This document shows, piece by piece, positions 1-34,937 of a stretch of 34,937 nucleotides of DNA. The notes under the pieces are model-generated. The model had not been told where the DNA came from. It saw only the letters and a list, made by a program, of their open reading frames with translations, and ran no database searches. Every line of letters begins with the position of its first letter. Within the stretch, counting starts at the first letter, position 1. Source of the stretch: Tissierellia bacterium (GTDB taxonomy: Bacteria; Bacillota; Clostridia; Tissierellales; Tissierellaceae); contig JAAYNS010000182.1 in assembly GCA_012520755.1 (NCBI GenBank), positions 1-34,937 of the forward strand, read 5' to 3'. The position numbers and the translations under genes were made by a program.

Positions 1-1079
1 AATCTTTCATGTTTTACATTATCAGGTATCTGATTCTCCATATTAGCCGCTTGAGTTCCTTCTCTAATTGAATACAAAAATGTAAAAGCAGAATCGTATT
101 TAACCTCTTTGACTAAATCTAATGTATCTTGGAAATCTTCCTCAGTTTCACCTGGAAATCCAACTATTAAATCTGTTGTAATTACAATATCAGGGTTTGT
201 TTTTCTAATCTTTCCTACAATATTCAAGTAATCTTCCCTAGTATACTTTCTATTCATCTTTTTTAATATACTATTGCTACCTGATTGAATTGGAAGGTGT
301 AGCTGTTCACATAACTTACCTAAAGACCCAAAGCATTCGATTAAATCATCCGATATATCTTTTGGATGTGAGGTCATGAATCTAATTCTCTCTATTCCTT
401 TAATCTCATTTACTTCTCTTAACAAATCAGCAAACGTATAATCTCTGTCTAGTGTTTTTCCATAAGAATTAACATTTTGACCTAATAAAGTTACTTCCTT
501 ACAACCATTTTGTGCTAATATCCTAATTTCTTCTAGAATATTATCTGGCTCTCTACTTCTTTCTCTACCCCTTGTGTAAGGGACAATACAATAAGTACAA
601 AAATTATTGCACCCATACATAATGTTTACAAAAGCCTTAAATGAATATTTTCTATTAGCATCTATCGATTCTTCAATCTCTCTATTCTCCTCATTTATAT
701 CAACAATTATCTTGCCAGATTCCAGATGCCTTCTAATAAGTTGAGGTAATTTGTGTATATTGTTTGTTCCAAATATTAAATCTACATGTCGATATTTACT
801 TAATACAACTTCTCTAATATCTTCTCTTTGCATCATGCACCCACAAACAGCTAATAACAAGTTTGGATTTTTTCTTTTTAAGTGTTTTAATTCTCCTAAT
901 TGCCCGAATACTCTCTCTTCAGCACTTTTTCTAACTGCACAGGTATTGAATATAATTAAATCACATTCTTCTCTATTATCAGTAATCTCATAGCCCATAC
1001 CATCAAGAATCCATGATATTTTTTCTGAATCATGTTCATTCATTTGACAACCATAGGTTTGGATTATATACTTTTTCAT
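1..1079 (-). CDS. miaB: MiaB tRNA-2-methylthio-N6-isopentenyladenosine synthase, partial
   Basis: Radical-SAM methylthiotransferase that adds the methylthio group to i6A37 of tRNAs reading UNN codons. About 359 residues are visible and the 3' end (C-terminal TRAM region) runs off the window start, so this gene is open at base 1. The N-terminal MTTase domain shows the three cluster cysteines at residues 11 (YGCQMN), 47 (NTCAVR) and 81 (CGCMMQ). The radical-SAM CxxxCxxC motif is at residues 157-164 ([17 protein letters not shown]), which is diagnostic for the MiaB/RimO group and closest to MiaB. The ATG at 1079 follows an AAAGGAGAG ribosome-binding site. It is a single gene after the merR-like terminator, and a TGTTATAAT box upstream may be its own promoter. 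Confidence 0.95.
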
Positions 1080-1130
1080 ATATTAATATTTCTCTCCTTT
1101 AATAATAAACTAATAAATAACTTAAACTTA

Positions 1131-1139
1131 ATTATAACA
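1131..1139 (-). promoter_or_regulatory. Candidate extended -10 promoter for miaB
   Basis: The minus strand reads TGTTATAAT, an exact extended -10 element, about 50 bases upstream of the miaB ATG and just past the terminator of the upstream gene. No good -35 hexamer lies 17 bases further up (GGATAG, inside the terminator stem). In such AT-rich DNA a TATAAT alone is weak evidence. The extended TG and the position support it. Confidence 0.45.
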
Positions 1140-1140
1140 T

Positions 1141-1166
1141 AAAAATAGAGTGGCTATCCACTCTAT
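1141..1166 (-). terminator. Rho-independent terminator of the merR-like gene
   Basis: A perfect 9-bp stem (ATAGAGTGG / CCACTCTAT, minus strand) with a 4-base loop is followed by a run of five T on the minus strand. It sits 7 bases after the merR-like stop codon and separates that gene from miaB. Confidence 0.88.
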
Positions 1167-1173
1167 AGGTAAA

Positions 1174-1782
1174 TTATTTAACATTTGTAAGTCGAAACAA
1201 TCTTTTAAAAAAACCTATTTGATTCTCCTCAAGTTCTTTTAATTTTTCTCGTAATTCAATGTTTTCATAGGTCTTTTCTTTTATCTTCATCTTTAATTTA
1301 GCATTCTCACATATTAATACATCTCTTTCTTTAGAGTTTATCTCCTTTTTCAATTCAATAATTTCTTCTTTTAACTCAAGTATTATATCTATACTTTCAT
1401 TATTACTTTTTGAGATGATTTCATTTAGTCTAGTAAAAAATATATCTTCTAACGATTTGCTTATTTCTACCGCAATGGAAGAAGCATCTAGGTCTATATT
1501 AGAATCATTATGTATTACCTCTAGAGAATTTTCATTGGAATGAGATACAACTAATTCTGGAGATGAAACAATTAGCTTGATTTGTTTGTTGCTAAAACCC
1601 TTATCTTGAAGTAGTTTGATATATTGAATTAGTTCTATTTCTTTAGTTGTATAGAATCTATGATTAGATTCCGTTCTAGGCACCTCAATATCAAATTCTT
1701 TTTCATAATAGCGAAGTACATGTGGGGCGTAACCTGTTAACTCTGATGCCTCAGATATTGTATATTCGACGCCATATTCCAT
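1174..1782 (-). CDS. MerR-type HTH protein with long coiled-coil tail (RacA-like architecture)
   Basis: A 202-residue protein. Residues about 6-72 form a MerR-type winged helix (TISEASELTGYAPHVLRYYE, then NHRFYTTKEIELIQYI). A linker follows, then a charged heptad-like coiled coil at about 115-190, and a short amphipathic basic end (GFFKRLFRL). There is no ligand-binding domain or cysteine sensor as in classical MerR regulators. The layout resembles the chromosome-anchoring protein RacA and related MerR/coiled-coil proteins, but I cannot show orthology from sequence alone. A transcription regulator or a structural nucleoid protein are both possible. The ATG follows AAAGGGGG. The gene is monocistronic between two terminators. 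Confidence 0.72.
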   Translation of the reverse strand: MEYGVEYTISEASELTGYAPHVLRYYEKEFDIEVPRTESNHRFYTTKEIELIQYIKLLQDKGFSNKQIKLIVSSPELVVSHSNENSLEVIHNDSNIDLDASSIAVEISKSLEDIFFTRLNEIISKSNNESIDIILELKEEIIELKKEINSKERDVLICENAKLKMKIKEKTYENIELREKLKELEENQIGFFKRLFRLTNVK

Positions 1783-1856
1783 AATATGTCCCCCTTTGCA
1801 TAAGTCAAGTATTTAAATATTCTACTTGCATGTGCGAAAGTCCTTTTTTTTATGAA

Positions 1857-1878
1857 AAGAATTTTCAAACAAATTCTT
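1857..1878. repeat. Inverted repeat upstream of the merR-like gene
   Basis: Plus strand AAGAATTT, six bases, AAATTCTT: an 8-bp perfect inverted repeat about 75 bases upstream of the merR-like ATG. It lies in the 179-base gap 1783-1961, where no clear -35/-10 pair could be found. It may be an operator or merely AT-rich symmetry. Confidence 0.4.
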
Positions 1879-1901
1879 CAATATTTTTTAATTCTTAGTT
1901 G

Positions 1902-1925
1902 TTTTTTGTAGAATTATACAAAAAA
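1902..1925. repeat. Second inverted repeat in the merR-like upstream region
   Basis: Plus strand TTTTTTGTA, GAATTA, TACAAAAAA: a 9-bp perfect inverted repeat enclosing a minus-strand TATAAT. It directly abuts the U-tract of the ispH-rpsA terminator. The symmetric TTGTA/TACAA half-sites could bind a dimeric regulator; the outer bases are only A/T runs. Confidence 0.4.
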
Positions 1926-1955
1926 ATAGGTTATAACACCAAGTATTATAACCTA
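1920..1955 (-). terminator. Rho-independent terminator of cmk-plsC-ispH/rpsA
   Basis: A perfect 10-bp stem (TAGGTTATAA / TTATAACCTA, minus strand) with a 9-base loop is followed by a run of seven T on the minus strand. It lies just after the ispH-rpsA stop codon. Confidence 0.85.
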
Positions 1956-1961
1956 ATTAGA

Positions 1962-3962
1962 TTATTTTTCTTTTAATACATCTCCAATAGTAGTATTCAA
2001 GTCTTCGTTATTAATCTCAAAAGTATCATCATTGGATTCGTCATCATTTGATTCTTCAGTTTCTGAATTTTGGTCCTTTGAATACAAATCTTTCGAACTT
2101 AAGCTAATTCTTCTTTGTTCTTCATTAATATCTATTACCTTAACTGTCAGTTTATCTCCCAAGTTTAATACATCAGATGGTTTATTCACATGTTCTTTAG
2201 AAATTTGTGACACATGTAATAGCCCGTCAACACCTTCTTTTAATCTAACAAAAGCTCCAAAGTCAAGAATGTTCACAACTTCACCTTCAACAACATCTCC
2301 AATGTTAACATTCTTTATAAATACATTCCATGGCTCTTCCAATGTTTGTTTTAACCCTAAAGAAATTCTATTCTTTTCCCTATCAAGTGACAATACTTGT
2401 ACTTCTACTTTGTCTCCTGATTCTAAGACTTCTGAAGGATGTTTAACTCTATTCCAAGATAAATCCGAAATATGAATTAATCCATCAACTCCACCTAAAT
2501 CTACAAAAGCACCAAAATCTGTTAATCTTTGAACTGTACCTTCAACTACAGAGCCAACTTCCAATGTATCCCATAATTGTTCAACTTTTCTTTCTATTTC
2601 TTCTCTTTCAACTTCTTTTCGTGATAGTATCACTCTTCTCTTCTCTTTATCAAAATCAATTATTTTAACATTGAAAACTTGCCCTTTGTATTCATTTAAA
2701 TCAGTTACATACTTAACTGACACATGTGAAGCTGGCATAAATCCATTTATACCCATTACAATTGCAGTGAGTCCACCCTTTACTACATTAAGTACTTTAC
2801 ATTCAACTTCTTCCTTTTTATCGTAAAGTTCCTCAAGAATATCCCAATTTTTCAAAGCCTCAACTCTTTTTGTAGAAAGCACTACATTCCCTTCTCCATC
2901 ATCTATCCTTATTACACAAACATCGATTTCATCTCCGATGTTGAACAAATCTTTAGGATTAAGATCCGGATCTTCTGACAATTCATCCCTATGAATAATG
3001 CCATCTGCCTTATAATTTATATTAACCATTACTTCATTGTCAGTTACGTATAGAACCGTACCTTTTACTATCTCACCTCTATGAATTCTAGTGAAGGAGC
3101 TTTCTATCGCTTCCATCATTTCATCGTTGTTTAAATTATCCATTACATTAACAGCCTCCTTAATTATCCAATCAGGTGTAGAAGCACCTGCGGTTATTCC
3201 TATTGTATTAAATTTTTGTACATCTTGTAAAGATAAATCTTTTATTGTTTCAATGTGAAAAACATTTTTACAATACTTTTCACTAATTTCTACTAATTTT
3301 CTTGTGTTAGAGCTATTCTTTCCACCTATTACAACCATAGCATCTACACACCTAGCAAGTTCTGCAGCTGATTCTTGTCTAATCCTAGTAGCATTACATA
3401 TGGTGTTGTTAATAGATATATTATCTGACTTTTCCTCAATAAGCTTAGATATTCTTTCGAATTTTTCCAAAGTATTAGTTGTTTGAGAAACAACACATGC
3501 CTTTTCAAACTGTGGCAGTAAGCTAGCTTCAACTTCAGAATTAACTATATAAGCTTCATCATTACAATATCCATTAATTCCAATTATTTCCGGATGATTT
3601 TTGTCACCTATTATTATTATATCATAACCTTTATTATACCATTCTTCAACTATTTTTTGAACACTAAGAACATAAGGACAAGTACAATTTATTATATTTA
3701 ATTTTTTTTCTTCCATTTGATCAATTAACTTTTTTGGTACTCCATGAGATCGTACTATTACGCTCCCACCATCCAAATCATCTATATTACTAATCATTGT
3801 AACGCCTTTTTGCTCAAGTTCCTTTACAACTTGAGGATTGTGAACCAATTCACCGTATGTATAAGCTTTTTCATTGGGTGAGTCTGACTGTTCAAAGGCC
3901 ATATTTACAGCTCTCTTTACCCCAAAACAAAACCCAGCATTTTTTGCTACTATTAAGTTCAA
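1962..3962 (-). CDS. ispH: Fusion of IspH (HMBPP reductase) and ribosomal protein S1
   Basis: A 666-residue bifunctional protein. Residues about 1-285 are IspH, the [4Fe-4S] enzyme reducing HMBPP to IPP and DMAPP at the end of the MEP pathway. Cluster cysteines are at Cys12 (GFCFGVKRA), in NCTCPY near 96 and in TICNATRIRQ near 190, with VRSHGVP and TAGASTPDW also present. Residues about 290-630 hold four S1 RNA-binding repeats (for example DFGAFVDLGGVDGLIHISDL), followed by an acidic tail. Such IspH-S1 fusions are known from clostridia. The start is TTG at 3962, chosen because GAGGTG lies 7 bases upstream and IspH begins exactly there. It is last in the cmk-plsC operon, 14 bases after plsC. 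Confidence 0.96.
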   Translation of the reverse strand: MNLIVAKNAGFCFGVKRAVNMAFEQSDSPNEKAYTYGELVHNPQVVKELEQKGVTMISNIDDLDGGSVIVRSHGVPKKLIDQMEEKKLNIINCTCPYVLSVQKIVEEWYNKGYDIIIIGDKNHPEIIGINGYCNDEAYIVNSEVEASLLPQFEKACVVSQTTNTLEKFERISKLIEEKSDNISINNTICNATRIRQESAAELARCVDAMVVIGGKNSSNTRKLVEISEKYCKNVFHIETIKDLSLQDVQKFNTIGITAGASTPDWIIKEAVNVMDNLNNDEMMEAIESSFTRIHRGEIVKGTVLYVTDNEVMVNINYKADGIIHRDELSEDPDLNPKDLFNIGDEIDVCVIRIDDGEGNVVLSTKRVEALKNWDILEELYDKKEEVECKVLNVVKGGLTAIVMGINGFMPASHVSVKYVTDLNEYKGQVFNVKIIDFDKEKRRVILSRKEVEREEIERKVEQLWDTLEVGSVVEGTVQRLTDFGAFVDLGGVDGLIHISDLSWNRVKHPSEVLESGDKVEVQVLSLDREKNRISLGLKQTLEEPWNVFIKNVNIGDVVEGEVVNILDFGAFVRLKEGVDGLLHVSQISKEHVNKPSDVLNLGDKLTVKVIDINEEQRRISLSSKDLYSKDQNSETEESNDDESNDDTFEINNEDLNTTIGDVLKEK

Positions 3963-3976
3963 ATTATATCACCTCA

Positions 3977-4540
3977 TTATAAGCTATAAATCCTTCTTAA
4001 GATATCATCACTAATCGTCTCATAATCATTAACTTGTCCATCTTTAACAGAAAAATCTACAGGGCTACCAATAGTTATTTTCACTTTGCTTAAAAATTTA
4101 TAATTGCTTTCTATTCTTACCGGTATCACTGATGACTTTGATTTGACTGCAAGCATTGCAACACCAGGCTTAACATGTTCTTTACTATAGCCACTTGTTC
4201 TAGTTCCTTCAGGAAACATGCCTAATAAGTGTCCTTGTTTTAATACTCTTAAAGCATTCTTTATTGCAGAAATGTCAGAGTTTTCTCTGTCAACAGGGAA
4301 TGCTCCAAGTCCATTAAAAAAAACAGATAAAATTTTATTATTGAATAGTTCTTTTTTCGCCATCCAGAATATTTGTCTAGGAAAGGATATGGAAACCAGC
4401 ATTGGATCCCAGTTACTTGCATGGTTAGAACACACTAAGTACTTACCTTCTTTAGGTATATTTTCAAGGCCCTTTATTTCAATTTTAAATAAAACAATTA
4501 ATAGAAACTTGGCAATTCCTCTAATAATAAAATAAAACAC
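3977..4540 (-). CDS. plsC: 1-acyl-sn-glycerol-3-phosphate acyltransferase
   Basis: Acylates lysophosphatidic acid to phosphatidic acid in membrane phospholipid synthesis. The 187 residues show an N-terminal hydrophobic segment, the catalytic HxxxxD box (SNHASNWDPML, about residues 39-49) and the substrate-binding FPEGTR motif (about 109-114), as in the PlsC/LPLAT family; the length is at the short end of that family. The start is GTG at 4540, immediately after the cmk TAA, with GAGGTG as ribosome-binding site inside the cmk end, so the two are probably translationally coupled. The cmk-plsC-S1 order is common in Firmicutes. Confidence 0.93.
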   Translation of the reverse strand: MFYFIIRGIAKFLLIVLFKIEIKGLENIPKEGKYLVCSNHASNWDPMLVSISFPRQIFWMAKKELFNNKILSVFFNGLGAFPVDRENSDISAIKNALRVLKQGHLLGMFPEGTRTSGYSKEHVKPGVAMLAVKSKSSVIPVRIESNYKFLSKVKITIGSPVDFSVKDGQVNDYETISDDILRRIYSL

Positions 4541-5206
4541 TTAAATCACCTCTTTTACCCTAGACACAATAATATCAACGCATTCTTCTATAGATTTATC
4601 ACTTGTATCCAATAACAATGAATCTGGAGTTTTCATAAGTGGTGATATCTCTCTATTACTATCAATACTATCCCTCTTAATTATATCAGCCATAATCTTT
4701 TCAAAGGTGATATTCGCTTCGCCTTTTTCTAACAACTCTTTGAATCTTCTTCTACTTCTTACCTCAACAGATGCAGTAACAAAAAACTTGTAATCTGCAT
4801 TTGGTAATACGACGGTTGTTATATCTCTACCATCCATTATGACAGATTTCTTCTTAGCTAGATTCTGTTGTAAGCCAACCATGATATCTCTAACTTCTTT
4901 TATTGCAGCAATATAAGATACATTTTTACTAATAATATTCTCCCGAATTTCCTCATTAACATTAACTTCGTCTAAGTATATATGATTGTTCTTAATATCT
5001 ATATCAGTTTTTGATAATATTTCGATTATTTTTTTCTCATCCTTTGGATCAATATTGTTTCTTAGTACTTTCAATGTTAAAGCTCTATACATAGAACCTG
5101 TATCTATATATTCAATTTCTAATACTTGGGCAACTCTCTTAGCTATAGTACTTTTACCAGCTCCTGCAGGTCCATCAATAGCAATTGAAATTAATCTTTT
5201 ATTCAT
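4541..5206 (-). CDS. cmk: (d)CMP kinase
   Basis: Phosphorylates CMP and dCMP with ATP in pyrimidine nucleotide recycling. The 221-residue length is typical. The P-loop is at residues 9-17 (DGPAGAGKST), followed by IEYIDTGSMYRALT, the MDGRDITTVVLP motif and the RR-rich lid region (SRRRFKELLEKGE). The ATG at 5206 follows AGGAGGT. It is first in the operon with plsC and ispH-rpsA, under a TTGTTA/TATAAT promoter in the gap after the HI0933-type gene. Confidence 0.97.
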   Translation of the reverse strand: MNKRLISIAIDGPAGAGKSTIAKRVAQVLEIEYIDTGSMYRALTLKVLRNNIDPKDEKKIIEILSKTDIDIKNNHIYLDEVNVNEEIRENIISKNVSYIAAIKEVRDIMVGLQQNLAKKKSVIMDGRDITTVVLPNADYKFFVTASVEVRSRRRFKELLEKGEANITFEKIMADIIKRDSIDSNREISPLMKTPDSLLLDTSDKSIEECVDIIVSRVKEVI

Positions 5207-5255
5207 GCTATACCTCCTGTTACATAAAACTTGTTAAAATCAATAATCCAACCTA

Positions 5256-5284
5256 ATTATATATTAATTATAGAAAGATAACAA
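5256..5284 (-). promoter_or_regulatory. Sigma-A type promoter of cmk-plsC-ispH/rpsA
   Basis: The minus strand has TTGTTA, exactly 17 bases, then TATAAT. The predicted transcript starts about 43 bases before the cmk ATG. The site lies between the stop codon of the HI0933-type gene (5297) and cmk. Confidence 0.7.
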
Positions 5285-5296
5285 GAGACTTAAAAA

Positions 5297-6514
5297 CTAA
5301 ACATTTTTCCCTGCTAAGTAACCGGTAGAGTAAGCTATCTGTAAATTATATCCACCAGTTAATGCATCTACATCTATCAATTCTCCTGCAAAATACAGAT
5401 TTGGCATTATCTTCGACTCCATAGTAGATGGATTGATTTCTTTTGTGGATACTCCTCCTGAAGTTACTATTGCCTCTTCAATTGGTCGAAATGATTTAAA
5501 TATCATCCTAAAATCCTTAATAACAGAAGCCAACTTTTTTCTTTCCTCTTTTGTTATTTGATTTACAACTTTTTCAGGTTCAATCTCTGAATATTTAATT
5601 ATCCAAGGAATTATTTTTTGAGGTAATAAATCATTTAGTGAGTTTTTAATTTGTTTATTATTATACAGTATAAAATCTCTCAATATTCTATTATCTAATT
5701 TCTCGTAGTCCAATGAAGGTTTAAAATCTATTGATAATTCGAGATTGTTAAATTCACTATGTAAATAATTACTTGTAGACAATACTATAGGTCCAGATAT
5801 CCCATAGTGAGTAAACACCATCTCTCCAAATTCCTCATGAATTAGTTTATTATTAGCATATGTTTTCAAATTTACATTCTTTAAAGATAAACCTTGTAAA
5901 TCATTAATCCATTCAGCATTAACCTCTATGGGAACTAAAGAAGGTTTAAGAGCTACTATAGAATGACCAAATCCCTTAGCATATTTATATCCTTCACCTG
6001 TAGAACCAGTAGCTGGATAAGACTTGCCACCTGTAGCCAAAACAAGCTTATCAAAATAGAATTTTCCATTATCAATAATAACTACAAATTTATCATCAGA
6101 AAAATATATATTGTTAACATTTGATTTTAAACATACTTTTACATTATTATCGTCTAGAAATTTCGTAAAAGCCTTTATAACATCACTAGATTTGTTACTT
6201 TCAGGAAACACCCTATTTCCACGTTCTATTTTGGTTCTTAAACCATATCTGTGTAGTAAGCCTATTATGTCTTCATTAGTAAATGAATATAGACTGCTAT
6301 ACAGAAAGTTTTTGTTTCTAACTATATTGTCAAAAAAATCTTCAATAGGAGATGCGTTAGTTATGTTACATCTTCCTTTGCCAGTAATGAATAGTTTCTT
6401 TCCTATTCTATCATTTTTGTCAATCAGAGTAACATCCAACCCTCTTGACCCTGCTATTCCAGCAGCCATTATTCCAGCTGGACCAGCTCCAATAATTCCA
6501 ATTCTATTTTCCAT
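5297..6514 (-). CDS. HI0933/YhiN-family FAD-dependent oxidoreductase
   Basis: A 405-residue flavoprotein of the HI0933/YhiN family; the substrate is not known. The N-terminal dinucleotide-binding motif is clear (GIIGAGPAGIMAAGIAGSRG, residues 7-26), followed by GKKLFITGKGRCNITN, the VLATGGKSYPATGSTG stretch near 160 and the C-terminal AGELIDVDALTGGYNLQ block that closes the FAD site. Members of this family commonly sit next to cmk in clostridia, as here. The ATG at 6514 follows GAGAGG. It lies between the rpiR terminator and the cmk promoter, so it is probably transcribed alone with some read-through into cmk. Confidence 0.9.
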   Translation of the reverse strand: MENRIGIIGAGPAGIMAAGIAGSRGLDVTLIDKNDRIGKKLFITGKGRCNITNASPIEDFFDNIVRNKNFLYSSLYSFTNEDIIGLLHRYGLRTKIERGNRVFPESNKSSDVIKAFTKFLDDNNVKVCLKSNVNNIYFSDDKFVVIIDNGKFYFDKLVLATGGKSYPATGSTGEGYKYAKGFGHSIVALKPSLVPIEVNAEWINDLQGLSLKNVNLKTYANNKLIHEEFGEMVFTHYGISGPIVLSTSNYLHSEFNNLELSIDFKPSLDYEKLDNRILRDFILYNNKQIKNSLNDLLPQKIIPWIIKYSEIEPEKVVNQITKEERKKLASVIKDFRMIFKSFRPIEEAIVTSGGVSTKEINPSTMESKIMPNLYFAGELIDVDALTGGYNLQIAYSTGYLAGKNV

Positions 6515-6549
6515 ATAAACCTCTCTATAATAATTATATTTACTAATCT

Positions 6550-6558
6550 ATTATAACA
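6550..6558 (-). promoter_or_regulatory. Candidate extended -10 promoter for the HI0933-type gene
   Basis: The minus strand reads TGTTATAAT about 36 bases upstream of the ATG at 6514, after the rpiR terminator. The hexamer 17 bases upstream is TAAGTA, a poor -35. The exact extended -10 is the main support. Confidence 0.5.
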
Positions 6559-6623
6559 GATTAGGATAAAATTACTTATCTTTTATGATAACATTTTATA
6601 TGATATATACTTATTATATTAAC

Positions 6624-6655
6624 AAAAAAGAAGAGTTTTAACATCTCTTCTTTTT
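6624..6655 (-). terminator. Rho-independent terminator of the kor-rpiR operon
   Basis: An 11-bp stem (AAAAAGAAGAG / CTCTTCTTTTT, minus strand) with a 9-base loop ends in a T-rich run. It starts 5 bases after the rpiR stop. The symmetric A and T runs would let it work in both directions, though nothing is transcribed towards it from the other side here. Confidence 0.83.
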
Positions 6656-6660
6656 GTTCT

Positions 6661-7536
6661 TTATAACTCTATATTATTATTATTTTTATCAAATATATCA
6701 TAGGTTTTCCAAATATATTCTAACTCTTCAAAATATGAAGTCAAATCTTCTTTTTTCTCATTTGATATGGCAATAATAAATGCATTAATCAGGCTCATAG
6801 GAGCAACTAATGAGTCAATAAATGAAATCATATCACTTCTAGCTATTAAGTCTACATCCGATTGCCTAGTTGCAGGTGATAATTTACTATCTGTAATAGT
6901 TATAATTGGGCATTTTTTACCTCTTGCATAATCTAATGCCTCTAATGTTCGTTTTGAATATCTTGGAAATGTAATAGCAATTATTATGTCATCCTTGTCA
7001 ACAGTAGTCAATTGCTCAAATATATTATTAGCCCCATCAGTTATCATTTTTACATTCGGAAATATAAAGTTTAAATAGAAACACATATATCCTGCTAAAA
7101 ATGCAGAGCTTCTCATACCTATTACATGAATTACTTTGCTCTTTATCGTTAACTCAACAGCTTTATTAAGACTATTCATATCAATACCAGACATAGTCCT
7201 TTTAATATTGTCTATATCATTTTGCATTATACTTGTTAAACTATTTCCATCAGATAGATTTTCAGCAAGTGTCATTCTTTGGACAGTTGTTAATTTGCTT
7301 TTAACCACTTCCTGCAATTCCTTTTGGAACTCTTTATATCCACTGTAGCCTAGAGCATTTGCAAATCTAACTACCGTTGATTCACTTACATTTAATGTAG
7401 ATCCAAGTGTAGCTGCAGTCATAAAAGAGGCTTTATCATAATTGCTTATTATATATTCCGCAATTATTTTTTGTCCCTTACTCATTTTTAAATAATTTAT
7501 TTGTATATTATCTATTACATTTTGTTTTCTAGTCAT
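6661..7536 (-). CDS. MurR/RpiR-family transcriptional regulator with SIS domain
   Basis: A 291-residue regulator. The N-terminal HTH_6 domain (residues about 1-80) includes ATLGSTLNVSESTVVRFANALGYSGYKEFQ. A SIS domain follows at about 120-250 (IHVIGMRSSAFLAGYM; IIIAITFPRYSKRTLEAL). Family members sense phosphosugars or other small molecules through the SIS domain and bind inverted repeats. It is the last gene of the oxidoreductase operon, 10 bases after korC, with its AGGTGAT ribosome-binding site overlapping the korC stop. An operon-terminal regulator suggests it controls this operon, though the ligand is unknown; the promoter-proximal palindromes are candidate binding sites. Confidence 0.92.
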   Translation of the reverse strand: MTRKQNVIDNIQINYLKMSKGQKIIAEYIISNYDKASFMTAATLGSTLNVSESTVVRFANALGYSGYKEFQKELQEVVKSKLTTVQRMTLAENLSDGNSLTSIMQNDIDNIKRTMSGIDMNSLNKAVELTIKSKVIHVIGMRSSAFLAGYMCFYLNFIFPNVKMITDGANNIFEQLTTVDKDDIIIAITFPRYSKRTLEALDYARGKKCPIITITDSKLSPATRQSDVDLIARSDMISFIDSLVAPMSLINAFIIAISNEKKEDLTSYFEELEYIWKTYDIFDKNNNNIEL

Positions 7537-7546
7537 TATTTATCAC

Positions 7547-8074
7547 CTAATTAATTAGACCATAACCTTCGTATAAAGCTGATTTATTCAATTCCTCAGT
7601 ACCCTTAGGTACCCTTTCGATTACAGCTTGCTCTAGAGATTCTTCAGATACTAAATTTGTAATCTTGTTTATAACCCCAAGAGCTACAATATTAGCAACC
7701 ATAGACTTTTTTAGTTTGTTTGTAGCAGTATCTAGTATAGGTAGCTTATAAATTGTTATATCATCTCTATCAGGAGTCTCAACGGATTCATCTATTATTA
7801 ATGTACCACCTGCTTTTAAATCGCATAGATATTTATCACAAGATAGTTGTGTTAAAGATAATAGGATATCACTCTTTTCAACTTTTGGATAATCTATATC
7901 TTCTTCACTTATGATCACCTCTGCTTTACTTGCACCACCTCTGGCTTCAGGACCATATGATTGTGATTGTATAGCATTTAGTCCATCCTGTAAAGCAGCT
8001 ACAGCTAAAATTATTCCACCAGTTATAAGTCCTTGTCCACCTGAACCAGATAATCTCAATTCCTTATATTTCAT
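7547..8074 (-). CDS. korC: 2-oxoacid:ferredoxin oxidoreductase gamma subunit
   Basis: The gamma chain of a four-subunit oxidoreductase that oxidises a 2-oxoacid to its acyl-CoA and passes electrons to ferredoxin. The 175-residue chain has the hallmark LSGSGGQGLITGGIILA (residues 8-24) and the SQSYGPEARGGASKAEVIIS block that contributes to the CoA site. The ATG at 8074 lies one base after the beta-subunit stop, so translation is coupled. The substrate (2-oxoglutarate, branched-chain 2-oxoacid or other) cannot be settled from sequence; the symbol follows the Kor naming of this D-A-B-C gene order. Confidence 0.9.
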   Translation of the reverse strand: MKYKELRLSGSGGQGLITGGIILAVAALQDGLNAIQSQSYGPEARGGASKAEVIISEEDIDYPKVEKSDILLSLTQLSCDKYLCDLKAGGTLIIDESVETPDRDDITIYKLPILDTATNKLKKSMVANIVALGVINKITNLVSEESLEQAVIERVPKGTEELNKSALYEGYGLIN

Positions 8075-8075
8075 A

Positions 8076-8900
8076 TTACTCCTCTCCTTTATTGAAAGAT
8101 GCTATAAGTTTTTTATATTCTTCAGTATATTCAGGCTTTGCTTCAACATGGAAGCTACCTATCTTAAACTTACCTTGTCTTTGTTCCTCTGACAATCTAT
8201 CCCACGCCTTATCCATAACTGCACTTTCTTTTACTGTTTGTAACATATCTACAGCAGAACCTTTTTTGTTTTTTCTACCATAATATGTTGGACACGCAGT
8301 TATTGCTTCAATAAAGGAAAAGCCTTTATTTTTTATTCCTTCTGCAATAAACTTCTCTAATTGTTTAGCGGCATATGCTGTACCCCTTGCTATATAGGAA
8401 GCACCCGCTCCTTTAGTTAACTCGCACAAATCAAAATTAGCATCTAAATTTCCATAGGGTGCTGTTGTTCCCTTGTCTCCGGTTGGTGTTGTTGGTGAAT
8501 ACTGACCACCAGTCATCCCATAAATATTATTGTTAAATACTATAGTTGTTATATCTATATTTCTTCTACAAGCATGAATTAAATGATTACCACCTATAGC
8601 TGATGAGTCACCATCACCTGTTATTACTATAACTTCTAATTCTGGTTTTGCCATTTTTACACCAGTAGCAAAAGCTAACGCTCTCCCATGAGTTGTATGA
8701 AGTGTATTGAAATCTAAATAGCCAGGAGCTCTTGATGAACACCCTATGCCTGATACTATGCAAACATTGTCTTTATCTAATCCTAAGGAATCTATTGCTT
8801 TGACAATAGCCCTTGTAACTATTCCATTACCACATCCAGGACACCATATGTGTGGTAGCTTATCTTCTCTAAAATATTCTTTTACTAAAGTACTAGCCAT
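8076..8900 (-). CDS. korB: 2-oxoacid:ferredoxin oxidoreductase beta subunit
   Basis: The thiamine-diphosphate-binding beta chain. After the start come IWCPGCGNGIVTRAI and SGIGCSSRAPGYL (cysteines for the [4Fe-4S] cluster), then the TPP/Mg motif GDGDSSAIGGNHLIHACRRN with NNNIYGMTGGQYSPTTP. I place the start at the ATG at 8900 (274 residues), because AAGGAGG sits 6 bases upstream and itself lies inside the longer possible frame from 8918. The gene overlaps the alpha stop by 8 bases. The sequence resembles 2-oxoglutarate and 2-oxoisovalerate oxidoreductase beta chains; the exact substrate is open. Confidence 0.93.
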   Translation of the reverse strand: MASTLVKEYFREDKLPHIWCPGCGNGIVTRAIVKAIDSLGLDKDNVCIVSGIGCSSRAPGYLDFNTLHTTHGRALAFATGVKMAKPELEVIVITGDGDSSAIGGNHLIHACRRNIDITTIVFNNNIYGMTGGQYSPTTPTGDKGTTAPYGNLDANFDLCELTKGAGASYIARGTAYAAKQLEKFIAEGIKNKGFSFIEAITACPTYYGRKNKKGSAVDMLQTVKESAVMDKAWDRLSEEQRQGKFKIGSFHVEAKPEYTEEYKKLIASFNKGEE

Positions 8901-10026
8901 TGTAAGCCTCCTTAACAACAGAGATTATTTCATGTGGAGGTATTATCTCTCCATTCAATCTTCCATATTTTTCAACTAAGGTATTCTTTCCTGCAATTCT
9001 GTCTACTTCTAAGAAATATTGCCCATCATTCATTTCTACAACAATGATTCTTTTTACTCTCTTGGATAGTTTTTCTAATTGTTTTTCTGGCGATGGCCAA
9101 ATTGTAATTGGTCTAAACATACCAACCTTGTAACCTTCTCCTCTTAAGGATTTAATAGCACTTTTTGCAGAACGTGAAGTACAACCAAACGCAACAATAG
9201 CTATATCTGCATCATCCAACATATATTCTTCATAAGTACAAATATCATCTTTATTATCTTCTATTTTATCTATTAATCTTCTTATTAAAGCTTCAGCTTT
9301 TGTGGCACCCGCTGGAAAACCTGTTTCATCATGAACTAAGCCTGTAACATGATATCTATATCCAGTGCCAAAATCAGCCATTTCTGGTACAATATCTCCT
9401 TCTTTTACTTCATAGGCTTTATATTCATCTGGAGAGCAGGTTGGCTTTTTCCTATCAATAATTTCAATTTCATCATCTTCTGGAATTTCAATTCTCTCTC
9501 TCATATGGCCTATAATTTCATCTAAAAGAAGTATCACTGGCGTTCTATATTTTTCTGACAAGTTGAAAGCTCTGATTGTCATATCATAAATTTCTCTAAC
9601 AGAATTTGGATATAAAGCTATAGTTGCGTGATCTCCATGAGTGCCCCATTTAGCTTGCATAATATCTCCTTGGGCTGGAGAAGTTGGTAGACCAGTACTT
9701 GGGCCACCTCTTTGCACATTGACAACTACACATGGCACTTCAGATATGATACCATATCCTAAATTTTCCTGTTTTAAGCTAAATCCAGGTCCTGATGTTG
9801 CTGTCATAGATTTAAGTCCAGTTAAAGATGCACCTATTACAGCGCCCATACTGCTTATTTCATCTTCCATTTGTATAAACTTACCGCCAACTTTTGGAAG
9901 CTCAATAGCTGATATTTCAGCTATTTCAGTAGATGGAGTAATAGGATAACCAGCATAAAATTTCATACCCGCTCTTAAAGCACCTTCAACACAAGCTTCA
10001 TTACCTTGCATCAATCTAATAGTCAT
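8893..10026 (-). CDS. korA: 2-oxoacid:ferredoxin oxidoreductase alpha subunit
   Basis: A 377-residue alpha chain without a fused gamma domain. The N-terminal pyrimidine-binding domain begins LMQGNEACVEGALRAGMKFYAGYPITPSTE. It includes MEDEISSMGAVIGASLTGLKSMTATSGPG and VNVQRGGPSTGLPT, both typical of KorA/VorA. A C-terminal transketolase-like domain follows (IAIVAFGCTSRSAKSAIKSL). The start at 10026 lies one base after the korD stop with AGGAGGTAA as ribosome-binding site. It forms the catalytic core with korB. Confidence 0.94.
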   Translation of the reverse strand: MTIRLMQGNEACVEGALRAGMKFYAGYPITPSTEIAEISAIELPKVGGKFIQMEDEISSMGAVIGASLTGLKSMTATSGPGFSLKQENLGYGIISEVPCVVVNVQRGGPSTGLPTSPAQGDIMQAKWGTHGDHATIALYPNSVREIYDMTIRAFNLSEKYRTPVILLLDEIIGHMRERIEIPEDDEIEIIDRKKPTCSPDEYKAYEVKEGDIVPEMADFGTGYRYHVTGLVHDETGFPAGATKAEALIRRLIDKIEDNKDDICTYEEYMLDDADIAIVAFGCTSRSAKSAIKSLRGEGYKVGMFRPITIWPSPEKQLEKLSKRVKRIIVVEMNDGQYFLEVDRIAGKNTLVEKYGRLNGEIIPPHEIISVVKEAYNG

Positions 10027-10027
10027 A

Positions 10028-10237
10028 TTACTTACCTCCTAGCCAAATAGCGAAATCAGGGCATCTTAACTCACATTGTCCACATTGAATGCAGTCTTCT
10101 AAACGTTTAACAACTACTATCTCATTTTCTAATTCTAAAACATTCTTTGGACAAAAAGCAACACATATACCGCAGCCCTTACACCATTCTTCTTCAACTG
10201 TATGTGATTTCAATCCAACTGTCGTTGTCGTTGCCAT
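10028..10237 (-). CDS. korD: 2-oxoacid:ferredoxin oxidoreductase delta (ferredoxin-like) subunit
   Basis: A 69-residue electron-transfer subunit with two 4Fe-4S motifs: CKGCGICVAFCP (from about residue 19) and CIQCGQCELRCP (from about 48), each CxxCxxCxxxCP. It should relay electrons from the TPP site to external ferredoxin. It is the first gene of the D-A-B-C-rpiR operon. The ATG at 10237 follows AAGGGGGAG. The promoter and two palindromes lie in the 148-base gap upstream. Confidence 0.93.
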   Translation of the reverse strand: MATTTTVGLKSHTVEEEWCKGCGICVAFCPKNVLELENEIVVVKRLEDCIQCGQCELRCPDFAIWLGGK

Positions 10238-10299
10238 CGTAACTCCCCCTTAATTATTTACTTATCTAAGTAATTTATATAAATCAATATATAGACTGA

Positions 10300-10328
10300 A
10301 TAATATCAAACTATATATTTATTCGCAA
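10300..10328 (-). promoter_or_regulatory. Sigma-A type promoter of the korDABC-rpiR operon
   Basis: The minus strand has TTGCGA, exactly 17 bases, then TATTAT, giving a leader of roughly 55 bases before korD. A 10-bp palindrome abuts the -35 box on its upstream side. Confidence 0.58.
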
Positions 10329-10353
10329 GAAATATTTCATTATTGCTAATAAT
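10329..10353. promoter_or_regulatory. Paired palindromes next to the kor promoter, candidate RpiR operator
   Basis: Two adjacent symmetric elements: GAAATATTTC (10329-10338, perfect palindrome directly touching the -35) and ATTATT-GCT-AATAAT (10339-10353, 6-bp arms). Regulators of the RpiR family bind inverted repeats near promoters, and the operon's last gene is such a regulator. Assignment is by position only. Confidence 0.45.
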
Positions 10354-10385
10354 TCGAAGAATCATTCAATTTAACCCCTAAATAA

Positions 10386-10955
10386 TTAGCATTTTTCTAC
10401 ACAGTATAAGATGGGTGGATTATTTATTTGGTTTATAAAATCAAACTTTAAAACATTGTATTCTTTTTGATTTAAAGTTCTTAAATATTTTTCAACACCT
10501 TCTTTTTCTTCTAGTCCACCTGCATGTCCAATGTATACTGTTATAATCATAAGTCCATTAGAATTTAGAATCTCCAAAGATTTTTGTACACTTAGCAAAG
10601 TACTATCTCTGTTGGTTTTGATCGCCTTATTACCTCTTGGCAGATAACCCAAATTGTAAACTACTAAATCTACTTTTTCTTTAATATATTTGTCAATATA
10701 TACATGGCTGTCATTAATCAATTTTACTCTAGAAGTCAAATTATGTTCTTTTAATAAATCGTATGTATTCTTAATGGCTATTTCTTGAACATCAAAACCA
10801 TAAACTTTACCATTATCCCCCACTAAATTTGACAATAATAATGTGTCATTACCATTGCCAACTGTGCAATCTAAAGCTATTGTTCCATTCTTTACTTGTT
10901 TATTCATTAATTCTTTTGCAATTGCAATAGTATTTACAATTTTTTTATACTTCAT
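10386..10955 (-). CDS. mnmM: tRNA uridine-34 methyltransferase MnmM (YtqB family)
   Basis: A 189-residue class I SAM-dependent methyltransferase. The SAM-binding stretch is ALDCTVGNGNDTLLLSNLVG (residues about 28-47), followed by VYGFDVQEIAI and the VVYNLGYLPRGNKAIKT block typical of the YtqB family. YtqB/MnmM methylates the wobble uridine (nm5(s2)U to mnm5(s2)U) in Gram-positive tRNAs, so this role is inferred from the family. The ATG at 10955 follows TTAGGTG and lies 17 bases after rluB, so it is likely cotranscribed with dacB and rluB. I see no convincing terminator after it. Confidence 0.85.
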   Translation of the reverse strand: MKYKKIVNTIAIAKELMNKQVKNGTIALDCTVGNGNDTLLLSNLVGDNGKVYGFDVQEIAIKNTYDLLKEHNLTSRVKLINDSHVYIDKYIKEKVDLVVYNLGYLPRGNKAIKTNRDSTLLSVQKSLEILNSNGLMIITVYIGHAGGLEEKEGVEKYLRTLNQKEYNVLKFDFINQINNPPILYCVEKC

Positions 10956-10972
10956 CTTAACACCTAACCATC

Positions 10973-11680
10973 TTAAAGGGATTTGAGATAATTAATTTCC
11001 TCATCATTCAGAAATCTCCAATTTCCAATCAATAAGCCACCTAATTGTAACTGGCCAATAGCTACTCTTTTTAATTTCTTTACAGGATGATTAACTGCCT
11101 CACACATCTTTTTAACTTGCCTGTTTCTACCTTCATGGATTTCTATATCCAGTATTGCTTCATCTAAATAATTCTTAACTATTTTCACCTTAGCAGGTGC
11201 TGTCTTTTTACCATCGATAAATATACCATTTCTTATCATATCTAATTCTACTTTATTAGGAACACCCTCAACTATAGCTATATATTTTTTTATAATCTTA
11301 TTGCTAGGATGGGTTAATTTGTTAGTAATTTCTCCATCATTTGTTAACAACAACAAACCTGTAGTATCTGCATCCAGTCTTCCTACAGGATAAATCCTTT
11401 CGTTTACATCTTCAATTAAATCAGTAACAATTCTTCTGCCCTTCTCGTCATTCAAGGTAGAAACATAGCCTACTGGCTTATTTAGCATTATATAGACTTT
11501 ATTAGTTTCCAATGTAATTCTCTTATTATCAACATATACTTTATCTTTCTTTGGATCTACCACACTACCTAAAGTATCAACAATTTTATTATTTACCTTA
11601 ACTCTTCCCTCTAAAATAATTTCTTCGGATTTTCTCCTTGATGCAACACCAGATAAAGCCATGTATTTTTGCAAACGCAT
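10973..11680 (-). CDS. rluB: 23S rRNA pseudouridine synthase RluB
   Basis: Converts a uridine to pseudouridine in 23S rRNA (position 2605 in E. coli numbering). A short S4-type RNA-binding domain (MRLQKYMALSGVASRRKSEE) is followed by the RsuA-family catalytic domain with the GRLDADTTGLLLLTNDGE motif (catalytic Asp), then HEGRNRQVKKMCEA. I chose the ATG at 11680 (235 residues) because AAAGGAG lies 8 bases upstream; a frame open from 11701 would place the ribosome-binding site inside the gene. The dacB-rluB order matches B. subtilis except that spmA and spmB are absent. Confidence 0.94.
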   Translation of the reverse strand: MRLQKYMALSGVASRRKSEEIILEGRVKVNNKIVDTLGSVVDPKKDKVYVDNKRITLETNKVYIMLNKPVGYVSTLNDEKGRRIVTDLIEDVNERIYPVGRLDADTTGLLLLTNDGEITNKLTHPSNKIIKKYIAIVEGVPNKVELDMIRNGIFIDGKKTAPAKVKIVKNYLDEAILDIEIHEGRNRQVKKMCEAVNHPVKKLKRVAIGQLQLGGLLIGNWRFLNDEEINYLKSL

Positions 11681-11714
11681 TAGTATATCTCCTTTTATCA
11701 TACTACTTTAATTC

Positions 11715-12821
11715 TTATTTTACTTTATTTAGAAATGGTTGTAAAATTCTATTTAAGAATGATACCCTTTCCACTTCATACTTAGCAACTAAATCATCCC
11801 TTCTAATTAGATTACCATACAAAAATACTTCTACATACCCAAGTATTTCATCTTTTGCTATAGGAGTATTAATCTGTTCATTTATATGGACTGACATCTT
11901 AACGCTCTTTAGCTCCTCATCCATAAGGGGATAAAAGAAATCATTATCTGCAACTAGTGCAATTTTATCTCGCTTACCATCAGTAACATCAGCTAGAGTA
12001 ATCAATTGTCCTTTCTCATATATATTATATAGCTTAAAATTCTCAAAACCATATTCCATTATTTTATAATTATCGTTGAACCAATTTGGAGCATTCAAAG
12101 ACACAGCTATTAACCTCATATTATTTCTAGTAGCACTTGTGACAAGGCATCTTCCTGAAGCCATTGTATATCCGGTCTTACCACCATCGGCCCCTTCATA
12201 CTCCCATAAAGCCTTGTTTTTATTAATAAAGTAATTATCTGTTTCCCGTTCACATTTATATGTTTTGGCACTAAATATATTCTTGAATTCATTGTATTCA
12301 AGAGCCTTTCTAGTTATAAAAGCTAAATCATAGGCTGTTGTGTAATGATTTTCATCATATAATCCATGAGGATTCACAAAATTCGTATTTAAGGCACCTA
12401 TTTTCCTTGCTTTATTATTCATCATAGAAACAAAGGCCTCTTCAGTGTTTCCTATATGATTTGCAATGGCTACAGCTGAATCATTACCAGATCTTAGGAT
12501 TAAGCCATATATTAAATCTATTAATTTAACCTTTTCTCCCTCTTTTAGATAAATACTAGAACCTTCAATGTTAATACTTTCTTTACCAATCTCTACAAGG
12601 TCATCTAAATTACCGTATTCTATGGCTAATAATCCAGTCATTATTTTAGTTGTACTTGCCATTGGCATTCTATTACGTGCATTCTTTTCAAGAATAACTC
12701 GACCTGAACTTTCTTCAACAAGTATATAGCTTTCAGCACTCAAGCTTAAATTGGATGCATAAGTATTCTCATTTAATAACAGTAGTAACATTAGTGTCAA
12801 TATAAACAGTATTTTTTTCAA
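11715..12821 (-). CDS. dacB: D-alanyl-D-alanine carboxypeptidase (peptidase S11), DacB-like
   Basis: Trims the terminal D-Ala of peptidoglycan stem peptides outside the membrane. The 368 residues begin with a signal peptide (LFILTLMLLLLLNENTYA). The three S11 motifs follow: SxxK at 56-59 (ASTTKIM), SxN (RSGNDSAVA) and KTG (GGKTGYTMASG). A C-terminal PBP5-like domain and an amphipathic end complete it. The start is TTG at 12821 with GGAGGG upstream. Its place between scpB and rluB equals that of B. subtilis dacB, a spore-cortex enzyme, hence the name. DacF upstream of scpA is a paralogue. A terminator-like hairpin lies just upstream. Confidence 0.9.
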   Translation of the reverse strand: MKKILFILTLMLLLLLNENTYASNLSLSAESYILVEESSGRVILEKNARNRMPMASTTKIMTGLLAIEYGNLDDLVEIGKESINIEGSSIYLKEGEKVKLIDLIYGLILRSGNDSAVAIANHIGNTEEAFVSMMNNKARKIGALNTNFVNPHGLYDENHYTTAYDLAFITRKALEYNEFKNIFSAKTYKCERETDNYFINKNKALWEYEGADGGKTGYTMASGRCLVTSATRNNMRLIAVSLNAPNWFNDNYKIMEYGFENFKLYNIYEKGQLITLADVTDGKRDKIALVADNDFFYPLMDEELKSVKMSVHINEQINTPIAKDEILGYVEVFLYGNLIRRDDLVAKYEVERVSFLNRILQPFLNKVK

Positions 12822-12850
12822 CTAAATCCCTCCTAAACACTATTAACTTC

Positions 12851-12880
12851 AAAAAAAAATAGTACTTAATTGTACTATTT
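12851..12880 (-). terminator. Rho-independent terminator between scpB and dacB
   Basis: A perfect 9-bp stem (AAATAGTAC / GTACTATTT, minus strand) with a 6-base loop runs into nine consecutive T on the minus strand. It lies about 70 bases after scpB and 29 bases before dacB. A TATAAT at 12899-12904 upstream makes an attenuator for dacB conceivable. Confidence 0.82.
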
Positions 12881-12950
12881 CCATTTCTAATCTTCATTAT
12901 TATAAGAATATATTTATATAGGTTTGTGTGAGATTAATTCACCCCTCTAA

Positions 12951-13484
12951 TTATTCATTATCTAATTCTGTTTGAAATTCTTCAATTCTAGGTAAATCAT
13001 CTATTGACTCTAAGCCAAAGTGTTTCAAAAACACTTCTGTAGTCCCATATAGAATTGGTCTTCCCGTTCTTTCAAGCCTACCCAATTCTTGTACCAGCTC
13101 TCTTTCTATAAGAGTTTCAATAGCTTTATCACTCCTAACACCTCTTATAGCATCTATTTCAGATTTAATAATGGGCTGCTTATATGCAATAATCGATAAT
13201 GTTTCTAATGAAGCATTAGATAAATTTCGTGTATTTTTTTTGTTATTTAATCTCTTGACCCACTCATAATGCTCTGGCCTAGTTCCTATTTGATAATAAT
13301 CATTAAACTTAATAATTCTAAGACCTCTCCTATGAAAATCAAAATCATCTATTAATTCCTTCATAATAACAGTTAGTGATTTTTCGTCTATTTCTAAAAC
13401 TGTTGATAAGTCCTTTATGCTCAAGGGATCTCCCCACGCAAAAAGCAATCCTTCTATTACAGACTTTACTTCCCTTTTATCCAT
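12951..13484 (-). CDS. scpB: Segregation and condensation protein B
   Basis: The winged-helix (kite) subunit of the SMC-ScpAB condensin that organises and segregates the chromosome. The 177 residues show the N-terminal ScpB domain (KSVIEGLLFAWGDPLSIKDL), the NASLETLSIIAYKQPIIKSE helix-turn-helix block and the IRGVRSDKAIETLIER and TGRPILYGTTEVFLKHFGL signatures. The start ATG at 13484 lies 2 bases after the scpA stop, indicating coupled expression. Confidence 0.96.
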   Translation of the reverse strand: MDKREVKSVIEGLLFAWGDPLSIKDLSTVLEIDEKSLTVIMKELIDDFDFHRRGLRIIKFNDYYQIGTRPEHYEWVKRLNNKKNTRNLSNASLETLSIIAYKQPIIKSEIDAIRGVRSDKAIETLIERELVQELGRLERTGRPILYGTTEVFLKHFGLESIDDLPRIEEFQTELDNE

Positions 13485-13486
13485 TA

Positions 13487-14224
13487 TTATACCTCTACCA
13501 TCCTTCTAATAATTAGAATATCACTAAATGAATCATCTTGTTCAACCCAAATTGACTTAAGTCTTACTAGTTCAAGTATCGACAAAAAATATGCAATAAC
13601 TTCTCCTTTAGAAGTCCTTATGGATAACAAATCAGAAAACAAGACTCTCTCACTTTTTGAAAGACGACTCTTTATATTATCAGTACATTCATCGAGGGTA
13701 TATTCTTCCCTATGTAATTCTTCGAAATCTAGCAGTTCATTATCATTAGTTTTTCTTGTTATAATAGAATTAATCGCTTTTAATAGCTTGTCCAAATCCA
13801 AATTTCCTAACTCTTCTACAGGATCATCAAAGATAGATAAATCTTCTCTAGGTTTATAGAATACTCTTGATTCAATTATTTCTGATTCCTTAAGTTTTTC
13901 AGCTATTTCTTTATATGTTTTATATTCAATTAGTCTTTGAACAAGTTCATCTCTAGGATCAACTTCTATTTCTACTCCATCTTCAACAGTCTTATCTTTT
14001 GGTAGCAACATTTTTGATTTTATCTCTATAAGAGTGGCCGCCATTACCAAGAACTCGCTTGTTACTTCTAAATTAAGTTCCCCCATTTTACGTATATAAC
14101 CCAAATACTGCTCAGTAATAGTGTTTATCGGAATATCATAAATATCAATTTCATCTTTTTTTATAAGGCTTAACAATAAGTCCATTGGGCCTTCAAATAC
14201 TTCCACTTCAACTTTATATACCAT
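13487..14224 (-). CDS. scpA: Segregation and condensation protein A
   Basis: The kleisin subunit that links the SMC heads. The protein begins VYKVEVEVFEGPMDLLLSLIKKDEID (ScpA N-terminal signature) and ends with the winged-helix region (RTSKGEVIAYFLSILELVRLKS) that contacts SMC. I place the start at the ATG at 14224 (245 residues), 6-7 bases after TAGGTG. The GTG at 14233 has no ribosome-binding site of its own. It follows the site-2 protease gene within 9 bases. Confidence 0.96.
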   Translation of the reverse strand: MVYKVEVEVFEGPMDLLLSLIKKDEIDIYDIPINTITEQYLGYIRKMGELNLEVTSEFLVMAATLIEIKSKMLLPKDKTVEDGVEIEVDPRDELVQRLIEYKTYKEIAEKLKESEIIESRVFYKPREDLSIFDDPVEELGNLDLDKLLKAINSIITRKTNDNELLDFEELHREEYTLDECTDNIKSRLSKSERVLFSDLLSIRTSKGEVIAYFLSILELVRLKSIWVEQDDSFSDILIIRRMVEV

Positions 14225-14233
14225 ATAGTACAC

Positions 14234-14824
14234 CTACAAACTCATTATTTTTATCATCAAAGATAATATAAAATCTATAATGGGACCAATTATCTTACTT
14301 GTTGTATTTGTTACAATTAATAAGACTAATACAAAATAAAAATATCTTTCATACTTGTAAAAATAATATTCCCATTTATTAGGTAGAAGACTAGCCAATA
14401 TCTTCGAGCCATCCAAGGGAGGTAATGGTAGTAAGTTAAAGACCCCCAACATAATATTATACCATAAGCCAGTAATAATCATTATACTAACTGTTCTACT
14501 AGTAATAGGTGCATATCTTAATATAAAAGCACATATAATAGCAATAATAAAATTTGTTGTTACACCTGCTATAGATACTAAAATTGTATCTCTTTTTCTG
14601 TTTTTGAACCTTGATGGATTAATAGGTACTGCCTTAGCCCATCCAAATCTGAATACAAGCATACATAAAAAACCTACAAGATCAAGATGCTTAATTGGAT
14701 TTAAAGTTAATCGGCCTGCTTCCTTGGCTGTATCATCTCCTAATAGATATGCTACATAACCATGAGCAAATTCATGAAATACTATAGCGCTTAGTAATCC
14801 TGGTAAACTATATAATATATCCAT
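14234..14824 (-). CDS. Site-2 protease family membrane metalloprotease (M50)
   Basis: A 196-residue intramembrane zinc protease of the short YwhC/SpoIVFB-like S2P group. The zinc-binding HExxH is at residues 18-22 (VFHEFAHGYVAYLLGD). A second metal/active site block reads NLLPLPPLDGSKIL, with Asp as the third ligand. Four to five transmembrane helices surround these. The start at 14824 follows AGTAGGT and is forced by the promoter: an upstream ATG-like start at 14875 lies before the -10 box. It heads an operon with scpA and scpB, as in many clostridia. The substrate is unknown. It lacks the CBS domain of SpoIVFB. Confidence 0.92.
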   Translation of the reverse strand: MDILYSLPGLLSAIVFHEFAHGYVAYLLGDDTAKEAGRLTLNPIKHLDLVGFLCMLVFRFGWAKAVPINPSRFKNRKRDTILVSIAGVTTNFIIAIICAFILRYAPITSRTVSIMIITGLWYNIMLGVFNLLPLPPLDGSKILASLLPNKWEYYFYKYERYFYFVLVLLIVTNTTSKIIGPIIDFILSLMIKIMSL

Positions 14825-14857
14825 TAAATACCTACTTTCTAATATATAGATATTTAC

Positions 14858-14886
14858 ATTATACAACCTCGACAAAATAATGTCGA
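14858..14886 (-). promoter_or_regulatory. Sigma-A type promoter of the site-2 protease-scpAB operon
   Basis: The minus strand has TCGACA (5 of 6 to TTGACA), exactly 17 bases, then a perfect TATAAT, about 27 bases before the expected transcript leader end at the ATG (14824). The -35 and the whole spacer are part of a perfect inverted repeat. Confidence 0.75.
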
Positions 14887-14890
14887 GGTT
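14865..14890. repeat. Perfect 10-bp inverted repeat overlapping the protease-scpAB promoter
   Basis: Plus strand AACCTCGACA, AAATAA, TGTCGAGGTT. The arms cover the -35 box and the spacer, stopping one base short of the -10. It also lies 8 bases after the dacF stop, so its transcript could form a hairpin, but no T-run follows it on the minus strand. Each arm contains TGTCGAG, one base from the Spo0A box TGTCGAA. It could be an operator, a weak terminator of dacF, or both. Confidence 0.7.
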
Positions 14891-14897
14891 TATATAC

Positions 14898-16046
14898 TTA
14901 ATTACCAGTTATGAAACTTTGGAAGGTACGTTTTAGCATCAGAAAAATTTTGGCGTTTTCAACATCATTTTTGGCTATCAAGTTTATCTTTTCAATCTCC
15001 TTATTATCTAACAATATAGTTAAACTCCCCAATACATCTCCTTGCTTTATTGGGGACTTGATGTTTTCTTTATAATTTACTTCTTTTTTTAGATTTCCTG
15101 AATTACCTTTTGGCAACAATGCAAAAGAATCTCTTTCAAGTACTAACTCTATATTCCTTTGAGAAGCTTTTTCAATAGGGATTTTAGCTATTACATCTCC
15201 TTTTTTCCCAATAGCTATTGAATCATAATTGGCAAATCCATAATCTAATAACTTAGTTGCTTCATTAAATCTAATATTACTGGTTTCTGCGCCTAAAATA
15301 ACAGAAATCAGATATAAATCACCCCTCTTAGCTGATGCAGAAAGACAATATTTAGCTTCATTAGTCGATCCAGTTTTTATTCCAGTAGTCCCTTCATAAT
15401 CTCTTATTAGCTTATTAGTATTTACCATGACCTGGGTATCATCTTTAGCCCTACCTACTAATATATCTTCCATGTATGTTGTTAGATATTTTTGTATGTC
15501 TGAATGTTTCATCAACTCTCGGGACATCAAAGCTATATCGTATGCTGTTGTATAATGATTTTCTGTAGGTAGTCCACTAGAATTAACAAAGTGAGTATTG
15601 TTCATTCCTAAAGTTTTTGCTCGTTCATTCATCAAGTTGATAAAACCTTCATTTGTACCACTAATGGCTTCCCCTAATGCCACTGCAGCATCATTAGCAG
15701 ATCTTATAGAAACAGCTTTTATTAAATCTTCAACAGTTTGAACTTCCCCTTGTTCAAGATAAATTTGTGTTCCACCCATACTGGAAGCATATTGGCTTAT
15801 AACAACCTTATCATCCATCTTTAATTTACCACTGTCTATCGCTTCCATCGCTAGTAACAAAGTCATAATTTTAGTAACGCTGGCAGGTGGTAATTTTTCA
15901 TGTTCATTATGTGCAAAAATCACTTTTCCTGTATTATAATCCATCAATAAAGCCGACTTACAAGTAACTTCTAATTCTGCAAATGCCACCGCTGGATTAA
16001 GTAACATTATTATTAAAAAGAAAAGAGAAATGGTCTTCTTTTTCAA
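14898..16046 (-). CDS. dacF: D-alanyl-D-alanine carboxypeptidase (peptidase S11), DacF-like
   Basis: A penicillin-binding-protein-5 type carboxypeptidase acting on peptidoglycan at the cell surface. A signal peptide (residues 1-23, ending AVAFA) is followed by SxxK at 56-59 (ASVTKIM), SxN (RSANDAAVA), KTG (GIKTGSTNEA) and a C-terminal PBP5 domain with an amphipathic anchor. I take the TTG at 16046 (382 residues) as start, because GGAGG lies 8 bases upstream. A longer frame from TTG 16061 would begin inside that ribosome-binding site. It follows pdp as B. subtilis dacF follows deoB/pupG. The spoIIA operon expected after dacF in Bacillus is not here. Confidence 0.9.
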   Translation of the reverse strand: MKKKTISLFFLIIMLLNPAVAFAELEVTCKSALLMDYNTGKVIFAHNEHEKLPPASVTKIMTLLLAMEAIDSGKLKMDDKVVISQYASSMGGTQIYLEQGEVQTVEDLIKAVSIRSANDAAVALGEAISGTNEGFINLMNERAKTLGMNNTHFVNSSGLPTENHYTTAYDIALMSRELMKHSDIQKYLTTYMEDILVGRAKDDTQVMVNTNKLIRDYEGTTGIKTGSTNEAKYCLSASAKRGDLYLISVILGAETSNIRFNEATKLLDYGFANYDSIAIGKKGDVIAKIPIEKASQRNIELVLERDSFALLPKGNSGNLKKEVNYKENIKSPIKQGDVLGSLTILLDNKEIEKINLIAKNDVENAKIFLMLKRTFQSFITGN

Positions 16047-16260
16047 TGTAATAACCTCCAATACTATTTTATTAAGTCTTTAATTTTATAATAACCTAAA
16101 ATAGTATTGTTATTCTACAATTCACTTTTTTACTTAACCATAGAACTTAAAAAACTAATGGCCATCTAAAAGCACTAAAATATGCCTTTTTACAAGACAG
16201 TTAAAACTCCTAAGTCACCAAACAATATAAGCCAATTGATTAATAATAAATGTAAAGCAT

Positions 16261-17568
16261 CTATAGACTGCTAATAATCTCATATACATACTCTTCCTTT
16301 TCTGGAATGTCTTCTTTAATTAAATAAGCTTCTAAGGCTCTATCTATAGCTTCTTTATTTTCTTCTTTATTAGTATGTAAAACACACAATGTTTCACCTT
16401 TTAATACCTTGTCCCCAATTTTTTTGTTTAATGTTATACCAGCAGCATAATCAATAATTGCATCCTTTGTTCTTCTGCCAGCTCCAAGTAACATTGCAGC
16501 AATACCTATGGTTTCAGCGTCTATTTTATTCACATATCCGCTTTCTTTAGCCTTGACCTCAATACCATATTTTGCCTGAGGCAACATTGCTGGATTATCA
16601 ATAATATCAGGATTACCCCCTTGTATTAAAACCAATTCCTTGAACTTGTCCACTGCTAAAGCTGATCGTAATATATTAGATAACTCACTATAAGCAGTCG
16701 CAAAGTCCTTAATAGCTCCACCAAGGACAGCCATATATGAAGAAATAGTTAAAGCAACAATTGTTTCATCCTCTTCTCCTTCCCCTCTTAAAACCTTTAT
16801 TGCCTCCATAATTTCATTTGCATTACCAACTTCTCTACCCAATGGTTGATTCATATTTGTAATTACTGCAATAGTTTTTCTATTTAAGGAATCTCCGATA
16901 TCTACCATTGTCCTAGCTAATTCCTTAGCTTCATCTAAAGTCTTCATAAATGCGCCAGTTCCAACCTTGACATCTAATACAATAGCGTCAGAACCAGAAG
17001 CAATTTTCTTACTCATTATAGAACTTGCTATTAGTGGAATGCTATTAACAGTTGCAGTAACATCCCTTAATGAATAAATTTTCTTATCAGCTGGTACTAG
17101 ATTAGCTGATTGACCAGTTATAGCCATTTTGTATTTGTTGACATTTTCAATGAACTCATCTTCCCCAAGTTCTACACGAAATCCTTCAATAGACTCTAAT
17201 TTATCTATAGTTCCACCAGTATGTCCAAGACCTCTACCACTCATTTTAGCAACCGGAATTCCAAGACAAGCAATTAATGGTATAACTATAAGACTTATTT
17301 TATCCCCTACTCCACCTGTTGAATGTTTATCTACCTTGATGCCTTTAATTCCAGATAAATCAACTCTGTCCCCAGAATTAATAAAGGACATTGTCAAGTT
17401 TGAAGTTTCATCCTTGTCCATACCTCTGAAATATATTGCCATTAGGAATGCTGACATCTGATAATCAGGTATCGAACCTTTAATATAACCTTCTATCATA
17501 AAATCAATTTCTTCTTTATTTAATTGTAAACCATTTTTTTTCTTTTCAATAATTTCAATCGCTAACAT
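16261..17568 (-). CDS. pdp: Pyrimidine-nucleoside phosphorylase
   Basis: Cleaves uridine, deoxyuridine and thymidine with phosphate to free base and (deoxy)ribose-1-phosphate. The 435 residues are full length. The family signature is SGRGLGHTGGTIDKLES with the phosphate-binding KVDKHSTGGVGDK (residues about 80-92), and the C-terminal pyrimidine nucleoside phosphorylase domain ends near VLHTNKEENKEAI. The ATG at 17568 follows GAAGGAG. It lies 26 bases after spoIIM and is probably cotranscribed with nudF and spoIIM. Pdp and thymidine phosphorylase (deoA) are hard to separate by eye. Confidence 0.95.
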   Translation of the reverse strand: MLAIEIIEKKKNGLQLNKEEIDFMIEGYIKGSIPDYQMSAFLMAIYFRGMDKDETSNLTMSFINSGDRVDLSGIKGIKVDKHSTGGVGDKISLIVIPLIACLGIPVAKMSGRGLGHTGGTIDKLESIEGFRVELGEDEFIENVNKYKMAITGQSANLVPADKKIYSLRDVTATVNSIPLIASSIMSKKIASGSDAIVLDVKVGTGAFMKTLDEAKELARTMVDIGDSLNRKTIAVITNMNQPLGREVGNANEIMEAIKVLRGEGEEDETIVALTISSYMAVLGGAIKDFATAYSELSNILRSALAVDKFKELVLIQGGNPDIIDNPAMLPQAKYGIEVKAKESGYVNKIDAETIGIAAMLLGAGRRTKDAIIDYAAGITLNKKIGDKVLKGETLCVLHTNKEENKEAIDRALEAYLIKEDIPEKEEYVYEIISSL

Positions 17569-17594
17569 TTTTATTCTCCTTCTTAATATATCTA

Positions 17595-18212
17595 CTATGT
17601 AATCATATTTAGGAATATGGGTGCTATATATCCTTCATAAAGTATTCCTATTAATACAAAACAAGAAAAAATAATATTGAAGATGGTGTATTCAAAAACA
17701 TTCATTTTTTTTATTCTAAATACTCTTTTATTAGATGATAGTTTGTATTTATTTGCCATAGTCATTGATAAGGCTCCTAATATTATTAAACTAGGAATAA
17801 ATATGACATGCTGAGGGAAATAAGCAAATATGGAAATAAGAAATCCTTTAAATCCAAAATAGTTAATAATATACCCAACATTAAAGCCTAGAGCACCACC
17901 TTGTACAAGAATCAAAATTGGTATTAATATGCCAATATTTAATAATCCTATAATATACATGACCATTATAGTTATAGTTCTAAATAATAAACATGTCTTA
18001 AATATACTTAAGTTTAAAAGGTTATTATTAAAGCTATGAAAATAAACACTAGTGTAATTCAGAATTTTTTCTTGTATTTCTGTATCCAATAACTTAATCA
18101 TTACCGAGCCAATAACCACACCAGTAATAAATATAATCATCAAAGAAAAATAGAATACAAATCCATTTTCTATATGATTTTCTAATAGTCTTTTATACTT
18201 TGTTAAATTCAA
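17595..18212 (-). CDS. spoIIM: Stage II sporulation protein M
   Basis: A membrane protein of the SpoIIDMP machine that dissolves septal peptidoglycan and drives engulfment of the forespore. The 205 residues have about five transmembrane segments. The SpoIIM-family core includes ILVQGGALGFNVGYIINYFGFKGFLISIFAYFPQHVIFIPSLII split around residues 100-145; PQH is the recognisable motif. The start is TTG at 18212, preceded by AAAGGAGG. Its order after nudF agrees with B. subtilis. No clear sigma-E promoter was found in the 61-base gap, so it may be read from the nudF promoter. Confidence 0.92.
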   Translation of the reverse strand: MNLTKYKRLLENHIENGFVFYFSLMIIFITGVVIGSVMIKLLDTEIQEKILNYTSVYFHSFNNNLLNLSIFKTCLLFRTITIMVMYIIGLLNIGILIPILILVQGGALGFNVGYIINYFGFKGFLISIFAYFPQHVIFIPSLIILGALSMTMANKYKLSSNKRVFRIKKMNVFEYTIFNIIFSCFVLIGILYEGYIAPIFLNMIT

Positions 18213-18273
18213 AATTAATCCTCCTTTGTGTATGCTCTTATATTTTTATGCATAACAAAGGAATATTATAACT

Positions 18274-18816
18274 TTAACTTTTTTTCTGAATATAATCTTT
18301 TGCAGCATGTATTCCTATTATAGTCTTGCTGTCTACGATTTTCCCAATATGTATCATATTAATTAGTTCATCTATATTATATTTGACAACTTCACAATAT
18401 TCTCCTTCATCTAGTTTCTGTTCTCCTTCTACTAAATCAGTAGCTAAAAACAAATATACTTTTTCATTTGTGTAGCCTGGAGAAGTATAGAATTCAAATA
18501 AATACTCAAAGTTATTAGCTTCATATCCTGTTTCCTCTTTTAACTCTCTAATTGCAGTTTCTCTAGGCTCTTCATTTACTTCTAACTTACCTGCAGGTAT
18601 CTCTATAATATTTTTATCAATAGATTTCCTATATTGATTGACTAAAATTAAATCATTGTCATTAGTAATGGTTACTATACCAACACCACCTGGATGTTCA
18701 ACTATTTCTCTCTTTGAATATTTTTTTTCAGGTAATTCTACAGTATCAATCCTTAAATTTATAATTTTTCCTTCGTAAATCCGTTCGGATTTCATGGTCT
18801 TTTCTTCATTAACCAT
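18274..18816 (-). CDS. nudF: ADP-ribose pyrophosphatase (Nudix hydrolase)
   Basis: Hydrolyses ADP-ribose to AMP and ribose-5-phosphate. The 180 residues contain a complete Nudix box (GKLEVNEEPRETAIRELKEETGY matched in parts: G x5 E x7 REL x EET G) at about 77-99, preceded by NIIEIPAG. The downstream FYTSPGYTNEKVYLFLATDL is typical of ADP-ribose pyrophosphatases. The ATG at 18816 follows GGAGGG. It is first after the spo0A terminator and carries a promoter with a perfect extended -10. Confidence 0.93.
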   Translation of the reverse strand: MVNEEKTMKSERIYEGKIINLRIDTVELPEKKYSKREIVEHPGGVGIVTITNDNDLILVNQYRKSIDKNIIEIPAGKLEVNEEPRETAIRELKEETGYEANNFEYLFEFYTSPGYTNEKVYLFLATDLVEGEQKLDEGEYCEVVKYNIDELINMIHIGKIVDSKTIIGIHAAKDYIQKKS

Positions 18817-18863
18817 TTTTTACCCTCCATTCAAATAGCATTTGTCTTTCTTAATATAGATGT

Positions 18864-18872
18864 ATTATACCA
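18864..18872 (-). promoter_or_regulatory. Extended -10 promoter of nudF-spoIIM-pdp
   Basis: The minus strand reads TGGTATAAT, a perfect extended -10, 47 bases upstream of the nudF ATG and just after the spo0A terminator. The region 17 bases upstream is T-rich (TGTTTT), a weak -35. An alternating TA run fills the spacer. Confidence 0.62.
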
Positions 18873-18884
18873 TATATATATAGT

Positions 18885-18922
18885 AAAAACATTCTCTAAC
18901 AATTGATGTGAGAGAATGTTTT
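18885..18922 (-). terminator. Rho-independent terminator of spo0A
   Basis: A perfect 12-bp stem (AAAACATTCTCT / AGAGAATGTTTT, minus strand) around a 13-base loop ends in a T-run. It lies 19 bases after the spo0A stop. Confidence 0.88.
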
Positions 18923-18941
18923 CATATTATTCAAACAATTC

Positions 18942-19760
18942 TTATTGTGCCTTTACTAAGGTATCTTGTTCTAATCTTAATTTGTCTGCTATTAACGCTA
19001 TAAACTCACTGTTTGTAGGTTTCCCCCTATTATTGTTCACAGTATAACCAAAAATACTATTTATAGTATCAATTTTACCCCTGTTCCATGCAACTTCTAT
19101 TGCATGACGTATAGCCCTTTCGACCCTACTTGGTGTAGTATTAAACTTTTCAGCCACACAAGGATATAGTTCTTTAGTCACAGCTCCCAAATAATCCATA
19201 TCTTCGATTACTAATGTAATTGCTTCCCTTAAGTATAAGTACCCTTTAATATGTGCTGGAACTCCAATTTCTTGAATAATCTCAGTCACTTTACTTTCTA
19301 AACTTTTTTCACTTATTATTGGTTTTTTATTTACCAGTGTATTTATTCCTCTACTAGTTCTTTCATCCATTCCCAATACTTCATCCCTAATACCCACCGT
19401 ATCTTTTAACCTCTTAATGAATATCTTAAAATCAAAAGGTTTTACTACATAATACGAGGCACCTAGTTCTATTGCCTTTTGAGTAATTTTGTCTTGACCA
19501 ACGGCAGATAAAACTATAACCTTTGGATAGTATTCTTCAAACTCGTTTAATTTCTCTAATACACCCAAACCATCTAGATGTGGCATGATTATATCTAAAA
19601 CAAGCAAATCAGGCCTTTCTCTGTCAATAATCTCTAAAGCCTCTATACCATCCCTAGCCACACCAACTACTTGAAATTCCTCTTGAGCAGAAATAAATTG
19701 TGCAATTATCTGACAAAACTCTTTGTTGTCATCTGCTATTGCCACCCTAATTTTTTCCAT
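18942..19760 (-). CDS. spo0A: Stage 0 sporulation protein A, master sporulation regulator
   Basis: A response regulator that, once phosphorylated, commits the cell to sporulation. The 272 residues match the family. The receiver domain has acidic residues Asp10/Asp11 (IADDNKE), the phosphorylated Asp56 (LLVLDIIMP), a switch Ser (VIVLSAVGQ) and conserved Lys (YYVVKPFDF). The C-terminal DNA-binding domain carries [20 protein letters not shown] and ends [18 protein letters not shown]. The ATG at 19760 follows a G-rich ribosome-binding site. It follows spoIVB as in nearly all spore formers. A sigma-H-like promoter with an exact 0A box lies upstream, which implies autoregulation. Confidence 0.98.
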
Positions 19761-19802
19761 AATTATCCCCCCTGAAAACTTTATATTCTATATGTATTTT
19801 TA

Positions 19803-19831
19803 CTATTCGACATTATTACAAAAACTCCTTC
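19803..19831 (-). promoter_or_regulatory. Candidate sigma-H promoter of spo0A
   Basis: The minus strand has GAAGGAGTT, 11 bases, then GTCGAATAG. Against the sigma-H consensus (RNAGGAWWW, 11-12 bases, RNNGAATWW) each half has one mismatch. B. subtilis spo0A is also driven by sigma-H. The position is about 45 bases before the ATG. Confidence 0.65.
19806..19812 (-). promoter_or_regulatory. 0A box (Spo0A-binding site)
   Basis: The minus strand reads TGTCGAA, identical to the Spo0A~P box. It overlaps the -10 of the candidate sigma-H promoter, suggesting that Spo0A~P acts on its own gene. It was the only exact copy I found in the window. Confidence 0.68.
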
Positions 19832-19859
19832 TATTTTTTGGAATTATTTTTATTTTTTT

Positions 19860-19896
19860 AAAAATTGTGATAAACCCTAGGGTCTATCACAATTTT
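19860..19896 (-). terminator. Terminator spanning the spoIVB stop codon
   Basis: A 17-bp stem with one G-U wobble (minus-strand arms AAAATTGTGATAGACCC and GGGTTTATCACAATTTT) has a 2-base loop. The TAG stop codon of spoIVB (19877-19879) is at the tip of the hairpin, so the final codons form the 5' arm. The following T-run is short (five T). Confidence 0.72.
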
Positions 19897-21151
19897 CTAA
19901 CATCCATTCTATATACAATCCATATCCTTTAATAGGCTCATTAACAAACACATGAGTTACTGCGCCTATTAATTTACCATTCTGAATAATAGGACTACCA
20001 CTCATCCCTTGCACTATTCCACCTGTTTTTTCTAGTAGTTTTTCATCTGTTATCTCAATAGTCATACTTTTTTGACTTGATACTTCTTGATCTTCTAATT
20101 TTACTATTTCTATCTCGTATTTCCCTATTTCATTCCCTTCTAAAGTTGTGTATATATAAGCCTTCCCTAGTTCTACTTCTTCCTTAAAACCTATGGGGAT
20201 CTTTTCTTTATTTTTAATTTCACCATTATTGTCAATCAATTTACCATATATTCCAAATTCCGTATTTGTCTCTATCTCACCTAGCACTTCATCTGTCTTA
20301 TAAAAAACACCTCTAATTTCACCAGGTGTTCCTTTTTGTCCTTGTTCAACATCTGAAACTCTAGCATTCATTATTAAACCTTTTTCAACATCTAGCAGTT
20401 TTCTGGTATCAACATCTGTTATACCATGGCCTAATGCAGCAAAAGTATCTGTTTCTTCACAATAAAAGGTCATTGTACCAATCCCAGATGTCTTATCTCT
20501 TACCCAGACGCCCAATCTATATGCATTGTCTTGTATGCACTTTACAGCTTTACTCGTGGTTTTATATTCTCCTTTATTTCTTAATACTAACAGTTCTAAT
20601 TCCCTATCTTCGTTCTTATTTAATATATCAACTACTTGCTCTGAGCTAACTATTTTTTCACCATTAATCTCTAGAATGCTATCTCCTACTTTTAAGCCTG
20701 CACTTCTAGCAGGACTAACTCTATTTCCATTTGTATCTATTATATCTGTAACGGCAACAATTAAAACACCTTTTGTATTCATTCTAACGCCTATGGCATT
20801 TCCACCAGGTATAACCATGGGCCTATTTACTACATTTACATTATAACTTTTAACTGGAATTAATCCCAATAACTTCAATTCAAGATTCGTTTGACCTTCG
20901 TCAACACCATTTAATGTTAAGGATTTGTTTAAATTACTCCTTCCTTCGTTATAAATAGTTTCAACAATACCTGCTTCTATATTATTATCAAATGAAAAAG
21001 GAAACGATATGTTTAGATTTTTATTTTCTCCTTTAATAATTTTTAGATTTGAGGGATAAAATAATATTTCATTTGATTGAAGAGTAATAAATAAAACTAA
21101 TATTGAAAAAAATATAAAGAGGTATTTAGATTTAAATCTAAACTTGCCCAA
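19877..21151 (-). CDS. spoIVB: SpoIVB signalling serine peptidase (S55)
   Basis: Secreted from the forespore, SpoIVB activates the SpoIVFB protease and thereby pro-sigma-K in the mother cell. The 424 residues have one N-terminal transmembrane segment, a PDZ domain at about 120-205 (GVLIVAVTDI; ARSAGLKVGDSILEINGE) and the S55 peptidase domain with the catalytic His in AALGHGITDVD and Ser in VQGMSGSPIIQNGKLIGA. The start is TTG at 21151; its AAGGAGAG lies about 11 bases upstream, slightly far. A possible sigma-F/G promoter lies upstream. Gene order recN-spoIVB-spo0A matches Bacillus. Confidence 0.96.
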   Translation of the reverse strand: MGKFRFKSKYLFIFFSILVLFITLQSNEILFYPSNLKIIKGENKNLNISFPFSFDNNIEAGIVETIYNEGRSNLNKSLTLNGVDEGQTNLELKLLGLIPVKSYNVNVVNRPMVIPGGNAIGVRMNTKGVLIVAVTDIIDTNGNRVSPARSAGLKVGDSILEINGEKIVSSEQVVDILNKNEDRELELLVLRNKGEYKTTSKAVKCIQDNAYRLGVWVRDKTSGIGTMTFYCEETDTFAALGHGITDVDTRKLLDVEKGLIMNARVSDVEQGQKGTPGEIRGVFYKTDEVLGEIETNTEFGIYGKLIDNNGEIKNKEKIPIGFKEEVELGKAYIYTTLEGNEIGKYEIEIVKLEDQEVSSQKSMTIEITDEKLLEKTGGIVQGMSGSPIIQNGKLIGAVTHVFVNEPIKGYGLYIEWMLENCDRP

Positions 21152-21216
21152 ATAGCAACACTCTCCTTAAATGTTTTTTTGACTTCACCTCCAAAATATT
21201 TTTTAAATACAAATAT

Positions 21217-21245
21217 AATTTAGCCTTTTTAGCTTCTATTTATTC
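21217..21245 (-). promoter_or_regulatory. Candidate forespore (sigma-F/G) promoter of spoIVB
   Basis: The minus strand has GAATA, exactly 15 bases, then GGCTAAATT. This fits the sigma-F pattern (GHATR, 15 bases, GGNNANANT); it fits sigma-G less well. spoIVB of B. subtilis is transcribed in the forespore, so the assignment agrees with function. Confidence 0.5.
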
Positions 21246-21290
21246 TCATCAAATATTAAGTAAAATGTATTTTAAATCTATAATTCCAAA

Positions 21291-21337
21291 AAAATAAAAA
21301 AGCTTATATAAATGTAACTGACATTTATAAAGCTTTT
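21291..21337 (-). terminator. Rho-independent terminator of recN
   Basis: A long stem on the minus strand pairs AAAAGCTT and TATAAATGT with ACATTTATA and AAGCTTTT, with a one-base offset and a 5-base loop. It is followed by TTTT and a second T-run. It lies about 20 bases after the recN stop. Confidence 0.82.
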
Positions 21338-21357
21338 GCATATTTTACATTTAGTTT

Positions 21358-23040
21358 TTATTTAATTTTTTTAGACATCTCAATCATCTCTTTAGCATGT
21401 TGTAAGGTTGTTTCCGTTACATCAACTCCACCTAGCAATCTAGCTAGTTCCACTATTCTATCATCGTCTGTAATCTTACTAACCCTTGTCTGAGCTTTTC
21501 CATTAACAATTTCTTTGCTAATTACAAAATGACTATCAGCTAATGCAGCAATTTGTGGTAAATGTGAAATTGAAATAACTTGATGATTTTTTGAAATCTT
21601 TTTAATTTTTTCCCCTACAACCTGAGCTGTTCTTCCACTAATACCTGTATCTATTTCATCAAATATCATAGTTGGAATCTTATCATTATCAGCAATAATA
21701 TTTTTGAACCCCAACATAATCCGAGACATTTCACCGCCTGAAACAATCCTGTTTATTGGTTTTGGTGGTTCTCCAGGATTTGTTGATATTAAAAATTCAA
21801 TATTATCAATACCACTGGATGATATTTTAGTCTTATTTTCAAAATTGACTTTGAACTTTACATTATTCATAGATAAGTCAACCAGCTCTTTAGCTAGCAT
21901 TTCTTCTAGCATTAATGCAATATCTTTTCGTTTATTACTTAGACTATTTGAAGCTTTCTTTAGCTTAGCTTCATAATCTTCTATATTGTTTTGGACCCTT
22001 TCAACTTCTTTTTCATAATTAATTAACTTTTCATATTGTTCACTTAAGTCTTTCTGATAATCTAAAATTATAGCAACGGTAGAACCATACTTCTTTTTTA
22101 ACTTATTAATAAGATCTAATCTATCATTTAAGAAGAAAAGTCTTTCTTCATCTATTTCAACACTATCTCCATATTGGTTTAGTGCTCTAGATATATCTTG
22201 TAGACTATATCTTATTTCCTGAAGCTCATTTAAATATGATTTCAGCTCTCTATCATATTTAGATATATCAGTTAATATAGAAATGGACTTGTCCATCAAG
22301 TCAAGAATAGAAATGCTCCCAAAATTAGAACTGTTCAGTATCTCAATTACTTCATTGATTCCTCTAGTAATATCTACAACATTTGATAATCTATTATACT
22401 CATTTTCTATATTTTCATCGTCATCAAGGGTAAGAGAGGCTTCTTCTATTTCGTAAATTTGGAATTTTAATAAATCAATTTCTCTCTCCCTTTCATAAGA
22501 TGAAATATTTAGTTCTTCTAATTTTTTCTTTTCCGCAGCATATTCTACATATAACCTTTTTATCATGGTCAATAGTTCCTTGAACTCATCATCACCAAAA
22601 CTATCAATTATCATTTGATGGTTTGATACATTTAATAGGGACTGGTGTTCATGCTGTCCAAATATGTCTACTAATTTAGTAGTTACTTTTTTTAAATCAT
22701 TTAATGTAATTGGTCTCCCATTTAGTCTAGATACACTAGGATAATTTCTATAAATCTCCTTTGTTAAAATAAGTATATTTTCATCGAAATCAAAATTGTA
22801 TTTTTTAAAGAGGGTTTTGGTTTCATCATTAATGAAAAACAATGCTTCAATTAAAGCTTTATCTTCACCTGATTTGATTAAATCCTTGCTACTTCTGCCT
22901 CCTAATACAATCTCAAGAGCTTCAATTATGATTGATTTACCAGAACCTGTTTCACCTGTTAATAGATTTAATCCATCGGTGAACTGAACTTGTATATCAT
23001 CTATTATGGCAAAATTCTTAATGCTTAATTCTTTAAGCAT
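21358..23040 (-). CDS. recN: DNA repair protein RecN
   Basis: An SMC-like ATPase recruited early to double-strand breaks. The 560 residues are full length. The Walker A is at residues 29-36 (LTGETGSGKS), a long central coiled coil runs from about 150 to 370, the ABC signature is IVSGGEMSRIMLGFK, and the Walker B is MIFDEIDTGISGRTA, followed by the H-loop ISISHLPQIAA. The ATG at 23040 follows GGAGGTTG. It is last in the yqhY-nusB-xseAB-ispA-tlyA operon. In many Firmicutes argR/ahrC sits directly before recN; it is absent here. Confidence 0.97.
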   Translation of the reverse strand: MLKELSIKNFAIIDDIQVQFTDGLNLLTGETGSGKSIIIEALEIVLGGRSSKDLIKSGEDKALIEALFFINDETKTLFKKYNFDFDENILILTKEIYRNYPSVSRLNGRPITLNDLKKVTTKLVDIFGQHEHQSLLNVSNHQMIIDSFGDDEFKELLTMIKRLYVEYAAEKKKLEELNISSYEREREIDLLKFQIYEIEEASLTLDDDENIENEYNRLSNVVDITRGINEVIEILNSSNFGSISILDLMDKSISILTDISKYDRELKSYLNELQEIRYSLQDISRALNQYGDSVEIDEERLFFLNDRLDLINKLKKKYGSTVAIILDYQKDLSEQYEKLINYEKEVERVQNNIEDYEAKLKKASNSLSNKRKDIALMLEEMLAKELVDLSMNNVKFKVNFENKTKISSSGIDNIEFLISTNPGEPPKPINRIVSGGEMSRIMLGFKNIIADNDKIPTMIFDEIDTGISGRTAQVVGEKIKKISKNHQVISISHLPQIAALADSHFVISKEIVNGKAQTRVSKITDDDRIVELARLLGGVDVTETTLQHAKEMIEMSKKIK

Positions 23041-23053
23041 AATTCAACCTCCA

Positions 23054-23851
23054 TTATTTTAACTCTTCATGAGCTTTATCAACTACATCCCAGATTAACT
23101 CATCTTCTATACCATTACCTTGATTCTTTAAATATATTAAAAATTCTATATTACCTGTAGCGCCAGTCACCGGAGAATAAGTCAATGAGTTTGCCACTAA
23201 ACCTAATCCCGCAGTAAAATTTATTACATTTTGTATTACCTCAATATGTGTCTCTTTTTTACTAACAATCCCTTTTTTCCCGACTTTATCCCTTCCAGCT
23301 TCAAATTGAGGCTTAATTAGAGCTATTATCTCACCAGTTTCTTTCAAAATACTCTTAGCAACTGGTAATACAAGTCTTAAAGATATAAAGGATACATCTA
23401 TAGAAATGAAATCAATATTGTCATCAATATCATCTTTAGTAACATTTCTAATATTAGTTCTTTCCATAACTACTACCCTATTGTCATTCCTAAGCTTCCA
23501 ATCTAATTGATTATAACCAACATCAACGGCATATACTTTCTGTGCACCAGCTCTAAGCATGCAATCTGTAAATCCACCTGTTGACGCTCCTATGTCCATA
23601 GCAATTTTGTTTTTTAGATCTAAACTAAAAATATTAATAGCTTTTTCTAGTTTTAATCCACCTCTACTAACATAAATCAATGGATTTTCTTTAATAATTA
23701 TTTCAGCATCCTCATCGATACTTTCACCTGGCTTATCAACTCTTTGACTACCAATAAAGACTACGCCCTCCATTATTAATCTTTTGCCCTTTTCCCTTGA
23801 ATTCACAAGCCCTTTTTCAAATAGTAGTACATCTGCTCTTTTTTTAGACAT
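23054..23851 (-). CDS. tlyA: TlyA-family rRNA 2'-O-methyltransferase
   Basis: A putative rRNA cytidine 2'-O-methyltransferase of the TlyA/YqxC (hemolysin A) family. An S4 RNA-binding domain is N-terminal (MSKKRADVLLFEKGLVNSRE, residues 1-60). An FtsJ-like SAM domain follows with AMDIGASTGGFTDCMLRAGA (about 83-102), VYAVDVGYNQLDWKLR and ALIKPQFEAGRDKVGKKGIV. I use the ATG at 23851 (265 residues), which has AAAGGAG 6 bases upstream. The longer frame to 23875 would overlap ispA. It lies 13 bases after ispA and 13 before recN; dxs, usual between ispA and tlyA, is missing. Confidence 0.93.
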   Translation of the reverse strand: MSKKRADVLLFEKGLVNSREKGKRLIMEGVVFIGSQRVDKPGESIDEDAEIIIKENPLIYVSRGGLKLEKAINIFSLDLKNKIAMDIGASTGGFTDCMLRAGAQKVYAVDVGYNQLDWKLRNDNRVVVMERTNIRNVTKDDIDDNIDFISIDVSFISLRLVLPVAKSILKETGEIIALIKPQFEAGRDKVGKKGIVSKKETHIEVIQNVINFTAGLGLVANSLTYSPVTGATGNIEFLIYLKNQGNGIEDELIWDVVDKAHEELK

Positions 23852-23864
23852 ATTATCTCCTTTG

Positions 23865-24734
23865 TTAAACTTCACGATTAATTAATAAATTAGCTATTTC
23901 CTTTAGAAAACTTGTATCCTTTCCATCTAATCTATCTAATTCTTGGATTGCTTTATCGCTAAAATCCCTCACATCGTTTTCTGCCTCATCTAAACTATGA
24001 AAACTTAAATATGTACATTTATTAATATTAGAATCCTCTTTACTATCTAATAAGTCATCCCTAATTTGATAAGCCAATCCCAAATACAGACCGAAATTTC
24101 TAATTGCCTCTATTTCTGGTTCATTTGCTCCTCCGATAATAGCACCTGCAACTAAGCCCGCTTGAATTAAGGAGGCAGTTTTGCTTTTATACATATAAAG
24201 TAGCATATCTTCGTCCATCTTGTCATAAGAACTAGTTAAATCCAATATTTGTCCACAAATCATCCCTTTGCTACCAGAATAAGTCCCTATTTCATTGATA
24301 GCCCTAATATTTCTCCTAAATTCATCTATAGTATTACAATTATTATATGCATATTTTGTCATTATCTCAAAAGCTAAATTCAGCAGTCCATCACCTGCTA
24401 AAATTGCAGTAGCCTCGCCATAAATCTTATGATTAGTAGGTTTTCCCCTTCTAAAATCATCATTATCCATGCTAGGCAAGTCATCATGTATCAGTGAATA
24501 TGTATGAATCATTTCTATACCTATAGCAAAGGGTATTACTTCTTCTATATCATTTTTAAACATTTCAAAAGACTTTATCGCCATTATAGGTCTAATTCTT
24601 TTCCCACCAGTAAAGGTACTATATTCCATTGCTTCAAATATGTAATTAGTGTAAGCGTTTTTTGATTTAAGCTCTTCTTTCAATCTATCATCGATCAAAT
24701 TAGAATAATACTTTATCTTATCAATAATACTCAT
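23865..24734 (-). CDS. ispA: Polyprenyl synthetase, probably farnesyl diphosphate synthase
   Basis: Condenses IPP with allylic diphosphates to make geranyl/farnesyl diphosphate. The 289 residues show the FxxxR region (FTGGKRIRP), the first aspartate-rich motif (LIHDDLPSMDNDDFRRGKPT, about 84-103) and the second (QIRDDLLDSKED, about 222-233). The start ATG at 24734 overlaps the xseB end by 14 bases. The xseB-ispA-tlyA order is conserved in Firmicutes. Product chain length cannot be read with certainty; the residues before the first Asp motif (MIHTYSLIHDD) fit short-chain bacterial enzymes. Confidence 0.94.
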   Translation of the reverse strand: MSIIDKIKYYSNLIDDRLKEELKSKNAYTNYIFEAMEYSTFTGGKRIRPIMAIKSFEMFKNDIEEVIPFAIGIEMIHTYSLIHDDLPSMDNDDFRRGKPTNHKIYGEATAILAGDGLLNLAFEIMTKYAYNNCNTIDEFRRNIRAINEIGTYSGSKGMICGQILDLTSSYDKMDEDMLLYMYKSKTASLIQAGLVAGAIIGGANEPEIEAIRNFGLYLGLAYQIRDDLLDSKEDSNINKCTYLSFHSLDEAENDVRDFSDKAIQELDRLDGKDTSFLKEIANLLINREV

Positions 24735-24969
24735 TTTCCGTCTCCCTAAGAGCGTCTAATTCACTTAATGAACTTGTACCATCTTCTAATATAATCTTGA
24801 CTTCCCCTTCTGCTTTTTTCAAAATACTATTACAATGATTATATAGGTGAATACCCTTCCTAAACTTACTAATAGAATCTTCTAATGGACACTCTTCATT
24901 TTCAAGTTCCTCTATTAATGTTTCAAGTTTAGAGATTGCTTCTTCATATGACATTTTATTTATATCCAT
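24721..24969 (-). CDS. xseB: Exodeoxyribonuclease VII small subunit
   Basis: The small subunit of exonuclease VII, which degrades single-stranded DNA. The 82 residues show the family pattern (MSYEEAISKLETLIEELE, then CPLEDSISKFRKGIHLY) and form helical coils binding XseA. I choose the ATG at 24969, 8 bases after AAAGGAGG; a TTG directly before it (24972) is possible. It overlaps the xseA end by 14 bases and the ispA start by 14 bases. Confidence 0.94.
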   Translation of the reverse strand: MDINKMSYEEAISKLETLIEELENEECPLEDSISKFRKGIHLYNHCNSILKKAEGEVKIILEDGTSSLSELDALRETENEYY

Positions 24970-26176
24970 CAAAGAATCCTCCTTTATCTATTCTAGTAAT
25001 TACTGTTTCTATCATACCGTCTTTTAGTAAAATATTAATTTTTTGATCTAAAGATAAATCTTCTATAGATTTTATTTTTTTACCATTTTCATCAAATAGG
25101 ATTCCAAGTCCTTTATCTAAATTCATACTAAGATCTAACATCTTTAATCTATTTCCCAAAGTATCTAATCTGTTTTTTTCACTTATTATTTTTTTATCTA
25201 CTATATAAAGAATATCTTTGAAAAGGCTATCAATTTGAAGTCTACCATCAGTAATTCTTTTTATTGGACTATTATAGTCTAAACTCCTTTTACAAAGTCT
25301 TAATTCTTGTTTATGCAAATTTATTTTTTTATAATATAGATTTATAATAGCTTTATATTTGTTTTTCAGATTTTCATTAAGATGACTTATATCTGGAACT
25401 GCTAACTCAGCAGCGGCAGAAGGTGTTGGAGCCCTTAAATCAGCAACAAAATCTGCAATAGTAAAATCAGTTTCATGACCTACAGCTGAAATTACTGGAG
25501 TTTTTAAATTATATATTGTTCTTGCAAGTTCCTCATCATTGAATGCAAATAATTCTTCAATGGAGCCACCACCACGCCCTGTAATTATTAAATCAATCTC
25601 TTCCATACTATCTAAGTGCTTCAAGCCTTGGCAAATTTCTTTTGGTGCTTCTGGTCCCTGAACTAAGGTTGGATATATAATTATATTACATGGTGGATAT
25701 CTTCTCTTTAAGACACTTACAATATCCCTAATGGCTGCACCAGTTAATGATGTTACAACTCCAATTGTCTTTGGCAAATATGGTATTTCCCTTTTTGTAG
25801 AAGCATCGAATAAACCTTCATTATCCAATTTCTTCTTTAATTCTTCATACTTCTTAAAGAGGTCTCCTATCCCTTTTTCTTCTATTTTTTTAATATATAA
25901 TTGATATGCACCATCTCTGTCATATACCGAAATATATCCTGTAGCTATTATTTTCAAACCATCTTCAAGTCTGATATTTAAATTATCATTATCACCTTTA
26001 AACATAACACAACTAATTCTACTTTTTTCGTCCTTTAATGAAAAGTACATATGGCCACTATAATGATGTTTAAAATTTGAAATTTCTCCTTCAACTTGGA
26101 CATTGGAAAGCATAATATCAGCAGATATTATCCTTTTTATGTATCCATTTAGTTCACTTACTCTAAGAGGTTTCAT
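24956..26176 (-). CDS. xseA: Exodeoxyribonuclease VII large subunit
   Basis: The catalytic subunit of exonuclease VII. The 406 residues begin with an OB fold (LRVSELNGYIKRIISADIML; NVQVEGEISNFKHHYSGHMYFSLKD in parts), then the catalytic domain with ITSLTGA-type GVVTSLTGAAIRDI, GRGGGSIEELFAFNDEELAR and VISAVGHETDFTIADFVADLRA-type motifs near 215-255, and a coiled-coil tail. The ATG at 26176 is 13 bases after nusB. folD, between nusB and xseA in B. subtilis, is absent. Confidence 0.97.
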   Translation of the reverse strand: MKPLRVSELNGYIKRIISADIMLSNVQVEGEISNFKHHYSGHMYFSLKDEKSRISCVMFKGDNDNLNIRLEDGLKIIATGYISVYDRDGAYQLYIKKIEEKGIGDLFKKYEELKKKLDNEGLFDASTKREIPYLPKTIGVVTSLTGAAIRDIVSVLKRRYPPCNIIIYPTLVQGPEAPKEICQGLKHLDSMEEIDLIITGRGGGSIEELFAFNDEELARTIYNLKTPVISAVGHETDFTIADFVADLRAPTPSAAAELAVPDISHLNENLKNKYKAIINLYYKKINLHKQELRLCKRSLDYNSPIKRITDGRLQIDSLFKDILYIVDKKIISEKNRLDTLGNRLKMLDLSMNLDKGLGILFDENGKKIKSIEDLSLDQKINILLKDGMIETVITRIDKGGFFDGYK

Positions 26177-26189
26177 TATACACCTCCCC

Positions 26190-26594
26190 TTATTTTTCCA
26201 AAGTTCTTACAAAGCCACCAAGAACCCCATTAATAAACTTAAAGGACTCTTCAGCACTATATCGCTTTGCTATCTCTATTGCTTCATTTATTGACACTTC
26301 AATTGGTATATCACTTCTATATAGAATCTCATATATTGCAAGTCTTAGTACAGATAAATCAACCTTTGCAAGTCTGTGTATACTCCATCCTTCTAGATTA
26401 TCAATTATGTTATCATCAATTTCAACTAAATTATTTCTTATATTCCTTATAGCATCTATTATATATTTAGTTTCATTAGCGTCATATTCAAAATTATCCA
26501 AATATATTTCTAATGCTTTTTCACTAAAATCATTTGTACTTTCCATTTGAAACAATAGCTTCATTGCCCCTTCTCTAGCTTGTTTCCTACCCAT
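26190..26594 (-). CDS. nusB: Transcription antitermination factor NusB
   Basis: An all-helical RNA-binding protein that with NusE recognises boxA in rRNA operons. The 134 residues start GRKQAREGAMKLLFQMEST and end SAEESFKFINGVLGGFV, both NusB signatures, with VDLSVLRLAIYEILYRSDIP in the middle. The ATG at 26594 is chosen because GGAGGAG lies immediately upstream; the longer frame to 26624 would contain the ribosome-binding site and would run into the preceding hairpin. Confidence 0.95.
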   Translation of the reverse strand: MGRKQAREGAMKLLFQMESTNDFSEKALEIYLDNFEYDANETKYIIDAIRNIRNNLVEIDDNIIDNLEGWSIHRLAKVDLSVLRLAIYEILYRSDIPIEVSINEAIEIAKRYSAEESFKFINGVLGGFVRTLEK

Positions 26595-26633
26595 TTTCTC
26601 CTCCCTGAAGTCTTTTAAACTCAAATGTAAACA

Positions 26634-26654
26634 ACCCTCTATAGTTCAGAGGGT
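26634..26654 (-). terminator. Short hairpin between yqhY and nusB, possible partial terminator
   Basis: A 7-bp GC-containing stem (ACCCTCT / AGAGGGT, minus strand) with a 7-base loop lies just after the yqhY stop. It is followed by TTGTTTACATTT rather than a pure T-run. It may reduce read-through into nusB or protect the yqhY mRNA end. Confidence 0.5.
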
Positions 26655-26660
26655 ATTCAC

Positions 26661-27068
26661 TTATTTATTTTGATTTTTTTCTTGTTCTTTTTCTTCCTTA
26701 CCTTCCTTAGGCATACTAATTCCTTGAATATTCACATCTACGTTTCTAACCTTTAAACCTGTCATATTTTCTACACTAACGAGAACATTTTCTTGTACCT
26801 CTTTACCAACATCAGCTAGATTTGTACCATACTCAACCACAATATGCACTTCAATAGAAACGTCATTTTCAGTAACCTCAACTTTAACTCCTTTAGATAG
26901 AGTTTTCATACCCAGCATTTCGGATAATCCGCCAGTGATTCCACCGCCCATTCCAACTACACCTTTGACTTCAGTAGCCGCAACACCTGCTATAATAGCA
27001 ATAACATCATTAGTTATTTTAACGCTACCAACTTTATCATTGCCTTTATTTATTGTTTCATCACCCAT
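26661..27068 (-). CDS. yqhY: Asp23/Gls24 family envelope stress response protein (YqhY-like)
   Basis: A 135-residue Asp23/Gls24 (DUF322) protein. It has the typical GSVKITNDVIAIIAGVAATEVKGV start, a glycine-rich middle (GMGGGITGGLSEML) and the VSIEVHIVVEYGTNLADVGKEVQENV core, then a charged Lys/Glu tail. Family members are linked to envelope stress, and B. subtilis YqhY to fatty-acid synthesis control. It lies directly upstream of nusB as in B. subtilis, but accB and accC, its partners there, are not present before it. It has a strong-looking promoter of its own. Confidence 0.92.
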   Translation of the reverse strand: MGDETINKGNDKVGSVKITNDVIAIIAGVAATEVKGVVGMGGGITGGLSEMLGMKTLSKGVKVEVTENDVSIEVHIVVEYGTNLADVGKEVQENVLVSVENMTGLKVRNVDVNIQGISMPKEGKEEKEQEKNQNK

Positions 27069-27102
27069 TGTAATATCACTCCTTATGATTTAGCCTAACA
27101 CA

Positions 27103-27131
27103 ATTATACCAAAGGAATTATTGCATTACAA
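27103..27131 (-). promoter_or_regulatory. Sigma-A type promoter of the yqhY-nusB-xseAB-ispA-tlyA-recN operon
   Basis: The minus strand has TTGTAA, exactly 17 bases, then TATAAT with an extended TGG. It is in the 68-base gap after spoIIIAH and ends about 35 bases before the yqhY ATG. No terminator separates it from spoIIIAH. Confidence 0.78.
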
Positions 27132-27136
27132 CAAAT

Positions 27137-27796
27137 CTATTGCTTTTTCATAATTTTAATATTTTCCGTCTCAAAACTCGTTTCAACTTTCACAATATCT
27201 AATATCTTCACCATATCTTGCTCTGTTAATTCATCAGTTCCAACTACAACCTTAACATCCTTGTCTGTAATAAATACAAGAGCATCATCGAATCCCTTTG
27301 ATTTTACAAGGCCTTCTATTTGCAGTTCTTTTTCAGAAATATTGCCTATCTCAATTATTTCTTCTTGAGCTTTTCTTCTGACATCTTCGGTTGTTTGTAC
27401 ATTTTGTATAATATTATCAAGTCTATCTACATTATTTGCCCTTAGTTTATCCCTAGATAATCTATATTCTACAAAGAAATCAATATTGGATGTACTTTCA
27501 GAAGCAAGGCTATTACTAAAGTCATTGTTATTAGCTGAAATGACTTCAGATATATTCTCATCTGTTTTAGAGTCTATTATTGCAATTTCTTTACTTGATT
27601 CCTGTGATTCTGTCTCTTTTTCACTAATATCAAAATTATTAGAAGTAAAGTTTGCCATTTCTAATTCTTCATATTCTTGATAATCACCTGATGCCTTCAG
27701 TACAGCTTCTTGAGTTAATTGATAGTTTAGATAACCAGTAAATATCAATAACACTAATAATAATCCTATAATTGCCGGCCTTTTGATTTTAAACAT
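27137..27796 (-). CDS. spoIIIAH: Stage III sporulation protein AH
   Basis: The mother-cell partner of forespore SpoIIQ; together they form the ring that joins the two membranes during engulfment. The 219 residues have one N-terminal transmembrane helix (IIGLLLVLLIFTGYLNYQL), a Ser/Glu-rich linker and the C-terminal ring-building (YscJ/FliF-like) domain from about 105 (VEYRLSRDKLRANNVDRL) to the end (DALVFITDKDVKVVV). It is the last gene of the operon, 11 bases after spoIIIAG. Confidence 0.95.
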   Translation of the reverse strand: MFKIKRPAIIGLLLVLLIFTGYLNYQLTQEAVLKASGDYQEYEELEMANFTSNNFDISEKETESQESSKEIAIIDSKTDENISEVISANNNDFSNSLASESTSNIDFFVEYRLSRDKLRANNVDRLDNIIQNVQTTEDVRRKAQEEIIEIGNISEKELQIEGLVKSKGFDDALVFITDKDVKVVVGTDELTEQDMVKILDIVKVETSFETENIKIMKKQ

Positions 27797-27807
27797 TGGT
27801 CCCCCTC

Positions 27808-28377
27808 CTATTTACTTGAATATACTTGAACTCTATTACCATTAATTCCGAGAACTGTCTTTACAGCCTCATAAATATTTTCCAATACTGTTAAATCCTC
27901 TGCTCCCTCAGCGACGACAATTACTCCCTTTACTGTTGGATTAACGCTTTTTATGACTACAAGAGAATTATTATCATTACTTAACATCTGTACACTTATA
28001 TCCTCTCTGTTAACTTCTCTAGTGCCTCCTTCAGCATCAATTTCTTTTGTTGTTTCAATAGTCTTATTTGTATTAGTTGCAGGAATACTCTCTATGCTAT
28101 CTTCTAAAGTAATCATCACATCTACTTGACCAACACCTTTTAATTTACCTAATATTGTTGCTAACTCATATTCTAGGTATTCACTATAATCATTTTTGGG
28201 AGGAAGCTCTTCTACTGTTCTAGTTGGAATTTCTACATTTTTATCTTCCTTCGTAAAAAAACTAACCCCTATTAAAAGTATGATAGATCCTATTAGTATT
28301 ATGAATAAATTATTGATAAATTTTTTATTTCCCATATCTTCAATATGATTTTTAATCTTATTTAGTATTTCTTCCAT
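27808..28377 (-). CDS. spoIIIAG: Stage III sporulation protein AG
   Basis: A ring-forming component of the SpoIIIA-SpoIIQ channel. The protein has one transmembrane helix near 20-40 (FIIILIGSIILLIGVSFF in part) and a C-terminal ring domain with GVGQVDVMITLEDS and VKGVIVVAEGAEDLTVLENI. I use the ATG at 28377 (189 residues), 6 bases after AAGGGGG. The frame is open to 28398, but that would overlap spoIIIAF without a ribosome-binding site. Confidence 0.95.
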   Translation of the reverse strand: MEEILNKIKNHIEDMGNKKFINNLFIILIGSIILLIGVSFFTKEDKNVEIPTRTVEELPPKNDYSEYLEYELATILGKLKGVGQVDVMITLEDSIESIPATNTNKTIETTKEIDAEGGTREVNREDISVQMLSNDNNSLVVIKSVNPTVKGVIVVAEGAEDLTVLENIYEAVKTVLGINGNRVQVYSSK

Positions 28378-28378
28378 A

Positions 28379-28966
28379 TTAATCCCCCTTATCTCCAATT
28401 GATATGCATACTTTGTTTTTATCTAATTGCAAATGATTTGCAACTAATTCCTTTACCTCAGGCTCTTCACTTAAGTTCGATTTATAATCCTTTCCTTGTC
28501 CAACTCTAATTTTGTCTATTTTAATGTCAGTGGATGAAGAAGGATTTTTATTCTTTATATCAACATATATTTCATCAATTTGAAAATTACCTTCATCATC
28601 GATAATGGTTGTGATATCTACAAATTCTGTAGAATAATCAGTATTAGTTTCAATGATATTTTCTACTTCACTTTCCAAACTGCTAAGATAAATTGACTCT
28701 ATCTGTTTATCTTGGACAACAAATAAAGACTCATTGTAAGTTTTATCCCTAAAGCTGTTTACTTCTTTTTCTAAGATTAGATTTGAATTAGTCCAATTTA
28801 CGAAAGGATTTATTATTGAAAATACTATAATGAGTCCAACTATAAAGTTCACATATCTTTTCATGTTCCCATTAGGCATTGCCATATCTACTATACTAAT
28901 AATTATCATTAATATAACTAAGCTCTTTATCCAATCACTAATAAACTCTCTTATAATATTTATCAC
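28379..28966 (-). CDS. spoIIIAF: Stage III sporulation protein AF
   Basis: A 195-residue channel component with two N-terminal transmembrane helices (SLVILMIIISIVDMAMPNG; YVNFIVGLIIVFSIINPFV) and a C-terminal ring-like domain (TDIKIDKIRVGQG). Its start is unclear: the GTG at 28966 directly follows the spoIIIAE TAG, and the best ribosome-binding match (AGGTGAT) overlaps that GTG rather than preceding it. AAGG three bases upstream is the alternative. Coupled re-initiation from spoIIIAE could explain it. Confidence 0.93.
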   Translation of the reverse strand: MINIIREFISDWIKSLVILMIIISIVDMAMPNGNMKRYVNFIVGLIIVFSIINPFVNWTNSNLILEKEVNSFRDKTYNESLFVVQDKQIESIYLSSLESEVENIIETNTDYSTEFVDITTIIDDEGNFQIDEIYVDIKNKNPSSSTDIKIDKIRVGQGKDYKSNLSEEPEVKELVANHLQLDKNKVCISIGDKGD

Positions 28967-30133
28967 CTACCTTAACATGAGTAAATTGTTTCCGGTATCT
29001 ACAATAATTGTAATTGTAATGAAAAACATTATTGCTGTTGACACCATACTTATAAGGACTAATAATAATATATTGATAACCTCACTAAAAAAATTTGAAA
29101 TAGTTGATGAAACAATAGGTTCAATAATTACTTCAACTATTTTATAAACTAATAATAAAGCTGCTATTTTTATAACTGGGAATATTGTAATAACTATTAA
29201 TAAAAATAGTCCGATAATCCCAACTCCATTTTTTAAAACTGTAGATGAACCTATTACAGTTTCAACTGCATCTGATAAAAAACCACCTACAATAGGAACG
29301 AAGGTATCCACTGCAAACTTTGCAGTTCTAATAGTAATTCCATCAATTTTACTCGATAGTCCATATATAGTAATAATCCCTATAAAAACCGTAAAAGATG
29401 CAGTTATTATAAATACTATTACTTGTCGCCCCAATTCAGATAACTTTTTAAACTCTTTACGCTCTGACAAATTAGATAAAATACTTATTATAAAAGTAAA
29501 GTATATCATTGGAAATACTACATTTTTCACTACTTCACCAATAATATTAACAACAACTATAATCATAGGGTGAAATAAAACCTTGGTATTTGGACCACCA
29601 GCTAATACTAATAAAGTCAAAAGAACTGGTAATATAAGCTCCATAAAATTAACTAATGTATCTATGGTGCCTTTTACAGTTTCAATCAATTGATGAAAGC
29701 TACCAAGTACCAAAATTGCTATAAGAACATAGCTAATATAATTAGCTAAAGTGCTAACATTAGATTGTTCAAATGAACTCTGCAAATTTGTTAGGATAGC
29801 AGATATTATAGCAATAACCAGAACTTTTGATAAAAACAATAAGTTCAATCTTACCTCGCCAAAAAACATCTTTCCTAAAGCTTCTTTTAATGAGTTCCAT
29901 CTTAATACTTCATCTCCCTTGATAAGTTTTTTTAAAGTATCTTTAAAATCTAAACCCTGAATATAATCATTATTCTTTAGTATTTCATCAATTAGTGATT
30001 GTAATTGAGATGTATCGAATACATCTAATTGTTCATCTATAACTGATCCTTCATATCCATCTACTTGATTAATTGCAAATACTAAACTTGGTATTAAAAT
30101 AATCAATATAATTAGGAACATTGTCTTCTTCAT
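28967..30133 (-). CDS. spoIIIAE: Stage III sporulation protein AE
   Basis: The large polytopic membrane protein of the SpoIIIA complex. The 388 residues have a signal-like N terminus (MFLIILIILIPSLVFA) and about seven to eight further transmembrane segments. Family blocks such as ELILPVLLTLLVLAGGPNT and VDTFVPIVGGFLSDAVETVIG are clear. The ATG at 30133 follows AAGGGTGAG. It sits 10 bases after spoIIIAD and abuts spoIIIAF. Confidence 0.96.
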   Translation of the reverse strand: MKKTMFLIILIILIPSLVFAINQVDGYEGSVIDEQLDVFDTSQLQSLIDEILKNNDYIQGLDFKDTLKKLIKGDEVLRWNSLKEALGKMFFGEVRLNLLFLSKVLVIAIISAILTNLQSSFEQSNVSTLANYISYVLIAILVLGSFHQLIETVKGTIDTLVNFMELILPVLLTLLVLAGGPNTKVLFHPMIIVVVNIIGEVVKNVVFPMIYFTFIISILSNLSERKEFKKLSELGRQVIVFIITASFTVFIGIITIYGLSSKIDGITIRTAKFAVDTFVPIVGGFLSDAVETVIGSSTVLKNGVGIIGLFLLIVITIFPVIKIAALLLVYKIVEVIIEPIVSSTISNFFSEVINILLLVLISMVSTAIMFFITITIIVDTGNNLLMLR

Positions 30134-30143
30134 TTTCTCACCC

Positions 30144-30530
30144 TTAGGGTAGTATTTTTACAATAAGGTCTAATAAAGTCAATAATACAGGGATAGCTAA
30201 GACCATAATAATAACTTTTCCCGCTAGTTCAATTTTCATTGCTATAGAGTCCTGATCCGCATCACGACATATTTGTGATGCAAACTCTACAAGATATGCA
30301 ATTCCAATTATTTTAATCAAAGTATTGAAGTAGCTAATATCTACATTTACTCTACTTGATAAATTCCTTATAGTGTCTATTACATATGCTAGTTTAGGTA
30401 AAAGATATGAAAATATAATTACTCCAGTTACTATGGAGACAAGAACAGTAAATTCTGGCCGAGTTTGTTTTAATATAATGATTAATATAGTAGCAATAAT
30501 TCCTATACCAGCAATTTGAAATATTTCCAT
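30144..30530 (-). CDS. spoIIIAD: Stage III sporulation protein AD
   Basis: A 128-residue membrane protein with about four transmembrane segments, starting FQIAGIGIIATILIIILKQ and containing YLVEFASQICRDADQDSIA, the SpoIIIAC/AD family signature. It is thought to form part of the export platform, with distant likeness to secretion-system membrane proteins. The ATG at 30530 lies 8 bases after spoIIIAC. Confidence 0.95.
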   Translation of the reverse strand: MEIFQIAGIGIIATILIIILKQTRPEFTVLVSIVTGVIIFSYLLPKLAYVIDTIRNLSSRVNVDISYFNTLIKIIGIAYLVEFASQICRDADQDSIAMKIELAGKVIIMVLAIPVLLTLLDLIVKILP

Positions 30531-30538
30531 ATTATCAC

Positions 30539-30736
30539 CTAATAGAGCCTAAATAGTACTCTAACATCAGTAAAAAGTTGACTGACAAGTGTAATAACCG
30601 CTCCAAGAACAATTATCACCCCAACTAAAGTAATCAAATATGCATATTCCTCTCTGCCAGACTTTTCTAAGACAATATGTAAAATTGCCGTTATCATACC
30701 TACCGCAGCTATCTTAAAAATCAAGTCTACTTTCAT
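30539..30736 (-). CDS. spoIIIAC: Stage III sporulation protein AC
   Basis: A 65-residue membrane protein of two helices (IFKIAAVGMITAILHIVLEK; AYLITLVGVIIVLGAVITLV). It is homologous to the first half of SpoIIIAD, which is the usual relation between the two. It lies between spoIIIAB and spoIIIAD with 8-12 base gaps. Confidence 0.94.
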   Translation of the reverse strand: MKVDLIFKIAAVGMITAILHIVLEKSGREEYAYLITLVGVIIVLGAVITLVSQLFTDVRVLFRLY

Positions 30737-30748
30737 TTTTATCTCTCC

Positions 30749-31273
30749 CTATATAAGAATAATAATCATTCCTAACCCCACAAGAATGCCTAGAGATCTG
30801 TACATCTTTTCATTGGTGTTTTTTTCCACCCTAGCTTGTTCGATTAATTGGCCTAGTTCATTTAAGATATATTTGAAATGCTGTTTTTGGTCCTTTCTAT
30901 TAGTCTTGCCAATAATTTTGCCTAATGAAAGAAATACATCTATATCCTCTTGTTTTAATAAACATGTTTCTTTGAGATAATCACTTGTTGTTAAAAAGCT
31001 ATTATATAAATCTCCACTTTGGTCGAATTCTATTTCATTTAGTATTCTTTCATACACTTTATAAACGTGAGCTGATGTCCTGTTTCTAATATTCTCAATT
31101 GCTAATGGTAATGGATTGGAAAAAACTATTATTTCAGTTTCCAACAATCTAATACTCTCATGTAATGATATTAAACTAAGAACTCTTTTACTGTATCTAC
31201 CACCATAGAAAAAACCTATAAGGGTGCAAGCTACAAATATTATTGTTAATAGTGAGAGCTTTAAAGCAATCAT
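30749..31273 (-). CDS. spoIIIAB: Stage III sporulation protein AB
   Basis: A 174-residue protein with an N-terminal transmembrane helix, a soluble helical domain and a C-terminal helix (SLGILVGLGMIIILI). It is related to the GspF-like family; the crystal structure of its clostridial/Bacillus relatives supports that view. Signatures are SLISLHESIRLLETEIIVFSNPLP in part and CLLKQEDIDVFLSLGKIIG. The ATG overlaps the spoIIIAA stop by 4 bases (ATGA), so translation is coupled. Confidence 0.94.
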   Translation of the reverse strand: MIALKLSLLTIIFVACTLIGFFYGGRYSKRVLSLISLHESIRLLETEIIVFSNPLPLAIENIRNRTSAHVYKVYERILNEIEFDQSGDLYNSFLTTSDYLKETCLLKQEDIDVFLSLGKIIGKTNRKDQKQHFKYILNELGQLIEQARVEKNTNEKMYRSLGILVGLGMIIILI

Positions 31274-32250
31274 ACTCCTTCCTCTTTTCTAATTAGATTT
31301 ATAAATGTATTAGAGTCTAAGATTTCCTTTATAGTTCCAACCCCTCTTGAATTGTCCAAGAGTATATACCTTTTAAATATATTTTCATTAAATAAATAGT
31401 TTAGGGATTTTCGTCTCCTTACATCATCTACACTATATCCATGTATCGTTGCAATGAGTTTAATTCCTGCCCTTGTTGCATCTTCTATTGCTAATATATC
31501 ATCACTACCCCCTATTTCATCAACTGCTATAATATCTGGTGACATAGCTCTAATCATTATCATGATTCCAGATGATTTAACACATGAGTCTAGTACATCT
31601 GTCCTAACCCCAATGTCTTTTTGAGGCACTCCATTATAAACACCTGCAATCTCTGATCTTTCATCAATTAAACCTATCTTAAACCCTCTAAAATTATGTT
31701 CTTTCATCCCATTGCTTAGATTTCTTATGATGTCTCTAAGCAAGGTAGTCTTTCCACATTGAGGTGGTGATATTATTAATGTATTTAAGAACTCATCTCC
31801 TCTTAACAAATACTTAATAACTTCATTCGAAATCCCCTTTTTCTCCCTAGCAATCCTAAAATTAAGGGAAGAAATATTTTTTATACTTTCAATTCCAAAA
31901 TTATCATAAACAATTTTCCCTCCAATCCCTACTCTATGCCCTCCTTTTATGGTTATAAACCCCTTTTTCACTTCCTCAGCAAGAGCATAAATTGAATAGT
32001 TACATAGGATTTGAAATGTTTTGTTTATCTGTTTATAATCTATCATCAGTCCATCTTTAGGATCATCAAATACACCACCATCTTTGCTTACAAAATAATC
32101 TCTACCCATTGAATATATTGATAATGGACAGTTAACTCTTAATCTTATTTCCTCAATGTTTTTCTTAAATATATTAGGAAGTAAACTCAAGGAGTTTTTT
32201 ACATCAAATGAGCAATTCTCTATTACTAAATCAAATATTTCATCAGCCAT
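31270..32250 (-). CDS. spoIIIAA: Stage III sporulation protein AA (secretion-type ATPase)
   Basis: The cytoplasmic ATPase of the SpoIIIA channel, related to secretion ATPases of the GspE/VirB11 type. The 326 residues contain VGIGGKIV, Walker A (ISPPQCGKTTLLRDI, about 164-178), RSEIAGVYNGVPQKDIG, the Walker B region (MIRAMSPDIIAVDEIGG) and IATIHGYSVDDV. The ATG at 32250 follows AAAGGAGG. It is first in the eight-gene operon, 110 bases after the acidic-protein gene, with a terminator and a possible sigma-E promoter between. Confidence 0.96.
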   Translation of the reverse strand: MADEIFDLVIENCSFDVKNSLSLLPNIFKKNIEEIRLRVNCPLSIYSMGRDYFVSKDGGVFDDPKDGLMIDYKQINKTFQILCNYSIYALAEEVKKGFITIKGGHRVGIGGKIVYDNFGIESIKNISSLNFRIAREKKGISNEVIKYLLRGDEFLNTLIISPPQCGKTTLLRDIIRNLSNGMKEHNFRGFKIGLIDERSEIAGVYNGVPQKDIGVRTDVLDSCVKSSGIMIMIRAMSPDIIAVDEIGGSDDILAIEDATRAGIKLIATIHGYSVDDVRRRKSLNYLFNENIFKRYILLDNSRGVGTIKEILDSNTFINLIRKEEGV

Positions 32251-32270
32251 AACCTGTCCTCCTTTAATTC

Positions 32271-32298
32271 ATTCTATGAGTTACTTGCCTAATTATTA
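32271..32298 (-). promoter_or_regulatory. Candidate sigma-E promoter of the spoIIIA operon
   Basis: The minus strand has TAATAAT, 13 bases, then CATAGAAT. Against the sigma-E consensus (KMATATT, 14-15 bases, CATACANT) each half has one mismatch and the spacing is one base short. The spoIIIA operon of B. subtilis is sigma-E dependent. The transcript would start almost at the ribosome-binding site, giving a very short leader. Confidence 0.42.
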
Positions 32299-32306
32299 CT
32301 AGAAAT

Positions 32307-32344
32307 AAAAAAAGACTGAAGTTTTATTATAACCTCAGTCTTTT
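32307..32344 (-). terminator. Rho-independent terminator of efp and the acidic-protein gene
   Basis: A 14-bp stem with one G-U pair (AAAAGACTGAGGTT / AACTTCAGTCTTTT, minus strand) and a 7-base loop ends in seven T. It isolates the spoIIIA operon from efp. Confidence 0.9.
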
Positions 32345-32360
32345 AACAGGAAATATTTAA

Positions 32361-32699
32361 TTATTCTAAATCATCATCTTCTTCAAAGTCATCATCGTCA
32401 AACTCATCATAATAGTCATCATAACAATCGCAATCTTCATCGTCACAACACCAATCATAATCGTCGTCGTCATCTCCATAGTAAAGATCTTCTTCTACAT
32501 CAGCTAGATCTTCGTCTATGAAATTAATATATTCTTCTAAATCTTCTTGGTCATCAACAACATCAGCTAAAACATCTGCAAACACTTCAAGAGTATCTAC
32601 AATATTCAGTAGTACCTTTCCCTCTTTTGTTGACTCTTCAATCTCTAATCCATCAACTAAACCTCTTAGATATGCAACTTTTTGCAATAAGTAATCCAT
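32361..32699 (-). CDS. Small acidic conserved protein with Asp-rich, Cys-containing tail
   Basis: A 112-residue protein of unknown function. The N-terminal half (residues 1-65) is a helical, ordered-looking domain (MDYLLQKVAYLRGLVDGLEI; LLNIVDTLEVFADVLADVV). The tail is extremely rich in Asp/Glu and Tyr, with a Cys cluster CCDDEDCDC near residues 83-91 that could bind metal. I recall related clostridial proteins described as having a CD1247 N-terminal domain, with low certainty. It lies 23 bases after efp, in the slot of B. subtilis yqhV, under the efp promoter and before a strong terminator. The ATG at 32699 follows AAAGGAGGT. Confidence 0.8.
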   Translation of the reverse strand: MDYLLQKVAYLRGLVDGLEIEESTKEGKVLLNIVDTLEVFADVLADVVDDQEDLEEYINFIDEDLADVEEDLYYGDDDDDYDWCCDDEDCDCYDDYYDEFDDDDFEEDDDLE

Positions 32700-32722
32700 A
32701 AAACTACCTCCTTTAATTTAAA

Positions 32723-33280
32723 TTAGACTCTAGATAAATATTCCCCAGTTCTTGTATCTATCTTAATTTTATCCCCTACATTCACAAATAGCGGAACATT
32801 TAATGTTACACCAGTTTCTACTGTTGCAGGTTTAGTTGCTCCAGAAGATGTATCACCCTTAATTCCCGGCTCAGACTCTGTAACCTCCAGTTCCACAAAG
32901 TTTGCAGCTTGCACTTCAAATGCTTTCCCTTGATATAGTCTAATAGTTGCTATGTCATTCTCTCTAATCCACAAAATAGCCTCTTCTACAGCTTCTTTTT
33001 CTAGAGGAAGTTGCTCATAAGTATCAAGATCCATAAAATAGTATAGTTCTCCATCATTGTAAAGATATTGCATTTCCTTTGTAATTATCTCAGCTCTTTC
33101 AAATCTTTCAGTTGGATTAAATGTAACATCTTTAGTCACACCTGATAAAACACTCCTAATTTTTGTTCTTACAAAGGCTGCTCCTTTACCTGGTTTTACA
33201 TGTTGGAAATCAACTATTTGATAAACATCACCATCCCATTGAAATGTAATACCCTTTCTAAAATCTCCTGCTGATATCAA
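32723..33280 (-). CDS. efp: Translation elongation factor P
   Basis: Binds ribosomes stalled at polyproline stretches and promotes peptide bond formation. The 185 residues show the KOW-like domain I with the modifiable Lys32 in [12 protein letters not shown], two OB domains and the C-terminal signature ([20 protein letters not shown]). Lys32 with neighbouring Gly fits the B. subtilis type loop. The start is TTG at 33280 after GAGGAGG. It is first in a two-gene operon with the acidic protein. Confidence 0.97.
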
Positions 33281-33316
33281 ATTTTTACCTCCTCTTCAAT
33301 CCTAAATCTCATTATT

Positions 33317-33345
33317 ATTATACCAATATCTACTATTTACCACAA
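33317..33345 (-). promoter_or_regulatory. Sigma-A type promoter of efp
   Basis: The minus strand has TTGTGG, exactly 17 bases, then TATAAT with an extended TGG. It ends about 36 bases before the efp start and lies directly after the stop codon of the PilX-like gene, without a terminator between. Confidence 0.77.
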
Positions 33346-33357
33346 GAAGAAAATAAT

Positions 33358-34365
33358 CTAAGAAATCTTAATCAATTCTATCTTCGGTTGCAAAAATCCT
33401 GGAAGATAAATCCCGTATCTATAAATATAGCCACTTTCATACCTAATGTCAATAAACTCAGAAGATATAGAATTCCCATCTGTTAAAACTATACCAAATA
33501 TCTTAGGCTTTTTACTAGTATCAAGAATAAGGCTATCATCAACAACAATATTACTATCTGCACCTTTGAGTATAATAATTCCTTTAAAATCTAAATCAGA
33601 ATTAATAATTAAATCTCCTTCAATATATAGGATACCCCGAAAATCAATATTGTCTTCAATTATTAATTCAATTGGTGTATTAAGTTTATTCTTCATCAAT
33701 AAAAACACATCTCTATCAAAAGTTTCATAGCTTTCAACACCATTTCTAATCTTAGTAATTTTCTTTAGATTATTCATCCCTTTTCCTATTTTTACAACAT
33801 TATGGTCATATGTATATACTCCTTTTATTCCTCCTGATAAACTATCAGTACTAATATTGTCTCCTAGATAATTAAAATAATCTTCAAGTAACTTGTCAGT
33901 TTCATCGCTTAGACCATAAGTTATTAAAGGATTCTTGTCCACTTCAAACAAATAATTAATAATACTTGCCTTTGAAGTAATAAAAGATGTAAAACCTTTA
34001 TATATAGTTTTTGTGTTTAACTGCATCAACTGCTTGTTTCCTTCTTTTAAAAAAATCACTTCCACTTCTTTATATGTATCAAGCTCATCCATATTCTCTT
34101 CAAATTTCACTTTGAAAGATCTTGGTCCACTAGGGTTATTAAAATACTTGTGAATTAATGGAACTAGCATTGAATCAAAATAACTCTCATCTTCTAATAG
34201 TCTTAGAATCTTTGACTCGGAAAGCATCTCACTTTGGATTTTATCCCTATATGACAATTGAATTAAAGTTTGAGTAGACATAATTTCAATTGTAAAATAG
34301 CATACTGTTAGACAGATAATAAAAGTTATCAGGACGAATATAGTAATAAAACCACTTCTATTCAT
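33358..34365 (-). CDS. PilX-like membrane protein, putative pilus assembly component
   Basis: A 335-residue protein with one N-terminal hydrophobic segment (GFITIFVLITFIICLTVCYF, residues 5-24) preceded by MNRS, like PilX-type minor pilin partners. The usual Glu at +5 of the mature pilin is absent. The C-terminal third is strand-rich with repeats such as ILYIEGDLIINSDLDFKG, a parallel beta pattern seen in PilX-like and bactofilin-type proteins. The ATG at 34365 follows TTAGGTGAT. It lies 8 bases after the prepilin gene, so the two likely work together in type IV pilus or competence-type pseudopilus assembly. Function is inferred from context and N terminus. Confidence 0.6.
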   Translation of the reverse strand: MNRSGFITIFVLITFIICLTVCYFTIEIMSTQTLIQLSYRDKIQSEMLSESKILRLLEDESYFDSMLVPLIHKYFNNPSGPRSFKVKFEENMDELDTYKEVEVIFLKEGNKQLMQLNTKTIYKGFTSFITSKASIINYLFEVDKNPLITYGLSDETDKLLEDYFNYLGDNISTDSLSGGIKGVYTYDHNVVKIGKGMNNLKKITKIRNGVESYETFDRDVFLLMKNKLNTPIELIIEDNIDFRGILYIEGDLIINSDLDFKGIIILKGADSNIVVDDSLILDTSKKPKIFGIVLTDGNSISSEFIDIRYESGYIYRYGIYLPGFLQPKIELIKIS

Positions 34366-34373
34366 AATATCAC

Positions 34374-34937
34374 CTAATAGTCTATATTGTTATACAGAAA
34401 GATTGTTGAACTAAATACACATGCTTGTTCCTCACTATTGCCTAGTGATATTGACAATTCAAGTAGTTTATTATCGTAGTCTACTCTAGTCTTATCTATG
34501 GAAATTACCCTATCGTATACCTCATTATAACCACCAAAATTAACTGCCTTTGGATATTTGCCATTAGAAGCGTTATATGCTATCCTTACTAAAATATTGT
34601 CTTTCATATAATATGTACAGAAATTATATCTACTTACATAGCCCTTATTATAATAATTTTCACCCCTATCTGTCATTATTACAAATCCTATATTAGTTGG
34701 ATATTTATTATCTAGATTTTCTATTTTTTCAGATTTTATTATTACATCCGACTGTTTTATCTCATTTTTTATATAGTCAACTATATATCTACCATAGAGA
34801 TATGTTTCATCTCTCTCCAAAGTATACTTCAATCCTTTTGTTGAAGCATTGTATAGAGACAAAATTATTAATAAGAGCATTGAAGAAATACCAATAACAA
34901 TTACCATTTCTATTAAACTAAATCCACTTTTATCTTG
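34374..34937 (-). CDS. Type IV prepilin-like protein, 5' end outside the window
   Basis: A (pseudo)pilin with an N-terminal cleavage/methylation motif. Reading past the first in-window ATG (34907) to the window edge gives QDKSGFSLIEMVIVIG, the classic G|FSLIE site for prepilin peptidase with Glu at +5, then a hydrophobic helix (ISSMLLLIILSLYNAST). So the true start is upstream of base 34937 and the gene is partial here. The remaining roughly 160 residues are a soluble globular region with two Cys (FCTYY and EQACVF) that may pair. It resembles PilW/PulJ-type minor pilins by its place before a PilX-like gene; the exact class is inference. Confidence 0.85.
   Translation of the reverse strand, partial: QDKSGFSLIEMVIVIGISSMLLLIILSLYNASTKGLKYTLERDETYLYGRYIVDYIKNEIKQSDVIIKSEKIENLDNKYPTNIGFVIMTDRGENYYNKGYVSRYNFCTYYMKDNILVRIAYNASNGKYPKAVNFGGYNEVYDRVISIDKTRVDYDNKLLELSISLGNSEEQACVFSSTIFLYNNIDY

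Follow-up and report, generated by a model that had tools for sequence, protein, structure and literature searches.

The described systems closest to the element analyzed here are intrinsic terminators, dyad operators on sigma-A type promoters, the DNA sites of Spo0A (0A boxes), and the stem-loops in 5' leaders that stabilize mRNA. The 0A box is degenerate at base 3 in the TGNCGAA form of its consensus. The bases of the box that Spo0A contacts are G2, C4, and G5 (PMC3485338), and terminators of Bacillus subtilis with interrupted U-tracts function with NusA and NusG (PMC8060035). Among the open-access titles and abstract openings listed by a literature search, nothing concerned the element itself, which is no proof of its absence from print.

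The window, a stretch of 34,937 nucleotides from a Tissierellia bacterium (assembly GCA_012520755.1, contig JAAYNS010000182.1), carries on its minus strand, in this order, pdp, a dacF-like carboxypeptidase gene, the dyad, an M50 peptidase gene, scpA, scpB, and a second carboxypeptidase gene. The features needed below are as follows.

14865 to 14890, minus strand: dyad, or stem-loop, upstream of M50-scpAB, with 10-base arms and a 6-base loop (sequence, single-copy search, ortholog comparison).
14881 to 14890, minus strand: 5' arm (coding strand), AACCTCGACA, holding the -35-like TCGACA at 14881 to 14886.
14865 to 14874, minus strand: 3' arm (coding strand), TGTCGAGGTT, lying within the promoter spacer and varying less than the other arm.
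14858 to 14863, minus strand: -10 box TATAAT, 17 bp from TCGACA; same arrangement in 17 of 20 rows of family f1.
14234 to 14824, minus strand: site-2 type M50 peptidase gene (Pfam, PF02163); the ATG start at 14824 is our choice, the ORF table having a longer TTG start.
13487 to 14233, minus strand: scpA (Pfam, PF02616).
12951 to 13484, minus strand: scpB (Pfam, PF04079).
14898 to 16061, minus strand: dacF-like D,D-carboxypeptidase gene, upstream (Pfam, PF00768 and PF07943).
18942 to 19760, minus strand: spo0A (Pfam).

The plus strand from 14865 to 14890 reads AACCTCGACAAAATAATGTCGAGGTT, and the dyad is written AACCTCGACA-N6-TGTCGAGGTT. An earlier note on this DNA had called it a perfect 20-bp inverted repeat; the 10-base arms are indeed perfect around a 6-base spacer, but the total span is 26 bp. 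The stop codon of the dacF-like gene lies 7 bp upstream on the coding strand. A scan of the organism's own 1.92-Mb assembly (209 contigs) for further copies, as that note had proposed, found the dyad to be unique at up to 3 mismatches, and an Rfam scan of positions 14600 to 15100 gave no match at the gathering score, all five matches lying far below it. M50-scpAB is flanked by two S11 carboxypeptidase genes (11715 to 12821 and 14898 to 16061). A second perfect hairpin, ATAGAGTGG-N4-CCACTCTAT, lies at 1145 to 1166 of the window and is terminator-like, with a T-rich tail on the minus strand.

CCTCGRC/GTCGAGG stems, or variants differing at one or two bases, precede (M50-)scpAB in 20 of the 28 genomes in the window's own family (f1, own genome included) and in 17 of 20 genomes of family f6; both totals take in variants that came to light when junctions were read or a covariance model was run. 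Relatives retain both dyad and promoter, and not, as the earlier note had allowed for, the promoter alone. Among the named members, which were assigned to families through identity of their junction sequences, are Tissierella species (f1) and, in f6, Schnuerera and [Clostridium] ultunense. The M50 gene was matched beside the element in 34 of the 37 genomes carrying the hairpin; G007 and G235 have scpA next to it, and in G236 the contig ends just past a start codon downstream of it. In the eight f1 genomes without the element the best covariance-model match had an E value of 0.06 or weaker, and for four of these genomes the junction was inspected directly. The remaining three f6 genomes comprise one with a rewritten stem (G229), one whose contig starts at the stem (G231), and one in which no hairpin was found (G228).

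Exact searches gave the same location. Of the 60 genomes making up the relatives set, the window's own among them, 18 have CCTCGAC-N3-9-GTCGAGG, at one site each, and all 18 sites are upstream of M50-scpA. With a spacer of N2-12, a search of 249 genomes of the order, again counting the window's own, found the exact dyad in 28: 16 in family f1, 9 in f6, and 3 in f4. The f4 sites read, one locus per genome (L050 to L052), have none of the four query genes nearby; G073 has a second site. Each f1 or f6 genome found by exact search has one site except G230, whose two sites are at contig ends beside the same junction. Contigs C23 and C103 of G230 and C185 of G231 end at or near the hairpin, and assemblies may break at palindromes. 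Further sites of a regulon were found neither with the exact dyad in the 249 genomes nor among the weaker covariance-model matches listed. Of the weaker-match places with E < 0.1, seventeen were read, a set that does not include, for example, G012:C9 and G224:C74; by eye they are mostly post-gene with T-rich tails, and two overlap an open frame (L216, L219). A class-wide search hit 7 of 391 genomes, 5 of them outside the order, and a reversed control pattern hit 2; each of the five out-of-order sites is a hairpin with T-rich DNA behind it, and in the 3 kb fetched nothing matched M50, ScpA, DacF, or Pdp.

Judged from these junctions, the hairpin belongs to the scpAB operon rather than to dacF. 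It is downstream of pdp instead of dacF in four genomes (G020, G025, G027, and G007), and in Tissierella simiarum about 0.8 kb containing a broken, divergent minus-strand gene separates dacF from an intact hairpin. In G007 and G235 (L201 and L203) M50 is unmatched at the junction and the hairpin stands directly before scpA; G007 is 55% complete, yet its scpA junction was read directly. The hairpin is absent from four f1 rows in which M50 begins 11 to 22 nt past pdp (L008, L010, L020, and L022). The broken T. simiarum gene, at about 2100 to 2960 of L139, is transporter-like by eye. A second inverted repeat, AACGGGGCTA ... TAGCCTCGTT, occurs in the M50 leader of G002 (L005) and resembles the first arm.

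The putative promoter that had been proposed to lie in the dyad was confirmed in sequence as TCGACA (14886 to 14881, minus strand), 17 bp, and TATAAT (14863 to 14858), one base past the dyad. With a score of 11 out of 12 it is the best of 66 promoter-like matches in 10 kb, where such sites overall are near chance (66 against a shuffle mean of 57.8). TCGACW-17-TATAAT, which has the -35 and -10 boxes and a spacing within the 16 to 18 bp of a sigma-A type promoter, lies over the hairpin in 17 of 20 f1 rows, and we infer that TCGACA-17-TATAAT probably serves as the scpAB promoter. There are two promoter ARRANGEMENTS, hairpin-overlapping in most f1 rows and upstream of the stem in genus g12 and, by eye, in f6. 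The stem begins 13 to 18 nt past the -10 box in the eight f6 rows in which a TTGTAT-type block scores best, and 12 to 19 nt past it in three g12 rows. Scored against the hairpin-overlapping candidate, the upstream candidate is ahead in 13 of 17 f6 rows, level in 1, and a single point behind in 3 (L013, L070, and L072); because scores of 8 to 9 are common in AT-rich DNA, the f6 call rests on the conserved block seen by eye. With the likely promoter upstream, the f6 hairpin would therefore lie in the leader. The g12 TATAAT may be a coincidence, since it is located within pdp codons. A start-stop mini-ORF at TATAATG, with GAGG before it and the ATG kept in most of f1, was dropped by eye, its length running from 0 to about 11 codons and the frame not being kept in f6.

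The earlier note had considered perfect arms unusual in this DNA, a view that calls for revision. In 435 kb, made up of the window and 400 kb of a genome of the same genus, there are 51 perfect repeats (arm of at least 9, loop of 3 to 10, at least 4 G/C) against 1 in one Markov shuffle, many of them sitting just 3' of open frames, terminator-like. A hairpin (arm of at least 7, at least 3 G/C) that ends 0 to 3 nt before a TATAAT occurs in the same 435 kb solely at the dyad and at its ortholog. The dyad is unusual through that position and through its retention at one place, and not as a perfect hairpin. The missing T-run had also been held to make a plain terminator less likely. That verdict was too strong, the lack of a run being relative: in the 34 orthologs the 12 bases past the last stem G/C hold 5 to 8 T, with a longest run of 2 in 31 rows and of 3 in 3 rows. 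For comparison, among 49 post-stop hairpins of G002, its own ortholog included, 38 have 6 to 9 T and 42 have runs of at least 3. A stable, G/C-containing stem-loop soon after a gene, as in a terminator, is present, perfect in the window; it starts 5 to 27 nt past the upstream stop codon in 18 f1 rows and 51 to 66 nt past the dacF stop in 14 f6 rows.

Whether the element acts as DNA or as RNA was addressed with stem tables of 34 rows. Their pattern fixes CCT, G, CG, and GG, restricts L8 and R5 to A or G, and leaves L1, L2, L6, L9, R1, R2, R8, and R9 free, so the invariance of the fixed stem bases is partly by construction. It took in 34 of the 36 f1 and f6 rows with an intergenic gap above 40 nt, dropping L071, whose stem is rewritten, and L074, whose contig has its first bases at the stem; also outside the 34 are the later finds G007, G235, and G236, the rows of families f2, f13, and f15, and the short-gap rows. 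Loops of 8, 6, 5, and 7 bases occur in 18, 13, 2, and 1 rows, respectively. The loop is 8 in all 17 f1 rows with TATAAT 17 bp from TCGAC, and 5, 6, or 7 in f6; half-site spacing thus ranges from 5 to 8, where a dimeric operator would hold it fixed. Where only one side of a pair has changed in the 33 distinct stems of the 34 rows, the change is usually A to G in the sense strand, and such changes occur at four positions; the 297 pair cells include 15 G·U, no A·C, and 3 other non-pairs, so that 99.0% are paired. The minimum numbers of changes on the protein tree are 4 at L1, 3 at L2, and 5 at L8 in the left arm, and 1 each at R1, R5, and R9 and 0 elsewhere in the right arm; at L8, which lies in the -35-like box, all 19 f1 rows have A, as do 9 of 15 f6 rows. 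Such asymmetry counts against a symmetric dimer, because that dimer should treat both arms alike. Double changes that keep pairing are a C-G to G-C swap in G007, outside the 34 rows, and an A-U to U-A swap in one genome; a U-A to C-G change separates the Anaerosalibacter rows L121 and L112, and G229, set beside L067 by eye, has a largely rewritten stem of about 16 pairs. Formal covariation is weak, since most stems are identical (43 of 500 shuffles reach the observed values); the single cases of G007, G229, and Anaerosalibacter, all outside the tested set, weigh more. The G/C pairs of the stem hardly vary, beyond what pairing demands, although several of those bases are fixed by the row pattern. 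Taken together, the varying spacing and the sense-strand G·U changes would speak for an RNA hairpin over an operator.

We tentatively read the element, with a probability of roughly 45%, as a terminator-derived boundary hairpin with the scpAB promoter built in, acting mainly as an RNA hairpin of the coding strand. Sequence and position are conserved, the changes preserve pairing, and the spacing is fixed where the promoter overlaps; weakened read-through at the hairpin and descent from a terminator are what we infer from this. The stem-loop would mark the boundary between (M50-)scpAB and the gene before it, which is dacF or, in some genomes, pdp, and would most likely descend from the upstream unit's terminator. 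Within the family of the window, the 5' arm would supply the -35-like box, the 3' arm would fill the 17-bp spacer, and TATAAT would stand where a U-tract is expected to start. RNA arriving from upstream would fold into the hairpin, transcription would be slowed or partly ended there, and RNA polymerase would initiate afresh on the same bases for M50-scpAB. A terminator origin is the simplest reading because the f2, f13, and f15 junctions and the outgroup junctions hold terminator-like hairpins. By eye, f2, f13, and f15 rows at the same junction (L011, L014, L024, and L027, and the named rows L111, L112, and L121) have a long hairpin and then T-rich DNA, with a promoter-like pair in the arms and loop, and two Clostridiales outgroup rows (L164 and L169) have an ordinary terminator followed by a separate promoter-like sequence. 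In the protein tree f1, f6, and f2/f13/f15 form separate groups whose order is open. The long hairpin of the dacF-M50 junction reads AGCTAGATATATTGTAT ... in L014 and L112, and the tree puts the three Peptoniphilaceae rows inside f1, on long branches. Also in favor of the boundary hairpin are its absence from the four f1 rows with M50 close behind pdp, the short distance from upstream stop codon to stem in f1, and the B. subtilis terminators that function with interrupted U-tracts. Against the boundary hairpin stand the short T-runs in all 34 rows, the weak formal covariation, the near-invariant G/C pairs, and the T. simiarum hairpin, intact though its nearest upstream gene is the broken divergent one. 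A terminator in f6 or g12, where the likely promoter is upstream, would moreover cut the operon's own transcript.

The main rival is a DNA operator at which a putative dedicated dimeric regulator would bind CCTCGAC/GTCGAGG half-sites, located on the promoter in f1 and a little downstream of it in f6; this is possible but on balance doubtful. It would account for an element that accompanies scpAB whatever the upstream gene, precedes scpA where M50 is missing, occurs once per genome in f1 and f6 by exact search (the two junction-flanking contig ends of G230 excepted), holds a fixed position on the promoter in 17 f1 rows, and varies little in its 3' arm, which is partly fixed by the row pattern. 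It fits poorly with half-sites 5 to 8 bp apart and with changes that fall mostly in one arm, A to G, and it would require an altered regulator for the rewritten stem of G229 and the C-G to G-C swap of G007. A stem-loop in leader or intercistronic mRNA, protecting the scpAB transcript or guiding its processing with no role in termination, is unlikely. The RNA involved would be the 5' end in f6 and g12 and dacF-M50 read-through RNA in f1; the distance from -10 box to stem in the eight f6 and three g12 rows suits this role, as do the kept pairing and the short T-runs, but in 17 f1 rows the predicted start is downstream of the stem, and the operon's own RNA would not carry it.

Two further proposals bear on the promoter itself. 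The scpAB promoter could be a hairpin switch, its bases folding in RNA that comes in from upstream and acting as promoter in the DNA, so that read-through from the cell-wall gene dacF and fresh condensin initiation are mutually exclusive; it would possibly be read by a condensin subunit such as ScpB; the single site at the scpAB operon is what suggests such autoregulation, and we regard the switch as distinctly improbable. That the promoter arose by chance on a decaying terminator stem, the hairpin having no present role, seems very improbable: the -35 and -10 boxes would account for part of the f1 conservation, but the 3' arm, which is no promoter element, shows the least variation, and the hairpin persists in rows with their likely promoter elsewhere.

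The arms had also been likened to 0A boxes, and an inverted pair of such boxes would tie condensin and protease expression to sporulation. The half-sites do not bear out the likeness. All 34 rows have G at base 7 of each half-site, and T stands at base 1 of both in only 2 of 34, the window being one; the base-7 G is fixed by the row pattern, yet only 2 of 36 rows failed that pattern. The spacing is variable, and three genomes (G020, G025, and G027; 96, 97, and 93% complete) keep the hairpin without a Spo0A_C match, two of them with G·U pairs. In favor of the box pair, 33 of 34 rows retain the contacted G2, C4, and G5 in each half-site, L029 lacking one G2 and several of these bases being fixed by the row pattern, and the most variable inner stem base, L8, falls on the degenerate base 3. 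A Spo0A_C match was found in 32 of 37 genomes with the element (16 of 20 in f1, 16 of 17 in f6) and in 1 of 8 f1 genomes where the hairpin was not found; this co-occurrence is judged to be shared history, because the g10/g12 clade accounts for much of the loss. Spo0A is thus an unlikely binder of the dyad on present sequence evidence, and the link to sporulation is highly improbable. The sole TGTCGAA of the window is at 19806 to 19812 (minus strand), upstream of spo0A, and [AT]TGNCGAA occurs in 18 of 21 spo0A upstream regions (window plus 20 relatives). There, AGAAGGAGTTTT ... TGTCGAAT is largely kept in 20 relatives and has the look of a sigma-H type promoter, with the 0A-box-like TGTCGAA falling on its -10 box; we take AGGAGTTTT ... 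GTCGAAT to resemble the sigma-H consensus. The region is not a clean local reference for 0A boxes, because the kept A7 may belong to the sigma-H type -10 box.

As far as we are aware, few studies have addressed how bacterial condensin dose is controlled. A cis-element that two families retain ahead of scpAB, and that two genomes lacking M50 at this place carry directly before scpA, would offer a concrete handle on it, and the hairpin switch, if true, would be a dedicated control of that dose. The locus is, in addition, a clear example of a terminator-like hairpin with a promoter built into it, and the several arrangements displayed by relatives would let termination, leader, and operator models be separated experimentally.

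Compared with the described systems, the element resembles intrinsic terminators of the B. subtilis type that have an interrupted U-tract and are assisted by NusA and NusG, in its G/C stem with an A-U foot, its T-rich, interrupted tail, and its position 5 to 27 nt past the upstream stop in f1. It differs from them in a longest T run of 2 to 3, in overlapping the next promoter in f1, in a stem sequence conserved across two families, and in an f6 stem that lies 51 to 66 nt past dacF, after the likely promoter. Like a dyad operator on a sigma-A type promoter, the palindrome covers a -35-like box and the spacer and has a single target operon as searched; unlike one, it has a spacing of 5 to 8, its changes follow one-strand RNA pairing, and its regulator is only putative. 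It shares with the 0A box a GTCGA core in each arm, but departs from it in the G at base 7, the unconserved base 1, the inverted halves with variable spacing, and its retention where no Spo0A was found. With the mRNA-stabilizing stem-loops of 5' leaders it has in common a likely 5'-proximal hairpin in f6 and g12, whereas in 17 of 20 f1 rows the hairpin lies outside the operon's predicted transcript.
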